64,000 nt of DNA from Paenibacillus sp. DMB20 (GTDB taxonomy: Bacteria > Bacillota > Bacilli > Paenibacillales > Paenibacillaceae), in NCBI RefSeq assembly GCF_000987955.1, contig NZ_LAZU01000001.1:1-64000 (forward strand), written 5' to 3'. A program made the translations under genes and the position numbers. Below the pieces are notes generated by a model. The model was given only the letters and a program-made list of their open reading frames with translations. It searched no databases and was not told the DNA's origin. This document shows, piece by piece, positions 1-64,000 of the stretch. The stretch's first letter is position 1. Each line of letters starts with the position of its first letter.

Positions 1-273
1 GGAGAAGTTCGAAAGGTTGAACAGAGCTGCGGTATCCATGAGGGAAGCGTTGAATTGAGCCATATGATTGAGTACGTCCAGTTTAAAGCTTGTCGGATAA
101 TTTGTATAGCCATTGGCAAAGGCAGACTCACCATGGATCTCGTAGAGCTTCAACCAATATTGAAACTGAGAGTTGGTAACGCCCATTTGATTTGCGTATT
201 CCCTCTGTGAGAGAAGCGTAGGGTCATACGCGTGAATAATCGCCAGTTTACTATCCTTTGTAAATTTAGTCAC
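1..273 (-). CDS. IS3-family transposase OrfA-like helix-turn-helix protein (partial)
   Basis: This is the first 91 codons of a transposase accessory protein, cut by the window start. It opens with GTG at 273 behind GGAGG at 286-290, 12 bases upstream. The N-terminus has two helix-turn-helix repeats of the kind seen in IS150 OrfA: one around SQREYANQMGVTNSQFQYW and a second beginning at SFKLDVLNHM. In this family OrfA binds the inverted repeats and is joined to the OrfB integrase by -1 frameshifting. The OrfB part is not in the window, so activity cannot be judged. The family call rests on the repeat pattern and on the IS end just upstream. Confidence 0.7.
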   Translation of the reverse strand, partial: MTKFTKDSKLAIIHAYDPTLLSQREYANQMGVTNSQFQYWLKLYEIHGESAFANGYTNYPTSFKLDVLNHMAQFNASLMDTAALFNLSNFS

Positions 274-281
274 AAAAAAAC

Positions 282-323
282 TGCACCTCCAATTGTTAGC
301 GTGTGTCCAACAATTGGGGTGCA
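282..323. repeat. Inverted repeat inside the IS end
   Basis: CCAATTGTT at 289-297 and AACAATTGG at 309-317 form a perfect nine-base inverted repeat around an 11-base loop. It extends outwards to TGCACC/GGTGCA with one unpaired base. It lies between the IS tip and the transposase ribosome binding site, where such a structure could protect the element from read-through translation or serve as a transposase site. The function is inferred. Confidence 0.6.
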
Positions 324-407
324 GTTCAACCTTCATCGGGGGACTGCCTTTTTTCATATCAAAAAATACAATTGACGATAATGCCTTAACGTCCTCAGGT
401 TCCCGGT

Positions 408-2716
408 TTACGTGGGTGACGCTGAGCTTTCCCTTTCCACTCTCAGCTGTCCGCTTTCCGCTCCGCTTCGGACGATTCGTGCTTTAAAGGAACCGCCGCG
501 GTCGTCCTTAAACGTGAGCAGCTGCGTTTTTCCGCTCGTCAACAGCGATTTCAGCATGGCATGCGAAATATTCTTGCCGGCAAATTCCTTCCAGATAACA
601 AACTTGCAGCCCGATTTGAAATGCGAGCAGCCGTAGCCTTTACGGCCTTCGATGATTTGTCCGCCACAGCCGGTCACAGGGCATTCCCCCAGCAGAACCC
701 GGGCTCCCTGAGCCTGGGAACCTGTACCCGAGTTTTCTCGGGAGGGGCTGCTGTTCCCGGGTCGCTCGGCTCCGGCAGTCGATGAACTCCGTGTACCGGA
801 TGCCGTACGCGTTCGGGCGCCGCCCGCTTTCTTCCCGGTTTTCCCCTCATCCCCGCCTCCGAACATGGAAGGCGGCGCAGGCCGCTGCGTGGATACTTTG
901 TCGATGATGGACATCGTAAACCGCTGCACGTTTTTCATGAAAACATCCGCGGAAGCTTCCCCCTTGGATATTTGATGCAGGCGGCGTTCCCACTGGCCGG
1001 TCATTTCGGGCGATGCCAGAAGCTCCACGCCCGCATGGCGGATCAGCTCCACGGCAGACCGGCCCTTTTGGGTGATGGTGATCTTTTTGCCCTGCATCGT
1101 AATATAACCGACTTTTTTTTAGACGCTCGATCGTGGCTGCACGCGTGGCAGGCGTTCCGAGGCCGCTGTCCTTCATGGCGTCGCGCAGCTCGTCATCCTC
1201 GATATTTTTACCCGCGCTCTCCATCGCTTTCAGCAGCGTCCCCTCCGTGTAGCTTTTCGGGGGCTGGGTAGCTTTCTCTTTCACTTCGCTCTGCGTGCAT
1301 GTGACCGGCTTGTCCGCCTGTACGTTGAAAGCACGGTCGTTCCATTCCTGGGTTTCGTCCTCTTCGTCTTCTCTGCCTTTTTTGGATGAAGCTTTGGAGG
1401 CTTTGCGCTCCTTGTCCTGCTGAATAAGCACCTTCCAGCCGAGTGACAGAAGTTCTTTTATGTTGGTCTTAAAGGTTTCTCCTTCCACCTCCGTTAACAC
1501 GGTATGCTGCTTGTACATGGCAGGCGGGTAAAAGTGCGACAAAAACCGGAGGATGATCAGATCGTAAATATGCTGCTCTTCCTTGCTCAATGTTCCGGGA
1601 CGCTTCAGCGTCGGGAGTATCGCATGGTGATCCTCCACCCGCTCCGGATTGCAGACCGATTTGTTGTTTTTGTGGACAAGCTTTGCGTCGGCACCTTCCG
1701 CCATGGTCGCATAAGAAGTCGATTTGAGCATGTGAAGCGCTTTATGCATGCCTTCGATGTTCTGCTCATTGACATAGTTGGAGTTCGTCCGGGGATAGGA
1801 TATCACCTTATGGCGTTCGTACAGCCCCTGTGCAATATCCAGCGTCTTTTTTGGCCGAATATCCGTACTTGGCATTCGCCTCGCGCTGCAAAAGCGTCAG
1901 GTCGTACAGCTTGAAGGGATACTCCTTCGTTTCCTTGACCTCGTATTTCGTAATGTTTCCGCTCTTCCCTTTTACTTTGGCCGCAATCTCTTCCGACTTT
2001 TCTTTCGAGGTCAGGCGCTCTCCCTGCCAGGTTCCCGGATACTCCAGTTCGTCCTGAAGGAATTTCGCCTTCACGTCATAAAAGGTCTGCGACTCAAACG
2101 CCTCGATTTCCTTCTGCCGGTCGTAAATCAGCGCCAGCACCGGCGTCTGCACACGGCCTACGGACAGCAGGGTCTGATGCCGAGTCGTAAAAGCCCGAGA
2201 GGCATTCATTCCGATCAGCCAATCGGCTTCGCTTCGGGCGCGGGCCGCCAGAGTAAGATCTTCAAATTCCGATCCGTCCTTCAAACCGGCAAAACCTTTA
2301 GCAATACTTTCTGCAGTCAGGTCGGAAATCCATAGGCGCTTCACCGGCTGGCGGAGCTTTAGCTGCTGCTGGATCAAAGCGAATATGTACTGCCCTTCCC
2401 GCCCGGCGTCACACGCGTTGACGATCATATCGCAGCGTTTTGCAAGTTCACCTATCGTTTTCAACTGATCTTTTGTTTTCGGATTGGGTACGATTTTAAA
2501 TTGTTCCGGTATGATCGGCAGATCCTTAATGTTCCACCGTTTGTACTTTGGATCATAAGCATCCGGCTCGGCCAGCCCGACAAGATGACCGATAGCCCAT
2601 GTGATGATGTACTGTTCGCCTTCCAAGTAGGACCGGTTGTTCTTGGCCCGAGGTTCGATCACTGCGGCGATATTGCGCCCCATATCCGGTTTCTCGGCGA
2701 TGACCAGCGTCTTCAC
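408..2716 (-). CDS. topB: DNA topoisomerase III (two apparent one-base frameshifts)
   Basis: A type IA topoisomerase that relaxes negative supercoils and decatenates DNA through a transient 5'-phosphotyrosine link. GTG start at 2716 behind GGAGG. The N-terminal Toprim domain opens with MKTLVIAEKPDMGRN, the active-site tyrosine is in SYPRTNS, and the C-terminus has a zinc-ribbon-like module (CPVTGCGG, then CSHFKSGCKF) after a low-complexity Arg/Ser/Thr-rich linker. The protein is split over three frames. Reading through needs one base fewer in the T run 1847-1852 (restoring SAKK-TLDIAQG) and one fewer in 1113-1120 (restoring ERLKK-VGYITMQG). Corrected length is about 768 residues, normal for TopB with an extended tail. 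The breaks look like homopolymer overcalls, not decay. The gene stands alone, behind the gltD terminator. Confidence 0.9.
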
Positions 2717-2778
2717 GTAACCTCTCCTCCCCGAGTCCTTCCCCGGACGCAGGCAGGCCCGCCGCCGGAAAGGACTCC

Positions 2779-2807
2779 AAAAAAGGACTTCGCTAAAGGC
2801 GAAGTCC
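2779..2807 (-). terminator. Rho-independent terminator of gltD
   Basis: On the minus strand a perfect nine-base stem (GGACTTCGC / GCGAAGTCC, 2785-2807) with a five-base loop is followed by six U. It lies 45 bases after the gltD stop and ahead of topB, so topB should have its own promoter. Confidence 0.9.
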
Positions 2808-2851
2808 CTATCAACATAATATACAATTATAACATAGGATGCGGGCTTTTG

Positions 2852-4339
2852 TTAAACCAATACCGTACTCCCCATCAGATACTTATCCACTTCACGCGCA
2901 GCCTCGCGCCCTTCGTTGATGGCCCAAACGACCAGGCTCTGGCCCCGACGCATGTCGCCGGCGGCAAACACCTTATCCACATTGGTAGCGTACTTGCCGT
3001 AGCGGGCTTTCACATTGGAGCGACGGTCGCTTTCAAGTCCCAACTGATCGAGAATCGTCGACTCCGGTCCGTCAAAGCCGATGGCGATCAGCGCCAGCCG
3101 TGCAGGGAATACCCGCTCCGTGCCGGGAATCGGCCGGTAAATTTTACGGCCCGTCTCATCAACGATACGCTCAATTTGAATCGTGTGCAGCTCCTTCAGG
3201 TTTCCTTCCTCGTCCCCGACGAATTTGGTTGTCATGATCGAGAATTCGCGAGGGTCGCGTCCGAACAGCGCTTTGGCTTCCTCATGGGCATAGTCGAGCG
3301 TGTATACGTTCGGGAACTGCGGCCATGGGTTGGCAATCGGATCACGCTCCAACGGTGCCTGTTTGTGGGTACCGAACTGCGTAACGCTGCTGCAGCCATG
3401 ACGCAGTGCCGTCGCTACGCAGTCCGAACCGGTGTCACCGCCTCCGATGACGATCACGTCCTTGTTCGCGGCTGAAATATAGTTACCGTCTTCAAGGCCG
3501 GAATCCAGGTAGCTCTTGATCGTTCCGTTCAAATAATCCATCGCGTAATGCACGCCTTTCAAATCGCTGCCTTCAATGTTGAACTGGCGCGGTTTTGTGG
3601 CGCCTCCGCACAGCACGACCGCGTCGTAATCGTCAACCAGCTGCTGTGCCGGTATATCCTTGCCGATTTCGGTGTTTACGATAAACTCGACGCCTTCGGC
3701 AGCCAGCAGGTCTACCCTCCGCTGAACGACAGCTTTATCCAGCTTCATGGAAGGGATGCCGTACATCAATAAGCCGCCGACCCGGTCGGCACGTTCAAAT
3801 ACCGTCACCGAATGGCCCGCCTTGTTCAGCTGAGCGGCAGCAGCAAGCCCGGCCGGGCCTGAACCGACGACAGCCACACGGCGCCCCGTGCGTTTCTCCG
3901 GTGGTTCCGGGACGACCCAGCCTTCCTCAAACCCCTTATCGATAATCGCCTGCTCGATCGTTTTGATCGTTACCGGCTGGCCGATCAGGCCGACGGTACA
4001 AGAGCCTTCGCAAGGAGCCGGACAGACGCGTCCCGTAAACTCCGGAAAGTTATTCGTTTTATGAAGCCGTTCCAATGCATCTCTCCATAAACCGCGATAC
4101 ACGAGATTGTTCCATTCTGGAATCAGATTGTGAACCGGACAGCCGGACGTGCCGCCGATCATGTCGATGCCGGTGTGGCAATAGGGCGTTCCGCAATCCA
4201 TGCAGCGCGCTCCTTGGGTCTGAAGCTCTTCCTCTGCCATGTGTTTATGAAACTCTTCCCAGTCTTTGACCCGATCCGCCGGTTCCCGATCTGCCGGAAG
4301 CTGACGGTGATATTCCATAAATCCTGTTGGTGTTGACAT
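2852..4339 (-). CDS. gltD: Glutamate synthase (NADPH) small subunit
   Basis: The beta subunit of glutamate synthase passes electrons from NADPH through FAD and iron-sulfur clusters to the large subunit, which makes two glutamates from glutamine and 2-oxoglutarate. The start at 4339 ([10 protein letters not shown]) follows GGGGGAA at good spacing. An in-frame ATG at 4354 is less likely. Cluster ligands lie in CMDCGTPYC (residues 46-54), GCPVHN and CPAPCEGSC. The FAD site is GSGPAG near residue 150 and the NADPH site is GGGDTGSD near residue 290. At 495 residues the length is normal. No gltB (large subunit) is adjacent, so this copy is transcribed alone between folA and a strong terminator. It could serve a gltB elsewhere or another Fe-S flavoprotein partner. 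Confidence 0.93.
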
Positions 4340-4654
4340 ACTGCTTTCCCCCATCCGTTCTCTTCATGCTGAGCAACTTGTATGATTGTACTTTTCATCA
4401 TATCACAAATCAGGCGATTTCTATCGAAACATGGTGCTATAATGTGCCGTTTAGCTGATTCATTTTTTTCTATTTTAAGCTAAGAAAAACTTTTATCACC
4501 GCTTGTCTACAGCATTAACAAACACTTTACAGAGCTGAAGCGTAAAAACATCGTAGCATTTGTCGTTTCCCCTGATAAATGGATTATATATACAATCATT
4601 TGCACTTTCCTACAAATCAAACCTCAGCAAAAAGGATTCGGAGAGCTTACGCAG
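4340..4654. other. Intergenic region between folA and gltD
   Basis: This 315-base AT-rich stretch holds no gene that I can support. It must carry the gltD promoter, but no clear -35/-10 pair stands out on the minus strand. TGTCTACAGCATTAACA at 4504-4520 matches the GlnR/TnrA box TGTNAN7TNACA in all but one fixed position. That would suit a glutamate synthase gene, but one weak match is not proof. Confidence 0.5.
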
Positions 4655-5155
4655 TTAAAGCCCCTTACGTTCAAAGATAACAAAACGATAGGAATAAGGA
4701 TTGGCTTCATCCGTGATGCCTTGCTCTTCTTGAACGGGAGTCCACTCCTCCCAATTAATCTCGGGAAAGAATGTGTCTCCTTCAAACGATTCATCGATGA
4801 AGGTGACATACAGCCTGTCCGCCGCAGGCAGCATCTGTTCATAGATTTGCGAGCCTCCGATGACCATCAGCTCCTGATCGGCAGCATAGGGTTTGGCTTG
4901 CTCGATATCATGAATGACAATGCCCTCTTCAGATGTCAAAGTGAAGTTCCGATCACGGGTAAGCACGATATTTTTACGTTTCGGCAAAGGCTTGCCGCCA
5001 AAGGAATCCCAAGTCTTTCTCCCCATCAAAATGGTCTTGCCCATTGTTTTTTTCCCGAAAAAAAAGCCATATCCCGGGGCAGATGCCAAGGCATCGTGCC
5101 GCCCAGCCCGATTACCTGATTTTTTACCCATCGCCCATATCATCGAAATGCTCAT
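4655..5155 (-). CDS. folA: Dihydrofolate reductase (N-terminal part garbled by three one-base insertions)
   Basis: Reduces dihydrofolate to tetrahydrofolate with NADPH, regenerating the cofactor oxidised by ThyA, whose gene lies just upstream. The start at 5155 (MSISMIWAMG) has GGAAGGG in front. The middle and end are typical (GKTILMGRKTW, VIGGSQIY, YVTFIDESFEGDTFFPE). Residues 11-40 as sequenced make no sense for the family. Removing one base from each of the runs 5120-5125, 5058-5065 and 5047-5053 restores NQVIGLGGTMPWHLPRDM followed by FFREKTMGKT, which carries the conserved substrate-site residues. The three insertions total three bases, so the frame stays open and the damage is invisible to simple ORF calling. 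Corrected length is 165 residues. Confidence 0.9.
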   Translation of the reverse strand: MSISMIWAMGKKSGNRAGRHDALASAPGYGFFFGKKTMGKTILMGRKTWDSFGGKPLPKRKNIVLTRDRNFTLTSEEGIVIHDIEQAKPYAADQELMVIGGSQIYEQMLPAADRLYVTFIDESFEGDTFFPEINWEEWTPVQEEQGITDEANPYSYRFVIFERKGL

Positions 5156-5217
5156 TGGAACCCTTCCTTTCAACTACCGCGTGTTTTTTTTCTCCAACTC
5201 GACACCCGCATCCTTAA

Positions 5218-6012
5218 TTAGACGGCAACGGTCGCTTTAATGGTCGGATGGTACTGATAGCCTTGAAATTCAAAATCCTCGAATTTGTAATCAAAGATAC
5301 TGTCCGGCTTTCTCTTGATGACCAATTGAGGCAGCGGATACGGTTCGCGTCCGAGCTGGGTTTTCACTTGTTCCATATGATTCGAGTAAATATGGACATC
5401 CCCGCCGGACCAGATGAACTCTCCGGGCTCCAGTCCGCACTGCTGGGCCACCATATGGGTCAGGAGCGAATAACTGGCGATGTTGAACGGCAGCCCCAGG
5501 AAAGAGTCTACCGAGCGCATGGTGAGCATGCAGGACAGCTTTCCGCCGGCCACGTAAAATTGAAATACGAAATGGCAGGGCGGCAGTTTCATGTTGTCGA
5601 TTTCCGCCACGTTCCAGGCGCTTACGATGTGACGCCGTGAGTCGGGATTGTTCTTGATGGACTCAATGACGCCTGCAATCTGGTCGATATGTCTGCCATC
5701 CGGCGTTTCCCAAGCACGCCACTGCGACCCGTATACCGGTCCCAAATCCCCGTTCTCGTCAGCCCACTCGTCCCAAATTCGGACGCCGTTTTCCTTTAGG
5801 TACCGGATGTTCGTTTCGCCGCTCAAAAACCATAAAAGCTCATGTACGACGGACTTCAAGTGAATTCTTTTAGTCGTTACCAAAGGAAAACCCTTGGACA
5901 GGTCGAACCGAAGCTGCCGCCCAAAAACGGACGTGGTTCCCGTTCCGGTCCTATCTTCTTTTTGGATTCCGTTATCTAAAATATCCTGCAGCAGTTCCAA
6001 GTAATTTTTCAT
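5218..6012 (-). CDS. thyA: Thymidylate synthase
   Basis: Methylates dUMP to dTMP using methylenetetrahydrofolate and releases dihydrofolate for the FolA encoded just downstream. The start at 6012 (MKNYLELL) follows GGTGGAG. An ATG four codons earlier lacks such a site. The catalytic cysteine is C146 in [12 protein letters not shown]. The N-terminal phosphate-binding arginine (EDRTGTGT), the internal RRHIVSAWN and the C-terminal PTIKATVAV end are all present. At 264 residues it is the short, E. coli-like ThyA form. The thyA-folA pair is separated by 62 bases and is probably cotranscribed. Confidence 0.96.
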
Positions 6013-6354
6013 AGGATTCTCCACCCTTACGTCTTTATTTCTGCATGTCAGCTAATAGTTTACCACACACCTCTGGGTGGCGGCATACAAAAAAAGGCGG
6101 CTCTGACATTTATGGATGGAAGGACATATATCCCTCCTCCCCATCCGACCGTCAATAATAAAAAAAACGTCTATCCACGCACTTTCTCAGAAGACAGACC
6201 GCGTTTAGCGGAAGTTTTTCTCGCGATATAAGGAAGCCGCATCTCCGAAGTTTATACTTTCTTTATCTTAAAAAAGACTGTTCACGGATCTCACGGACCC
6301 GGTGAACAGTCTCTTGGTTAATGACCGATAAGGTCAAAATGATGAAAAAGGATA
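6013..6354. other. Intergenic region between thyA and lpdA
   Basis: A 342-base stretch with no gene seen. Its left part holds the terminator of the pyruvate dehydrogenase genes (6270-6311). The rest should contain the thyA promoter, but no convincing -35/-10 pair was found. The sequence from about 6090 to 6260 is unremarkable. Confidence 0.6.
6270..6311 (-). terminator. Terminator of the pyruvate dehydrogenase operon
   Basis: On the minus strand GACTGTTCAC and GTGAACAGTC (6302-6311 and 6276-6285) form a perfect ten-base stem with a 16-base loop, followed by six U. It lies 44 bases after the lpdA stop codon. Confidence 0.9.
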
Positions 6355-7777
6355 TTACTTGCGAGGCGCCATGACATGGATTGGGTGACCCAGAACAAGT
6401 TCGGCACCTTCAGCCACGATTTCGCCAAGCGTCGGGTGAGCATGGATCGTCAAAGCGATATCTTCGAGCGTAGCACCCATTTCGATCGCGAGACCCAGCT
6501 CGGCAATCAGGTTCGACGCTTCGATACCGGCGATGTGAGCTCCCAGCACGAGGCCGGTTTCTTCGTCGGCAACGATTTTCACGAAACCGTCAGGGCTGTT
6601 CAGGGACAAAGCACGGCCGTTGCCCGCAAACGGGAACTTGGCGGATTTGGCTTTGTAACCTTGTTCTTTCGCTTGAGCTTCCGTCATCCCTACGCTGGAG
6701 CATTCAGGATCCGTGAAGGCTACCGCCGGTACCACTTTGTAATCCACAACGGATGGAAGACCAGCGATCGCTTCGGCAGCGACTTTGCCTTCGTAAGAAG
6801 CTTTGTGGGCCAAGGCCGGACCAGGAACGATGTCGCCAATCGCGAAGATGTGCGGGTGGTTCGTGCGTCCTTGATGGTCAACCTTGATCAGGCCGCGATC
6901 GGTCATTTCGATGTTGATCAGGTCAAGACCGAGCTCTCCGTCCGTGTTCGGACGACGGCCGACGGTTACAAGCAGGTAATCGGCAGTGATTTCCTTGCTT
7001 TCGCCGTTAATGGTATATTTCACGGTTACGTCTTTATCCGTTTGCTCCGCGCTTTCCGCTTTCGCGTTCGTGATGATGTCAACGCCGGTTTTTTGCATGT
7101 TTTTCGCAACCAGCTTCGTCATGTCCGGATCGAAACCGTTGAGGATGGAGTCGAGTCCTTCCAGAATGGTTACTTTCGTTCCGAATTTGGAGAACATTTG
7201 ACCAAGCTCTGCGCCGATGTAGCCGCCGCCGATCACGACGAGACTCTTAGGCAGCTCCTGAAGGTCCAATGCTTCCGTGGACGAAAGGATGCGTCCGCCA
7301 AACGGGAATGCTTTCAGTTCGATTGGACGGGAACCTGTGGCGATGATGCAGTTTTTGAAACGGTAACGAGGGGATTCGTGCTCATTGAACACGCGAGCCT
7401 CATTTTCGTTGATGAACATGCATTCGCCGCTGAATACTTCAACTTTGTTGCCTTTCAGAAGAGCGCCAACGCCGCCGGTCAATTTTTTTAACCACGCCGT
7501 TTTTGAACTCTTGGGTTTTTGCGAAATCAACGGTTACGTCGCCTACGTTAACACCAAATGCGTTCGCATGTTTTGCGGATTCAAAAGAATGCGCAGCGGA
7601 GATCAAAGCCTTGGAAGGGATACATCCTCGGTTCAAGCAAACGCCGCCGACTTCGGATTTGTCTACGATCAGAACCTTTTGACCCAGCTGGGCGGCACGA
7701 ATTGCCGCCACATAACCGCCGGGACCTGCACCAATGACTAGTGTGTCGATATCAAGAGAAGCGTCTCCTACTACCAT
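6355..7777 (-). CDS. lpdA: Dihydrolipoyl dehydrogenase, E3 of pyruvate dehydrogenase (one apparent frameshift)
   Basis: The E3 flavoprotein reoxidises dihydrolipoyl groups of the PdhC core and reduces NAD+. The FAD site is GAGPGG at residues 16-21, the redox disulfide is CLNRGC (C47, C52), the NAD site is GGGYIGAE, and the C-terminal catalytic pair lies in HAHPTLGE. The gene is broken after EFKNGVVKK by one extra base in the T run 7483-7489. Removing it joins this to [14 protein letters not shown] and gives 473 residues, the normal length. E3 is needed by several dehydrogenases, so a sequencing error is likelier than a null allele. It is the last gene of pdhABCD, three bases after pdhC. Known in B. 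subtilis as pdhD. Confidence 0.93.
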
Positions 7778-7780
7778 GTG

Positions 7781-9100
7781 TTACACCTCCATAACAAGCA
7801 GCTCAGGGTTGGCGAGCAGCTGTTTAATGTAATTCATAAAGTTTTGAGCGGTTGCTCCGTCGATGATGCGGTGGTCAAAGCTCAAGGAAAGAGCCATAAC
7901 CGGTGCAGCCACGATTTCGCCGTTCTTCACGACCGGTTTCTCGGAAATGCGTCCGGTACCCAGAATCGCAACTTCAGGGAAGTTGATGATCGGAGTAAAG
8001 AACATGCCGCCGGCGGAACCGATGTTCGTGATGGAAATGGTGGAGCCTTTCATTTCGTTCGCGCTCAGTTTGCCTTCACGTCCGCGACCGGCAAGGTCAC
8101 GAATGCTGTCGGCGATCATCCAGATGCTCTTACGGTCAGCGTCTTTAATGACAGGCACGATCAGACCGTTATCCGTGTCGGTAGCGATCCCGATGTTGTA
8201 GTATTTTTTGTATACGATCTCGTTGTTCTCTTCGTCGATCATCGCGTTCAAAGCAGGGAATTGACGGCAAGCCGCAACCAGCGCTTTAACGATGAACGGC
8301 AGGTAAGTCACTTTTGTGCCTTTCTTCTCGGCGATCGGTTTCATGCGCGTGCGGAAAGCAACCAGCTCGGTTACGTCCACTTCGTCCATGATCGTAACGT
8401 GAGGAGCGGTATAAGCGGATTTAACCATCGCGTTGGAGATCGCTTTGCGGATACCTTTAAACGGCACGCGCTCTTCTTCGGCGCGAGGATCCACGGCTGC
8501 GGTTGCTGCTGCAGGAGCCGCCGGGGTTTCTGCAGCCGCTTGAGCCGCAGGAGCCGCCGCTTGGCCTCCGCCGTTTTTGAATGCTTCCACATCTTCGCGG
8601 GTGATTTTTCCGTTGTTGCCGGAGCCTTGAACTTGGGAAAGATCAACGCCTTGCTCGCGGGCAAATTTGCGTACGCTTGGTGTAGCCAGCACGTCTTTGT
8701 TAGGAGCTGCCGGTGCGGATGCGCCGCCTGCTTCGCCTTGCTTCGCATCTGCAGGAGCGTCTTTCGCAGGAGAAGCTTGGGTATCCGCGCTGCCTTTCGC
8801 TGCGTCAGCTTCTTGTGCGGTCTGCTCTTCAGCGTGGCCTTCCTGTTCCGGAATGTCGCCCTCGGCGTCGATGATCGCTACAACTTCGCCAACGCGGCAT
8901 ACTTGACCGTCTTTGGCAAAAACTTCTTGAACCGTACCGTTTACGGGACAAGGAACTTCCACGACAGCCTTGTCGTTTTGGACTTCCATGATGATGTCGT
9001 CGTCTGTTACTTTGTCGCCCGGCTTGATGTGCATTTTGATGATTTCACCTTCATGCAGACCTTCACCCAGCTCTGGAAAACGATATTCGAATTTTGCCAA
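7781..9100 (-). CDS. pdhC: Dihydrolipoamide acetyltransferase, E2 of pyruvate dehydrogenase
   Basis: The E2 core transfers the acetyl group from E1 to CoA by way of a swinging lipoyl arm. One lipoyl domain spans residues 1-80 with the lipoylated lysine K44 in VQNDKAVVEV. An Ala/Pro/Gln-rich linker follows, then a peripheral-subunit-binding domain near residues 130-165 (ATPSVRKFAREQGVD), a second Ala/Pro-rich hinge, and the catalytic acyltransferase domain ending with SFDHRIIDGA (His and Asp of the HxxxD motif). At 439 residues with a single lipoyl domain it matches Gram-positive E2p. It sits 30 bases after pdhB and three bases before lpdA, in one transcription unit. Confidence 0.95.
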   Translation of the reverse strand: MAKFEYRFPELGEGLHEGEIIKMHIKPGDKVTDDDIIMEVQNDKAVVEVPCPVNGTVQEVFAKDGQVCRVGEVVAIIDAEGDIPEQEGHAEEQTAQEADAAKGSADTQASPAKDAPADAKQGEAGGASAPAAPNKDVLATPSVRKFAREQGVDLSQVQGSGNNGKITREDVEAFKNGGGQAAAPAAQAAAETPAAPAAATAAVDPRAEEERVPFKGIRKAISNAMVKSAYTAPHVTIMDEVDVTELVAFRTRMKPIAEKKGTKVTYLPFIVKALVAACRQFPALNAMIDEENNEIVYKKYYNIGIATDTDNGLIVPVIKDADRKSIWMIADSIRDLAGRGREGKLSANEMKGSTISITNIGSAGGMFFTPIINFPEVAILGTGRISEKPVVKNGEIVAAPVMALSLSFDHRIIDGATAQNFMNYIKQLLANPELLVMEV

Positions 9101-9130
9101 CTGTAAAACCTCCCTAGATATTTACTGCAA

Positions 9131-10108
9131 TTAAAATTCCATTACTTTATTCACTGCCGCGATGATGCGGGCAGGGGTTGGCAGCCAGGCATCCTCGATT
9201 TGCGCAAAAGCATATACCGTATCCGGAGCCGTTACGCGAAGGACGGGAGCTTCGAGGTGCAGAATGGCTTTCTCGTTAATTTGGGCAATAACCTCAGCGG
9301 CTACACCCGCGGATTTTTGAGCTTCCTGAACCACGATCGCACGATTGGTTTTCTTGACGGATTCCACGATGGTGTCGATATCGATCGGAGCAACGGTGCG
9401 CAGGTCGATGATCTCGGCTTTGATGCCTTGTTTTTCAAGCTCTTCCGCCGCTTTTGTCGCCGTATGCACCATAAGGCCGTAAGCGATGATGGTCACGTCG
9501 GAGCCTTCGCGGACAACGTTCGCTTTGCCGATCTCGACCGTGTACTCCCCTTCCGGCACTTCCGCGCGGAAAGCATGGTAAAGGTTCAGGTGCTCCATGA
9601 AAAATACCGGGTCATTATCGCGGATCGCAGAAATGAGAAGCCCTTTCGCATCATAAGGATTGGACGGTACTACGACTTTAATACCCGGACTTTGGGCAAT
9701 CAAACCTTCCAGGGCATCCGTATGCAATTCCGCCGCTTTGACGCCGCCGCCGAAAGGCGTACGGAATACGATTGGCGCGTTATAGCGTCCGCCTGAACGG
9801 TAACGCATGCGGGCCGCTTGAATAACGATTTGGTCGAGGGCTTCAAAAATAAATCCGACGAATTGAATCTCCGCGATCGGGCGGAACCCTTGAATACCGA
9901 GACCTACGGCCATGCCGCCGATTGCGGACTCGGCCAGCGGCGTATCGAATACCCGCTCATCCCCGAATTCTTTTTGCAAACCCTCGGTTACCCGGAAAAC
10001 ACCGCCGACATTACCAACGTCTTCACCGAAGATGACAACGTTCGGGTCACGGTTCAATTCCACGCGCATCGCGTCGCGAATCGCTTCTTTCATGTTCATT
10101 TGTGCCAT
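9131..10108 (-). CDS. pdhB: Pyruvate dehydrogenase E1 component, beta subunit
   Basis: Beta subunit of the thiamine-diphosphate-dependent E1, which decarboxylates pyruvate and acetylates the lipoyl group of PdhC. It begins [14 protein letters not shown] behind an AGGAGG-type site. It has the [15 protein letters not shown] region containing the glutamate that activates the TPP aminopyrimidine, the [19 protein letters not shown] stretch, and a transketolase C-terminal domain near the end ([15 protein letters not shown]). At 325 residues it is full length. Its gene lies 161 bases after pdhA, a wide gap for an operon, in which I saw no terminator. Confidence 0.95.
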
Positions 10109-10269
10109 TGCTTCATTTCCTCCTTAGACATAACAGATCACATATGCTTGGCAGTTAAACCGTATCGTTTAATAAAAGCAGGACTCCGTTCAAAGCCCAC
10201 GGTCCTGAACGGCTTTGCCGCTTCATCAAGACCGTATCCGAAGCAGTTCCCGGAAAACAGGAACCGATT

Positions 10270-11337
10270 TTATTGGAAGTCGGCTTTTTGCTCTTCAAGA
10301 TGTTTCGGGGTTTGCTCGAACATGCTGTCCAACAGACCGGGAACGGTCATTTTTTCGGTTTGTTCGGCTTTCTTGATTTGCTCGTTGACTTTTGCTTTTG
10401 CTTCGTCTTTTACGCGAGCCGTATCTTCGTCAGTCCAAAGACCTTTCTTCTCGAGGTATTTGGCAAGACGGGCAATCGGATCCTTCTCGTTCCATTGTCC
10501 TTCTTCTTCTTTTGTACGGTATTTCGTAGCGTCGTCGGACAGGGAGTGAGGACGGAAACGGTACGTTACCGCTTCGATCAGGGTCGCGCCCTCGCCGTTG
10601 CGTCCGCGTTCAGCAGCGTCCTGAACGGCTTTGATAACGGCCATAACATCCATGCCGTCCACTTTCACGCCTTTAATGCCGGCGGCAACCGCTTTGTGGG
10701 CGATGGAAAGCGCGGCAGTCTGTTTTTCGAACGGAGTCGTAATGGCATATCCGTTATTTTGCACGAAGAAAATGACCGGCAGCTTGTAAACGCCCGCGAA
10801 GTTCAGGCCTTCGTAGAAGTCGCCCTCGGAGGAACCGCCGTCACCCGTGTACGTAATAACCACTTGCTTTTGTTTTTTCAGCTTGTAGCCCATAGCAATA
10901 CCCATCGCGTGCAGGATTTGGGCACCGATGATGATTTGGGGCATCAATACATTCACGCCGTCAGGGATTTGACCGCCGTGTTGATGTCCACGGGAATAAA
11001 GGAATGCCTGGTAAAGAGGAAGTCCGTGCCAAACGAGCTGCGGCATGTCGCGATATCCTGGGCAAACGAAGTCCTCTTTTTGAAGTGCGAATTCGCTGCC
11101 GACCATCGTTGCTTCCTGGCCGGACACCGGAGCATAGAAACCGAGACGTCCTTGACGGCCGAGGTTAACGGCACGATCGTCCCATGTGCGGGTAAATACC
11201 ATGCGGTACATAATTTCTTTCAAATCTTCATCTGTAAGTTTCGGCATAAGATCTTGATTCACGATTTCGCCGTCCGGGGAAAGTACGGATAATGTTTCGA
11301 CTTCCTCGGTGTATACTTCGTAAGCAACCTTGGTCAT
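10270..11337 (-). CDS. pdhA: Pyruvate dehydrogenase E1 component, alpha subunit
   Basis: The alpha subunit of E1 binds thiamine diphosphate and magnesium and works with PdhB. The start at 11337 (MTKVAYEVYTEEV) has GAGGTGAAG upstream. The open frame continues 32 codons further but only into promoter DNA. The TPP motif runs from GDGGSSEGDFYEGLNFAG to NNGYAI, and the regulatory loop region RFRPHSLSDDATKYR is present. Length is 355 residues. This is the first gene of pdhA-pdhB-pdhC-lpdA, with a sigma-A promoter at 11389-11418 and repeated TATAACAG sequences near it. Confidence 0.95.
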   Translation of the reverse strand: MTKVAYEVYTEEVETLSVLSPDGEIVNQDLMPKLTDEDLKEIMYRMVFTRTWDDRAVNLGRQGRLGFYAPVSGQEATMVGSEFALQKEDFVCPGYRDMPQLVWHGLPLYQAFLYSRGHQHGGQIPDGVNVLMPQIIIGAQILHAMGIAMGYKLKKQKQVVITYTGDGGSSEGDFYEGLNFAGVYKLPVIFFVQNNGYAITTPFEKQTAALSIAHKAVAAGIKGVKVDGMDVMAVIKAVQDAAERGRNGEGATLIEAVTYRFRPHSLSDDATKYRTKEEEGQWNEKDPIARLAKYLEKKGLWTDEDTARVKDEAKAKVNEQIKKAEQTEKMTVPGLLDSMFEQTPKHLEEQKADFQ

Positions 11338-11375
11338 TTTCTTCACCTCAATAAATATTTGAATATCAAGCTCCG

Positions 11376-11489
11376 CTGTTATAGAATTATTATACACCTG
11401 TTCTATTCCATTCGTCAAAGAAATGCTGAACAAATTTCATTTTTCTTTGCTTTTGTATGTATAACAGGTTTTGAAAATTAATATAACAG
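11376..11489 (-). promoter_or_regulatory. pdhA promoter with flanking TATAACAG repeats
   Basis: On the minus strand TTGACG (11413-11418) and TATAAT (11389-11394) are 18 bases apart, a good sigma-A promoter 52 bases before the pdhA start. CTGTTATA at 11376-11383 and two copies of TATAACAG at 11460-11467 and 11482-11489 flank it. They could be operator sites for an unknown regulator. The promoter is well supported, the operator role is a guess. Confidence 0.65.
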
Positions 11490-11589
11490 CGTCGCAGATT
11501 TAACAATGTCAGCGACTTTTGTCACCGTAACAGGTCATCTCAGCATGTTGTTGGCGATTTTCCAAAACGAACGAGAAAGGTGAGATTCG

Positions 11590-12321
11590 ATGACGGATCA
11601 ACGTCTAATGAAGCGAACGATCGTAAAAGAAGAAATTCAGAGCAACTATTTAAAGGAGCCCCGGACCCTTCGCATTTATCTTCCTCCCGGATATAACGAA
11701 ATCCTCAGCTACCCTGTCGTGTACTGTCAGGACGGTGAAGAGTTTTTCAATTTCGGAAGGATTGCAACATGGGCCAACCAGCTGATCCTTGAGGAAGGCG
11801 TTGAGCCGTTCATCATTGTTGGCGTTGAAGTGAACACGAAAGTGCGAACGGAAGAGTATGCTCCTTTCGGAAACCGTTTTGACGCATACCTTTCCTGCTT
11901 TGCCGAAGAAATTATTCCCTATATTGAACAAAAGTATCCTGTCCGGAGAGAAACCTCTGAACGGATCCTTGCTGGGGATTCTCTTGGCGGCAGCGTTTCG
12001 GTTCATTTAGCTCTGCGTTACCCTGAGCTGTTTACGCGCATTATCAGCCTGTCCGGCGCTTTTTACGAGCAGTCCCAACATATTATCGCCCTCGAAACGG
12101 ATTTGTCCTGGATGAATATTTTCATGATCGTCGGTCTTCAAGAGGACAGCTACACCACGGACACGGGAGTTTATAACTTTGTTGAGCTGAACCGGAAAAC
12201 AAAACAGCTGTTTGAGGAACGCGGGGCTACCGTACATTATGAAGAGAAGGACGGCCGCCATATTTGGGGCTTCTGGCAGAAGGAGCTGCCTTCCGCCCTT
12301 ATGTACTTCTTCCAGCATTGA
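11590..12321 (+). CDS. Alpha/beta hydrolase, esterase D / enterochelin esterase-like
   Basis: A soluble serine hydrolase of the putative esterase family (PF00756 type). The start ATG follows AAAGGTGAG. The nucleophile elbow is GDSLGGS near residue 137, and the likely catalytic histidine is in the GRHIWGFW segment close to the C-terminus. The N-terminal segment (RTLRIYLPPGYNE and YPVVYCQDGEEFF) is typical of the family. No signal peptide is visible, so it should act in the cytoplasm. At 243 residues it is complete. It is transcribed alone, divergently from pdhA. The substrate cannot be told from sequence: acyl esters, S-formylglutathione analogues or siderophore esters are all possible. Confidence 0.85.
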   Translation: MTDQRLMKRTIVKEEIQSNYLKEPRTLRIYLPPGYNEILSYPVVYCQDGEEFFNFGRIATWANQLILEEGVEPFIIVGVEVNTKVRTEEYAPFGNRFDAYLSCFAEEIIPYIEQKYPVRRETSERILAGDSLGGSVSVHLALRYPELFTRIISLSGAFYEQSQHIIALETDLSWMNIFMIVGLQEDSYTTDTGVYNFVELNRKTKQLFEERGATVHYEEKDGRHIWGFWQKELPSALMYFFQH

Positions 12322-12340
12322 TCCCCTATCCCCTGCAAAA

Positions 12341-12498
12341 AAAAGATGAACAATCGCGCACTTTTTGAAAATATAAGAAAGTATAAGGTTTATTTTATAC
12401 TCGGCTTATATTTCATGCAGAAACGCTATCGCTATCCTTCCTATTAGAAGGACATCGAAGTCGTTTCTGCTTGTGGAATGTGCTTTTGTTCATCTTTT
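12341..12498. repeat. Nested palindromic element, about 158 bases
   Basis: A highly structured block between two convergent genes. The outer arms AAAAGATGAACAA (12341-12353) and TTGTTCATCTTTT (12486-12498) are perfect 13-base inverted repeats. Inside are two further hairpins: AGTATAA/TTATACT (12380-12401) and a long one with GCAGAAACG/CGTTTCTGC (12417-12425 and 12462-12470), a 9/9 internal loop, an inner stem TCCTTC/GAAGGA and a CTATTA loop. It contains no open frame of note. It could be a small non-autonomous transposable element or a dispersed structured repeat that also ends transcription from both sides. Confidence 0.65.
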
Positions 12499-12573
12499 AT
12501 TCAACCGCTAAACTGCATGCGCTTTCATTCATCTTCAAAAGGAAAAGCGGCGAAAACCGCTTGTCCGTCTAAA

Positions 12574-13047
12574 TTATAACTTTTCTTTGGCAATCCTGTC
12601 CAGCAGGACGTCGCAGCCCGCATCAATCAATCGGTAGACTTCATCGAAATTTCCGGTAAAATACGGATCCGGAACCTGCCGCTGCTTTTCATTCGGCAGA
12701 AGATCCATGAATTTAATGATATCGGCATCTTCCCCGCCCGAAAGTTTCCGCAGGTTTTCAACGTTCGAGTCATCCATGGCCACCACAACATCGAAGTCGG
12801 AAAAATCCCGGCTCTGAACTTGTCTTGCAGCAACTCCCTCGTAGCTAATATGCCAGCTGTCGAGTATCTTGCGGGTGCCTTCATGGGGAACCTTGCCGAT
12901 ATGCCAGTCGCCGGTCCCTGCCGAGTCCACTCTAATATTACCGCTTAATCCTCTCTGCGCAATTTTGTGCCGCAACACCGCTTCAGCCATCGGCGAGCGG
13001 CATATGTTGCCAAGGCAGACAAAAAGGACGGAGATCATTTGCTTCAT
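12574..13047 (-). CDS. Low-molecular-weight protein-tyrosine phosphatase
   Basis: A small cytosolic phosphatase with the CX5R loop at the N-terminus, CLGNICRS (nucleophile C11, R17), and the general-acid loop DPYFTG near residue 122. At 157 residues it matches the family, which includes YfkJ and YwlE of B. subtilis. The second of these acts on protein arginine phosphate, so the substrate is not fixed by sequence. An alternative ATG three codons in has a better-spaced AAGGGA. It lies 58 bases downstream of the TRIC-like gene in the same direction and may share its transcript. Confidence 0.9.
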   Translation of the reverse strand: MKQMISVLFVCLGNICRSPMAEAVLRHKIAQRGLSGNIRVDSAGTGDWHIGKVPHEGTRKILDSWHISYEGVAARQVQSRDFSDFDVVVAMDDSNVENLRKLSGGEDADIIKFMDLLPNEKQRQVPDPYFTGNFDEVYRLIDAGCDVLLDRIAKEKL

Positions 13048-13105
13048 TCCCTTCTTCGTAGAGACTTTTGAAAAAAATCAACGAATTCCATCAGGAGCAG
13101 AACGC

Positions 13106-13750
13106 TTACAAGGAAACGTTCTTGCCGTGGCTCGGGGACTCTGCCGACAGCAAACGCCTCGGCAACCGCCATTTGTAGTGAACGGACAGCATTCTGAAAA
13201 CGACAACCAAAACGAACAGCGTCAGCAGCTGCCAAGTGGATTTCGTAATCCCGAGCCCGATGGCTGCTCCGGCGGCCATCGCCCAAACGGCATATATTTC
13301 GTCCCGAAGAACAAGCGGCTTGCGCCCGGCAAGCAGGTCCCTGATAATCCCGCCTCCGATCCCCGTCATCGCCGCGGCTACAATCACTGCACTCATCGGG
13401 TGATTCATTTGGGTGGCATAGATCCCTCCCTGTAATGCAAAAGCCGACAATCCGATCGCATCGAAAAGAGCTTCGGTTCTTTTCCAGTGTTTAATCCAGG
13501 CCATTGGAAGCACGAAAGCAACAAATACGGAGACAATGGCAAGAAGTATCAAATCCCCTTGACTCCAAAGCGTTGTAACCGGGACACCGATCAGGACGTT
13601 CCGGATAATCCCGCCCCCAAAGGCCGTTACCAGCCCCAGCACAACGATGCCTAAAATATCATACTCCTCTTCCATGGCAACAAAAGCGCCCGACATGGCA
13701 AAAGCAACCGTGCCGATAATACTGAACAGATCAAACACATGCACGTCCAA
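13106..13750 (-). CDS. TRIC / UPF0126 family membrane channel protein
   Basis: An integral membrane protein of the trimeric intracellular cation channel family (UPF0126, like E. coli YicG and YadS). It is built of two similar halves with about seven membrane helices. The paired motifs AFGGGIIRN and GIGGGIIRD mark each half. I chose the TTG start at 13750 (codons for LDVHVFDLF, read as Met) because GGAGG lies eight bases before it. The frame also runs 24 codons further upstream without a clear binding site. This gives 214 residues, the family's usual size. Prokaryotic members conduct K+ or are proposed amino-acid transporters. The substrate here is unknown. Confidence 0.85.
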   Translation of the reverse strand: MDVHVFDLFSIIGTVAFAMSGAFVAMEEEYDILGIVVLGLVTAFGGGIIRNVLIGVPVTTLWSQGDLILLAIVSVFVAFVLPMAWIKHWKRTEALFDAIGLSAFALQGGIYATQMNHPMSAVIVAAAMTGIGGGIIRDLLAGRKPLVLRDEIYAVWAMAAGAAIGLGITKSTWQLLTLFVLVVVFRMLSVHYKWRLPRRLLSAESPSHGKNVSL

Positions 13751-13878
13751 AATGTCTATCCTCCGCTCCTTATCTTTTTGCTTATCCCATTTTATCCGCG
13801 CGTGCCGAAATTGTGCAAGCACAAAAACTGCTCTATACTGATATAAAATGACAACTAAGCCATTAAGGAGGAAATCAT

Positions 13879-14523
13879 ATGAAATCCACGCGGATTTTAA
13901 TCTTTACTGGCGGTGACCTCTCTCCTCGTTTATTAGATGAAATCAAGAAAGATGATTATATAATCGGCGCTGACCGGGGCGCTCTTTTTCTGATCGAACA
14001 CGGGATTAAGCCGCACGCTTCCGTCGGTGACTTTGACTCCATTTCCGAGGAGCAACTGGAGCAAGTCGCGGCCGTGAGCGGAAGTATAGTAAGATGCGAT
14101 CCGGTTAACAAAGATTTAACCGACACCGAGCTCGCCTTCGATCTGGCTATTGAAAGAACCCCCGAAGAAATCATGCTTCTTGGCGGGACTGGAACCCGCA
14201 TGGACCATACCCTTGCGAACATTCATATGCTGCTGAGGGGAGTTCAGCATCACATCCGCTGCTCCATGCTGGATTCATATAATTACATTACGCTGACAGG
14301 TACGAGCTGTACCGTTGAAGACAGGGGATTTACCTATGTGTCCCTTCTGCCCTTGACTCCGGAAGTGACCGGTATTGAGCTTGAGGGATTTCAGTATCCC
14401 CTTCATAACGCAACCTTAAAAATCGGACAATCCCTGGGGATAAGCAACCGATTGTCAGGCAATAAAGGCACCGTTAAAATTGAAGGCGGATTACTGCTCA
14501 TAATTCAGAGTAAGGATCGATAA
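13879..14523 (+). CDS. thiN: Thiamine pyrophosphokinase
   Basis: Transfers pyrophosphate from ATP to thiamine to make thiamine diphosphate, the cofactor used among others by the PdhAB E1 encoded nearby. The start follows TAAGGAGG. Family motifs are GADRGA (residues 31-36), GDFDS (52-56), KDLTDTELA (near 75) and GGTGTRMDH (near 102), with the C-terminal SNRLSG. At 214 residues it is complete. It is a single gene with its own terminator at 14564-14604. No TPP riboswitch was seen in the 128-base gap before it. Confidence 0.93.
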   Translation: MKSTRILIFTGGDLSPRLLDEIKKDDYIIGADRGALFLIEHGIKPHASVGDFDSISEEQLEQVAAVSGSIVRCDPVNKDLTDTELAFDLAIERTPEEIMLLGGTGTRMDHTLANIHMLLRGVQHHIRCSMLDSYNYITLTGTSCTVEDRGFTYVSLLPLTPEVTGIELEGFQYPLHNATLKIGQSLGISNRLSGNKGTVKIEGGLLLIIQSKDR

Positions 14524-14563
14524 TTATTACGTTTTCGTCATTATTACCGTAAATTTTTTTGAA

Positions 14564-14604
14564 AGCGAAAAGCCCTCGGCACACAAGGGTTTTTCGCTTT
14601 TTTT
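14564..14604 (+). terminator. thiN terminator
   Basis: AGCGAAAAGCCCT (14564-14576) pairs with AGGGTTTTTCGCT (14586-14598), with one G-U pair and a nine-base loop. A run of T follows on the plus strand, 40 bases after the thiN stop. Confidence 0.88.
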
Positions 14605-14777
14605 GCATATCGGAAACACGGATTTCTTAATTTTTTGTAACTTTTAATTGTAATTTAATATTACGCTTTCATTCCTTGCCAGCCGCCGTATCCAGCATTT
14701 TTTTCCAAATTATGCGTGGTTTCAAATCTGTTATACTCGGTTCAGCGAAAGACAAAACAACTTGGAGGTACTACATC

Positions 14778-15278
14778 ATGACTAAACAGACTTGGATCAA
14801 GAAAGCCGTAATCATCAGCCTGAGCGCTGCGATGGGAATGGGAACGCTTTTGGCGGTTTCTCCGGCTGACCGGGTGGAAGCGGCCGCAACCACTACCAAA
14901 GGACAACAAGTCGTTAAATTCGGCAAAAAATATATGGGTACACCTTATGATTTCGGTGCTTCGACAAGCACAACCAGAGTATTTGACTGCTCTTCTTTCA
15001 TGAAACACATCTTTAAGAAATACGGGGTGAACCTGCCTCGTACATCTGCCGCCCAATCCAAAGTCGGCGTGGCGGTATCCAAAGCAAACCTTCGTCCCGG
15101 AGACATGGTGTTCTTCTCCAGCGGCAGCCGCGCCAACGGCAGAAACGTAACTCACGTGGCGATCTATGCCGGCGACGGTAAAATCCTTCACACGTATGGC
15201 AAGCCGGGCGTGACGATTTCCAAACTGAATTCCGGCACTTGGAAAAGAACTTACCTGAAAGCGCGCCGCGTCCTGTAG
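14778..15278 (+). CDS. Secreted NlpC/P60 family cell-wall hydrolase
   Basis: A small exported peptidase of the NlpC/P60 type, which cleaves peptide stems of peptidoglycan (commonly D-Glu-meso-diaminopimelate bonds). The start at 14778 follows GGAGG at nine bases. A signal peptide covers roughly residues 1-36: MTKQTWIKK, a hydrophobic stretch, then cleavage after VEAAA. The catalytic cysteine is in VFDCSSF, the histidine in THVAIYAG, and a third polar residue should lie in HTYGK. The mature protein is a single catalytic domain without LysM or SH3 anchors. It stands alone between two strong terminators. Whether it serves growth, autolysis or sporulation cannot be said. Confidence 0.92.
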   Translation: MTKQTWIKKAVIISLSAAMGMGTLLAVSPADRVEAAATTTKGQQVVKFGKKYMGTPYDFGASTSTTRVFDCSSFMKHIFKKYGVNLPRTSAAQSKVGVAVSKANLRPGDMVFFSSGSRANGRNVTHVAIYAGDGKILHTYGKPGVTISKLNSGTWKRTYLKARRVL

Positions 15279-15296
15279 TTGAAAATAATTAAAACG

Positions 15297-15346
15297 GAGC
15301 TGTCCCAAATGTAGATGCTCTCTACTGCGGGACAGCTCTTTTTTTT
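15297..15346 (+). terminator. Terminator of the NlpC/P60 gene
   Basis: GAGCTGTCCC (15297-15306) and GGGACAGCTC (15329-15338) pair perfectly. GTAGA/TCTAC forms a second stem inside, and eight T follow. The 225 bases from here to 15571 show no gene. Confidence 0.92.
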
Positions 15347-15571
15347 CGTGCGATAAAGCGCGGAGATCGCGAGCTAAACCGAATCGCCCTTGCCTTCGCT
15401 TCTTACGTACCCATCTGATCGGATTATGGGGCATGGGAAAGCCCATAGCGCTACCTGTCGCTTTAATTAAAAAAAGCCCGAAGCAGGAATCGCCGAAAAT
15501 TCAAAACATGCAGATGGGGCACCCCAAGCCAATCGACCCTTGGGATTGTTCTACGTTTTTAACACTCCGAA

Positions 15572-16267
15572 TCAAGCATCGGTTTCCGGCGGCTTCAGCA
15601 TATATCCCGCCCCCCTCACCGTACGGATCAGCTTCCATTTGTGTCCCCGGTCCAATTTTTCTCGAAGATGAAGGATATAAACATCCACCACATTGGTTCC
15701 TGTATGAAAGTCGAAATCCCAAACATGCATTAAAATTTCATCCCTGGAACAGACTTCATTGCGCCTCTGGGTCAAATACAGCAGCAACTCATATTCCCTT
15801 TGCGTTAATTCTATGGCCTTGCCCCCCCGGCTCACCTGTCTGCTAGGGGGATCGATCGTCAAATCGCCAATCTCGATCTTCTGATCCTTCTGCCTTCCGC
15901 CCATTTCAAACAATAGAAGCAGCTTCCCTACGCGGGCCGCAACCTCCCGTTCATCCGCTTCCGGGGATATATAATCATGGGCCCCCGCTTCCAGCGACGC
16001 GGCCGCTTCTTCGGAACCGTCATTTCCCAGCACAATGAGAGGCAGCCCTTGCCTTTCTGTCTGTATGGTGTGGAGAAGATCAAAATCATTCATCCCTTGA
16101 AGCCGGCTGTCCACGATGACCATATCCAATGATTTCTGCCGAGCATAGGATAAGGCGGAATCCATGTGATCCGTTTGGATTACGGTATATCCGGCCTTTT
16201 CGAGCCAGCCGGTTATTCTTTCAGCCCGTTCTTGATCGGAGACTGCAAACATGATCGACCTATCCAT
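15572..16267 (-). CDS. OmpR/PhoB-type response regulator with a degenerate receiver domain, orphan
   Basis: Residues 1-115 form a receiver-like domain and residues 130-228 a winged-helix DNA-binding domain (QREYELLLYL, then VYILHLREKLD and RTVRGAGYML). The phospho-acceptor aspartate D53 (VIVDSRL) is kept. The switch Thr/Ser is replaced (IVLGND), and the conserved Lys-Pro pair is absent (DYISPEAD). The acidic pocket has only one Asp at D11. This makes normal phosphorylation-driven activation doubtful. No histidine kinase is adjacent. The length of 231 residues is normal. It may bind DNA constitutively or respond to a ligand or partner. Confidence 0.88.
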   Translation of the reverse strand: MDRSIMFAVSDQERAERITGWLEKAGYTVIQTDHMDSALSYARQKSLDMVIVDSRLQGMNDFDLLHTIQTERQGLPLIVLGNDGSEEAAASLEAGAHDYISPEADEREVAARVGKLLLLFEMGGRQKDQKIEIGDLTIDPPSRQVSRGGKAIELTQREYELLLYLTQRRNEVCSRDEILMHVWDFDFHTGTNVVDVYILHLREKLDRGHKWKLIRTVRGAGYMLKPPETDA

Positions 16268-16384
16268 AGGGATTCCCCCACTTTCGCATTGAAGTCACCC
16301 TTCATCAGCAATATGTCCGGAATTAGTCTGCCTAAAATGAACGGCATCCATTCCTGCTGCCGGAAGTAGATCCGCTTTAAAACC

Positions 16385-16410
16385 AAAAAAGCCACTCACC
16401 GCGAGTGGCT
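16385..16410 (-). terminator. Terminator of the ABC-F gene
   Basis: Minus-strand stem AGCCACTC/GAGTGGCT (16403-16410 and 16390-16397) with a five-base loop, followed by six U. It is ten bases after the ABC-F stop codon. Confidence 0.9.
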
Positions 16411-16419
16411 CATCGGACT

Positions 16420-17973
16420 TTATTTAGACTGATGGGACCAGTCTTCCACGTTCCAAATCTTGGTTACCCAATCTTCGTAAAAATCCGGTTCATGGGAAAC
16501 AAGCAGTACGGTCCCTTTATATTCTTTAAGGGCTCTCTTCAGTTCATCCTTGGCAGCGACATCCAGGTGGTTGGTAGGCTCGTCAAACAATATCCAATTG
16601 CTCTCCCGCATCAAAAGCTTGCACAGACGGACTTTGGCCTGTTCCCCACCGCTGAGCGCTTTCAGCGGTCGGGTGATATGTTCGTTTTTCAAACCGCAGC
16701 GGGCCAAATGAGCGCGAACTTCATGTTGGTTCAGGTGTGAAAATTCGTTCCATACATCATCGATGGGCGTTAGATTTCCTGCCCGAACCTCCTGCTCGAA
16801 GTAGGCCGGGTATAGAAAATCTCCTTGGTACGTCTTCCCGCTAATAGGCTGTATTTTACCCAAAATCGTTTTGAGAAGCGTTGATTTACCGACGCCGTTA
16901 CAGCCGACGATCGCAATTTTTTCACCGCGTTCAATGGTGATCGACATTTTCGGAAGCAGCGGACGGTCGTACCCGATCTCGAAGTCAATGCCTTCAAAAA
17001 CGGTTTTGCCGCTGGCCCGGGCTTCCATGAAATTAAACACCGGTTTGGCGGCTTCCTCAGGCCGGTCAATACGCTCAAGACGGTCCAGCTGCTTTTCGCG
17101 GCTTTTCGCACGTCCGGACGTGGAATAGCGGGCCTTGTTGCGCTGAATGAAATCTTCCTGCTTTTTAATGAATTCCTGCTGCTTTTCATAGGCGTCGATA
17201 TGCTGGTTTTTGTTGATATCCGCCATCTCCAGGAATTTATCATAGTTCGCGGTATACCGGGTCAGCTTCGCGAATTCAAGGTGGTAGATCACATCGACGA
17301 CCTTATTCATGAACTCGGTATCGTGTGAAATAAGAATAAACGCATACGGATACTCTTTCAAATACTGGGTTAGCCACTCGATATGCTCTACATCCAGATA
17401 GTTCGTAGGCTCGTCCAGAAGCAAAACATTCGGCTTTTCCAGCAGCAGCTTGGCAAGCAGCACTTTGGTCCGCTGCCCTCCGCTAAGCGTCGCAACGTCA
17501 CGGTCCAGCCCGATCACGGACAACCCAAGACCGTTCGCCATTTCCTCCACCTTCACATCGATCATGTAAAAATCGCCAATCTCAAGCTGTTCTTGGATTT
17601 CTCCCATCTGCTCAAGCAAAAGCTCCAGCTCTTCGGGAGACGCATCCGCCATCTTTTCCGTAATGGACATCATTTCCTGTTCTAGCTCGAGCAGGGGCAA
17701 AAAAGCATCTTTCAGCACATCACGCACGGTTTTGCCGGGAGTAAGCTTGGTATGCTGGTCCAGATAACCGTAACGAACCTTAGGGGTCCATTCCACCTTG
17801 CCGCTGTCCTTCAGCAGCTGTCCCGTCAAAATATTCATGAGCGTGGATTTGCCGACCCCGTTGGCGCCGACCAGCCCCACATGCTCGCCGGCCAAAAGCC
17901 GGAAGGATACATTTTTAAATAGCACCCGATCGCCAAAATTATGCGAAACATTTTCTACGGTCAATAAACTCAT
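16420..17973 (-). CDS. ABC-F family ATPase, YfmM-like
   Basis: A soluble protein with two ABC ATPase cassettes and no membrane part. ABC-F proteins act on the ribosome, resolving stalled complexes or protecting from antibiotics. Walker A motifs are GANGVGKST (near residue 37) and GCNGVGKST (near 343), and signatures are LSGGQRTKV and LSGGEQAKV. The linker between cassettes (about residues 240-300) is charged and helical. I chose ATG 17973 (MSLLTVENVSHNFG) with AGGAG upstream. A longer in-frame start at 18015 has no binding site. At 517 residues it resembles B. subtilis YfmM more than the resistance types Vga or Msr. It has its own promoter and terminator. Confidence 0.87.
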   Translation of the reverse strand: MSLLTVENVSHNFGDRVLFKNVSFRLLAGEHVGLVGANGVGKSTLMNILTGQLLKDSGKVEWTPKVRYGYLDQHTKLTPGKTVRDVLKDAFLPLLELEQEMMSITEKMADASPEELELLLEQMGEIQEQLEIGDFYMIDVKVEEMANGLGLSVIGLDRDVATLSGGQRTKVLLAKLLLEKPNVLLLDEPTNYLDVEHIEWLTQYLKEYPYAFILISHDTEFMNKVVDVIYHLEFAKLTRYTANYDKFLEMADINKNQHIDAYEKQQEFIKKQEDFIQRNKARYSTSGRAKSREKQLDRLERIDRPEEAAKPVFNFMEARASGKTVFEGIDFEIGYDRPLLPKMSITIERGEKIAIVGCNGVGKSTLLKTILGKIQPISGKTYQGDFLYPAYFEQEVRAGNLTPIDDVWNEFSHLNQHEVRAHLARCGLKNEHITRPLKALSGGEQAKVRLCKLLMRESNWILFDEPTNHLDVAAKDELKRALKEYKGTVLLVSHEPDFYEDWVTKIWNVEDWSHQSK

Positions 17974-18083
17974 AACTGCGGTAAACTCCTGTCTATATAA
18001 AATAAACTCATTCATATGAATGGAATGATTAGAGCGGGTATTTAATAAGCCGGTTCCCTAAACACTCACGATTTATTGCCGAC

Positions 18084-18112
18084 TTTATAAAAATCTCTAA
18101 TCGTGCAATCAA
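18084..18112 (-). promoter_or_regulatory. Promoter of the ABC-F gene
   Basis: On the minus strand TTGATT (18107-18112) and TATAAA (18084-18089) are 17 bases apart. The start codon at 17973 would leave a leader of about 105 bases, long enough for an attenuator, though I see no clear terminator hairpin in it. Confidence 0.55.
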
Positions 18113-18163
18113 GAGTTTATTGTATCATAGACATCGGCATTGTCGAAACAGTAATTTTCGAGT

Positions 18164-19156
18164 TTACATGACGCCCGGGTTGTAACAGCTTTTCTCCCGG
18201 TAACCGGCTTCTGCCGCCTTTTTCGGACTATCAAAGACCTCATGCACCTCATAAGGAACCGAACAGGTACTGCGGTAAACATACTTCAGGCCGTCTGTCG
18301 GATCAACTACGCCGTAATAAACAGGATTCTTCACGAGCCTGCCGCCACCGAGCGCATAGTTGTTGTAATATCGGTCTCCCACCGGGATTCCTTGAATGAA
18401 TGCCATCATTCCGATATCGTCAACCGTATTCACCCATTCCTCCTGACTGATGACGGGTAAGTCAAACCTGTAAGATATGCCGTTCCGGGCCGCAATTTCG
18501 TTGTGGCGCCCGATGTAATATGCAAGATCCTCCTGGACTGCATGTACGATCGTCAATCGCCTAACTTGCTCAAAGGTCTGTGATTGATTCAGCAGAGGTA
18601 TGCCCGTAGTCCCGGCCAATTCGTGCTGCCAGCCGGCATGCCATGTCCCGCTCGACAGATGATACCCTTCCACTCGGCGATCCAATGTAAAGTGGATGCT
18701 GTTACCGTCGCCGTCAGCGTAGGCATATGGAACTTTTGGCGTCCAGGCATGTCTCCAGGATGGATTTCCTTCCGAATCCGTAAACGACTCCATCGCATAG
18801 ATAAAATACCCGTCATAATCCATAACCGCGATGGCAGGAATATACCACCATAAAGCGGCTTGCGCCTGAGGATCGTCTTGGATTCCCATATTTAAATAGA
18901 GAGTTCTGGAGAAGGCGGCAAGAGCTTTTTCTTTGTCTGCACGAAATCTCTTGGATGATTCGTAACCCGCCTCCATCTCCTGCCTCTCATTTACGTTCAG
19001 CATCACGCCTCCGTCTTGAACCGCCGTTCTCAATCCGGCCGTATATTTCATTTCAATGTAACGAATATCCTGCATGTTCCCGGCATGCATGGACAAGATC
19101 ATAAAGAACGGAAAAAACAATGCGGTAAATAAAACGGCAAGATCAGTAATCTTCAT
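18164..19156 (-). CDS. Unknown membrane-anchored protein, last gene of the Tad-like operon
   Basis: I do not recognise a named family. The 330-residue protein has one hydrophobic N-terminal segment (about residues 5-23, LAVLFTALFFPFFMILSM) and a large soluble part, presumably outside the cell. The rest is rich in aromatic residues (ALWWYIPAIAVMDYDGYF, YYNNYALGGG). Two cysteines near the end (STCSVPYE and EKSCYNPG) could form a disulfide. The N-terminal anchor followed directly by polar sequence recalls TadE/TadF minor pilins. The gene overlaps the previous one by 14 bases, so the two are translated together. As the last gene of the locus it may be a surface or assembly component of the appendage. 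That role is inferred from position only. Confidence 0.6.
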   Translation of the reverse strand: MKITDLAVLFTALFFPFFMILSMHAGNMQDIRYIEMKYTAGLRTAVQDGGVMLNVNERQEMEAGYESSKRFRADKEKALAAFSRTLYLNMGIQDDPQAQAALWWYIPAIAVMDYDGYFIYAMESFTDSEGNPSWRHAWTPKVPYAYADGDGNSIHFTLDRRVEGYHLSSGTWHAGWQHELAGTTGIPLLNQSQTFEQVRRLTIVHAVQEDLAYYIGRHNEIAARNGISYRFDLPVISQEEWVNTVDDIGMMAFIQGIPVGDRYYNNYALGGGRLVKNPVYYGVVDPTDGLKYVYRSTCSVPYEVHEVFDSPKKAAEAGYREKSCYNPGVM

Positions 19157-19697
19157 TCAGCACCATCCCGCCGTACGGAAAAACAACGCCGGACTTGTCC
19201 CCCGATCCCGAACCCGTCAGAGCCTCGCTGAACACCGAGTATGGAGTACGGTTCAGACGGTATGCCTTAACGTTAAAAAAATCGCCTGCAGCAAGCTTGT
19301 ATCGCCTATCGGGATCATCCTTGGCCAGATCGGAAGGTGGAAACAGAATGCTCATGATGTCATCCGTATAAAATGAATCGAACACGACCGAAAAATGGTT
19401 TTGAAACGTTCCGGGATCTGCCGGATCGCCGTACTCCGGATGATACCTTTTATGCTGATGCTCCATCTCCACCTTGTAAAGGTTTCCGGTAACCTCCAGC
19501 TCTTGCAAAAAACCGTTATACATCTGCGGCGTTACATAGCCCTTCGTACGAACGCTGTCTACGAATTTCGTGACCGTTTGAAACACGACAATTCTCGAAA
19601 GATCATCCTGCCTGCGCGCACTCTCCCCTGCCGGAACGAAGTAGAGCAGCAGAACGGACAGCAACGCCGCAAACCACTTGGATAACGAATTGGACAT
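19143..19697 (-). CDS. Unknown membrane-anchored protein in the Tad-like operon
   Basis: A 184-residue protein with an N-terminal hydrophobic stretch (residues 8-22, WFAALLSVLLLYFVP) and a soluble remainder. The segment after the anchor (residues 28-75: RRQDDLSRIVVFQTVTKF, then DSVRTKGYVTPQMYN and FLQELEVTGNLYKVEME) resembles proteins of Tad-like loci in other Bacillota, as far as I can judge by eye. No enzyme motif is visible. It lies three bases downstream of the preceding gene and overlaps the next. A minor-pilin or pseudopilin role is a reasonable guess. Confidence 0.6.
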   Translation of the reverse strand: MSNSLSKWFAALLSVLLLYFVPAGESARRQDDLSRIVVFQTVTKFVDSVRTKGYVTPQMYNGFLQELEVTGNLYKVEMEHQHKRYHPEYGDPADPGTFQNHFSVVFDSFYTDDIMSILFPPSDLAKDDPDRRYKLAAGDFFNVKAYRLNRTPYSVFSEALTGSGSGDKSGVVFPYGGMVLNEDY

Positions 19698-19700
19698 GGC

Positions 19701-20096
19701 TTACCTCACTTTTGAAAACTGGATCCGCACGATTTCGCCTGAACTGCCGTAATGGTAACGCACGGCGTAATGGCTTGCCGCTTCAATGACGGACAAATCC
19801 CAACTTTCGGGATCGCCTCCCGGGGGGAAGCTTACACCGTCCACGGATAGGTCATACAGCTTCTTTTCTTCCCCCCGGAGCATGAACAAAATCTCACTCC
19901 CTCGAAAGGTAAGAGCGTCGCTATACCTTCCCGGGTTCACGGTGGATATCGAAATGCTTTGCTCCTGGCTCAACCCGTAGGCTGCCTCAATGGCTCCGTC
20001 AATGTCTGATTGCATTTGATATGAATACCAGCATGCCCCCATAAAGAGGACGGCAGCAACCGACAACTCCAGCATCGAAATAACTTGGTTTTTCAT
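19701..20096 (-). CDS. Small pilin-like membrane protein in the Tad-like operon
   Basis: 131 residues with a single N-terminal hydrophobic helix (about residues 8-25, SMLELSVAAVLFMGACWY) directly followed by a polar helical region. This is the arrangement of TadE-like and other class III signal-peptide pilins. There is a Glu at residue 10 inside the hydrophobic start (SMLELS), reminiscent of the Glu5 of type IV pilins, but no clear prepilin cleavage motif. No database family is recognised. It is tightly packed between two genes of the same kind. Confidence 0.6.
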   Translation of the reverse strand: MKNQVISMLELSVAAVLFMGACWYSYQMQSDIDGAIEAAYGLSQEQSISISTVNPGRYSDALTFRGSEILFMLRGEEKKLYDLSVDGVSFPPGGDPESWDLSVIEAASHYAVRYHYGSSGEIVRIQFSKVR

Positions 20097-20119
20097 GGAA
20101 CCGGCCCCTGGAAGATGCT

Positions 20120-20578
20120 TTATTGTTCAAAAATAATGCCTCGAATCACATTTGAGTTATCCTTCACAATCGTCGCCTTGAACTTGCCGCTGGGATTGAC
20201 GTATTCCGGGCTTTTCTCATTCAGCGTTTCCGTGATCGACCCTTGACGCGAATCGGGATGCTCGACGGATCCGTCCGTTTTCAGCACATTGCCGTACCAT
20301 TGGCCAGCAGGGTTTTTGCCCGTTTTGATCATGATTCCGAACTGATCCTTGTCTTTATATTTGCGGAGGGCATTGGTCACCTGGGAACCGCTGATGGTTG
20401 TCCCGTCATAAACCGTGAACGCGGCCTGGGAAAGCTCTGTCTGAATATCCGAAAAGTTGTTTTGGGCCGTCTTGGTAGCCTCCTGGGCGGAAATGAACAA
20501 AATGACGACAATGGTGATAAGGGCAATGGTCAGGAATATCCCTGCCGCCACCTTTAAAGCCGAAGATGCGTTATTCAT
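20120..20578 (-). CDS. Pilin-like protein of the Tad-like operon
   Basis: 152 residues. Residues 9-30 form a strongly hydrophobic helix (VAAGIFLTIALITIVVILF) after a short polar N-terminus, and a long amphipathic region follows, as in archaeal and Tad pilins. The middle contains TVYDGTTISGSQVTNALRK, a pattern I associate with small proteins of Bacillota Tad-like clusters. The RBS is a GGAGG-type site within 41 bases of the end of the TadBC gene. This is the best candidate for the major subunit because it is the first small protein after the platform gene, but no prepilin peptidase is encoded in the window. Confidence 0.65.
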   Translation of the reverse strand: MNNASSALKVAAGIFLTIALITIVVILFISAQEATKTAQNNFSDIQTELSQAAFTVYDGTTISGSQVTNALRKYKDKDQFGIMIKTGKNPAGQWYGNVLKTDGSVEHPDSRQGSITETLNEKSPEYVNPSGKFKATIVKDNSNVIRGIIFEQ

Positions 20579-20619
20579 AATCGTTTATCCTCCTCTTCCC
20601 GTAACCCGGGAACATATCA

Positions 20620-22690
20620 TTACAATTTTTGAATCTGTTCATAATAATCGTTCATCTGCGTAAAACTCATCCCGATCAGCGGAATAACCAAATACAAAAA
20701 AAATGAGTGCGTACATCGGAGCAAATCCGATCATCCTTCCCCAGGCCGCTTTGGTGTCGATCATTCGCTCATATTCCTGCCTTCGCTGTTCAAAGACAAA
20801 TGCCATTTCGCCTTCAAGATCGTCAAACACATCCTTGATCGGCACCTTGTCAACGGCAAGCAGCAGTTTATCCACCAATCGCTGGAAATCCGGGAACCAT
20901 ACATCCTCCTTTAATTCTTGCAGGGCAAGCTCGGCACCGTGCTCATAGTGCAAAAGGCTTTTCTGAATCGGCACTTTAAAAATGACCGCAAACCGATTCA
21001 GCCATTCCAGTATGCCTTCAACCGATATTCGGCCCATTCCGCGCAAAATGGAAATGACGGTCTGGAATTGATAGACCTCATGCTTCATCTCCAGCTTCCG
21101 GACCTTGCGGTTGAAGATCAACATCCACAATGGGAAATAATACCCTATAACAAAAGCTGCGAAAGCGCATATAACTTCCCACCATTTTAAATATTCAGCA
21201 TTATATCGTTCCAGTTTGCGAACGATACGCTCCGCCGTTTCCTCAAGTTGATCCAGGGTCAGCTTTCCCTCCCAAAATTGCTTAACCGTTTCTTCAGCCT
21301 GTTCCGGCGACACCCCGGATGATCTGCCCAAATGGTTCATGACTTCCCGGTCAACGGCCGCTTTCTTAAACGCTTCCTTCTCCTGCAGGGCATTCATCTT
21401 ACCGAAAAAGGATGTCTCGGAAACGGGCGAATACAGGAGTTGATGTTTCGCGTTAACATGCAAAAACAAACAGGTAACCATAACGCCAATGAACGCAAGC
21501 AGGCCTAAGCTCATCCGTCGTACATAGAACCACTCCAGCCGAAGGCGGGTATTGCTTTCCTTGAGCAGCCTTACCCGCCGCTCGTGTTTAGGCGTACCGG
21601 CTTTAGGCATCAGCATTGCAGCAAGCGAGTTCACGGGTTTATAACGCAGGAGCATGCTTTCCCAGGATTTTTTGTCATATCCGGCCCGGTAATCGGTTTC
21701 GCTGTTTTGCTGAAGTTTTTGCAGCAATGCATAGGCAACGAGGATGATGACGTAAATGGACAGCTTGGTAATAACGCCCAGCTTGCTCATGTAAAATTCA
21801 TCCATGGCGGGAAAGCTGCCTCGTGCCCATCGTTCAATCGGTTTCGTAAAGAATACCGGGACCAGGGCAATAACGTTGAGTCCCTTCAATAAATAGTCCA
21901 GCTTGTCGCGCCTTAAAATTTCCAAATGAATCTCTTTGGTCAACCCGCTTAACCCCTGCAAAAAAATAGAGCTGCTTTTCTTGTCACGATCTCCAAATTC
22001 CATCACGAGGTGGGATATCCCGGCAAAAGCCTTGAGGAACCGGTTGGGTGCGGTTTCGTAATACCGTTCAAGCTCTTCCTCGGGATCTTGAGAGATCAGC
22101 GCCTGATAGATGCGGTGAGCATGCAGGGATATTTCATGCCCCGCAGTCTCGGCGGCCTCATAAATCGCTTCTTCCACCATTCCGTGCTGCTGATAATGAT
22201 GTCTGACACCGGAAAAAAGCTCAAGGGATTGAACCAGCAGCCTTCGCTCCAAGCGGTTCATATAGATATCGATCAATAAATCGTGAATAACCACGGCAGA
22301 CAATAGAGATATGAGTACAAACGCAATCCCAGGGTTAATCAAAATGAGCAGCAATCCGGTAATTCCGGCTGCACCGGCAACCATCAACGTTATTTTCATC
22401 GTTTCGTACCGGAGTGAAACTTCATCGAAAGGGTGTATGATCGAAATCCGCTTCCGCATCCTCTTCACATAAGCCGAAACCATCGGGAGTTTCATCGCGT
22501 TGATGTACGCCGTTTGGAAAAAATAACGGTATCTTTGCTTGAAGTGGGCAGATCTGTTGGCTTTGTGAGGCCTGGAAGATTCCACAAGCTCCTGGTTTCT
22601 GCGTTGAATCCACAGGAGAGCCCCGTATATAACCGCAAAAGCGAGCAAAGAGAACGCCAAAACGGAGATCAGAATATCTTTTGTGGTCAC
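20620..22690 (-). CDS. Fused TadB/TadC-like inner-membrane platform protein (one apparent frameshift)
   Basis: A 689-residue membrane protein with two type II secretion F-like halves, normally separate TadB and TadC proteins. Hydrophobic segments are near residues 6-28, 98-140, 262-276, 303-325, 395-415, 510-535 and at the C-terminus. Between them lie helical cytoplasmic domains (SLELFSGVRHHYQQHG in the first half, YQFQTVISILRGMGRIS in the second). One extra base in the A run 20696-20703 changes the last residues. Corrected, the end reads LYLVIPLIGMSF and stops at 20620, giving a proper final membrane helix. The gene overlaps tadA by four bases. The fusion interior has no suspicious homopolymer, so I take it as real. 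Confidence 0.78.
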
Positions 22691-24573
22691 ACTGTCACTC
22701 CCCAGCTTTCCCGGATAAAATTTCGGAACGAATCGATATCCTGCGGCAGCATCTGTTCTTCCATCTCTCGAATCGACCGTCTCGATAAGGGAGCCGTCGC
22801 TTCATAACCCCCGTTTCTGTATTCAACGACATTTCGGGAGGTATAACGATAGCGAACCGATTGGCGTGACCCGTCAGCGCTATGCTTGGTGTGGCTTTGA
22901 CCAAACTCCGCCAGGGTTTCCGCTTCCTCCGGCATCGCTTCTCCGGAGAGCTCCCATTCGAACGGTATGCATTCCGTTATTCTTTCGATATATCGTTTCC
23001 CGTTATGATCCCTTCTCAGGTGGATATCGAAATTTATCACGCTGACCACTTGCTGCTCCGCAATATCCTCCTGCCGGAACATCCCGCTTTTTAGCAACGA
23101 ATTCCTTAAAGACTGCACTAGATCGTTGAACGTCTTGGCATGATGCGTGAATACGGTGAACAAGCTGGCCACCTGCGACATTTGAATCATCCAGGATGCC
23201 ACCTCGTCACTTGCCACTTCGCCCAAAATATTTACGGTTCCATCCGTTTTCTTCTGAAGATCAAGCCCCTCCTGTCCGCTGATAAACTCGGTTTCCCGAA
23301 AGCTCAGGATATTTCTTCGGCTGTAAATTTTTCGCAAGTGGAGCTCAAACGCCATCTCCTGAACCCGCAATGTATAGGAAGCATAGATATGCTTGACCAT
23401 GGCCATCAGCAGCGTTGTTTTCCCTGATCCTTGGGCGCCTGTAATGGCCGTAATACGGCTTCCTTTCATCAAATACTGCAGCAGGCCGATCGGGATATGC
23501 GCACCATGGCCGGTGATCAGCTGATCCAGCAAAACGGCATCCACATCGAATTTCCGGACGAAAAAAGCCCACGATTCGGAAAACGGAGGCCGAACGACGA
23601 CAACGCGCGAACCGTCTTTCATTTCGTTCACTTTATAACCGTTTGCTTCGGATAACTGTCCGGGGTGATTGTATTTGTAAATGTTCTGGCAGACCCTTTT
23701 CAACTCCCTTACATCCCCAAAGGACAAAAAAGCCATATGAATCGATATTCCTTTATAAAATATCCATATGCTTTCGCACTCCGAGGCGGGAGGTCCCGCA
23801 AAACCGGCGTAATAATCATTCTCTTTAAGGGTATCTTCTACGGCTTTATCTCCGAGCATCCCGCTAACGCCGCCGCTCACCCCGTCAATCCGCTGATCCC
23901 GAATCTCGTCAATGACAGAAAACCCCTTGTAATGCTGGTAAATTCGCTGAACCACAATATTCAGCTTGTCCTCCAAACTCAGTGGACGGATTTCATGGTC
24001 ATATATGTAATCAATATCGTCGGCCGTGACGGCATAAACGGCATCCTCGCCATACTCCTCAAGAATTCTCGGCTGAGACAAATGATAAAGCTCCAACATC
24101 GTCGACAAGGCCTCATCCCCATACTCCTGCTGGTATAAATACAACAGGATCTCGAACTTGTCCTGGGGCGTAAGGGCTTCATGCCGATGAAACGGGATGG
24201 CATGGTTAAGATTCGACTCGTTTACCTGCAGGTTCTTTAGCAAAAGCTCCTTTAAAAAATCCTTAACGTACCGCTTGTCCAGGACATTGCCTGAGATGCA
24301 TCCTTTAAGAGCCCGCCGCAGCTCGCTTCTTTTACTCAAGCGCCTGCGGTACTCTTCTTCATGAAGTCCAAGATCGGAAAGCTGGCTCCGGGTTATCTGA
24401 TGGAGCGTATCCTTGACAAATGCGGTCATCGATTCAAGCGAATACTGGTCTGGCCCAGGTCTGGGAAGCGTGAGCTGTCTTTTCGTTCTCCTCCATCGCA
24501 GCGTTATATAAAGACCGGCCAGTATAAATATCAGAACCATGAACAAAGTGTTTTGGAACGTGCCGGTGAGCAT
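22687..24573 (-). CDS. TadA/CpaF-like secretion ATPase with an N-terminal membrane anchor
   Basis: The motor ATPase of a type II/IV secretion or Tad pilus system. The C-terminal half has the Walker A motif GAQGSGKTT (K385), the arginine-rich region before it, and NILGEVASDE with the GE pair in place of the usual IVGEVRGGE. A histidine-box-like THHAKT follows. Unusually, residues 8-26 are hydrophobic (NTLFMVLIFILAGLYITL) and followed by RWRRTKR, predicting a membrane anchor. Normal TadA is soluble. The 300-residue N-terminal region is longer than in CpaF. It starts directly at the end of the MinD-like gene. Length is 628 residues. Confidence 0.82.
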   Translation of the reverse strand: MLTGTFQNTLFMVLIFILAGLYITLRWRRTKRQLTLPRPGPDQYSLESMTAFVKDTLHQITRSQLSDLGLHEEEYRRRLSKRSELRRALKGCISGNVLDKRYVKDFLKELLLKNLQVNESNLNHAIPFHRHEALTPQDKFEILLYLYQQEYGDEALSTMLELYHLSQPRILEEYGEDAVYAVTADDIDYIYDHEIRPLSLEDKLNIVVQRIYQHYKGFSVIDEIRDQRIDGVSGGVSGMLGDKAVEDTLKENDYYAGFAGPPASECESIWIFYKGISIHMAFLSFGDVRELKRVCQNIYKYNHPGQLSEANGYKVNEMKDGSRVVVVRPPFSESWAFFVRKFDVDAVLLDQLITGHGAHIPIGLLQYLMKGSRITAITGAQGSGKTTLLMAMVKHIYASYTLRVQEMAFELHLRKIYSRRNILSFRETEFISGQEGLDLQKKTDGTVNILGEVASDEVASWMIQMSQVASLFTVFTHHAKTFNDLVQSLRNSLLKSGMFRQEDIAEQQVVSVINFDIHLRRDHNGKRYIERITECIPFEWELSGEAMPEEAETLAEFGQSHTKHSADGSRQSVRYRYTSRNVVEYRNGGYEATAPLSRRSIREMEEQMLPQDIDSFRNFIRESWGVTV

Positions 24574-25416
24574 TCAAGCCCCCCTTTCCGTAAAGCCCGA
24601 GGCTGCCGGCAATCCCAGGCGCTCAGCTGCCGCGAAAGCGATGTTTCTGACAGCTTGAACATATGGGGTAACGCGTCTTCTGTCTCCTCCTCCGCGCGCC
24701 CTCAGAATACAAGACTGGAGATTGCGCGAATTCCATGCGTTCGCAATTTCCGTGCAATAAGGCACACCCTCAAGCATTCCTTTCAATCCGAACCGCCGCT
24801 TCATATTTTGAAGCGTGCAGTGGCTGTTCCGGTCATATCTTCCGACAACATAACCGACCGTTTCTTCCCGAATATTCATCTCCGTTATTGCCTTCTGTTC
24901 GAAGCAACCTTCCAGCGATCTCAGATTTTGGGTGAGTCCGAACAATACCAACTTCGACGAACCAAGGAGCTTGCGGTCTGCCGCATTCGGGAACCCGTTT
25001 CCCGCATCCGCTACGATAACGTCGTAGGACCGGCTTGCCGTTCTTATAATTTGATCCAGTAAACGGCATCGTCGGTCATCCCCCATTGCCCAAGGATTCG
25101 GATGAGCGCTGAGAAGATCTAGCTTATCCGGAAGAAGAGGGATGGTGTAATCCCTAAGGTTATCGGGAGTCAGGCGTCCGCTGGCCGCCAGGCGCTCCAA
25201 TGCGCTCATTCCCTCATCCTGAAAAGTCGCAATGGAATGATCAAGAGGCTCCTTTCTTAACGAATACGCCTGCTCCACTCTTTCGCCGGCTTTTCCTCCG
25301 TGCAACAAGAGGCACTTCACTTTAAACTCCGCCGCCAACACCACCGGCAAGCTTGCAGCCAATGCGGTGCTCCCGGTCCCTCCCGGCAGAGGGCTCCATA
25401 CCGTAATTAAACTCAT
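24574..25416 (-). CDS. ParA/MinD-like protein with an altered P-loop
   Basis: 280 residues with the fold signature of the SIMIBI ParA/MinD/TadZ class. The N-terminus reads SPLPGGTGSTALAASLPVVL, where GGTGST replaces the deviant Walker A GGVGKT, so serine stands at the position of the catalytic lysine (S16). A Walker B-like strand is YDVIVADAGNGFP. TadZ/CpaE proteins place the Tad apparatus in the cell, and some lack ATPase residues. This one is the best TadZ candidate here. It is preceded by a second ParA-like protein one base away and followed at once by the ATPase gene. Confidence 0.75.
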   Translation of the reverse strand: MSLITVWSPLPGGTGSTALAASLPVVLAAEFKVKCLLLHGGKAGERVEQAYSLRKEPLDHSIATFQDEGMSALERLAASGRLTPDNLRDYTIPLLPDKLDLLSAHPNPWAMGDDRRCRLLDQIIRTASRSYDVIVADAGNGFPNAADRKLLGSSKLVLFGLTQNLRSLEGCFEQKAITEMNIREETVGYVVGRYDRNSHCTLQNMKRRFGLKGMLEGVPYCTEIANAWNSRNLQSCILRARGGGDRRRVTPYVQAVRNIAFAAAERLGLPAASGFTERGA

Positions 25417-25417
25417 G

Positions 25418-26125
25418 TCACGCCCTTCTCCTTTCCGCCTGTTTCATCGCCCGCCTGATATGGCGCCTTTCCATTTCGGTCAGCCTTTGAATCAATTCCA
25501 TAAGAGCCCGCTTGTACGTTCTGCCCAGCGGTTTTATCCGAAGCCTTCCGGCATGCTCATTCTCTATTTTCAATGCATACGACAATTCATCCCATGGAAT
25601 CCGGATCGGCTCGTCAAGCCAACGCACCTGGGCCCTGCCCAGGTAACTGTCGATATAAGCATCGTCCGTCATGTCTTCGATCGCATTTAAATAAACGCGC
25701 TGAAACCCCGGGGGCTGAAGCCCTTCCCATCCTTCCGACAACCCTTTTAGCCACTGGTCGCCTTTCATGAGTCCTGTGAGTTCGAAGCTGCTTACCCATA
25801 CCATTGCGTCCGCCCCTTGCCAGTCTTGAGGCTTCATAAAGGACTCCTTTTCCACATCGATGACGACCAAATCATAAGGAGCCTCTTCCGACCGGCCAAG
25901 CCTATCCATTAAAGCGGAGCAGTCTTCAAAACCGCATGCAACGTCAAATCCCGAAAACTCGGTGATATCCAAGCAAGGATCCAGCCTGCCTATGCAATGG
26001 GCATATTTCCGTTCACGGGCCGCATCGGCCAACAGTATACGTTTTCCATCCTGAGCTAAAATCTTACAGAGGTACAACAGCATATCGCTTTTATCGCAAA
26101 TGCCTGCAAATATCCACGTCCTCAA
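25418..26125 (-). CDS. CpaE/TadZ-like protein lacking a P-loop
   Basis: 235 residues. The overall pattern (FAGICDKSDMLLYLCKIL, then GKRILLADAA, and YDLVVIDVEKES) follows the strand order of ParA-like ATPases, but no glycine-rich P-loop is left at the N-terminus. The Walker B-like strand is kept. The C-terminal 50 residues are highly basic (Arg- and Lys-rich), which could bind membrane or nucleic acid. It overlaps neither neighbour by more than a few bases and is most likely a scaffold or positioning factor for the Tad-like machine. The assignment is structural guesswork from motif order. Confidence 0.6.
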   Translation of the reverse strand: MRTWIFAGICDKSDMLLYLCKILAQDGKRILLADAARERKYAHCIGRLDPCLDITEFSGFDVACGFEDCSALMDRLGRSEEAPYDLVVIDVEKESFMKPQDWQGADAMVWVSSFELTGLMKGDQWLKGLSEGWEGLQPPGFQRVYLNAIEDMTDDAYIDSYLGRAQVRWLDEPIRIPWDELSYALKIENEHAGRLRIKPLGRTYKRALMELIQRLTEMERRHIRRAMKQAERRRA

Positions 26126-26152
26126 TTTCTTTGCCTCCTTTTGCCGGGCCGA

Positions 26153-27233
26153 TTATGGGCTTGTAAAAATTGCCTCCGTTTCGATGTCCTGCTGATCGCT
26201 ATCGCCTGCCGAGGCGGAATCCGAAACCGCCTTTCCGCCGCTAAAAATTTCCTCCGATTCAGCTGTCCGGTCATTCCGGATGCCATCCTCTGCCCGCTCC
26301 GTCTCCGGTTCATACGCAACCTCGCCGTTTTCACTTTCCTTTACAGGCCACGAATAAGAATCTTGTCTCGTCTGTTGATAGATCATATCGCCGGAGCCGG
26401 ATGCCTGGATGGAACGCCCAGGATCCATCTTCTCGAGATCACGGTCCAAAGCGGTCCGAATCGAGGATTCGAGCTGCCTCTCAGCCTTATCGATAATGTT
26501 TGGATCCCTCTTGATCAATGCAATGACCTCCAGATTCGGCGGATAATTGGGCACCGCCTTTTTCTGCATTTGCGGTTCGACATAGGTAAGCGCATAAAGC
26601 GAAGCCTTATGAAGGTACGCATCAACCATCGCACTGGAGAGCAGCAGTATTTCCTGCTCGCTCAATGTTGTCCAGAAAGCCGGTGCCGACAGTTTATCGA
26701 TCGCTTTTTTGGACAGAACTATATAATCCTGGCCTGTCGGGAACTGGATCCGTATATCCACGGTATCCTTCACTTTCAGGTTGCTCGGCAACCAAACGGA
26801 TTTCATTTCCTTGTTTCTTAGATCGGGGGGGCGTGGCCTCCTCCTCGTACAGCATAGCCAGCGTGATCGGAGTCCCTTTTCTGAGCTCGATTTTCGTTCC
26901 CTTGCCTGTAAGCTGTTCCAGCTTCAACGGCATATTATCCGGTGATAGATCGGCGGGCAGGCGAACCTCCTGCAGATCCTTCCTGTCGAGGAAGTGACCG
27001 GCGGGGAGATCCTTAAGAGGAATCCAAGCCGTTTTCATCGTCCTTAACCGATCGAGCTGAGCGGCTTCCAAATCTTGAATTCTTTGCCGGTACTGCTGCC
27101 TTTCCTGAGCGAACTGTTTCACGTTCCCGTTTTGTACAACATAGAAACCTCCGGCCATCAACACACCCATGAGCCCGGCTCCCGCAAGACCGGCATACAG
27201 CAATTTTTTGCCGCGCCGACGTATGATTGGCAT
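26153..27233 (-). CDS. CpaB/RcpC-like SAF-domain protein (one apparent frameshift)
   Basis: An anchored periplasmic-type or extracytoplasmic assembly protein of Tad loci. Residues 10-30 are hydrophobic (LLYAGLAGAGLMGVLMAGGF), a short coiled coil follows, then a SAF domain (WIPLKDLPAGHFLDRKDL, and GTPITLAMLY). One extra base in the G run 26825-26831 breaks the frame after EEEATPP. Removing it continues with DLRNKEMKSVWLPSN and gives 359 residues. The C-terminal 80 residues are acidic and low in complexity. In Gram-negatives CpaB aids the outer-membrane secretin. Here, with no outer membrane, a wall-spanning or pilin-guiding role is more likely. Confidence 0.75.
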
Positions 27234-27236
27234 TTC

Positions 27237-28733
27237 TTATTCTCCTCTCCATGAAAACGGTTGAGCTTTCAGGAACCTGAATCTGCTTTTCCGCGGTTTC
27301 ATCGGTAAATAATCCTCGTATATTTCGCGCATCGCCTGCTCGGATGCCACGGAAAGCTCGAAGGGATCGCATATCGGCGGAAGGGAAACCACCTTGCTGC
27401 CTCCAAGCGCTTTTCTCAAATTTTCGGCGGCGGCTGAGGCCGCAAGGGGCAAGACGTAAACTCGGCCGGGCTGCTCATGACTAGAAAGCATGCGGGTGAG
27501 CGTTATAACGTCATTCCGCCTCCATTCCGCCCCGGATCCGACAACGACCGGAACGTTCGCCCGTAAAAACTCCTCCAAGCGATCGCTGTCGCGATAAGAC
27601 CCCAAATCCAAAACAACCGCATCATAACTGCCAGAGATCAATGAAATGACGTCGCTTCTGGCGGTCTGCCGCCAAAAATCGATACCGTTTATATTGAATT
27701 TTCGCAACGAGACGTTTGGACATCCTTCCGCAATCTCCTGGATGCGGATAAATGCAGATGATCGCGCGCCCATCTCCACAACCGCTACGCGATTGAACAT
27801 TCCGGCCAGAAAATGCCCCATCATGATACAGCAATGCGTCGTTCCGAGACCCGGCGAAGTTCCCAAGACGGCCGTAACCAAAGTCCCTACTGCCGTATGC
27901 TTTATGCCGGTAGCCGCCTCTCTGGCCGGCAAGGGCATGCTCCCGTTTTCCAATGCGGTTTGAACCTCGTGGGCGGACTGGTACCGGTTTTCCGGCTTTT
28001 GCTGCAATAGCTTCCGGATCACGGAAGCAAAGCCTGCGGGCATGTCCTTTCGGATATGTCGCTCTACTCCGGGAATCCATTGGCTGAGGCGTCCGCCCGT
28101 GCCCAGATAAAGCATAAGCGCCCCAAGAGCGTACAAATCCGACCTCGCATCGCTTTGCCCGCCGCCATACTGCTCGGGGGCAGCAAATCCGACAGTCCCC
28201 AGATGAACCGTGTCCTCATTCTGTTCCTGTTTGTAACTGCGCGCGATGCCAAAATCGATGAGCCTGGCTTCCATATCCGTTGTAAGCATGATATTGGACG
28301 GCTTTAAATCCCGGAAAACAACGGGTGGAGTATGAGCATGAAGATAACTTAATACCTCCAGCAGCTGTTTGGCGAGACGGAGCATAAAGTCGGCTGACAC
28401 TTGACCGCGGTAACCCCGGATATACTTTTCCAATGTCATGCCGTGAATATAGTCCATGACCAAATAGGTATAACCGCTTTCATCCGGTTTAAAAAAATCG
28501 ACGATTCGCGGCAGTCGGGGATGGCTAAGCGTAATCAGCAGTTCCGCTTCGGCCTGCACGGCATGAAACATGCCATGTACGGATACCGTCTCCTTAATCG
28601 CCCATTTCTTTCCAGGCAGCTTTAAGTCTTCCGCTAAGTAAACACAGCTCATTCCCCCCTCGCCGATCTTCCGTTCGACGCGGTATCGGTCTCCGAGCAA
28701 AATTCCTGGCTCCAGCTTTGATCGATGCTTCAT
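27237..28733 (-). CDS. Ser/Thr protein kinase fused to a ParA-like domain
   Basis: First gene of the Tad-like operon, with GAGGGAG before its ATG. Residues 15-265 are an eukaryotic-type kinase: glycine loop GEGGMSCV, lysine K47 in WAIKE, catalytic D142 in FRDLKPSN (Phe replaces the usual His of HRD), DFG at 160-162 and APE at 185-187. No transmembrane or PASTA part follows. Residues 280-498 resemble a ParA/MinD domain: GTSPGLGTTH (291-300) sits where the P-loop should be, without the lysine, and YDAVVLDLGSY matches Walker B. No transmembrane helix is seen. The kinase should be active, and the second half may place it at the machine. Confidence 0.85.
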   Translation of the reverse strand: MKHRSKLEPGILLGDRYRVERKIGEGGMSCVYLAEDLKLPGKKWAIKETVSVHGMFHAVQAEAELLITLSHPRLPRIVDFFKPDESGYTYLVMDYIHGMTLEKYIRGYRGQVSADFMLRLAKQLLEVLSYLHAHTPPVVFRDLKPSNIMLTTDMEARLIDFGIARSYKQEQNEDTVHLGTVGFAAPEQYGGGQSDARSDLYALGALMLYLGTGGRLSQWIPGVERHIRKDMPAGFASVIRKLLQQKPENRYQSAHEVQTALENGSMPLPAREAATGIKHTAVGTLVTAVLGTSPGLGTTHCCIMMGHFLAGMFNRVAVVEMGARSSAFIRIQEIAEGCPNVSLRKFNINGIDFWRQTARSDVISLISGSYDAVVLDLGSYRDSDRLEEFLRANVPVVVGSGAEWRRNDVITLTRMLSSHEQPGRVYVLPLAASAAAENLRKALGGSKVVSLPPICDPFELSVASEQAMREIYEDYLPMKPRKSRFRFLKAQPFSWRGE

Positions 28734-28787
28734 ATTTCTCCCTCTTTCTTCGGTGAACGGCTCTTCTTAATGCAAACAAAAAAAAAA

Positions 28788-28843
28788 GAAAGCACCCTGC
28801 CGACCGTCCACGATATACCGTGGCGATCGCACAGGATGCTTTC
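28788..28843 (-). terminator. Hairpin with ten-U tract ahead of the Tad-like operon (terminator or attenuator)
   Basis: On the minus strand GAAAGCA-CCTG pairs with CAGG-TGCTTTC. An 8/8 internal loop (TGCGATCG opposite ACGGTCGG) and an inner stem CCACG/CGTGG with a six-base loop follow, then ten U (28778-28787). It lies 76 bases after the methyltransferase stop and about 55 before the kinase ATG, downstream of the promoter at 28874-28903. It could simply end the upstream transcript, but its place inside the probable 5' leader also suggests transcription attenuation. Confidence 0.8.
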
Positions 28844-28873
28844 CTGAAATAATGTTTGGTTAATTTTGGAATC

Positions 28874-28903
28874 ATTATAAAACAAGGTGACTCGATTTGT
28901 AAA
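28874..28903 (-). promoter_or_regulatory. Promoter of the Tad-like operon
   Basis: On the minus strand TTTACA (28898-28903) and TATAAT (28874-28879) are 18 bases apart, a strong sigma-A match. It starts 16 bases after the methyltransferase stop. Transcription from here would run through the hairpin at 28788-28843 before reaching the kinase start at 28733, giving a leader of about 130 bases. Confidence 0.7.
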
Positions 28904-28918
28904 GCATTTTTTTGCTGA

Positions 28919-29980
28919 TTAATACTTGATCATATATAGAGTAATTTCATCGCGGTTATGAAAGAGCTGCTTGGCGCCCTGAATTTGCATCCGGGACTCT
29001 TCAAATATGCCCGTAATTTCTTTGATCAGCGCCATTGGCTTTTTCGTCAGCAGTTTGACCGTGATCACCGCCGTCCCCCCGGGAACAAGGGAATATAAAA
29101 GCCCCGTTACAAGCCTGGCCATTTGTTTTGGACTCCAGCTCATATCGCAAACGATGAGATCAAATTCATGCTCTTTGAATTTCACTTCGGCCGCATTTTT
29201 TTGGATGATCCTTAACCCCGAACGATGAATCAACGTTTCGTGCATTTGGGCGGGGTCCACGGCGGTTACCTGAATCCCCCGTTCCAGCAAAAAAGATGTC
29301 CAACCGCCCGGTGCCGCCCCGATATCCAGCGCTCTGCCGAAGGAAGAAAACGGAATGGAGAATTGCTTTTCCGCTTCCAGCAGTTTAAACTTGGCCCTTG
29401 AAATCTGGCCTTCTTCCCGTTGAAAACGGATAGCCCCTCCGTTCCAGTCGGAAAGGTTTTCATCGGGTTTCGATACGCCCAGGTACCATTTTTCTTTTCC
29501 GGCGAACAAGGAAATGACCCAGTCGGGTTCATCGACCGTATATTCGGCCTCTAGCGGAGCCAGTTCTTCCATCATCCGGTCCCGGAGGGCTCCGGAGCTT
29601 TCGGCCCAGCTGGCTCCTTCCGTTTTTCTGACTTGTACAGACATTCGGCTAGAAGCAAGCATGTCTTGTTTCACCAAATAAGCCGTCACCTCTCGTATAG
29701 CCTGTTCCGCCTCCTCCGCTCCTACTTCAAGATGGACGGGAAACAAATGCCGCAAGAAAATGGGCTGTTGTCCGATGATTCGACGTACGGCATCTTCCAG
29801 GGTCGTGCCCAGGGTCAGTACAAAGACTTCGCCCGGCACAAGCATGGTGCTCTTCAAGCTTCCGAAAAGTCTGCGCAGCTCTTCCTGCGCGTAGGGAGCA
29901 AAGCCGTGATTGGCCGTGCATATCAATCTGGTCGAATGCCGTTCGGCCGATTGCTCGTGTATTGCTTGATGTTCATCCAA
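28919..29980 (-). CDS. FtsJ/RlmM-like SAM-dependent RNA 2'-O-methyltransferase
   Basis: 353 residues in two parts: an N-terminal THUMP-like region (residues 15-160) and a C-terminal FtsJ/RrmJ-type Rossmann domain with the SAM motif LDIGAAPGGWTSFLLERG near residue 218. The catalytic K-D-K-E set of the family is visible as K in SRAKFKLLEAE, D in VCDMSWSP, K in VITVKLL and E in RDEITLYM. In E. coli RlmM methylates C2498 of 23S rRNA, and that is the closest architecture I know. The exact target here is unknown. It lies five bases downstream of the orphan ABC ATPase gene, in the same direction. Confidence 0.83.
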   Translation of the reverse strand: MDEHQAIHEQSAERHSTRLICTANHGFAPYAQEELRRLFGSLKSTMLVPGEVFVLTLGTTLEDAVRRIIGQQPIFLRHLFPVHLEVGAEEAEQAIREVTAYLVKQDMLASSRMSVQVRKTEGASWAESSGALRDRMMEELAPLEAEYTVDEPDWVISLFAGKEKWYLGVSKPDENLSDWNGGAIRFQREEGQISRAKFKLLEAEKQFSIPFSSFGRALDIGAAPGGWTSFLLERGIQVTAVDPAQMHETLIHRSGLRIIQKNAAEVKFKEHEFDLIVCDMSWSPKQMARLVTGLLYSLVPGGTAVITVKLLTKKPMALIKEITGIFEESRMQIQGAKQLFHNRDEITLYMIKY

Positions 29981-29985
29981 TGGGA

Positions 29986-30759
29986 TTACCCTCCAGAAAG
30001 TACTTTAATCCAGGGACGTCCGCCATCCCACTCAAGATCGACTCGGATATCATAAGTCCTTTTTATAAGTTCCTTGCTCAGTACGTCTTCTTTGCGCCCC
30101 GCTCCCGCCAATTGACCGTCTTTGATCAAGGCGACATGGGTAAAGAGCGGTACGATTTCCTCGATATGATGCGTGACATAAACAACCGCCACGTCGCGCC
30201 GCTTTAAACGGTCAATCTCCAGCAGCATTTTTTCGCGCTCGTATAAATCGAGACCCGCGCAGGGCTCATCCATGATAAGAAGCTTGGGATCGGCCATGAG
30301 CGACCGGGCAAGCATGACCTTTTTCCGCTCTCCTTGGGAGAGAGTTCCGAGCGGATGCTCCGCCAAATGCGAGAAGTTCATATCGTCAAGCAATGCCATT
30401 GCTTTTTCCCGAACTTCATCCGGAATCGCCTGGTAGAAACGCAAAAAAGCGTATGCGCCCGTGGCGACAACCTCCCAAACGGGATCGCTGAACGAAAGCT
30501 TTTCCATCAGGGATTGGCTGATGTATCCGATCTGTTTGCGCACCTCGCGGACATCGCAGCGGCCATACTCATTTCCGAGCACTTCGACCCGTCCGCTGCT
30601 GGGGAATAAATAACCGGTCATCATTTCAAGCAACGTCGTTTTTCCGGATCCGTTCCTTCCCAAAATGACCCAGTGTTCGCCCTTTCCCATTTCAAGGGAG
30701 ACATCATTAAGAATAAGGTCGTCTCCTCTTCGGAGGGTAATGTTTTGAAGAGATATCAT
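29986..30759 (-). CDS. ABC transporter ATP-binding protein, YlmA/ModF-like, no permease nearby
   Basis: A single ABC cassette of 257 residues. Walker A is GRNGSGKTTLL (near residue 34), the signature is LSQGERKKVMLARSL with Q in place of the usual second G, Walker B is LLIMDEPCAGLD, and the H-loop histidine is in VTHHIEEI. No membrane partner is encoded next to it. It resembles B. subtilis YlmA and E. coli ModF-type orphan ATPases. The overlap of four bases with the thioredoxin-like gene shows that the two are translated together. Function unknown: it may energise a permease elsewhere or act like ABC-F or UvrA-type soluble ATPases. Confidence 0.85.
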   Translation of the reverse strand: MISLQNITLRRGDDLILNDVSLEMGKGEHWVILGRNGSGKTTLLEMMTGYLFPSSGRVEVLGNEYGRCDVREVRKQIGYISQSLMEKLSFSDPVWEVVATGAYAFLRFYQAIPDEVREKAMALLDDMNFSHLAEHPLGTLSQGERKKVMLARSLMADPKLLIMDEPCAGLDLYEREKMLLEIDRLKRRDVAVVYVTHHIEEIVPLFTHVALIKDGQLAGAGRKEDVLSKELIKRTYDIRVDLEWDGGRPWIKVLSGG

Positions 30760-31103
30760 ATCAGCGCCCCCCTGACAAAATTCAAAATATCCTGCACGGA
30801 GCCCATTCGGTACAGCGTACGATACGGCTCATCCTTTTTTCCGGGTACCGCCAGTAGTGCAGGAACGCTGCCGATCTGAAAACGCCGGACAATCTCCGGC
30901 ATAAAGTTCACGTCCCCTTCCAGGAGCGTGTCATCAGGCAGGAGCAATTCCGCTACATCCAGCATTTTGCGCGCCGCCCCGCATGTACCGCATAAAGGAG
31001 TATGCAGAAAAACAATGATCGAAGCCGCCAAGTCGCTTCGCTGGACGAGCCGGTTTTGCCATTCCAGCCGCTCGGTCAGCTCTCGCTGCGTAACCTGGAT
31101 CAT
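30756..31103 (-). CDS. Thioredoxin-like protein
   Basis: 115 residues of thioredoxin fold with the redox pair C38-G-T-C41 (TPLCGTCGAARK) and the cis-proline loop VPALLAV. It has no signal peptide, so it should work in the cytoplasm. The CGTC active site differs from the CGPC of true thioredoxins, as in the YtpP/YdbP group of Bacillus. It overlaps the receiver-like gene before it and the ABC ATPase gene after it by four bases each, which implies a shared operon of unrelated functions. Confidence 0.85.
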   Translation of the reverse strand: MIQVTQRELTERLEWQNRLVQRSDLAASIIVFLHTPLCGTCGAARKMLDVAELLLPDDTLLEGDVNFMPEIVRRFQIGSVPALLAVPGKKDEPYRTLYRMGSVQDILNFVRGALI

Positions 31104-31438
31104 GAGCCCGATCCGGCTGCCTTGTCCAAAACCTCTTGCGGCATGGGTCCATTATGCACAGCTACATCGGAAGGCATATGCTCGTATAACATCTCGTACA
31201 TTTTTCTTCTTCCCAAAGGGCTGGAGGTGTGCAAATAAATTTGTCTCGGGTACCGTTTTTCGGCTATCATCGCGGCCACGACATCCCCGCCGTTCATTTG
31301 TCCGTGCCCCAGTTCATAGTCAAGGGACAAAATATCCACTTCGCACTCCCGCAGCATCAACAGACATTCTTCCCCGTTCCGGGCCAGCGCAAAGCCTTTC
31401 GGACATGATCGCCAATCATCAAGGTACAGGTGGATCAT
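31100..31438 (-). CDS. Small receiver-like protein (cyclic-phosphate processing receiver type)
   Basis: 112 residues, a stand-alone domain with a receiver-like pattern: acidic pair in MIHLYLDDWR, the DILSLDYELG strand with an aspartate at the acceptor position (about D40), and a His-Thr-Ser-Ser switch region (IYLHTSSPLGRR). It matches what I know of the cREC family, proposed to process cyclic phosphates in RNA or nucleotide metabolism. It has no output domain. It follows the endonuclease IV gene by 13 bases and overlaps the thioredoxin gene, so it belongs to the same transcript. Biochemical function unproven. Confidence 0.62.
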   Translation of the reverse strand: MIHLYLDDWRSCPKGFALARNGEECLLMLRECEVDILSLDYELGHGQMNGGDVVAAMIAEKRYPRQIYLHTSSPLGRRKMYEMLYEHMPSDVAVHNGPMPQEVLDKAAGSGS

Positions 31439-31451
31439 AGGAAATCCCTCC

Positions 31452-32303
31452 TTATCGAAGCCAGGACTTCACCTCGGCGATATCATCGCGGTGCGTCCCG
31501 TCCTCTCCTTTCTCGCTCTCTAAAATAAACGCCTTGCCGGCCAGTTCACTCGATTGCAAAAGGGCTCTCAGCCCTTCTTTGCCGATCATCCCGCGCCCTA
31601 CCCGTGCATGCCGGTCCTTTCGGGAGCCCGCGTCATATTTGGAATCGTTCAAATGAACGGAAACCAGTTGCTCCCAATATCCCAGTTCCCGACCTTTATG
31701 CAGCAGCTTGTCCGTTGCGCTTACATCCCACTGCCCTGCGGCAAACAGATGGCAGGTATCCAGGCAAAAGCCAATTTTCTCCGGTTCATTAGCCAGTTCC
31801 CTTACTTTAACCGATTCCTCCAGCGTCATGCCCATGCTGCTATGATCGCCCGCCTGATTCTCGATCAGGAGTTTCGCCCGTCCCGTCCAAGCGGAAAGCA
31901 CGTCGTTCATGCAGCGGATGACATTTTGATAACCCTCCAGGATGTTTCCCCCCTTCAGATGTCCAAAATGAACGACGATTCCGAGCGATCCGCACGATTC
32001 CGCAATGATCAAATCATTCATCAACGATTCCACGGTCAATCGGTAGTGCTCCTCTCCCCGCGTCAAGCCGACAGCCATATTGGTGGGATATGGCGTATGA
32101 GCCACGGAAACGAGCCCAAACTCGCGGCAGTATGCCGCACAGGCTGCCCCTTCCTGAAGATTCGGGGGTTTCACATGAAGACTGCGAGGGTTTTTCGGAA
32201 AGTACTGGAAAGCTTTGCCGCCGAGACTGTCTGCATACCGGGCTGCCGCTGCAAAACCGCCCCTTGTGCTGACATGGCTGCCGATCTTCGGATCATTCCT
32301 CAT
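31452..32303 (-). CDS. nfo: Endonuclease IV-type AP endonuclease
   Basis: Cuts the DNA backbone 5' to abasic sites with a three-zinc centre. The 283-residue TIM barrel has the family's metal ligands: GSHVS near the N-terminus, HFGH in the middle, IENQAG, FCLDTCHLFAAG, HLNDSKYDAGSRKDRHARVG and ILESEKGEDG. All belong to the three signature stretches of the family. The gene overlaps the Fpg/Nei-type glycosylase gene before it by 11 bases, coupling glycosylase and AP-endonuclease production for base excision repair. Confidence 0.9.
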   Translation of the reverse strand: MRNDPKIGSHVSTRGGFAAAARYADSLGGKAFQYFPKNPRSLHVKPPNLQEGAACAAYCREFGLVSVAHTPYPTNMAVGLTRGEEHYRLTVESLMNDLIIAESCGSLGIVVHFGHLKGGNILEGYQNVIRCMNDVLSAWTGRAKLLIENQAGDHSSMGMTLEESVKVRELANEPEKIGFCLDTCHLFAAGQWDVSATDKLLHKGRELGYWEQLVSVHLNDSKYDAGSRKDRHARVGRGMIGKEGLRALLQSSELAGKAFILESEKGEDGTHRDDIAEVKSWLR

Positions 32304-33111
32304 GTTGGCAACTCGGACAGTAAAACGCCTTTCGTCCGCTCTGTTCTATTCTGGCAATGGCGGTACCGCAGCGTACGCATGCTTCTCCTTCCCGGTCATA
32401 CACCTTGCATTGGTCGTCATACCCTCCCGTCAGCCGGTCATCCGTTGAAAAAGGCATTTCCATGTATCCCCCGCCCTCTGTTGCCTCTTCCAAAACTTTC
32501 ACGGCACTGTCATAGAGCCGTTCGAGGGAAACTTCCGACAGATGCTGAACCTTGGCGGAAGGATGTATTCCGGCGTCAAATGCAATCTCATCCGCATAGC
32601 AATTCCCAATGCCTGCTACCGCATGCTGATTGACCAAAAGGCTTTTCAAGGCTCCCCGGCGGGTCCCGAGCAAACGGACAAAACGCTCTTTCGTCATGCG
32701 CCGGTCCATCAGTTCAGGACCGAGATCCCGCAGCGCTTTCTCGGTTTCTTTTGCGGTCAATAAATGCAGGTACCCGAGGCGTAGGCCGATAAAGCACAAA
32801 ATCCGGTCACCGAAGAAAATCTCGATTTGAGTGGACCGGGAAGGCCGCTCCTCTTCTTCTTTTGCCATGTACAGCAGCCCGCCAAGCATAAGATGAAGCA
32901 GCAGACGCCGACCGTCGTTCAGATGGAAGATCAGATGTTTCCCCCGACGCTCCACAAAAATGACCTTGGCGCCGATCAATGTAGCCTGAAACTCATCGGG
33001 ATGGACATTAATCGATTTTTCTCGGTTTACGATCACCTTGCTGATCGGAATGTTTAAAATACGGTCGGACAGCTTTCTCCGATAGTTTTCCATTTCCGGA
33101 AGTTCCGGCAT
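32293..33111 (-). CDS. Fpg/Nei family DNA glycosylase
   Basis: Removes damaged bases and nicks at the abasic site using the N-terminal proline. The mature N-terminus is PELPEM (P2, E3 catalytic), the beta-hairpin lysine lies in RRGKHLIF, the helix-two-turn-helix is AVAGIGNCYADEIAF (near residue 165), and a C-terminal zinc finger has four cysteines (CVRCG and CPSC). At 272 residues it is normal. PELPEMENYRR and the loop sequence differ from the usual MutM of Bacillota (PELPEVET), so it is probably a second paralogue and I give no symbol. It overlaps nfo by 11 bases. Confidence 0.88.
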   Translation of the reverse strand: MPELPEMENYRRKLSDRILNIPISKVIVNREKSINVHPDEFQATLIGAKVIFVERRGKHLIFHLNDGRRLLLHLMLGGLLYMAKEEEERPSRSTQIEIFFGDRILCFIGLRLGYLHLLTAKETEKALRDLGPELMDRRMTKERFVRLLGTRRGALKSLLVNQHAVAGIGNCYADEIAFDAGIHPSAKVQHLSEVSLERLYDSAVKVLEEATEGGGYMEMPFSTDDRLTGGYDDQCKVYDREGEACVRCGTAIARIEQSGRKAFYCPSCQHEE

Positions 33112-33158
33112 GATGCATCTATCCTTTCATGTCGCGCGTCATATTGTTCATCATCGGG

Positions 33159-33947
33159 TTAGCCGCACAGCAGGTCTGCCGCCTCGTACAAATCCCGGCA
33201 GACATAATCCGGGGCCACGCCCGCCGCTTTCATGTGTTCTTCCATATTTTCGTCCGTCGTAATGCCCGTCATGACCAGAACCGTTTTGCAACCGGCGTTC
33301 GCCCCGGCCGCAATGTCCGTCCTCATATTATCGCCCAGGACAATCGCGTCGGAAGGCGAAATCCCCAGCCTGTCCGTGGCATATTTCATCAAGATGGAGG
33401 ATGGCTTGCCGATCACGATGGGCTTTACGCCGGAAGCCGCCTCAATGGCAGCCCCCAAAGAACCTGCTCCCGGTGTAAGCCCGGTATCCGAGGGCAGCAG
33501 CAGGTCAGGGTTCGTGAGCACCGAAACCGCGCCTGTTCGAATCCATTGAACCGCCTTCGCCAAGGATTGATAGTTGAAGGATCGGTCAATGCCTTGAACC
33601 ACATACTGCGGAATTTCCTCCGTCGGTTCCAGTCCGGCATCCAACAGAGCCGATCGGAGCCCCTCTTCTCCCAGAATCGCCACTTTTGCTCCCGGCGATT
33701 CATGGGCAATATAACTCGCTGCCGCGAGCGATGAAGTGCACACCTCCTCAGGGGAAGCCGGGATGCCCATCCCGCCAAGGTGCTCCGCCACCTGTTCGGG
33801 GGTTCGTGACGAATTGTTGGTCACAAACAAATAAGGGATCTTCCGCTCCCGAAGCTTCCGGATAAGGTCGTCGGCACCGTCAATTCTATTTTTGCCATGG
33901 TACAGCGTACCATCCAGATCAATAAGCAGTCCTTTCACTCGTTCCAT
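33159..33947 (-). CDS. HAD-IIA phosphatase, NagD/YutF-like
   Basis: 262 residues of the HAD superfamily, subfamily IIA. The nucleophile motif is IDLDGTLYHG (D10, D12), motif II is FVTNNSS, the C2-type cap lies in between, and the end has GKPSS and VLGDNMRTDI. The closest known relative by memory is B. subtilis YutF, a general p-nitrophenyl phosphatase, so nucleotide or sugar phosphates are possible substrates. I take the ATG at 33947 (MERVKGLLIDLDGT). The frame stays open to 34034, but the upstream codons do not match the family. The ribosome binding site is weak. Confidence 0.87.
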   Translation of the reverse strand: MERVKGLLIDLDGTLYHGKNRIDGADDLIRKLRERKIPYLFVTNNSSRTPEQVAEHLGGMGIPASPEEVCTSSLAAASYIAHESPGAKVAILGEEGLRSALLDAGLEPTEEIPQYVVQGIDRSFNYQSLAKAVQWIRTGAVSVLTNPDLLLPSDTGLTPGAGSLGAAIEAASGVKPIVIGKPSSILMKYATDRLGISPSDAIVLGDNMRTDIAAGANAGCKTVLVMTGITTDENMEEHMKAAGVAPDYVCRDLYEAADLLCG

Positions 33948-34294
33948 AATGACACCCGCTCTTCTGCCAATTTTATTCACGTTATTAAATATTGATTGTG
34001 TTAAATTCGTATGCTGTTCTGATATCAAAAGCACGCACAGGTAAAAGTATATACGACGAGACCTTTGAGTCCCATGATTTTCGTCTCTGTCCTATTGTAA
34101 TTTAACGTTATGGCGCCTGCAACAAGCTTGCTTTTGGCCTAGCTTTTTTTTGCTGCGGCATTTCGTCAGATCTATGTAATTTCATTCGATTGCCGGTCGA
34201 AAGAGATCGAAGACTGTCCCTGAAATACGGTTTCCGGAACAGTCGTGTCATTTCCTGCGCTTTCCCGGAAAATAATTTTATTCCCCCGAATATA
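33948..34294. other. Intergenic region between rnz and the HAD gene
   Basis: 347 bases without a convincing gene. GACTGTCCCTGAAA (34212-34225) and TTTCCGGAACAGTC (34231-34244) form a 12-of-14 pair hairpin that could end rnz transcription, though the U tract is poor. The part from 33960 to 34010 is AT-rich and should hold the HAD promoter. A 25-codon open frame ending at 34108 on the minus strand lacks a binding site and is not called. Confidence 0.45.
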
Positions 34295-35224
34295 TTACCC
34301 CTGCCGATGGATCGGATAAAGGGCAAAGTCCTCAGCCAGCCGCGTATTCGGAAACAGCTGCCTGGCTTCCTCCAGCATCGGCTGCAAATGCTCGATATCC
34401 TTGTATCGCGAACTAAAATGAGTGAGCAGAAGTTCCTTGACTCCTGCCTCCGCTGCAGCCTTTGCCGCCTGCCTTGCCGTGCTGTGATAGTATTCAAACG
34501 CCGTGTCCTCAAGGTCATTCATGAAAGTGGCTTCGTGAACAAGCAGATCCGCCCCCTTCGCCAGCGGCATGATGTTTGAACATGGCCGTGTATCCCCAAG
34601 GACGGTTACCACTCGCCCCTTTTTGGGGGAAAGCAGCACATCCGAGGGGTGAAGCAGTTGTCCTCCCGTGATTTCCACGCTTTCTCCCCGCTTTAGCTTG
34701 CCGAAAATGGGACCGGGTTTGAGCCCAAAGGACTCTAGCCGTTTTAAATCAAGGCTGCCCGGACGGTCCTTCTCCGTAACACGGTAGCCGTAACTTTCCG
34801 TCCTGTGTTCGAGCAGTGCGGCCTCCACCCGAAAGGTTTCGTCTTCAAACAATAATCCGCCGCTGTGCTCTTTGATCTCCAGCGAATAATTCACACGGGA
34901 TTGGCTCAGCTCGAGAGAGGTGTCAATAAACGTCTTGATTCCTTTGGGGCCGTACACCGTAACCGGCGTGGTCGCTCCCTGCGCGCCCCGGGTTGACAAT
35001 AATCCCGGCAGACCAAAAATATGGTCGCCATGCAAATGGGTGATGAAAATGTACTCCAGCTTGCTTAATTTGAGGGGGGTTCGGAGTATTTGATGCTGCG
35101 TACCCTCTCCGCAATCGAACAGCCAGATGCTGCTCCGCTCTTCCAGCAGCCGGAGTGCCGCAGAGGTCACGTTTCTCTGCAGCGAAGGAACCCCTGCGTT
35201 CGTTCCCAAAAAATAGAGTTCCAA
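34295..35224 (-). CDS. rnz: Ribonuclease Z
   Basis: Trims 3' trailers from tRNA precursors that lack encoded CCA, in the metallo-beta-lactamase fold. The zinc motif is THLHGDH (H63, H65, D67, H68), with later ligands in LGDTRP and THFSSRY. The GxPSxxRN start (AGVPSLQRNVTS) and the flexible exosite arm (residues 150-200) are present. At 309 residues it equals the short bacterial form. It lies about 100 bases downstream of metH, separated by a hairpin. Confidence 0.95.
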   Translation of the reverse strand: MELYFLGTNAGVPSLQRNVTSAALRLLEERSSIWLFDCGEGTQHQILRTPLKLSKLEYIFITHLHGDHIFGLPGLLSTRGAQGATTPVTVYGPKGIKTFIDTSLELSQSRVNYSLEIKEHSGGLLFEDETFRVEAALLEHRTESYGYRVTEKDRPGSLDLKRLESFGLKPGPIFGKLKRGESVEITGGQLLHPSDVLLSPKKGRVVTVLGDTRPCSNIMPLAKGADLLVHEATFMNDLEDTAFEYYHSTARQAAKAAAEAGVKELLLTHFSSRYKDIEHLQPMLEEARQLFPNTRLAEDFALYPIHRQG

Positions 35225-35254
35225 GCCTCTTCTCCCCTTTCAGGTATGTAAACC

Positions 35255-35290
35255 GGAGAAAATCCCCCGAAAAATTCGGAGGATTTCCGG
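35255..35290 (-). terminator. Probable metH terminator
   Basis: On the minus strand GGAAATCCTCCGAA (35275-35288) pairs with TTCGGGGGATTTTC (35258-35271) around a short loop. The T tract is part of the stem base, so it is a less typical terminator. It lies between metH and rnz. Confidence 0.55.
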
Positions 35291-35320
35291 CAAGTCTGCA
35301 CCCGCGTTCACAGTTGTCGC

Positions 35321-38300
35321 TTATGCTTTGTCTACATTAAAATACTTGGCTTCCGGATGGCTGAATACCATGGCCGACACAGAGGCTTCGGGCTCCATCA
35401 TGAAGCCCTCGGTCAGGTGTACCCCGATGTCCTCCGGCTTCATCAGTTTGAACAGCGGCTCCTGATCTTCCAAGTCCGGGCAGGCCGGATATCCAAAGGA
35501 TACGCGTATGCCTTGATAACGCGCCCCAAGTCTCCGCTTCATGGTCATATCCTCCGGATCCGGGAAGCCCCAGGAATCCCTCATCATATGATGAATGCGC
35601 TCCGCCAAAGCTTCGGCCGTTTCCAGCGCGACCGATTGCAAAGCATGGGATCGGAGATAGTCTCCTTTTTCCTTCCATTCCGCGGACAGCTTCCCTACGC
35701 CGTGTCCTGCCGTAACGACAAGAAAGCCTACGTAATCCATAGTCCCGCTCTCAACCGACTTCAAGAAATCGGCTAGGCACAGATAAGGTTCAACCTGCTG
35801 TCTAGGAAAGCTGAACCGGTGCAGAACGGTTGATTGATCTTCCGGATCGTATATGATAATGTCATTCCCCTGCGATTGGGCAGGGAAAAACCGATACATC
35901 GCGTGAGCTTGTATAATGCCCTTTTGAATAGCCTCTTGCAGGATTCCGTCTACCGTATCCTTCAGAGATACCGCCTTCGGATCCTCTGAAGCAAGCAGCT
36001 GTTCTACAGAGCCGCGAAGCCCTAGATGATGGCCAAGCAGCATCTGCATATTAATATAAGGCAAAATATGCGTTATCGGGTAATTCCTTAGGATATGGCG
36101 CTCGAAATCCGGAGGAAGATACACGGGCGCATCCGTGGCAATTTTGGAACGCTTGATCCGGGTTTGTTCCGGCAGCCGTTTTTCGGACGGAACGGTCGAT
36201 AAATCCTCTTCCCGTTCGGATCTCACTTCCTGCTCCAGCTCGGTCCGGTGTACGGGGTCGCTCAATTTGTTGGCAAGATCCAACCCATCCATGGCATCCT
36301 TCGCATATAGTACCATTCCGTCGTACTCGGGGCGAATCCGGGTTCTCGTAAACTTGCGCGTTAATGCGGCCCCCCCCCACCATAATAGGAACATTAATGC
36401 CCGCGGTTTTTAAATCCTGAGCGGTGAGCACCATCTGCTGCGCGGATTTGACAAGCAGTCCGGACAAACCGATGGCATCCGGCTTCTCCCGGCGATAAGC
36501 CTCAATGATTTGCTCCGGTGGTACTTTTATACCCAAATTGACGATCTTGTAACCATTGTTCGAAAGGATGATTTCCACGAGGTTTTTTCCGATATCATGA
36601 ACATCGCCCTTAACGGTGGCTAGCATGATTTTGCCTTTAACGGACGTCTCGTTTTTCTCCATAAAGGGCTCCAGATAAGCAACCGAAGCTTTCATGACCT
36701 CGGCGCTCTGAAGCACCTCGGCCACGATCAGCTCGTTGTTGTTGAACAGCCGTCCCACCTCGGACATGCCATCCATTAGCGGCCCGTTGATGATTTCTAG
36801 CGCACCGTACTTTTGAAGAGCTTGGTCCAGATCCGGAATAAGCCCTTCCTTCGAGCCCTCCACAACATAGGTGGCTAGACGCTCCTCAAGGCTGAGATTT
36901 GAAATTTTTTCTTTCTTCTCGACTTTTTTTGTTCCGAAAAGCGGCCACGAAAGCAGCCAGCGTATCATCATTCGTCCGGTAAATCAAATCCTCCGCAAGC
37001 CGGCGCTCCTCTTCGGGAATGGAAGCATAACGCTCAAGCTTTTCGGTATTGACGATCGCATAATCTAGGCCGGCTTTGGTGCATTCATACAAAAACACCG
37101 AGTTCAGCACTTCTCTCCCGGCTTCGGGAAGACCGAAAGACACGTTGCTGATCCCCAGAATCGTATGGCATTCCGGCATGGCTTCCTTAATAAGCCGGAT
37201 TCCCTCTATCGTTTCCTGGGCGGAGCCGATATACTGCTCGTCTCCGGTTCCCACAGGGAACACCAGCGTATCGAAAATAATGTCCTGCGGTTCAATCCCG
37301 TACTTATGGACAAGAAGTTCATAGGAGCGGCGGGCAACGTTCAGCTTATCGTTCCGATCGATGGCCTGCCCGCTCTCGTCAATGGTGCCTACGACGACAG
37401 CCGCCCCGTATTTATGAACCAGCGGCGTTACCTTCTCAAACTTTTCCTCGCCGTCTTCAAGGTTAATAGAGTTAATGATTGCCTTTCCTTGGGAATAGCT
37501 GAGGGCCAGATCTATGACTTCCGGATCGGTCGTATCGATCATGAGAGGGACTTTTACTTTTTTCACGACCAGCTCCAAGAACCGGATCATGTCCTCTTTC
37601 TCTTCGCGGTCCGGATCCTGAACGCAAACATCAATAATATGCGCTCCGTTTTTCACTTGAGCCCGGGCAATTTCGGATGCTTCCTCATACTTGCCTTCCA
37701 CAATCAAGCGTTTAAATTTACGGGAACCCAGAACGTTCGTTCGTTCCCCGACCATGTAAGGGCGGTTATCCTGCTCGATGTAGACCGGCTCGATGCCGGA
37801 AAGCGCAGGCAGATGCGAGCCGGTCATCGGACGCGGCGGATACTGGCTCATTACCTCGGATAATGCTCGGATATGCTCCGGCGTCGTTCCGCAGCAGCCC
37901 CCGGCAATATTCAACCATCCCTTTTCCGCAAAAGCGGCCATCTTCTGTGCAAGCGAATCCGGAGACTCGTGGTAATGCCCGTTCTCATCCGGCAAACCCG
38001 CGTTGGGGTAACAGCTTATTGCCGAACTGGACATTTCCGAAAGGGAACGGATATGATCGCGCATAAACTCGGGTCCGGTCGCGCAATTCAACCCGACCGA
38101 TATCGGCTTGACGTGTTCAAGGGAAATGTAAAAGGATTCAATGTTTTGTCCCGCCAACGTGGTCCCCATCGGCTCAATCGTCCCCGAGATCATGACCGGC
38201 AGCCGCACTCCCGTCTTCTCAAAGGCTTGTCGGATTCCGATCGTGCCCGCTTTTACATTCAACGTATCCTGGGACGTCTCCAGCAGCAGAGCGTCGACCT

Positions 38301-38763
38301 TGCCTTCAATTAAGGCGGCTGCCTGCTCCTCATAGCTTTCAATCAGCTCCTGGAAGGTTACGCCGCCGGTCACGGACAGTGTTTTTGTCGTTGGACCCAT
38401 GGCGCCAACGACATAACGCGGCTTAAGCGCGGTTGTAAATTTGTCGGCTGCCGCCCGGGCGAGCCGGGCAGCCTCAAGGTTGATTTCCCTTGCCAAATGC
38501 TGGATATCGTATTCAGCCAGTACTACCGAAGTCGCGCCGAACGTATTCGTTTCGATTAAATCCGCTCCGGCCTCCAAATATTGCTCATGAATATATTGTA
38601 TAACATCAGGGCGTTTCAGCACTAAAATTTCGTTGCATCCGTCCAGCTCATCTCCGCCGAAATCCTGCGGCGAGAGGTTCTCCTGCTGAATCATCGTGCC
38701 CATGGCACCGTCCATGATTAATATTCGTTCTTTTAGAAGTTCTTGTATGTCAGGCTTGTTCAA
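35321..38763 (-). CDS. metH: Cobalamin-dependent methionine synthase (two apparent frameshifts)
   Basis: Transfers methyl from methyltetrahydrofolate to homocysteine by way of cobalamin. Domain order: homocysteine-binding (residues 1-330, zinc cysteines in LNCATGPE and GGCCGTTPEH), pterin-binding (near 345-610), B12 cap and B12-binding (near 640-880, with DVHDIGKN carrying the cobalt-ligand histidine), and activation domain at the end. TTG start at 38763 behind GGGAGGGG. Two extra bases break it: in the T run 36924-36930 (restoring FRNKKVEKKEKISNLS) and the C run 36370-36378 (restoring MVGGAALTRKFTRTR). Corrected length is about 1146 residues, normal. Divergent from mtnD, with 178 bases between. 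Confidence 0.92.
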
Positions 38764-38850
38764 TGTTACCCCTCCCCGCAAAACGTTAAATCCTAGTGTA
38801 ACAGAATCTTTTTCAATAGAAAAGGATGAATATGTCGTGAATTGTGCGTC

Positions 38851-38906
38851 ATTATAATATAAAATTGTATTTAACGGATGACAAACCGGGTGAGTGCAGA
38901 TATAAT
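38851..38906. promoter_or_regulatory. Divergent promoters of metH and mtnD
   Basis: Plus strand: ATGACA (38878-38883) and TATAAT (38901-38906) with a 17-base spacer, 35 bases before mtnD. Minus strand: TATAAT at 38851-38856 facing metH, with a poor -35. No SAM-I riboswitch elements were found in the 178-base interval, so methionine control, if any, must be by other means. Confidence 0.6.
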
Positions 38907-38941
38907 ACATATTAATCCAAGTGGAGAAAGAGGGATAAAGC

Positions 38942-39479
38942 ATGGCAGAAATCGTTATTCGCAACACGAACGAACGAATCAGCGGAGAAGAAAATGTTCG
39001 TGAATTTTTGAACCGGCAGCAGGTCGTCTATGAGCACTGGAACATTGAAAAGCTGCCCGATGAGCTGCAGACCAATTTCAAATTAACCGACGACGAGAAG
39101 AAAAAAAATCCTCGAAATTTACGACCCTGAAATCCGTGATTTGGCTGCACGGCGCGGCTATAAAATTTGGGACGTTATTACTTTGTCTGAGTCCACCCCG
39201 AACCTGGAAGAGCTTCTCCAAAAATTCGAAGAGGTACATACCCATTCAGAGGATGAAATCCGCGCCATTGTCGGCGGTAAGGGCATTTTTATTATCAAGG
39301 GTTCCGATGAAGTGGGATATTTCAATGTCGAACTTGAGCCGGGCGACGTGATCTCCGTTCCGGAGAATACGCCTCACTTCTTTACACTCATGGACAATAA
39401 ACAGATTATAGCCGTTCGCCTGTTCGTTGAAGAAAACGGTTGGGTAGCCTACCCGGTCGCCAATCCCGGCCTTAACTAA
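38942..39479 (+). CDS. mtnD: Acireductone dioxygenase (one apparent frameshift)
   Basis: Methionine salvage enzyme: with Fe2+ it converts acireductone to the 2-oxo acid of methionine and formate. A single cupin with metal ligands H99, H101 and E105 in EVHTHSEDEIR and a later histidine in ENTPHFF. The RBS is AGAGGG. The gene is split by one extra base in the A run 39101-39108. Removing it joins LTDDEKKK to ILEIYDPEIRDLAARRG and gives 178 residues, the family's length. The rest of the salvage pathway (mtnA, mtnK, mtnW) is not in the window. It is divergent from metH, so methionine synthesis and salvage are placed together. Confidence 0.88.
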
Positions 39480-39498
39480 TCCAATCATATAATTCAAA

Positions 39499-39537
39499 AG
39501 CGGCACTGTGAATCCGAATGGATCATACAGTGCCGCT
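39499..39537. terminator. Bidirectional terminator between mtnD and the lipoprotein gene
   Basis: AGCGGCACTGT (39499-39509) and ACAGTGCCGCT (39527-39537) form a perfect 11-base stem between convergent genes. TTTT follows on the plus strand and a TTTTG-like tract on the minus strand. Confidence 0.85.
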
Positions 39538-39553
39538 GGTTTTATAAAACGGA

Positions 39554-39961
39554 TTATTCGGTTACCTTTAATTCTTTCATCGGCATGGAGTGCTGCCCCC
39601 GGGCGGTCACATGGGAAATCACCATATACGTGCCGGCTTCCTCAAATGCTTTCTCCAGCACATAGACCCCGTCTCCGGCATGCGCCACCGGAACTTTCAC
39701 CTGCATCCCCCCGCCTTCGCGCTTAAGCTCAAACTCCACTTTATCCGCGTCTTCAACGGGGCTGCCCGATTGCGTGACCTTTGCCTTCATGACCACTTTC
39801 TCTCCGGCCGCAGCCGATTCATCGCTTAAAGTCAAATCCACGATAATCGGTTCCATCATGACCAATTCATCGCTGTTGTTGGCACTGCTGTCGCTGCAAG
39901 CAGCCAGGGCGATAGCCATAAGTACCATAACCGAAATGATGGCATAGTTCTTCTTTAACAT
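39554..39961 (-). CDS. Lipoprotein with a YtkA-like domain
   Basis: 135 residues with a lipoprotein signal: MLKKNYAIISVMVLMAIALAAC, where the lipobox LAAC gives the lipidated cysteine at residue 22. The body (SPVEDADKVEFELK, VAHAGDGVYVLEKAFEEAG, TYMVISHVTARGQHSMPM) matches YtkA-like small extracellular domains, a beta-sandwich often found near copper proteins or cytochrome assembly (FixH-like). Histidines and methionines (RGQHSMPM) at the end could bind copper. No metal gene lies nearby. The start 39961 was chosen for the signal peptide, since the open frame runs further upstream without meaning. Confidence 0.8.
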   Translation of the reverse strand: MLKKNYAIISVMVLMAIALAACSDSSANNSDELVMMEPIIVDLTLSDESAAAGEKVVMKAKVTQSGSPVEDADKVEFELKREGGGMQVKVPVAHAGDGVYVLEKAFEEAGTYMVISHVTARGQHSMPMKELKVTE

Positions 39962-40281
39962 GGTTCCACCTACTTTTCCGTTCATATGTATTCGGGCATG
40001 ACATAGGCCAAAGCCATCCATTGAGTAAGGCAAGAAAGAAAAAAAAGTTTTTTTATACTCTTGCTGATGGGCCTTCGATATGCGTTGTTGAACAACGAAG
40101 CCGTTTCTGTGTACTCCTTGCAGTCCCATTATTATACATCGGATTCCGTCTAAAAATATGTTGATCCGCTTACAATTGTGTGACAAATATCACATCAACA
40201 GCCAAAAAAGGATCCGGCCTCACCCAATGCGGGATGTTGACCGGATCTCAAGACTTTACGGCAATTCTTATGAAAATATCA
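39962..40281. other. Intergenic region with two hairpins
   Basis: 320 bases without a gene. CGTTGTTGAACAACG (40084-40098) is a palindromic hairpin, enclosed by GGCCTTCG (40070-40077) and CGAAGCC, next to TTTCTG. The AGAAACGGCTTCG it contains on the minus strand recalls AGAAACGACTTCG in the nested element at 12417-12470. The HAD terminator occupies 40204-40248. Confidence 0.4.
40204..40248 (-). terminator. Terminator of the YsaA-like HAD gene
   Basis: On the minus strand GATCCGG (40241-40247) and CCGGATC (40211-40217) enclose a second small stem, then CCTTTTTT follows. It lies 34 bases after the stop. Confidence 0.75.
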
Positions 40282-41073
40282 TTATAATGAGTTCAAAATG
40301 GAGTGAAGTTCAGTCAGGCTCTGTACCTCGAAATCCGGTACAATGTCAGGGTCCTTCATCCGGTCATTCCGGTTGATCCAAACCGTGGTTAGTCCGGCGG
40401 CATTACCGCCTTTAATGTCGGTTGTCAGCTTATCGCCGACCATCACCGCTTGTTCCGGGGGAATCTCAAGCAAACCGAGAGCGTGGATAAAAATAGAAGG
40501 ATCCGGTTTGCCTTTTCCTAAGTTGCCCGAGATGACAATATGATCGAAATAAGGCGCGAGTTCCGGCACCCCGTCCAGCTTTTCCTGCTGAAGATCAGGA
40601 CTGCCGTTAGTAAGCAGCAGCAGCTTGACTTTTCCTTTCAGGGATTGGAGGACGTCAAACGTCTCTTCGTATACGTAAGGACGTTTTCTGCGCTCTGCCG
40701 CAAATTGTTCCGCAAGGTCGCCGGCCAACGCATCATTCTCGATCCCCAGCTTCTGAAGTCCTTTTCTCCAAGACTCCCTGCGGTATACCGGGGCCAGTTC
40801 CTGCAGCCGGCGGAATTCCGGCTGGTCGCCCGCGGTAAAGTTTGCCCACAAGCCTTCATACGGGTTTATTCCGATCATTTGCGTAAATGCAAAAGTTTCG
40901 TAGGATTCATAAAGCAGGCGTGCTTCTTGACGAACAGCCTGAAGCAATTCCGAGGCTTGAATATCCGCTGCTTCCGCAGCCGTCCTGCAAGTGATTTCAA
41001 AAGCTTCTTCTACGCTTCTTTCATCCCATAATAACGTGTCATCCAAATCAAACAAAACAGCAGCAGCCGACAT
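40282..41073 (-). CDS. HAD superfamily (class IA) phosphatase, YsaA-like
   Basis: 263 residues. The nucleophile motif LFDLDDTLLWD (D9, D11) is followed by a four-helix cap (residues 20-110), motif II LLLTNGS, the lysine in GKGKPDP and motif IV VMVGDKLTTDIKG. Its best match from memory is B. subtilis YsaA, a phosphatase proposed to act on phosphoserine. Related family members (YfnB, YjjG) act on nucleotides, so the substrate is open. It is a single gene with its own terminator, 47 bases after the membrane-protein gene upstream. Confidence 0.85.
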   Translation of the reverse strand: MSAAAVLFDLDDTLLWDERSVEEAFEITCRTAAEAADIQASELLQAVRQEARLLYESYETFAFTQMIGINPYEGLWANFTAGDQPEFRRLQELAPVYRRESWRKGLQKLGIENDALAGDLAEQFAAERRKRPYVYEETFDVLQSLKGKVKLLLLTNGSPDLQQEKLDGVPELAPYFDHIVISGNLGKGKPDPSIFIHALGLLEIPPEQAVMVGDKLTTDIKGGNAAGLTTVWINRNDRMKDPDIVPDFEVQSLTELHSILNSL

Positions 41074-41120
41074 CTTTCCAACTCCCTCTCCAACTAGCCC
41101 GCTTCTTGGCGGACATTCTA

Positions 41121-41649
41121 TTATTCGTTTTCTACCGGAATCTGATTTACTTTGGCAAACTGTTCAAGTCTTTCGCCCATCGCTTTTGTATCATAACGGT
41201 TGATCAGGCGCGAGAACACCCAGTTGCCGCCCTTGCCCTTGCTTTCAATAACAACGGAGCCATGCAAAATTTTGATCTTCGAAATTTCCGAAGCGGACAG
41301 CTTGCGCTCGCGGTTAAATTTAAAAGTCGACAGCGTACTCCGCCCCACTTTTAAATAGGGCTTTCTTAAAAAAAATCATCAAGGCCAGCAAAATATAAAG
41401 GCTGACGCCGATCCAATTCATGGTCTGACTCCCCGCCCCCGCTTCAACGGTAGCCATGCCCAAAAGCAAATACAGCACAGCCAGCGCAAGCAGCACGATC
41501 GGAAGCACGTATTTGCGGCCTTTAAAAACGTCTCCTCCGTCATGGGCGACAGATGATCCTGTACCGATCGAAGCCTGTCCCTGTTTTTTTCGCTGTTTAT
41601 TCAGCTGAGTCATATTTTTGCTGACTTTTCTTTCCCACGAACGAGACAT
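41121..41649 (-). CDS. Unknown membrane protein with two transmembrane helices (one apparent frameshift)
   Basis: 175 residues after correction. Residues 1-45 are polar and basic, two hydrophobic helices follow (about 48-66, VLPIVLLALAVLYLLLG, and 79-94, IGVSLYILLALMIF), then a soluble C-terminal domain of about 70 residues (LSASEISKIKILHGSVVIES, and GNWVFSRLINRYDTKAM). One extra base in the A run 41368-41375 breaks the frame. Removing it restores LRKPYLKVGRSTLSTFKFN. I know no function. Small Bacillota proteins with this pattern exist as conserved hypotheticals. It lies 59 bases after the ynzC-like gene. Confidence 0.7.
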
Positions 41650-41708
41650 GAGTCTCCCCCTCTATAATGATGTTTGCATTTAAAATCGTAAACGTAAAGG
41701 ATGAACTT

Positions 41709-41909
41709 TTAATGTTTCAAATTCGTCCCATTAGGGTCTTCATCCACCCACTCGATGGATTCCAACTGCTGCCGGAAGTTTCTCCGGATATTATTAAGAT
41801 AGATTTCACGAAGCTCGGAGCGTTCTTTTTGCTCCTCCTCCGTCAAACCTTCGTTTTTGTGTTTTCTGGCCAAGACATTGATTCGTCCAACCAATGCATC
41901 GATATCCAT
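41709..41909 (-). CDS. ynzC: DUF896 / UPF0291 family protein, YnzC-like
   Basis: 66 residues, all helical and charged: MDIDALVGRINVLARKHKNE, then LTEEEQKERSELREIYL and NIRRNFRQQL. This is the UPF0291/DUF896 pattern of B. subtilis YnzC, a small cytoplasmic protein of the SOS-induced yneA-yneB-ynzC operon. Here yneB (a resolvase-like protein) is missing, and a terminator separates ynzC from yneA. The start at 41909 has GGAGGG eight bases before it. The frame continues further upstream but only into the terminator. Confidence 0.85.
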   Translation of the reverse strand: MDIDALVGRINVLARKHKNEGLTEEEQKERSELREIYLNNIRRNFRQQLESIEWVDEDPNGTNLKH

Positions 41910-41953
41910 GCGTTTCCCTCCAAATGAAAATTTAATACTAACTTTGACATGTG

Positions 41954-41990
41954 AAAAAGAGCTTGTCAAGGAATCGTCCTTATCAAGCTC
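41954..41990 (-). terminator. yneA terminator
   Basis: On the minus strand GAGCTTGATAAGGA (41977-41990) pairs with TCCTTGACAAGCTC (41959-41972), 12 of 14 positions, around a four-base loop, followed by TTTTTC. It separates yneA from ynzC. Confidence 0.8.
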
Positions 41991-42124
41991 GAACATATTC
42001 AACCGTCTATGACATTATATCATTAACACTAAAAAAATTCCGAATAAAATGAATGAGGCAAACTGCAACTGCACTGTATTTCAAAAGATAGAGTACTGGC
42101 AAATGCATCATATCGCCAATAAAC

Positions 42125-42493
42125 TCACCATAATGGCAATGCCAATACATCTCCTGCCTGAATTTCAGGCCCTCTTAATCCGTTATTTTCCGAAATTGAA
42201 CTGACATAATCGCGGGTATCCATTTCCTGAGGTTTATGAGACGAAGCGATGCTCCATAAGGTATCGCCCGGCTGCACGATGACATGTTTCTCGCCTTTCG
42301 GTTTATCCATCCCGCCTGCAACTACAGAGAAGGCACCTGTCCAGCCCATTATGAAAATCATCAGTATCACCAACGTTTTGCCTGCACGACTCTTGGCAAA
42401 ATCACAAATGACATCAAGGAGCGACTTATCGCTGCTTACCTCTTCCTGAACCGGTTTGTCATAAATACTGCGGTATGTACTGTATCTCAACAT
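42125..42493 (-). CDS. yneA: SOS cell-division inhibitor YneA
   Basis: Blocks division after DNA damage in Bacillus. 122 residues: cytoplasmic N-terminus, one transmembrane helix (about 40-62, LVILMIFIMGWTGAFSVVAGG), then an extracellular LysM domain (VIVQPGDTLWSIASSHK, and GPEIQAGDVLALP). It is divergent from lexA, as in B. subtilis, and shares the operator region with five LexA-type boxes. Together with lexA this places it in the SOS regulon. The following gene of B. subtilis, yneB, is absent. Confidence 0.9.
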   Translation of the reverse strand: MLRYSTYRSIYDKPVQEEVSSDKSLLDVICDFAKSRAGKTLVILMIFIMGWTGAFSVVAGGMDKPKGEKHVIVQPGDTLWSIASSHKPQEMDTRDYVSSISENNGLRGPEIQAGDVLALPLW

Positions 42494-42507
42494 GGATCAT
42501 CATCTCC

Positions 42508-42642
42508 CAAACAAGTGTTCTGTTATGAAATCAATATAACACGAACATTTGTTTGATTCAATAGTTTTTTGCGAACAATTGTTCTATTTTTTTTTGAACT
42601 TTAGAACTTATGTTTGTACGAACGAAAGTTCTATGTTATAAT
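42508..42642. promoter_or_regulatory. SOS operator cluster and lexA promoter
   Basis: Five sites resemble the Bacillus LexA box CGAACN4GTTCG: 42508-42521 (CAAACAAGTGTTCT), 42542-42555 (CGAACATTTGTTTG), 42572-42585 (CGAACAATTGTTCT), 42603-42616 (AGAACTTATGTTTG) and 42619-42632 (CGAACGAAAGTTCT). None is perfect, each has one or two changes. The lexA promoter TTGTAC (42614-42619) and TATAAT (42637-42642), 17 bases apart, overlaps the last two boxes, which fits autorepression. The other boxes face yneA. Confidence 0.85.
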
Positions 42643-42677
42643 TTTCCCAAACGTTACTAAAATGGGGTTGATACGGA

Positions 42678-43304
42678 ATGTCGAAGATATCCAGCCGCCA
42701 GCTGGCCATATTGGAATTTATCCGCAATGAAGTCCGAAGCAAGGGTTATCCGCCTTCCGTTCGTGAAATCGGAGAGGCTGTCGGACTGGCATCCAGTTCC
42801 ACGGTACACGGTCATTTGGACCGGTTAGAGAAGAAAGGCCTTATCCGGCGAGACCCTACGAAACCAAGGGCAATTGAGCTGCTTGGACAAGAGGAATCGG
42901 AGAGCAGCAATCTGTTTACGCATACGATCTCCAGAGTTCCGGTCGTCGGCAAGGTTACCGCGGGTGTGCCGATTACGGCAACGGAGAACATCGAGGATTA
43001 TTTCCCGCTGCCTCAACATTTTGTGGGAGACGACAAGGTGTTCATGCTTTCCGTTATGGGCGACAGTATGGTGGAAGCCGGTATTTTTAATGGCGACTAT
43101 GTTATTGTACGGCAGCAGCAGACGGCCAATAACGGCGATATTGTCGTAGCGATGACGGAAGAAGACGAAGCAACGGTAAAAACGTTCTATAAAGAGAAGG
43201 ACCATATTCGCCTTCAGCCCGAGAATCCTTCCTACAAACCGCTTCGGTTGAACCATGTGACCATCCTGGGAAAGGTCGTCGGCATTTTCCGGGACATCCA
43301 TTAA
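42678..43304 (+). CDS. lexA: LexA repressor
   Basis: SOS repressor with autoproteolysis stimulated by RecA. Residues 1-65 form the winged-helix domain ([21 protein letters not shown]), residues 85-208 the S24 peptidase domain. The cleavage site is A95-G96 in VTAGVPI, and the catalytic pair is S130 (GDSMVEAGI) and K168 (ATVKTFY). At 208 residues it is like B. subtilis LexA (DinR). The start has GGGG-rich DNA before it but no strong Shine-Dalgarno site. Boxes for its own binding lie just upstream, so it should be autoregulated. Confidence 0.97.
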
Positions 43305-43334
43305 GAGATCAGCTTTATAGGCCCACCGCGACAA

Positions 43335-43373
43335 AGAGTCTGCCGTTCACTAGACACGGCAGACTCTTTTTTT
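43335..43373 (+). terminator. lexA terminator
   Basis: AGAGTCTGCCGT (43335-43346) and ACGGCAGACTCT (43356-43367) pair perfectly over 12 bases, with a nine-base loop and a T run following. Confidence 0.93.
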
Positions 43374-43654
43374 ATTCCTATGAGGTAGTCTCTTCCGCTC
43401 ACTTAACCTTTATAGCCATAATCCATGACAATGGGAGGATTCGGGGCGAAGGCTCTAAAACAACTTCCAACGAAACAGTCTCGATTGATACGAGGCTGTT
43501 TTCTATATTAATGTTTATGGGAAGAAAATTAAGAAGAAAAAATCTGCGCGGCAATCATCCCGCACAGATTTTGTTTGTTTATTCTGTTTCCTTCGCGAAT
43601 CGAAGTTCAGTAAGTAATTGCGATTTGCCAATCGCATCGCTCTTCCCACAAAGC

Positions 43655-43686
43655 AAAAATCCCCAGAAGCCTTGCGGCTCTAGGGA
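43655..43686 (-). terminator. glnA terminator
   Basis: On the minus strand CCCTAGAGCC (43676-43685) and GGCTTCTGGGG (43661-43671) pair with one mismatch around a GCAA loop and are followed by ATTTTTG. It starts nine bases after the glnA stop. Confidence 0.85.
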
Positions 43687-43694
43687 TTATAGAA

Positions 43695-45023
43695 TTAATA
43701 CAGAGTTATATATTGATCGCGTTCCCATTGATGAACCTGCGTTCTATACATATCCCACTCGATTTCTTTCAGTTCATAGAAGTGGGTCAGGGCATGATCA
43801 CCGAGGGCTTCGCAGATCACTTCGTTGCGAATCAGCTCGTTGACGGCTTCCTTCAGGCTCGCAGGCAAGCTTGGGATGCCTTCCTCGATCCGCTCTTCCT
43901 CCGACATGACATAGATGTTCCGGTCGATTGGAGCAGGAAGCGGAAGCTTGCGCTTGATGCCGTCCAAACCGGCTTTAAGCATGACGGCGAGCGCCAGGTA
44001 AGGGTTCGCGGCAGGATCCGGGTTGCGAACTTCAACGCGCGTGCTGAGTCCGCGGGAAGCCGGAATACGAATCATCGGGCTGCGGTTGCTCGCTGACCAT
44101 GCTACGTAACACGGAGCTTCATAGCCGGGCACCAGACGTTTGTACGAGTTCACCGTCGGGTTCGTAATCGCTGCAAAAGCACGTGCGTGCTTCAAAATGC
44201 CTGCCATAAAATGACGCGCCGTAGGACTCAAACCTAGCTCGTCGCTTTCGTCCACGAACACGTTCTCGTTGCCGTTAAAGAGGGATTGGTTGCAGTGCAT
44301 CCCCGAACCGTTCACCCCGAACAACGGCTTCGGCATAAACGTGGCAATCAAGCCGTGCTGTCTGGCAATGGTTTTAACCACGAGTTTAAACGTCTGAATC
44401 TGGTCCGCGGCTTTAACGGCATCGGCATATTTAAAGTCGATTTCATGCTGGCCCGGCGCCACTTCATGGTGGGAAGCTTCGATTTCAAAGCCCATTTCCT
44501 CAAGCGTAAGCACGATATCGCGACGGCAGTTCTCGCCAAGATCCGTAGGAGCAAGGTCAAAATATCCGCCTTGATCGTTCAGTTCCATCGTCGGATTGCC
44601 TTTTTCATCGGTTTTGAAAAGGAAAAATTCCGGCTCCGGACCGACATTCATGGATGTATAACCCATTTCTTCGGCTTCCTTCAAACATCTCTTCAAGATG
44701 CCGCGGGGGTCCCCGGGAAACGGAGTGCCGTCCGGCAAATAAACGTCACAGATCAGACGAGCTACGCGGTCTTGGGAAACCCAAGGGAAGATGACCCAGG
44801 TATCCAGGTCCGGATAAAGGTACATATCCGACTCTTCAATCCGAACATATCCTTCGATCGAGGAGCCGTCAAACATCATTTTGTTATTTAACGCTTTCGG
44901 CAGCTGACTTACCGGAATTTCCACGTTTTTGATCGTGCCCAGCAAATCGGTGAACTGCAAGCGGATAAAACGCACATTCTCTTCCTTGGCAATACGAAGA
45001 ATATCCTCTTTCGAATAACTCAC
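43695..45023 (-). CDS. glnA: Glutamine synthetase type I
   Basis: Makes glutamine from glutamate, ammonia and ATP in a dodecamer. GTG start at 45023 behind AAGGGAGAGG. Signatures: [19 protein letters not shown] (residues 49-67), the metal/ATP site GPEPEFFLF (130s), [12 protein letters not shown] (about 186-197), [12 protein letters not shown] (240s), and [16 protein letters not shown] (near 340). No adenylylation tyrosine loop of the GSI-beta type is seen. At 442 residues it is the GSI-alpha form of Bacillota, which also controls GlnR and TnrA. It is cotranscribed with glnR, 27 bases apart. Confidence 0.97.
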
Positions 45024-45050
45024 TCTATCCTCTCCCTTATAAAGATCTGT

Positions 45051-45461
45051 TTATTTATTAAAAAACCGGGACAACTCTCCTTGGATCAAAGACACTTGAC
45101 CCGGTCTTCTAGCCGTAATCAATTCCTGCTTCAACAAGCGGCGAAGCTGGGATTCCGACATTTCCTTGCGTTTGCTTTCCGTGTCCGGCGTAATCACCGT
45201 GGCTTCTTCCGATTCCTTCAAAACCGGATTCATCACCTGTTTAATCCCGGCGATATTGACGCCCTTCTCGATCAAAGCCTTGATTTCCAACAGCCGTTCC
45301 ACGTCATTAAAGGAAAATAATCGCTGGTTGCCCGACGTACGAGCGGGAACAATCAAACTGTGCTGCTCGTAGTATCGTATTTGTCTTGCTGATAAATCTG
45401 TGAGCTTCATGACAATCCCAATCGGAAATAAAGCCATATTTCTCCGGATTTCATCACCCAT
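45051..45461 (-). CDS. glnR: Transcriptional regulator GlnR (MerR family)
   Basis: Represses glnRA when nitrogen is ample, using feedback-inhibited glutamine synthetase as the signal. The 136-residue protein has an N-terminal MerR-type wing: FPIGIVMKLTDLSARQIRYY, then LFSFNDVERLLEIKALIEKG, and a C-terminal tail with basic residues (SQLRRLLKQEL) that in B. subtilis senses GS. An exact GlnR/TnrA box lies at 45531-45547, upstream of its promoter. Order spoVK-hflX-ynbB-glnR-glnA is as in B. subtilis. Confidence 0.95.
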   Translation of the reverse strand: MGDEIRRNMALFPIGIVMKLTDLSARQIRYYEQHSLIVPARTSGNQRLFSFNDVERLLEIKALIEKGVNIAGIKQVMNPVLKESEEATVITPDTESKRKEMSESQLRRLLKQELITARRPGQVSLIQGELSRFFNK

Positions 45462-45496
45462 AACTCATCAACCTTCCAAGTGATCTTTTCTGTTCC

Positions 45497-45547
45497 ATTG
45501 TATATTTCCTACTACGCTATGTCAATCACATGTTAGATAATCTTACA
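45497..45547 (-). promoter_or_regulatory. glnRA promoter with a GlnR/TnrA box
   Basis: On the minus strand TTGACA (45520-45525) and TACAAT (45497-45502) are 17 bases apart. Just upstream TGTAAGATTATCTAACA (45531-45547) matches TGTNAN7TNACA in every fixed position. The box overlaps the last codons and the stop of ynbB (corrected stop at 45543-45545). Confidence 0.88.
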
Positions 45548-46797
45548 ATAAATTTCGATCCATCATGGTCTGCAGTGCCATTAATACTCCAAACTTCACA
45601 TGAGAGTAAGTAAGACCGCCCTGCATATATCCGATATACGGCGCCCGGATCGGCGCATCCGCGGACACGTTCAAGGCTCCCCCCTTGAATGAAGGTTCCG
45701 GCTGCCATAATCACCGGATGCTCATAGCCCGGCATGTCCCACGGCTCGGGAACGACATGGCTGTCCACGGCGGCCGCCCGCTGAATGCCCTGGACGAAAG
45801 CGATCAAATGCTCAGGTCCGGAGAAGGACACCGCTTGAATTAAATCCGTCCGCTTTTCATGCCATGCCGGTTTGGTTACAAACCCGACCTCTTCAAAAAC
45901 CGCAGCCGCATAAATGCTTCCTTTCACAGCCTGTCCAACGGCGTTTGGCGCAAGAAACAGCCCCTGATATATCCCCCGGGTCGTGCCGAGCATAGCTCCG
46001 ACCTCCCGGCCGATTCCCGGCGCCGTCAGGCGGTACGCCGCCTGGTCGACATACTTTTCCTTCCCGCAAATATAACCTCCGGTTTCCGCCAAGCCGCCAC
46101 CGGGATTTTTAATCAAGGATCCAGCCATCAGATCCACTCCTACCTGGGTCGGCTCCAGCTCTTCGGTAAATTCCCCGTAACAGTTATCGACAAATACGAT
46201 GACATTCGGATTCATGGCTTTCGCCTTGTCCACCATTTCTCCGATCTCGGCCACCGTGAATGAGGATCTCCAATCATAGCCCCGGGAACGCTGAATGCCG
46301 ATGACTTTCGTGGACGGCGTCATGGCCGACGCTACGCTTTCCCAGTCCACTTGACCGTTCTCAAGCAGGCTAACTTCCGAATAACCGATCCCGAAATCCC
46401 TCAAAGAGCCTGTCCCGTCCCCTGGCTCGCCAATCACTTTATGAAGCGTATCGTATGGGCGCCCGGTTATGTATAACAAGTCGTCGCCCGGCCGCAGTAC
46501 GCCGAACAGCGCCGTGGAAATCGTATGCGTGCCTGAAGCAAAATGCGGGCGGACCAGTGCAGATTCGGCTCCGAATATATCGGCATACACCTCGTCAAGC
46601 ACTTCCCTTCCACGGTCGTTGTATGCATATCCGGTCGATCCGGCAAAATGATAATCACTCACTTTACTGCGTTGGAACGCCTCGATGACCTTCCACTGAT
46701 TATGGTCGATAATGCGGTCCATCTCCCGCAGGCGGGATGCGATTTTGTCCTCAACCTGACGGCTTATTTCTTCGATTTGTTGCGAAAATCTTGCCAT
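45543..46797 (-). CDS. ynbB: YnbB-like PLP-dependent enzyme, methionine gamma-lyase fold (one apparent frameshift)
   Basis: A pyridoxal-phosphate protein of the Cys/Met metabolism family, often annotated aluminium resistance or methionine gamma-lyase-like. The PLP lysine is probably in GSLIKNPGGGLAETGGYI (near residue 230). VDNCYGEFTE carries the cofactor-nitrogen aspartate. The start at 46797 (MARFSQQIEEISRQV) has AAGGA before it. One extra base in the C run 45679-45684 garbles the end. Corrected, it reads ALNVSADAPIRAPYIGYMQG and ends MMDRNLL, stopping at 45543, 417 residues. The true substrate is unknown. Synteny with B. subtilis is strong. Confidence 0.85.
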
Positions 46798-46872
46798 AAC
46801 GTCCTTCTCTCCTCTTGCTTTGAGCAATTCAATATACTTTCCAAAACACGAATCCGTTCTTAACACAGGAAG

Positions 46873-46895
46873 CGGCTGGCGAACTTCGCCAGCCG
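46873..46895. repeat. Perfect GC-rich hairpin after hflX
   Basis: CGGCTGGCGA (46873-46882) and TCGCCAGCCG (46886-46895) form a perfect ten-base stem with a three-base loop, between hflX and ynbB. It lacks a U tract on either strand, so it is not a typical intrinsic terminator. It may stabilise an mRNA end or reduce expression of the next gene. Confidence 0.6.
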
Positions 46896-46905
46896 TTAGA
46901 TCAAC

Positions 46906-48191
46906 TTATTGAATCAGATAGTCCTGCAGCTGATATCCCATTTTATCATAATCGGCGCGATTGATGCGGACCTCAAAAATAATGTCGTTATCCTCGAAGG
47001 ACTGCTCAAGCACGTCCCCGACCCGGTACAGCACGGAGATCACATCCCCACGGTCGCCCGGAATACGGAATTTCAGAGTGCCTCCGGATAAATTATCTTG
47101 AATCGCCTGGCGAACCTCCTCCAGGTCCTGATCATTGAAGGCGCTGATTTTCAAATAACCTTCGCCTGAAGGCAGCATTTCCAGCTGATCCGGCTGACAA
47201 GCGTCTATTTTATTAAACAATACCAATTGCGGCTTATCCGCTGCGCCTAAATCCTCCAGGATCGACTGCACGACAGCCATCTGCTCCTCCCTCATCGTGG
47301 AAGAGGCGTCCACGACATGAAGAATCAGGTCCGCTTCATTCGCTTCTTCCAGCGTCGCGCGGAAAGCCGCCACAAGGTCATGCGGCAGATTCTGAATGAA
47401 ACCTACGGTATCCGTCAGCACGATCTCTTTACCGCTGGGAAGCTCCATAATTCTCGAGGCGGATCCAATGTGGCAAACAACTGATTCTCGATATATACAT
47501 CCGCCGCGGTTAAACGGTTCAGCAGCGTGGACTTGCCCGCATTCGTATAACCGACCAAAGCCACCTGAACGGCCCCGGTCTTTTTCCTCCGCTCCCGGTG
47601 AAGCTTCCGGTGTTTCGTCACTTCGTCCAGCTGGCGTTTCAGGTCGCTGATCCGTTCACGGATATGCCGGCGGTCCGTCTCCAGCTTGCTTTCGCCCGGC
47701 CCCCGCGTACCGATTCCGCCGCCAAGCCGGGACAAATTCTTGCCGTGTCCCGAAAGGCGGGGAAGCAGGTAGCTGTGCTGCGCAAGCTCGACCTGAATGA
47801 TCCCTTCGCGCGTTTTCGCGCGCTGGGCAAAAATATCAAGGATCAGCTGCGTCCTGTCGATAATTTTCACGTCAAGCGTTTCTTCCAAATTCCGAACTTG
47901 GGCTCCGGAAAGCTCCTGATCGAAAATGGCGGTATTGGCGCCCAGCCCGTCGATCGCCATGCGAAGCTCCTCGACTTTTCCTTTTCCGATAAACCACTTG
48001 GTGTCGGGAGTTTCTCGATTTTGGGTGATTACATCCAACACCTCTACTCCGGCCGTTTCAGCCAGCTGTACCAGCTCTTGCAGCGAATGTTCGGTATTGA
48101 TGCCGGATCTTTTGACCTGATCGGTAACCAGGCTGACGAGAACCGCTCTATCCTGCATTTCGGTCGTTGTCTCGTGCGTGTTATTTGCCAT
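46906..48191 (-). CDS. hflX: Ribosome-associated GTPase HflX (one base apparently missing)
   Basis: A GTPase that splits stalled or heat-damaged 70S ribosomes. The N-terminal domain (residues 1-190) has the glycine-rich RLSGHGKNLSRLGGGIGTRG and is followed by a coiled coil (RERISDLKRQLDEV). The G domain has GYTNAGKSTL (G1, near residue 205), DTVGF (G3) and NKID (G4). The frame is lost near 47455-47463: one base must be added between FATLDP and RIMELPSGKEIV. This is the only clear deletion among the conserved genes here. Corrected length is 428 residues. Known as ynbA in B. subtilis, next to spoVK. Confidence 0.92.
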
Positions 48192-48222
48192 AGCCTCTGC
48201 TCCTTCTATCGCTCATTCTCGG

Positions 48223-49203
48223 TTATGATTTGGCGGTCAGTTTGAAATCCTCGGGTCGCAGGGTCATTAACTCCAGTTTTCCCGGATTCCCAGCCACATA
48301 ATGATTCAACAGCCTTACCGCCTGATTGCGGATTCCTTTTTCAATGACGTTGCGTACATAGCGGGCATTGCTGAAGGCATGCCGGTAATTCTCTTTTTCC
48401 ACATGCAAGTGTTCTCTCAGCTTCATCATGGACTGAGGCATCAGGATATAATCCCTCTCCTTGGCCATCAGCTCGGATATTTGAATCAACTGGTCCAGGT
48501 TGTAGTCCGGAAAGTCCATCTGAATCGGAAACCTGGAATGCAATCCCGGATTGCTTAACATAAAGAAATCAATTTCATCCGAATAACCCGCCAAAATGAG
48601 AATGAATTGATTTTTATGGTCCTCCATGGCTTTAACCAGCGTATCGATGGCTTCCTTGCCGAAATCCTTCTCCCCGCCTCTTGCAAGGCTGTATGCTTCG
48701 TCAATGAACAAAATGCCCCCCAGCGCCTTTTTGACAAGATCCCTCGTTTTCTGTGCGGTGTGGCCGATATATTCGCCGACCAGGTCGGCTCTCTCCACCT
48801 CCACCAGATGGCCTTTGCTGAGAACGCCCATTTTTTGAAACAGCTTGGCGACGATGCGGGCCACCGTTGTTTTCCCCGTACCCGGATTTCCTTTGAAAAT
48901 CATATGGAACACATGGCCGCCGCTCAGCAGCCCGGCCTCGGAACGCATGCGGGCAATTTGCAGCAGCGCATAGATTTCATAGACCAGGTCTTTAATTTGC
49001 TCCAAACCTACCAGTTGGTCGAGTTCCTTCTGAATTTCCTGAAAAAGACCGTGCTGCGGCACGGAATTCGGCGATGGGGCCGGCTCGCGCTCGGGCGCCG
49101 CGCTGCTGATCAGCGGGGGTTCGGCACTGCGGAGCACAACGTTGATCTGTCTGGAGGGCCGGCCGTCCGGCCGGTTTCCGGCGGTTGTTACGCGCCCGTT
49201 CAT
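48223..49203 (-). CDS. spoVK: Stage V sporulation protein K, AAA+ ATPase
   Basis: A CbbX/SpoVK-type AAA+ protein needed for late spore maturation in B. subtilis. Walker A is GNPGTGKTT (near residue 112), Walker B is LFIDEAYSL, sensor 1 is ILILAGY, and the arginine finger region is NPGLHSRFP. The N-terminal 75 residues are a low-complexity Pro/Ala/Arg-rich extension. At 326 residues it is complete. The start is ATG at 49203 with a GAGGTGAGGAG-like site. Its gene is first in the block leading to glnA. Confidence 0.9.
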   Translation of the reverse strand: MNGRVTTAGNRPDGRPSRQINVVLRSAEPPLISSAAPEREPAPSPNSVPQHGLFQEIQKELDQLVGLEQIKDLVYEIYALLQIARMRSEAGLLSGGHVFHMIFKGNPGTGKTTVARIVAKLFQKMGVLSKGHLVEVERADLVGEYIGHTAQKTRDLVKKALGGILFIDEAYSLARGGEKDFGKEAIDTLVKAMEDHKNQFILILAGYSDEIDFFMLSNPGLHSRFPIQMDFPDYNLDQLIQISELMAKERDYILMPQSMMKLREHLHVEKENYRHAFSNARYVRNVIEKGIRNQAVRLLNHYVAGNPGKLELMTLRPEDFKLTAKS

Positions 49204-49283
49204 AGCTCCTCACCTCTTATCCAAAGGGCTGACTATCTATTTCAATGTATTCTCTTTGGATACAGGTTATTAGAAGTTTTCGG

Positions 49284-49943
49284 TTACTTCCATCCCAATG
49301 CGATCAACAAGCGGTCCGCAGTCCATTTCGTATAAGCCAAAACCTCGCGGCTCTTGTGCTTAAACATAGGAAGCACGGTAGATGTCGTTATGGAAAGGGA
49401 AGGCTGGTCATAGCCCAGCGTTCCGGCGATCTCCATCGAACGGGTCCCATGGTAGTCATGGGTTACGATAACCGCGCGCTTCCAGTCATTCTCTTTCATA
49501 ATCCGCTGGCTGTACAACAAGTTTTCATAGGTGCTGGTCGCCTCGTTTTCCAAAATGATATCTTCTTCGGGCACGCCCTTGGATACCAGATAGTTTCGCA
49601 TTCCTTCCGCTTCGGTGTACTTGTATCCGGGTTTATCCAATCCTCCGCTGACGATAAGGACGGGATAGTAACCTTCCTGGTACAGCTTGAGTCCGTGCTC
49701 CAGCCTCTCTTTAAGGCCAGGGCTTGGCTGATCCCCCCACATCGATGCTCCGAGAATGATGCCGACGTCGGCTTTCCCCTGCAGCGTGCTCTCGGCCTTG
49801 TTGATTTGAACCCAGACATAAACCGACCATAAAAGCCCGAGCAAAAACAGAATAAGCAATCCGTACAAGCATTTTCTGGTTCGGCTGGAGCGTTTCCTTG
49901 ATATCGGCTGGATAACCCCCGCCCGATGATTGCGGTGCATCAT
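49284..49943 (-). CDS. DUF218 (YdcF/SanA-like) membrane-anchored protein
   Basis: 219 residues. A basic N-terminus (RKRSSRTRK) precedes one transmembrane helix (residues 27-47, LYGLLILFLLGLLWSVYVW), and the rest is the extracellular DUF218 domain: DVGIILGASMWGDQPSPGLKE (shortened: GIILGASMWG), LIVSGG, ENEATSTYENL and VTHDYHGTRS. Members include SanA and ElyC of E. coli, linked to envelope integrity. No enzyme activity is proven. It overlaps the DUF402 gene upstream by four bases. Confidence 0.85.
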   Translation of the reverse strand: MMHRNHRAGVIQPISRKRSSRTRKCLYGLLILFLLGLLWSVYVWVQINKAESTLQGKADVGIILGASMWGDQPSPGLKERLEHGLKLYQEGYYPVLIVSGGLDKPGYKYTEAEGMRNYLVSKGVPEEDIILENEATSTYENLLYSQRIMKENDWKRAVIVTHDYHGTRSMEIAGTLGYDQPSLSITTSTVLPMFKHKSREVLAYTKWTADRLLIALGWK

Positions 49944-50497
49944 TTTTTCCTCCTGAATTCTCCGTTATGGAACAAACGATCCCGATGTTCAAGCGACATC
50001 ATAAAATACGGAAACTCATGCGCATCGATAGCCCGGAGGACCTCCCTGGCCGTTACCTTCGCCTGCCGATAATCGTCCCGCGTGATATCGCTGCGGCGCA
50101 GCGCATCTTCAAGCTCATCCTCGTCCAGCAAAAATACTTCTCCATCCTTATTTACCACCACGTCCAGATACAAATCGTCAAACCAAGGCACGCCCTGATC
50201 GGTGACGCCCTGCTTCTTGCAGATGTCGATATACCACTGCACGATGCGGCGTTTGTCGTCGAACATGGCCGTCACGATAAAGTGACTGTCTTTCGGGTAA
50301 TACTGCAGCCAGGAATATCCCTTATCCGCAATGCGGTATGTATGCTGCCCGTAAGTTTTCCATAAAGGCTCTTTCAGGCCGTAAATCGTATATAAGGTGA
50401 GATATCCCGTGAACTGCTCGCCTTCCACATAGCGGGAAGTGAAGTGCCGTCTGGTAATGCGGCGCCAATTCGCCCGGTCTCCGAATTTACGTTTCAT
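49940..50497 (-). CDS. DUF402 family nucleoside tri-/diphosphatase-like protein
   Basis: 185 residues, RBS GGGGAGGAAAAG and start at 50497 (MKRKFGDRANW). An ATG six codons earlier falls inside the binding site. The DUF402 core is visible: SWLQYYPKDSHFIVTAMFDD, VQWYIDICKK, WFDDLYLDVVV and LDEDELEDALRR, with several Asp/Glu that bind metal in the S. aureus Ntdp and B. subtilis YgaC relatives, which hydrolyse NTPs and NDPs. It is followed by the DUF218 gene with a four-base overlap. Confidence 0.85.
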   Translation of the reverse strand: MKRKFGDRANWRRITRRHFTSRYVEGEQFTGYLTLYTIYGLKEPLWKTYGQHTYRIADKGYSWLQYYPKDSHFIVTAMFDDKRRIVQWYIDICKKQGVTDQGVPWFDDLYLDVVVNKDGEVFLLDEDELEDALRRSDITRDDYRQAKVTAREVLRAIDAHEFPYFMMSLEHRDRLFHNGEFRRKK

Positions 50498-50574
50498 GGA
50501 ACTTTTCCTCCCCATATCGTAAACTCAGCTTACCACATTTGAGTTTCACACTCAAAAAGCTTATGTCAAAACCA

Positions 50575-50625
50575 AAAGAAGAAGCCTCCAAAACCACTAG
50601 TCAAAAGTGGAAATGAAGGCTTCCT
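50575..50625 (-). terminator. Terminator of the PBP gene
   Basis: On the minus strand GAAGCCTTC (50615-50623) and GAGGCTTC (50581-50588) close a long hairpin with an inner CCACT/AGTGG stem. TTCTTTT follows. It lies just after the PBP stop at 50652. Confidence 0.82.
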
Positions 50626-50651
50626 GCTCTAGGTTTCAGCGGAATATCCGT

Positions 50652-53374
50652 TTATTCGACTGCGTCTTCCGGCGGAACGCCGGGATCAGTGATTCCTCCG
50701 TCTCCCGGGGTTGCCGTTCCGGGAACGGTATGAACTTCGCCGGTTCCGCCCGTATCGCCGCCTCCGGTTCCCTGATCACCGGTTCCGGAACCGTTGTCGA
50801 TACTTCCGGCCCCCTGGCCGTTATCGGTTCCTTGACCGCTGCCTTGGCCATTCTCCTGGCCGTTTCCTTGTTCTTGACCGCTTTGGCCGTTACCTTGCCC
50901 TTGACCGTTTCCTTGACCGTTTCCTTGACCGTTACCTTGCCCTTGGCCTTGCCCTTGGCCTTGCCCTTGGCCTTGGCCGTTACCCTGACCATTGTCCTGA
51001 CCGTTTCCTTGGCCATTCTCCTGCCCCGGATCGGTACTGCCGCCTTGTTCGCCTTCATCCGGCGGGACGACATTGTCGTCAGGCACTTCTTCAACTTCAT
51101 CCGGCGGGGCCTGCCCTGCCGTGACAACTTGAAGCACATTGGACGGCTCGCTTTCAAGATCCTTGGCAGGATCATAAGCCGTTATATAGTAGCTGTAGGT
51201 CAGACCCTCCAGGGCGCCCAGATCATCCGCGGAAGTAGCGTTAAGCATATCGAGGATCCGAGTATATTCGGCCTCAGAAGATTCTTTTCGATATACCCGG
51301 TATATAATTCCGCTTCCGTCGACCGCGCTCCAGCTCAGGTTCACGGTCTGCGTCTGTGCATCGTAAGAGCCGGTCAGATTTCTGACCGCCGCAAGCTTCG
51401 GCTCTTCTACGGGCGGCGGCGCAGGCGCTTCGGTTGTAGGGAAGCTTTGGGCTTCGTAACCCTGCACCGCCTTTTCCATAACCTTGCCCCATAAAGCCGC
51501 AGCCATCGGACTGCTCTGCCGCATGAGGTGGTTTCGTCCAGGGTCATCGTATCCAAGCCAGACGGCTGCCGTCAGCTCAGGCGTATATCCGGCGAACCAA
51601 ACGTCCCGCACGCCGCCGACGCCTTTATAACCGCTTTGCGTCGTCCCCGTCTTGCCGGCTACCGGACGGCTGATTCTGGCATTGCGTCCCGTTCCGTCCT
51701 GAACGACCAGCTTCATCATGTCCGTCATTTGGGAAGCGGTTTGCTCGCTCATGACCCGCTCGCCGTTCCCGCCTTTATTCTCATGAATCACTTTACCCTT
51801 GCTGTCTTTAATCTGCTTGATCGCAAAAGCTTCATTCATCTGGCCCGCGTTGGCGAAAGCGCTGAAAGCTCGGGCCACTTCAAACGTATTGGTCCCCCTG
51901 CTCATTCCCCCCCAGAGCAAGAGACAGGTTTTTATCGTCCTCTGTTGCTTTAATTCCGATATTTTGCACGAAATTGTATCCGGTCTTCACGCCGATCTGA
52001 TTCAGCAGCCATACTGCTGGAATGTTTTCGGATCGCTGAATCGCTTCCTGCATGCTGACCGTCTCGGAGTATCCGTGAAGGTTGTTCGGACAGTAGTTGC
52101 CGAAGCATTGCTTCCGGTTGCTCAATCTGGAATTCTTCGTATAATTGCCGGTTTCCAAAGCCGGAGCATATACCGCGATCGGCTTCAGGGCTGAGCCCGG
52201 CTGACGCCGGCTGTCGATCGCGCGGTTAAATCCGCCGCGTTCATATTCGCGTCCGCCCATCAAAGCGACGATCCCGCCGGTATGCTGGTTAATGATAACC
52301 ATCGAGCCTTGAATGATGGCATCGTCCGCGCCTTTTTCAAAGTTGGCGGGATTATTGAACTCCGCTTCCATGGCCTGTTGCGCATTCGCGTCCATCGTCG
52401 TGTAAATCTGGTAACCGCCGATGTTCAGGTCGTCTGCGGTAAGTCCCCATTTTTGCTCGGCTTCGTCCATGACGTAATCGATAAAAGCGGTGTATTTCTG
52501 CTGCGTAGCCGGCGGTTTATATTTATAGTCGACCTTCTTCGCTTTCTCCGCCTCTTGAGCCGAAATGTATCCCTGATCGCGCATCAGATTCAGTACGACG
52601 GCTCTGCGTTCCTTGCTGAGCTCGGGATTCTTGAGCGGATTGTATTTGGACGGCCCCTTCGGCATTGCCGCCAGTGTCGCCATTTCCCATAGTTTTAGAT
52701 CGTTCAAGTTGCTTTTCCCGAAATAACGCTGGGATGCGGCTTTGATTCCGTAATAAGGACCGCCGAAGTTGATCCGGTTCAGATACATTTCCAATATTTC
52801 GTCTTTAGTGTGATTACGCTCCAGCGCCAATGCGATCGATACCTCGGTCGCCTTCCGGAAAAACGTTTTGTCCCGCGTCAAGAAAATATTCTTTGCAAGC
52901 TGCTGGGTAATCGTGCTGCCGCCCTCCACCATGGAACGCGCCATGATATCCTTGACCGCCGCCCGGCCGATGGACCAGATGTCCACGCCGTTATGTTCAT
53001 TAAAACGCCTGTCTTCCGTCGCAATGAACGCGGCCTTCAGCAAATCGGGCACATCGTCGATCTTGACGGGATCGCTTTTTTGGATCGACAGCTCGCCCAT
53101 CAAGTTGCCGTTTCGGTCATACACTTTGGATGTCCCGTACGCCGTAAGCTTGTCCTTGTTCGCCTCCAGCAGTTTTTCCCCGCTGACCATGATGAACAAA
53201 TAACCTGCCAAGGCACAAAAAATCGCAAGGACCACGGTGAAGAACAAGGCCCAGCCGATTCGCTTGCCTTTGCCTTTTTTTCTTTTTCGATGATTTTGGC
53301 GTCTTCTGCGTTGTCTTTGGGGCTTCTTTGTTTTTATTAACCCTCGATATCTGGTTCTGGTCTTTGCCAGCCAT
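50652..53374 (-). CDS. Class A penicillin-binding protein with FN3 domain and Gln/Gly/Asn-rich tail (two apparent frameshifts)
   Basis: Bifunctional peptidoglycan synthase. Start at 53374 (MAGKDQNQISRV) after AGGAGGGG. A Lys-rich cytoplasmic end, one membrane helix (about 42-64), glycosyltransferase domain (EDRRFNEHNGVD with the catalytic Glu, GGSTITQQLAKN), then transpeptidase motifs SALK (PGSALKP), SEN and KTGTTQSG. An FN3-like domain follows (NLSWSAVDGSGIIYRVYRKE), then a tail of about 110 residues of GQGQ/GNGQ repeats. One extra base in the T run 53275-53281 and one in the C run 51907-51913 break it. Corrected length is about 906 residues. PBP1-like, similar to B. subtilis ponA. Confidence 0.9.
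50830..51030 (-). repeat. Tandem repeat encoding the (N/Q)G-rich tail of the PBP
   Basis: About 200 bases of imperfect six- and 12-base repeats (CCTTGGCCTTGCCCTTGG-like on the plus strand) coding GQ, GN and NG units. The run of near-identical hexamers around 50940-50980 is prone to slippage, so tail length should vary among relatives. Confidence 0.85.
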
Positions 53375-53425
53375 GGTACGTACCCCTCCTGACTCCCTTT
53401 CGGATCTGTCTGTCATTACCCCGGA

Positions 53426-53454
53426 AAGAAAAGAACAACCTTTTCAGGTTGCTC
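53426..53454 (-). terminator. hfq terminator
   Basis: On the minus strand GAGCAACCT (53446-53454) and AGGTTGTTC (53433-53441) pair around a four-base loop, followed by TTTTCTTT. It lies 77 bases after hfq and before the PBP gene. Confidence 0.85.
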
Positions 53455-53530
53455 TTCCGCTCTCCTATACCACTAAACGAAATTTACAAAAAAAAAGTTT
53501 CAGAAAAATCGAATCTGGAAAAAAATGCCC

Positions 53531-53767
53531 TTATTCGCTGCTGCTATCCTGCATCAGGGAAACATTGCGCTGCGGCATGAACGTGGAGATGGCATGCTTG
53601 TATACCATTTGCTGGCGTCCGTCACTGTCGATCACAATGGTAAAGTTGTCAAAAGCTTTGATCGTCCCACGGATCTGAAAGCCGTTCGTCAGGTATACCG
53701 TGGCCGGGATGTTCTCTTTACGCAGTTGGTTCAAGAACGTATCTTGGATGTTAATGGACTTGTTCAT
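53531..53767 (-). CDS. hfq: RNA chaperone Hfq
   Basis: 78 residues forming an Sm-fold hexamer ring that binds sRNAs and mRNAs. The Sm1 motif is [19 protein letters not shown] and the Sm2 motif is [14 protein letters not shown] (YKHA with the U-binding residues). The start at 53767 ([11 protein letters not shown]) follows a GGGGGT site; an upstream in-frame ATG at 53815 has no family support. As in B. subtilis (hfq = ymaH), it follows miaA, 96 bases downstream. Confidence 0.95.
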
Positions 53768-53862
53768 TAGCCGTACCCCCAATGGTTCAATTAGATTGTT
53801 TTGATGTATATTCAATGTTCGAGAGAAACTTTCCTGCTATTATAGCACGGATCTTTTCATAG

Positions 53863-54768
53863 TTAGCAGAAAAAATTTTCAGAGTCGGTGACGTCAACCC
53901 ATTCGATATCCTGCATATGACGGAACCAGGAAAGCTGACGTTTGGCAAACCGGCGGGTATCCCGTTTCAGCAGTTCGACAGCCTCCTCCAAGCTGCATTC
54001 CCCTTGAAGATGCGCCAAGATCTCCTTGTAGCCGAGACCCTGCATCGACACCAAGCCCGGAGCATAGCCCTTGTTCATCAGTCCGGCAACTTCTTCGACG
54101 AGTCCCTGACGGATCATGGAGTCAACACGCTCTTCAATACGGTTATATAGCATTTGGCGGTCCATTGTCAAACCGACCAGGCACAAATGATAGGGAGACT
54201 CCTTTTTTTGCGCGGCCAGCTGGGCCGAAAGCGGGCTTCCGGTCAAGTGAAATATTTCCAAGGCGCGAACCACTCTGCGCAGGTCGTTCTGATGAAGGCG
54301 CGCCGCGCTTTCCGGGTCGACGGATGCCAGTTTCCGATGCAGCGCTTCGGGCCCGTGCGACTGCGCATAAGCGAACTGTTCCTGTCTGAAAGCCTCGTCC
54401 GCTCCGGTATCGCTGAAGCGAAAGCCATAGCAGACCGATTCGACGTACAGCCCGGTTCCTCCGACAATGAATGGAAGACGTCCCCGATCCGTAATTTCCT
54501 GAATAAGCCTTACGCTCTGCTCCTGAAATTCGGCTACCGAATAAGGATAGTCCGGTTCATGGATATCGATCAAATGATGCGGAACGCCCTCCATTTCTTC
54601 CCGGGAAATTTTTGCCGTTCCAATGTCCATCCCTCGGTATACCTGCATGGAATCGCCGGAAATAATTTCCGCATTGAAGTTTTTGGCAAGCTCGATGCTC
54701 ATCTTGGTTTTTCCTACGGCGGTCGGGCCGATCAGGACCAAAAGATTAGGTTTGGATGATTCAGTCAA
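53863..54768 (-). CDS. miaA: tRNA dimethylallyltransferase
   Basis: Adds dimethylallyl to N6 of A37 in tRNAs reading UNN codons. P-loop GPTAVGKT (residues 14-21), GDSMQVYRGMDIGTAK, and the DMAPP-binding GGTGLYV near residue 101, with the C-terminal RDTRRFAKRQLSWFR. 301 residues. It overlaps the methyltransferase gene upstream by eight bases. Location between mutL and hfq is typical of Bacillota. Confidence 0.96.
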   Translation of the reverse strand: MTESSKPNLLVLIGPTAVGKTKMSIELAKNFNAEIISGDSMQVYRGMDIGTAKISREEMEGVPHHLIDIHEPDYPYSVAEFQEQSVRLIQEITDRGRLPFIVGGTGLYVESVCYGFRFSDTGADEAFRQEQFAYAQSHGPEALHRKLASVDPESAARLHQNDLRRVVRALEIFHLTGSPLSAQLAAQKKESPYHLCLVGLTMDRQMLYNRIEERVDSMIRQGLVEEVAGLMNKGYAPGLVSMQGLGYKEILAHLQGECSLEEAVELLKRDTRRFAKRQLSWFRHMQDIEWVDVTDSENFFC

Positions 54769-55537
54769 TGCGTATCACTCCGTACGTTATTTTCGAATGG
54801 CCCCGCTCCGGGACCTTAAAGCCGAGCCGGGCAAATTCGCCGCTCCCTCTTTTTTCCTTCAGCACCACCGATTTGCGTGCCACCCTGACGGCCTCGCGGA
54901 CGCTTTGCTCGTCAAGCGCCTCCCCGTTTGCATAATGGCGCAGCGGGTTGATCGATGCGGATTCCGCAACCGGCTCCCGAAACATCGGGTCAAAATAAAC
55001 GATGTCCGCGCTTTTATCCGGAAGCTTTTGCAGATAATCGAGATGGTGGCCATGCTTTACATCGATCCTGCGCATGGCCTCGTCGCTGGCGGAAAGGTTG
55101 CTTTCATAGGTCCGGAGACCTTCTTTCAGAAGAACATAGAGCGGAAAGGAGCTTTCCAGCGCCGTTACTTTGCCGCGCTCCCCGCCTTTTACGGAGAAAA
55201 CGAGGGAATCCGTCCCAAGGCCTGCCGTGCAATCGATGACGGAGTCGCCCTCTTCCATGCCGGCAGCCTCGAGCATGAGGTCCGGCTCTCCCCGGAGCAC
55301 CCGTTTCAAACGGACGTAACCCATGCTGGGATGGAACTCCAGCGTTTCCCGGCCCGGCCCCCCAAGGCGGACATGCCCTTGCAGAACGACCAGAATATCC
55401 TCATCCCCGGTCTTCAATGCAAGTCTTCTGAGCGATTGGCCTCCCCGGGTCACGTATCTGCAGCCCGTTTCTTCCGCCAATGCCTTGGCCCGTTCAACCA
55501 GTTCGGGCGCCTCGGCCTCTCCTGTCGTGATAATCAT
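54761..55537 (-). CDS. RsmJ-like class I SAM methyltransferase
   Basis: 258 residues. The first 60 form a small domain with a conserved RGGQSLRRL, then a Rossmann domain: VIDCTAGLGTDSLVF (SAM motif), ESSFPLYVLLKEG, and the catalytic-type motif DIVYFDPMFRE near residue 165. This resembles RsmJ (16S rRNA m2G1516) of E. coli and the YpiP type of Bacillus. DPMFR is the DPMF(P/R)-like motif of that family. It lies between mutL and miaA, overlapping miaA by eight bases and following mutL by 19. Confidence 0.83.
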   Translation of the reverse strand: MIITTGEAEAPELVERAKALAEETGCRYVTRGGQSLRRLALKTGDEDILVVLQGHVRLGGPGRETLEFHPSMGYVRLKRVLRGEPDLMLEAAGMEEGDSVIDCTAGLGTDSLVFSVKGGERGKVTALESSFPLYVLLKEGLRTYESNLSASDEAMRRIDVKHGHHLDYLQKLPDKSADIVYFDPMFREPVAESASINPLRHYANGEALDEQSVREAVRVARKSVVLKEKRGSGEFARLGFKVPERGHSKITYGVIRID

Positions 55538-55556
55538 CTATTTCCTCCTTGATGTT

Positions 55557-57561
55557 TTACATAACGCGTTTGAACATTTTTTCAAGATCGTAAGCCGAGA
55601 AGGAAACGACGATCGGACGCCCATGAGGACACGTATAAGGCTGCTTGCAGGCAGCCAACCGCTGAATCAGCGTCTCGGCTTCCTTCTCCGTCAGCTTCTG
55701 ATTCGCCTTGATCGAGGCCTTGCAGGAGCAAAGGACGGATGATTTCTCGCGCAGCTTCGCGAGATCGATATTCCGTTCGTTCAGTACCCATTCCGCCATT
55801 TCTTCAATGATCTCCTTCTCGTCCCCCTTCGGGAACCAGAATGGATGCGACCTTACGAGGAAGGTTTGCCCTCCGAAATGCTCCAGATAAACCCCTGCCT
55901 GTTCGAACCAGTGCAAACGGTCTTTCATTTTGTCGCTCTCGGAAGGCGTGAACTCCAGCGTAATGGGAAGGAGCAGCTCTTGCGAAGCGTCCGCGGGTTT
56001 TCCGAATTTCTCATAATAATATTCGTAGTTGATCCGCTCATGCGCGGCATGCTGGTCGATCAAGTAAAGACCGGAGTCGTTTTGCGCGATCAGGTAAGTC
56101 CCGTGGTGCTGGCCGATGTAGTTCAGCTCCGGAAAAGGCGGAATATCCGGTACCGATCCGCCGGCGGCCTGCAGCCACTCCCGCGTGACCGGCGGCATGC
56201 TCTGTTGCGGCCGCGTCTCCGTCCGGTAAGGCGAGGACGAAGTTTCCCTTGTTTGGCCGGAAGAAGCAGTACGGGGTGCGGCATTCCCGAAAGTCCCGCT
56301 TTCGCGAAACGGACGGGCGGCCTGGGACTGCTCCGAAACACCGTAACCGTAGCCGTTATCTGTGGCCTGCTGCTCCCCGCTGTTTATCTGCCGTGAAGCA
56401 GGGCCCGTAACGAAATCCGGAGCTTGTCCTGGTCCGGCGCCGGGGTTCCGTTCGGAAGCGGATCGGTCCGGCACGCTGGCCCCCGGTTGTCCTTTTTGAA
56501 AATGGAACTGCTCTTGAATGAAAGCCGTCCCTTCCTTGCCGATACTCTGCTTCACGGGTCGGGGGGATAAGCACCTCCTGACGAAGCACTTTGCCCACGG
56601 CCTCTTCGGCAAATGAAAACAGCTCAGGCTCCTTGCTGAAACGAACCTCCAGCTTCGATGGATGCACGTTGACGTCCACCAGCGAAGGATGCATGTCCAG
56701 CTTCAGGACGACTAGCGGAAAGCGGTTGATCGGCAGAAGGGTATGATAACCCCGCAGCACCGCTTGCGACAATCCGTAGTTCCGGACATACCTTCCGTTA
56801 ATGATGAAGGACATCGCATTCCGGTTCGCCCGGGTCCAATCCGGCCGGCTTACATAACCCGAAAGGCTGTAATCCATATCCTCCGCCCGAATCGGCAGCA
56901 TGGCTTTGGCCGTCTGGGTTCCGTAAATCGCGGCAATGACCTGGAGCAGGTCACCGTTGCCCATCGTCTGCAGCAGCGTATTGCCGTTGTGCCGTACCGT
57001 GAACGCTATATCCGGACGGGACAAAGCGAGCCGGTACATATAATCCGAAATGTGGCCCAACTCGGTCTGAATCGTCTTCATATACTTCAGCCTTGCCGGA
57101 GTGTTGTAAAACAATTCCTTGACGACAAATTCCGTCCCTTTCGGGGCTGCCGCGTCTTCATTGCGTTTAAGCTGCCCGCCCTCGATTTCCATCAAGCGGC
57201 CTTTGCCTTCCTGATTGTTCGAGGTCGTTAACCGGACCTTCGACACCGCTGCGATGGACGGAAGCGCCTCGCCCCTGAAACCCAAGCTCGTAATCTGGAA
57301 CAGATCGCGGCCCTGGGAGATTTTGCTTGTCGCATGCCGGTAAAAAGCCGTCACGCAATCCTCCGGATCGATGCCCGAGCCGTTATCCGTTACCCGGATG
57401 CTTTGAAGCCCGCCTTCCTCGACGAACACATCGATCTTGGTACTGCCTGCATCGATCGCGTTCTCCACCAGTTCCTTGACGACGGAGGCAGGCCGCTCCA
57501 CCACCTCGCCTGCTGCTATTTGGTTGGCGATATGCTCGTCCAATATGTGTATTTTGGCCAT
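55557..57561 (-). CDS. mutL: DNA mismatch repair protein MutL (one apparent frameshift)
   Basis: Links mismatch recognition by MutS to strand incision. N-terminal GHKL ATPase: ENAIDAG, DNGSGID, TSLGFRGEALPSI. A variable linker (about 340-470, Ser/Gly/Arg-rich) precedes the C-terminal dimerisation and endonuclease domain with DQHAAHERINYE, which fits the endonuclease motif DQHAX2EX4E of methyl-independent systems. The frame breaks at EEVLIP: one extra base in the G run 56561-56566 (plus strand); removing it restores LIPRPVKQSIGKEG. Corrected length is 667 residues. It follows mutS by 59 bases. Confidence 0.93.
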
Positions 57562-57620
57562 GTTTCCTACCTCCGTTATGCCAGATCGAAGATTCTTCTT
57601 TTGCCCTGATCCCCCATATG

Positions 57621-60395
57621 CTACAGGCGATTCGCCTTCTGTTTCAGTTCGTTTAACAGCTGCATTGCCTGGAGCGGCGTCATATTCATGACGTCCACCG
57701 ATTTTAAGGCGTCCATGATCTCTTTCATGCGGGGATCCGGAGCGCCCGCCCGTACCCCAGATGTTTTCATGGCGTCATCCGTTCCTTTGCCGGGCCGCAT
57801 TTCATCTTCACCGAATATCGATAGCTGAACCACGCCGCCATCGTCCTGAAGCACCGTGTCGTTTATGATCTCTCCCCCACCGTGACCAGGCAAACCCGAA
57901 GCAAATTCTGCAGGGCTTTCTTTGGATACGGGATGGGGCAACTTCCGGGCTTCCTCCGCTGCCGCGGTTTGAACGCCGCCCTTGCCCACTACGGCAGAAA
58001 GAGAAGCCTGCTCCAGTCCCTGCAGCAAACCGTATGCCCTGTCGATGATGCTGCCCGGCAAGCCGGCCAAGCGGGCGCAGTATATTCCGTAGCTGCTGTC
58101 CGCCGCTCCCGGAATCAGTTTTCTCAAAAAATGCACCTTGTCCCCGCTCTCCTGAACGGCCATCGAAAAATTTCGCAATCCCGGCAAGCTCTCCGAGAGA
58201 TGTGCCAGCTCATGGAAGTGGGTAGAGACGAGCGCCTTGCAGCCGATATGGTCATGAACGTATTCTATCACGGCTTGGGCTATCGCCATCCCCTCGCTGG
58301 TAGACGTCCCACGCCCCAGTTCGTCAATAATGATAAGGCTTCGCGGCGTCGCTTTCTCCGTCATGACCTGAATGTCCGCCATCTCCACCATAAAGGTGCT
58401 CTGGCCGCCGATCAGGTCGTCGGCCGCTCCGATACGCGTAAAGATACGGTCCACGAGGGGCAATGCCGCACGTTCCGCAGGAACAAAACACCCGATTTGA
58501 GCCATGATGGACAAGAGAGCCACCTGCCGCATATAGGTACTCTTGCCCGCCATGTTCGGGCCGGTAATGAGCAGAATCGAAGAACCTTCTTTTTTCAATT
58601 CCGTTCCGTTGGCGATAAAAGCCGAATCCTTCATCACCGCCTCGACCACCGGATGCCGCCCGCCTTCGACCATGAGATCATAGCCGTCGCTCAGCTCCGG
58701 TTTAACGAACCGGTGTTCCGCGCTGACGGCCGCCAGCGACTGGTATACGTCGATTTCGGCAATGTTTTCCGCCAGCTTTTGCAGGCGCGCAATCTGGGCG
58801 TTCAGCTTTTCCCTCAGCTCCGTGAACAAAGCGTATTCGAGATCGACCATTTTCTCCTGAGCCTCCAGGATCAGCCCTTCCTTCTCCTTCAGCTCCGGCG
58901 TGACGAAACGCTCCGCGTTCGCCAAGGTCTGTTTGCGTTCATACCGTCCTTCCGGCAGGGATGACAGATTGGACTTGGTCACCTCGATATAGTAGCCAAA
59001 CACCTTGTTGTATCCGATTTTGAGCGACTTGATTCCCGTAGCAACCCGCTCTCTGGCTTCCAGTTCGGCAATCCAGCGTTTACCGTTCGTGCTCGCCTCT
59101 CTCAGCTCATCCAGACGTTCGTGATAACCGGGCTTGATGATTCCGCCGTCCCGTACCGATACGGGCGGATCGTCGGCCACGGCATCCTCGATGAGGCTGC
59201 ACAGATCCTCGCATACATCGGTGGCCTCCGCCAGGCTGCGAAGCGTGGCGGAACCCGAATCTCCGCAGAGCTGCTTCAAAGCCGGAACCTGCCGCAGGGA
59301 CAGCTTGAGCGCATTCATGTCGCGGCCGTTCGCGCTTCCGAACGCGATGCGTCCGACCAGCCGTTCCAGGTCGTAAATCTCTTTGAGCGCCATGCGTAAA
59401 TCTTCACGGAGTATGTACTGGTTATACAAATGATCGACCGCTTCAAGGCGGTCCTCGATACGGCTCCGCTGCAGCAGCGGCTTGTCGATCCAACGCCGAA
59501 GCAGCCGCGCTCCCATGGACGTTTCCGTACGGTCCAACAGCCAAAGCAGCGAACCTCGCTTGGAACGTTCCCGCACCGTTTCCACAAGCTCCAGATTCCG
59601 CCTCGTGAACGGATCCAGTACCATGAACTGTCCCGGCTCATACGAAGAAATTTGCGTAAGCTGCCCAAGCGAGCGTTTTTGCGTTTCGCTTAAATAAGCG
59701 ATCAGCATGGAAACGCACGCCCGGCGCTCTTCGTCCAGACGAGCCCAGGCCGCCTCCCCCGAACTGCGAACGCACCAAATTGTCGTCCCGGCGCTCCCAT
59801 GCGGTGTAAAGGACCGGGCGGCTTGTCGGCAGCGCCTGGGAGGAAACCAGTTCCAATAGCCGGCTGTCCCCGATCATTTCGGAAGGTTCATAGATGCCGA
59901 TTTCGTCACGCAGCCATTCTTCGGACGCAGGTACCGACGTGACGTAAAGCTCGCCCGTGGACAAGTCGCAAGCGGCCAGGGCCATCAAGCCTCCGTGGGT
60001 CGTCAAACAGACCATGTAGTTATTCGATTTGTCGCTGACCGCCTTGCCTTCCATAATCGTTCCCGGCGTTACGACCCGGACGATTTCGCGGCGAACCATC
60101 CCTTTGGTGGCGGAAGCGTCTTCCATCTGCTCGCAAATCGCGACCTTGTAGCCTTTTTCGATCAGCCTTTGAATATAGCCTTCGGCGGAATGATAGGGCA
60201 CCCCGCACATCGGGATTTTTTTCATCGCCGCCGCCTTCCCGGCCGGTCAGCGTAATTTCCAGCTCTTTGGACGCCAGTATGGCATCCTCAAAAAACATTT
60301 CGTAAAAATCCCCCAAACGGAAAAAAAGGAAACGCATCCCGCGCTTGTTCCTTAACGTTCAAGTATTGTTCAATCATCGGCGTATATTTAGCCAT
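57621..60395 (-). CDS. mutS: DNA mismatch repair protein MutS (three apparent frameshifts)
   Basis: Recognises mismatches and small loops. Start at 60395 ([12 protein letters not shown]) after GGAGG. The mismatch-reading F-x-E motif is in RLGDFYEMF, domain II-IV follow, then the ATPase with Walker [12 protein letters not shown] and [11 protein letters not shown]. Reading through needs one base fewer in each of the runs 60321-60327, 60216-60222 (restoring [13 protein letters not shown]) and 59756-59760 (restoring [14 protein letters not shown]). Corrected length is about 923 residues, with a 100-residue C-terminal extension. Three separate shifts in one essential-for-fidelity gene point to sequence error. 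A palindrome with a TATAAT lies upstream. Confidence 0.93.
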
Positions 60396-60420
60396 GACCT
60401 ACCTCCATGCCGTTCTAACT

Positions 60421-60455
60421 TGACCTCTATTATAACAGAAAATAATAGAAGGTCA
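60421..60455. promoter_or_regulatory. Palindrome with a -10 sequence ahead of mutS
   Basis: TGACCTCTATTAT (60421-60433) and ATAATAGAAGGTCA (60442-60455) are inverted repeats with one bulged base. On the minus strand the second arm contains TATAAT, which with GTGACC 16 bases upstream could be the mutS promoter. The palindrome overlaps the amidoligase stop codon. It could be an operator, a promoter-overlapping hairpin, or a weak terminator. Confidence 0.5.
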
Positions 60456-61737
60456 CGGCAAGGACGCAATATTCCACAGCGGCCGGATATCGCGTCTCTC
60501 ATCCCAAGTTCGTCCCTCCGCAATCAACCCGAATACCCGGTCGATGACCCGGGCGTAAGGGCCTGCCTCAGGCAGATTCCCGATATCGCGATGCAAATCC
60601 GCAGAGCATTCCCTTAATATCTCGGTTTGCCCTTCGTAATAAGCTTTATGGTAGCGCTCTGCGTCAAGCGGCCTCGCGGGCAGCTTGTCATGGTTCCGGA
60701 CAATCAGAAAAGCCAGGTAAATCGAAGCCTTGGCGATCAGCGGGGAGACGAGAAAGCTCGGCAGCGTCCTGTATTCGAAGCCTCCGTAGGGCTGGCGCCG
60801 AAAATCGCCGAGACAGCCGTACCGCGGCCTTCTCTCTCGGCCTGACGGGTCTTCCAAAAGCGCGAGGGGAAGGGCAAGATAATTGTCCAGGCATTGCAAC
60901 ACATCGAGGGACAGCGGCACGCCGCTAAAATGGATATGTCCCCCAAGGGGAAGTCCCTTCACCGGCGAACCGCCGGCCATCCATGCCAGGGAACGGTCCG
61001 TAATCAGCCGTCCGGCCTCGCGAAGCGTACGCCGCATTTCGATCAGAAGAGCATCCGGATCCGGTTTTGGAACAGGGCGGAGCTCGGCAAGGGGATAAGT
61101 CACTTCCTCTCCTGAACGAACAGCATCACAGCCTGCAGCCCCATTACGATCCAAATACCGAGAGGCCTCGACGACCCGGCCCTCACGGCCTACCAACACG
61201 AACTCGGGGTCCATCCCCATTAAAAAACCGGCATCCTTCTCCGGAACCGGGCGATGTGCATTCATTCCCTGCCCGGCAGCAGTCAAAAAAAACGGCCTTC
61301 CCGTATCGATTCCCGGAAGACCCCTTCCTTCCTATCACCACTTGATCCACCGTATATCGGCGTCCCGGCATTGCCGTGATATTTACCTCTCCCCTGTCCG
61401 TCCCGAGAGCATACAAGGTGCGCACGGCCGCTTTGGCCAAACGTTTGCGAAAACCGTCAGCAAGTTCACCGGGAATCCCCCCTCCTTTTTCCCAGACCAT
61501 TCCGCTCCCCCCACGCATCAGCTTCGTTACCGAAACGGCTTCCAGGCCGGCCACGGACACCCGGTATCTGGCAGCGAAATGATCATCATGCGGGTTCGAC
61601 GGACATAAAATGCGGCTGGGTATGCCCGAACGCTTGAGTCTGGCGTCTATCGCTTCCGGTGAACGGCCTACGCGATTGCCTGCTTGCGATGCAAGAACAT
61701 CATCCCATACCTTGCTCAAAATGAAGGCCTCCTTCAT
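60453..61737 (-). CDS. Putative amidoligase (phage COOH-NH2 ligase type 2 family; one apparent frameshift)
   Basis: 427 residues after correction. The C-terminal 250 residues match the COOH.NH2 ligase fold related to glutamate-cysteine ligase: GMDPEFVLVG (near residue 195), PLAELRPVP, PLGGHIHFSG and FEYRTLPSFLV. The first 150 residues (FILSKVWDDVLA and RGEVNITAMPGRRYTV) form an N-terminal domain I do not know. One extra base in the A run 61285-61292 splits it; removal restores AVFLTAAGQGMNAHRPV. Family members join amino acids or peptides, for example in capsule or spore polymers. It lies between cotE and mutS, so a sporulation link is possible. Confidence 0.75.
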
Positions 61738-61880
61738 TTTTCAAAAGAAAAAAGCCCCGCAAGGAGATTTCCCTGAATAAAGTAGAAAAGGCTTCCTCGT
61801 CCCTCTCCAAGAACGAATTAGCGTATTTTTAAGCGATCCGAAAAGCATCCTCCATGAAGCAAAAAAAGGCGCCCATTTCA

Positions 61881-61903
61881 TAAAAAGAGGGCGTTTGCCC
61901 TCT
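61881..61903 (-). terminator. cotE terminator
   Basis: On the minus strand AGAGGGC (61897-61903) and GCCCTCT (61886-61892) pair perfectly around a four-base loop, followed by TTTTTA. It lies 55 bases after cotE, ahead of the amidoligase gene. Confidence 0.85.
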
Positions 61904-61957
61904 GCAAAGCCGCCCCCCACTGCATATAGTGTATTAGGTTGCCGGGTAGGGAAGGCC

Positions 61958-62521
61958 CTACAGTTCATCCTCCAGATCCTCAAAATCCAGATCTTCGTAC
62001 TCACCGTCTTCCCCGCCGATGAAGTCGAATTCTTTGTCTTCATAATCGCCGTGCTTTAAATTGCACACCTTGACCAACACCTTCGTCTCAGCAATAAGCT
62101 CTACGGAGAACTCCCGTTCAACGCGCAGGATGACACTTTTGCCGTTTGAGGATACGCTTGCTTCCACACAGCTTGGTTCCTGAGTCGCTTCCGCGGAAAC
62201 CTCTACCGTCGATGCCCGGTGCTTGGGATCCAGGTAAGAAAGAGGTACGCGTTCTACATAAGATACCGTTTCTTTGGCCACGTCGGTCTGCGAATTTTTG
62301 TCATAGGAATACCAGATGTTAAGATCGTAAGTACCGACAACCTCAATTCCGTCCCCGGCGGCAACCGCCTCATATTGATGTTTTATAATCCATGCCCCCA
62401 AAATGCTGGTAGGATTATTAGGCGGAGTCACGGTATGTGTTACGGTAGAGAACTTACGACCCTTGCCGCAGATCGCCTTCGTGATGATTTCTCTACATTG
62501 GTGTTTATTACTCAATGACAT
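61958..62521 (-). CDS. cotE: Outer spore coat morphogenetic protein CotE
   Basis: Builds the outer coat of the endospore on the SpoIVA-based inner layer. 187 residues: conserved ITKAICGKGRKFSTVTH near the start, PPNNPTSILGAWIIKHQYEA, NIWYSYDKNSQTDVAKETV and VKVCNLKHGDYEDKEFDF, ending in a very acidic tail (EDGEYEDLDFEDLEDEL). The start at 62521 (MSLSNKHQCREI) has GGAGGAGG at ten bases. In B. subtilis cotE is also upstream of mutS-mutL, under sigma-E and sigma-K control. No sigma-E motif was confirmed here by eye. Confidence 0.95.
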   Translation of the reverse strand: MSLSNKHQCREIITKAICGKGRKFSTVTHTVTPPNNPTSILGAWIIKHQYEAVAAGDGIEVVGTYDLNIWYSYDKNSQTDVAKETVSYVERVPLSYLDPKHRASTVEVSAEATQEPSCVEASVSSNGKSVILRVEREFSVELIAETKVLVKVCNLKHGDYEDKEFDFIGGEDGEYEDLDFEDLEDEL

Positions 62522-62688
62522 CTTCGAACCTCCTCCATACAATCATTCCCTACATGTGTATGCACGACATGGGCGAATGTTGAATGAAGTGGTCCAAATA
62601 AATTTCATATGATGCCAAAAATAAAAGAAAAAGATTATAAAAAAAATGAGAAAACAAGGTCTGCTCCCCGCTCCCAGCGGCATTCAAA

Positions 62689-62737
62689 AGAAAAAGCGCC
62701 AAGCGGTTTTCAACGGCCTGACGCTTTTTTTCCTTCA
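62689..62737. terminator. Hairpin between cotE promoter region and the DUF218 gene
   Basis: AGCGCCAAGCGGT (plus, about 62697-62709) pairs imperfectly with GGCCTGACGCT (about 62715-62725) and has A/T tracts on both sides (TTTTTT at 62725-62731 on the plus strand, TTTTTC on the minus). It probably ends the DUF218 gene on the minus strand. Confidence 0.6.
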
Positions 62738-62740
62738 TAA

Positions 62741-63319
62741 CTAACGCTGAATCCCGGGATACTGCGCAAATGCCTGCTGTTCTGAACAGATCCCGGTATA
62801 TGACCAATTCTTCGCTTCTTGTTACTTCATGGGCCTCTTCTACGGTTTCATAATCCATATATACCAGATTCGTAAATTGACGTCCCGCTTCCTTTCCGTT
62901 CATCTTGCTGTAAAACCGGTCCGCTTCCTTAAACAACGTTACGGCCCGGCGCACATGGCTGCCGCTTGAAACGATCGTCACGTCCTTCGAGCCGTGCTGC
63001 TCCAGAATCGCGGTGTGAACAGCGCATTTTCTACGGTGTCCGTCGATTGGTTCTCGGGTAAAATCCGGCTTTCCGCCACGCCGTGCTCCACGAGCCATTT
63101 GGTCATATTGTCGGCTTCCGTGACACCGTTCTTCGGCACGCCGCCGGTTACGACGATTATGGAATTCGGGTAGTCGTCTTTTGCTTTTTCGAAAATAATT
63201 TCATCATATCCCTCCATACGTTTTAATTCGAATTCATTTTTTGGCATCCCCCGTTCTGTAGTTGGGCTATAGCTGCCACCTACCACCTCTCGATAAAACA
63301 AAAAAAAGACATGCTCCAT
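62741..63319 (-). pseudogene. DUF218 (YdcF-like) gene, damaged or misread
   Basis: A second DUF218 protein, related in fold to that at 49284-49943 but not closely similar. Recognisable parts: GGSYSPTTERGMPKNEFELK, IIVVTGGVPKNGVTEADNM, RILPENQSTDTVENALFT, TIVSSGSHVRRAV. The frame changes near 63005-63015 (one base lost after ENALFT) and again near 62755 (one base gained; corrected end YPGIQR and stop at 62741). The two cancel out. The N-terminus also seems short, because the strand and helix before GGSYSP are missing. It may be a true pseudogene or two sequence errors plus a missed start. Confidence 0.6.
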
Positions 63320-63485
63320 AAAAGGGGACGTGAAAAATACGGTTCCGCTTTGTATGGCTCATGCCTAGTCTCGCTAGTAACACGCAAATTGTAAGCGCTT
63401 CATTCGATCATATATTAACACAGCCGCTTTCCATGATCAACCACCCGCTTCAGCCCCGCTTGTATGGATCCCGGATTCTCATCCT

Positions 63486-64000
63486 TTAACTTTTGCCGCG
63501 GCTCAGCTTGCGGCCAGGATTGGCCGGTCCCGTGGGCGCTTTGTTCTTCTTCGATATTTTCAGGAAGTATTCCAGCTCCCTGCACAGCTGCAAAATGGCC
63601 GACCGCATTTCGAATTCCTCGCGCGTACGCGGGAGCTCCATCTCCTTGAATTTCACTTCCAGCTCGCCGAGCAGCTTTTCCGTCTTGCCTGTGTAGGTCT
63701 CGGTTACCACGTCCTGACTCATCTGGTCGAACAAATTGGCGGCAAGCTCTCCATGCGGAAGCCTTTCGTAAATCTGCGAGATCAGGTGCATCATCGCCTG
63801 GATGTTCTCAAGCTGTTCCTTCCGCATATAAAAGTATACATTCCAGGCGACGTCCGGCTGGAGCATCTGATTTTCAAGCGCCCGGTTGCTTTCGGTGATC
63901 CCTTGTTCCACCGCTTTGTTCGCTTCAATCAGCTCATTGCCGTCCCATACGTGTCCAGGTTCGCGCAGGGTTAGCGAGATATGGGAGAAAACAATCGAGA
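63486..64000 (-). CDS. Aromatic acid exporter family protein, C-terminal part (cut by the window end)
   Basis: The reading frame is open to the right edge of the window, so only the last 171 residues are seen. They resemble the cytoplasmic C-terminal domain of DUF939/ArAE_1 membrane proteins such as B. subtilis YqjA: ISLTLREPGHVWDGNELIEA, NRALENQMLQPDVAWNVYF, MRKEQLENIQAMMHLISQI, and LPRTREEFEMRSAILQLCRE near the end. The N-terminal membrane helices lie beyond the window. An internal GTG at 63911 is not the start. The basic tail (PGRKLSRGKS) is short. The transported substrate is not known. Confidence 0.7.
   Translation of the reverse strand, partial: SIVFSHISLTLREPGHVWDGNELIEANKAVEQGITESNRALENQMLQPDVAWNVYFYMRKEQLENIQAMMHLISQIYERLPHGELAANLFDQMSQDVVTETYTGKTEKLLGELEVKFKEMELPRTREEFEMRSAILQLCRELEYFLKISKKNKAPTGPANPGRKLSRGKS

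Follow-up and report, generated by a model that had tools for sequence, protein, structure and literature searches.

Ten co-directional genes, running from a kinase gene to pil4 on the minus strand, lie at positions 18164-28733 of the window (the whole stretch of 64,000 nucleotides from Paenibacillus sp. DMB20 that was analysed). We read them, with a probability of about 0.55, as encoding a type IV filament or pseudopilus machine of the Tad/CpaF branch that displays or deploys proteins of the DUF5704 family. The gene content, order and conservation of the operon are clear, as is its co-occurrence with DUF5704, and it contains neither recognisable leaders nor a peptidase. The DUF5704 partner, encoded outside the operon, is the strongest clue to the role of the machine.

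Gene content of the operon

The genes are packed as the original prediction had described, in one direction with tiny gaps or overlaps, the nine intergenic junctions being 3, 27, 1, 0, -4, 60, 23, 3 and -14 nt (Table 1). That observation is partly confirmed: the gene block stands, but sequence does not bear out the proposed TadB-TadC fusion, two frames are broken and the ParA matches are weak. The promoter-like site upstream is weak, because such sites are no commoner than in shuffles of the region. Scanning the window for Rfam families and tRNAs gave no matches.

Table 1. Features of the operon and their positions in the window
Feature	Position	Strand	Description
kinase-ParA fusion	27237..28733	-	Ser/Thr kinase N-terminal, plus ParA-like domain with lysine-less P-loop; Pfam Pkinase E 6e-37
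cpaB (CpaB/RcpC-like SAF)	26153..27233	-	two frames near C7 run 26825-26831; PF08666, TIGR03177
parA1	25418..26125	-	weakly ParA-like, TTG start, no P-loop; family in 79/80 loci
parA2	24574..25416	-	CpaE/TadZ-like ParA homologue, degenerate P-loop; TIGR03815; 80/80 loci
tadA	22687..24573	-	TadA/CpaF-like assembly ATPase with long N-terminal part
'tadBC'	20620..22690	-	presumed platform protein, two helical halves; position after tadA
pil1	20120..20578	-	presumed major pilin without leader
pil2	19701..20096	-	variable single-pass minor-pilin-like protein; 70/80 loci
pil3	19143..19697	-	single-pass minor-pilin-like protein; 77/80 loci
pil4	18164..19156	-	single-pass, large conserved outside domain; 75/80 loci
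promoter-like site	28874..28903	-	upstream of kinase gene; best in region, 11/12 match

The kinase part of the first protein is borne out by its Pfam match. In 52 aligned kinase-ParA proteins the motifs that we take to be the Gly loop, catalytic Lys, RDLKPSN, DFG and APE are conserved, and the P-loop consensus of the fusion lacks Lys. The gene is present in 52 of 80 loci, so the suggestion that the machine has its own kinase control applies to part of the lineage and not to all of it. The CpaB-like protein contains a SAF domain as predicted (PF08666, E = 1.3e-8; TIGR03177 CpaB, E = 9.2e-6, below its cut-off), although its gene in the window is in two frames. The ParA-like proteins do find matches, but weak ones, and the lysine normally present in the P-loop is missing from them. 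The best for parA2 is TIGR03815 with E = 1.4e-4, below the cut-off, and for parA1 Pfam gives nothing better than E = 0.2.

The prediction of a TadA-like ATPase is well founded. TIGR03819 (TadA) matches below its cut-off (E = 4.5e-10, 39 bits against 373), and a profile of the family finds CpaF in the PDB (8rkd, E = 7.4e-11, positions 274-543 of 628) ahead of VirB11, FlaI and PilT. Residues G382, G384, K385, T386, E452, H477 and H478 are invariant in 14 sequences. The operon has two features of Tad/type IVc systems, the CpaB/RcpC SAF protein and the TadA/CpaF ATPase. The ATPases of the window lineage separate from four ordinary CpaF proteins of the same genus, with a support of 100/100.

The large protein encoded after tadA would, from its position, be the platform protein. 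Sequence does not show it to be a fusion of TadB and TadC. None of 24 members has a T2SSF match among the Pfam matches listed at E <= 1 (25 of 41 families), and there is none for the window protein in the complete family list at the same threshold. Its profile matched neither ordinary TadB nor ordinary TadC, a weak comparison with two sequences per set, and its two halves did not match each other by profile. The AF2 model (mean pLDDT 81, pTM 0.71) has a similar series of helices at 122-327 and 503-682. Foldseek and VIA-align gave no usable or clear platform match; a chain of the T4aP machine (3jc8_Ca) aligned with Z = 6.8 and rmsd 11.4, and unrelated structures reached Z = 7.5.

Two genes are interrupted in this genome. 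cpaB consists of two overlapping frames (26694-27233 and 26153-26806), and its relatives are single ORFs of 298-405 aa (40 listed of 59 non-redundant). The 3' end of tadBC departs from the conserved frame near a run of eight T at 20696-20703; because of this frameshift the window ORF stops at 20639, and the conserved C-terminus runs on in another frame to about 20620. Both breaks are probably assembly errors. The EssC gene of the same genome is likewise in pieces, which makes assembly indels likely. A programmed frameshift in cpaB is less likely, because its relatives are single ORFs and both tadBC and EssC are out of frame too.

Single-pass proteins and prepilin processing

According to the available text of a review (PMC10191384), the defining feature of a prepilin is a class III signal, from which a prepilin peptidase removes the leader. 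The operon was predicted to have no recognisable peptidase, Flp pilin, TadE/F or TadG, and Pfam and pattern searches agree. The G/A-x4-E pattern near the hydrophobic start was found in 0/97 pil1, 1/69 pil2, 0/77 pil3 and 5/75 pil4 proteins. The same pattern found six of nine ordinary Tad proteins; the three that it missed are large and TadG-like. Models for Flp, TadE and TadG matched none of the four single-pass proteins, and at E <= 0.1 no TadE/F/G Pfam match was obtained for the window pil1-3 or for 39 pil4 and 13 pil3 proteins. One of 41 pil1 members matched TadF at E = 0.078 only. For pil4 no PDB relative was found by sequence.

Three codons upstream of the pil1 start there is a TAA in the same frame, and AGGAGG precedes the ATG. 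Its N-terminus is near-invariant (M1, N3, A4, A7 and A11 are unchanged in 41 sequences) and its head variable, and some loci carry several copies. In the AF2 model (mean pLDDT 78) a helix at 2-55, part of it with pLDDT 53-60, is followed by a beta head. As modelled, this resembles a pilin-like lollipop, with no pilin match by Foldseek or VIA-align. It is conceivable that pil1 has a four-residue leader ending at the invariant Ala4.

The only PF01478 match of the genome is on a contig (C15) other than that of the window, and an ordinary Tad locus that includes a peptidase likewise lies outside the window's contig. Since a prepilin peptidase occurs somewhere in 293 of the 296 genomes sampled from the order, its presence does not discriminate. 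One genome (G298, a single contig with the ATPase and no peptidase match) would have been a natural test. We set it aside because it has two TadA matches (best E = 6.7e-196), perhaps one split gene.

Distribution of the lineage and its DUF5704 partner

The nine genes from cpaB to pil4 stay together, in this order, in 68 of 80 named loci. The separation of the genes in relatives, which the original prediction had named as a refutation, was thus looked for and is not what the loci show. The conserved block is found in Paenibacillus, Cohnella, Fontibacillus and Tumebacillus, in nine loci of Clostridia MAGs, and on plasmids of Bacillaceae and relatives. Together with the split from ordinary CpaF this supports the proposal of a distinct type IVc-like lineage; of the earlier interpretation, kinase control is partial and the platform identity unproven. 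The ATPase is present in 152 of the 296 genomes, about half of the order as sampled. Among 299 genomes of the phylum, the ATPase and DUF5704 occur in the same three, all of this order; the ATPase scoring took in only four candidates from each genome, so this sample may lack divergent members. A collection of phages gave three partial ATPase matches only (26-27% identity).

The DUF5704 partner is a secreted protein of about 1100 aa (Pfam PF18964, E = 6e-66), encoded away from the operon in the window genome. Pfam gives PF18964 no function, and the name was not found in the literature searched. In the 296 genomes TadA and DUF5704 are both present in 146, TadA alone in six, DUF5704 alone in two and neither in 142. 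Within the 12 genera having members both with and without the machine, the corresponding counts are 40/3/1/112 (CMH 101). The 60 nearest genomes contain two exceptions to the pairing, one with a broken operon (G047, locus L050). Among 72,556 plasmid records DUF5704 is found in 23 and long TadA, as the top match, in 24, with both in 22. Shared ancestry accounts for part of the co-occurrence. The stretches around the nine Clostridia loci gave no DUF5704 match, and thus the pairing does not hold throughout.

In all 17 operon-linked loci the DUF5704 gene is preceded at 0-26 nt by an SLH/stalk-type gene. Such a gene also stands directly before it in the nine loci examined away from the operon, one of which is about 32 kb from a tadA. 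Diguanylate cyclase genes follow DUF5704 in four of the seven plasmid regions opened, which suits surface attachment. DUF5704 matches outnumber TadA in some genomes (eight against two in G069), and this suits an exchangeable cargo or adhesin. CmoA of Paenibacillus NAIST15-1 was weighed as a candidate relative of DUF5704 and dropped because of the vWFA/IPT domains described for it (available text of PMC5072692).

Role of the machine and relation to known systems

From these data we infer a filament, its topology, the roles of its components and adhesion, as a machine of the Tad/CpaF branch that would suit a thick wall. Driven by the TadA-like ATPase, the TadBC membrane protein would add pil1 to a filament or pseudopilus, in which pil2-4 would serve for initiation or form the tip. 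CpaB might span the wall or dock in it, the ParA-like proteins would place the machine, and the switch would be the kinase, or a CpaE-like regulator in other members. We propose that the pilins start with their own membrane helix, so that no prepilin peptidase would be needed. The DUF5704 protein, made with an S-layer-homology or stalk-domain partner, would cross the membrane by Sec, and the machine would display it, carry it or push it out as its working outer part. Its purpose would most likely be adhesion. The fuller reading, of a widespread Bacillota type IV filament lineage that has given up prepilin processing, makes its pilins in mature form and, controlled by a kinase or in a c-di-GMP-linked way, assembles or deploys DUF5704 adhesins anchored to the S-layer, is tentative and falls somewhat short of even odds.

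A short pseudopilus might instead release DUF5704 through the wall and S-layer as a monoderm analogue of type II secretion, with no long pilus. The N-terminal Sec-type signal of DUF5704 proteins (judged by eye), the fact that some genomes have several DUF5704 genes for each machine and the failure to find an Flp-like small pilin are consistent with such a piston. We nevertheless consider it unlikely, as the SLH partners suggest retention at the surface rather than release, and multiplied pil1 copies are expected of a filament subunit.

It is improbable that the machine serves type VII secretion as a wall conduit or contact pilus for toxins. Two divergent loci (L055 and L058) adjoin EssC-like genes (FtsK_SpoIIIE, E = 4.5e-66 and 3.5e-64) and have WXG100 matches, both below cut-off; L055 has a YukD match just over cut-off, and a nuclease-domain protein follows pil4 in L058. 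Garrett et al. (2024; PMC11217815), in the text available, report that T7SSg and T7SSh always have Tad genes as neighbours, and leave the link open. The window genome does have EssC, on contig C35 outside the operon, but 55 of the 152 machine-bearing genomes lack EssC (E <= 1e-150), and a profile built from five sequences found no EssC match in the stretches around the 80 best loci. No operon protein matches WXG100, YukD or, convincingly, FtsK (tadA against FtsK_SpoIIIE gives E = 0.28 only). Within genera, TadA and EssC give 25/18/23/90 (CMH 11), so that by co-occurrence the case is weak.

It is very doubtful that the machine is a mating adhesin that belongs to large plasmids and has at times been captured by chromosomes: the operon is in all seven plasmids opened (among them pBpOF4-01, pPPM1a of P. 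polymyxa, pTHECO01 and pSSII-1), with transfer-type genes nearby in L177, L178, L179 and L181, but half of the sampled order has the ATPase, all 23 DUF5704 plasmids are typed non-mobilizable, and the ten loci nearest the window (L032-L041) have the same rlmM-like gene upstream in 10/10 and abcF downstream in 7/10.

Returning to the DUF5704-deploying filament machine, it shares with ordinary Gram-positive Tad loci (L061, L062 and L065) a contiguous operon with a CpaF-like ATPase, ParA-like proteins and single-pass subunits, and its SAF/CpaB protein belongs to a Tad family. It differs from them in that the operon has no peptidase, Flp, TadE/F/G match or leader pattern, in the one large protein without a T2SSF match in the TadB/TadC position, and in the kinase and DUF5704 partner. 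Gram-positive Tad-like loci without prepilin motifs had already been noted: the available text of Imam et al. (2011; PMC3244431) describes tad genes of Clostridium species and Desulfitobacterium with no protein bearing a prepilin signal, although those loci, by description, have tadV. Tad genes beside T7SSg/T7SSh were also known, and the divergent L055, L058 and L060 resemble the description of Garrett et al. in adjoining T7SS genes. The window operon, unlike those described there, is free-standing and has a kinase-ParA fusion, and the link of its lineage to DUF5704 is closer than that to T7SS. As described in the available texts, the type IV pilus of P. thiaminolyticus (PMC9765702) is an ordinary pil locus and the Tad island of P. 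polymyxa A18 (PMC6465253) an ordinary tad locus. What is new here is the co-occurrence of DUF5704 with the machine.

Through this pairing a domain without an assigned function and an operon that lacked an explanation become a single system that can be tested, which occurs in about half of the sampled order, on plasmids such as pPPM1a and in culturable Paenibacillus species. The lineage may also help to make sense of the unexplained Tad genes that adjoin T7SSg and T7SSh. If the reading is true, a common lineage of leaderless pilins breaks the class III signal rule.

Organization and conservation of the operon

The operon in the window is a run of ten closely spaced genes, encoding from 5′ to 3′ a kinase-ParA fusion (kin), a SAF protein (cpaB), two weak ParA-like proteins (parA1 and parA2), a TadA-like ATPase (tadA), a 683-aa membrane protein (tadBC) and four single-pass proteins (pil1 to pil4). 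The window proteins match Pkinase (Pfam, E = 6e-37) in the kinase, SAF (Pfam, E = 1.3e-8) in the cpaB product and TadA TIGR03819 (E = 4.5e-10) in the ATPase, and the remaining operon proteins gave no convincing Pfam match. The frames of cpaB and of the end of tadBC are broken near homopolymers, and the match to EssC, the type VII secretion ATPase, is likewise in pieces in this genome. The two operon breaks are probably assembly indels.

Coordinates of the operon and of the interrupted ordinary cpaF
Feature	Sequence	Position	Strand	Remark
Ten-gene operon	window	28733 to 18164	minus	junctions -14 to 60 nt
C7 homopolymer	window	26825-26831		cpaB frame broken nearby
T8 homopolymer	window	20696-20703		tadBC frame broken nearby, at its end
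Ordinary cpaF, part	contig C15, locus L182	1216-2136		
Ordinary cpaF, part	contig C15, locus L065	8711-9049		

A long TadA is found at E < 1e-100 in 26 of the 60 nearest genomes, including that of the window, and mapping the neighborhoods with the window proteins revealed the same gene block around these genes. A further scan confirmed at least 349 relatives, of which the best 80 were used as loci; these are mostly from Paenibacillus, together with Cohnella, Fontibacillus, Tumebacillus and nine Clostridia MAG loci. At E ≤ 1e-3 the 80 loci contain kin in 52, cpaB in 78, parA1 in 79, parA2, tadA and tadBC in all 80, pil1 in 78, pil2 in 70, pil3 in 77 and pil4 in 75. The complete run from cpaB to pil4 is present in the window order in 68, the other 12 being Paenibacillus loci L097, L158 and L159 and the nine from Clostridia. 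The Clostridia loci (L166-L174) often carry two or three copies of pil1, several beginning MENASKAL, and in seven of them pil4 encodes 529-870 aa. All ten of the loci closest to the window have an rlmM-like gene on their upstream side, and seven of them have abcF downstream. Where the kinase is missing a CpaE-like ParA protein may precede cpaB, as in locus L043 (AAA_31, E = 1e-14).

Components of the machine

A profile built from 14 family ATPases has solved CpaF as its top match (E = 7.4e-11). In a tree of 33 proteins, a very long branch with 100/100 support separates the 28 members of the lineage from the other five, which are four ordinary CpaF proteins from the same genus and a T7SS-adjacent ATPase; we use only this split, because the tree is midpoint rooted and has long branches. 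PF00437 is matched twice in the window genome, by the operon tadA, which falls below the family cut-off, and by an ordinary cpaF that an insertion interrupts. Some 44 kb separate the two parts of the latter; after the left end comes a large gene judged by eye to be serine-recombinase-like (436 aa), and phage-like genes precede the right end, so that a prophage seems to have inserted within cpaF.

No T2SSF Pfam match is among those listed for 24 TadBC members. The AF2 model of TadBC has two helix series that resemble each other. TadBC is the presumed platform protein. The catalytic motifs of the kinase are kept across 52 aligned proteins. The aligned ParA-like domains lack the P-loop lysine, and are therefore more likely to be scaffolds than classical ATPases.

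The AF2 model of pil1 comprises a single long helix (2-55, partly of low confidence) and a beta head, a predicted lollipop shape like that described for type IV pilins (PMC10191384), but structure searches with Foldseek and VIA-align found no fold match. A G/A-x4-E motif at the membrane helix is absent from all 97 pil1 and 77 pil3 ORFs, and occurs in one of 69 pil2, five of 75 pil4 and six of nine control proteins from ordinary Tad loci. The window pil1 has AGGAGG before its ATG, and an in-frame TAA three codons upstream of it. Fewer than five codons separate the start from the preceding stop in 23 of 95 pil1 genes with a placed start, two rows without the start pattern being left out; in 19 pil1 ORFs a further in-frame start codon lies upstream. 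Residues M1, N3, A4, A7 and A11 are invariant (n = 41). Alternatively, pil1 may carry a minimal leader with Ala4 as its last residue.

The DUF5704 partner

In L042, L043, L045, L047 and L049 the genes 3′ of pil4 encode, as judged by eye, a protein of stalk type and then a large one that is secreted; Pfam identifies them in L043 as Cu_amine_oxidN1 and DUF5704 (E = 1e-78). Searched alone, DUF5704 is present in 25 of the 60 nearest genomes. Across the order it is found in 148 of 296 genomes and the ATPase in 152; both are present in 146, the ATPase alone in six (G039, G047, G126, G172, G213, G230), DUF5704 alone in two (G209, and G040 with a partial match of 44 positions) and neither in 142. Within the 12 genera having members both with and without the machine the corresponding figures are 40, 3, 1 and 112 (CMH 101).

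An SLH or stalk-type gene lies 0-26 nt before DUF5704 in 17/17 operon-linked loci, and precedes it in 9/9 examined DUF5704 loci that are separate from the operon (called by Pfam for two and by eye otherwise), one of which, L090, is ~32 kb from a tadA. The DUF5704 gene of the window genome (1146 aa product) lies behind an SLH gene on contig C15.

Among 72,556 plasmid records the long ATPase tops the list in 24 and DUF5704 is present in 23, with both in 22. The exceptions are NZ_CP013205.1, NC_014389.1 and NZ_CP061174.1, and in Butyrivibrio DUF5704 is matched only weakly (24% identity over 39% of the query). On pBpOF4-01, pPPM1a, pTHECO01, pSSII-1 and pAZOPL1 pil4 is followed, after at most one small gene, by the SLH/stalk gene and DUF5704. 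A diguanylate cyclase gene comes after DUF5704 in four of seven plasmid regions examined, immediately 3′ of it in L175, L176, L177 and L181; L177 and L181 also have HD-domain phosphohydrolase genes. These plasmid genes hint at control by c-di-GMP.

Type VII secretion and known Tad systems

Loci L055 and L058 encode EssC-like proteins with FtsK/SpoIIIE, and each locus also contains a WXG100 match below cut-off; L055 has in addition a YukD match above cut-off (E = 2.9e-6), and L058 a protein that carries an endonuclease domain. In L060 both an EssC start bearing FHA and EssC itself are present. These neighborhoods agree with the adjoining of T7SSg/T7SSh and Tad genes described by Garrett et al. 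2024 (PMC11217815). Among the 152 genomes carrying the ATPase, EssC is present in 97, versus 24 of the 144 without. Within the same 12 genera both occur in 25, the ATPase alone in 18, EssC alone in 23 and neither in 90 (CMH 11), a weak link between the machine and EssC.

The window genome has its type VII locus on contig C35 (L066); EssC there is in broken frames, with one WXG100 gene at E = 8e-20 and one below cut-off. In genome G014 an operon member, a stalk-type gene paired with DUF5704 and a cluster containing EssC lie within ~33 kb (L054/L071). The type VII locus L076 of G001 (EssC, with small partner genes by eye) adjoins another Tad-like set, which is very divergent. In the tree the ATPase of this set falls with the CpaF proteins, by a very long branch.

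No account of such a system came up among the entries listed in the open-access literature on Tad, T7SS, DUF5704, Paenibacillus type IV pili or leaderless and peptidase-free pilins. Tad-like loci lacking the prepilin motif, with tadV, were already noted by Imam et al. 2011 (PMC3244431). In contrast to Tad machines, the operon showed no peptidase in the locus, prepilin signal or TadE/F/G when these were sought. We class the operon as a variant of the Tad-type machine, which would work like one despite the absence of these defining features.
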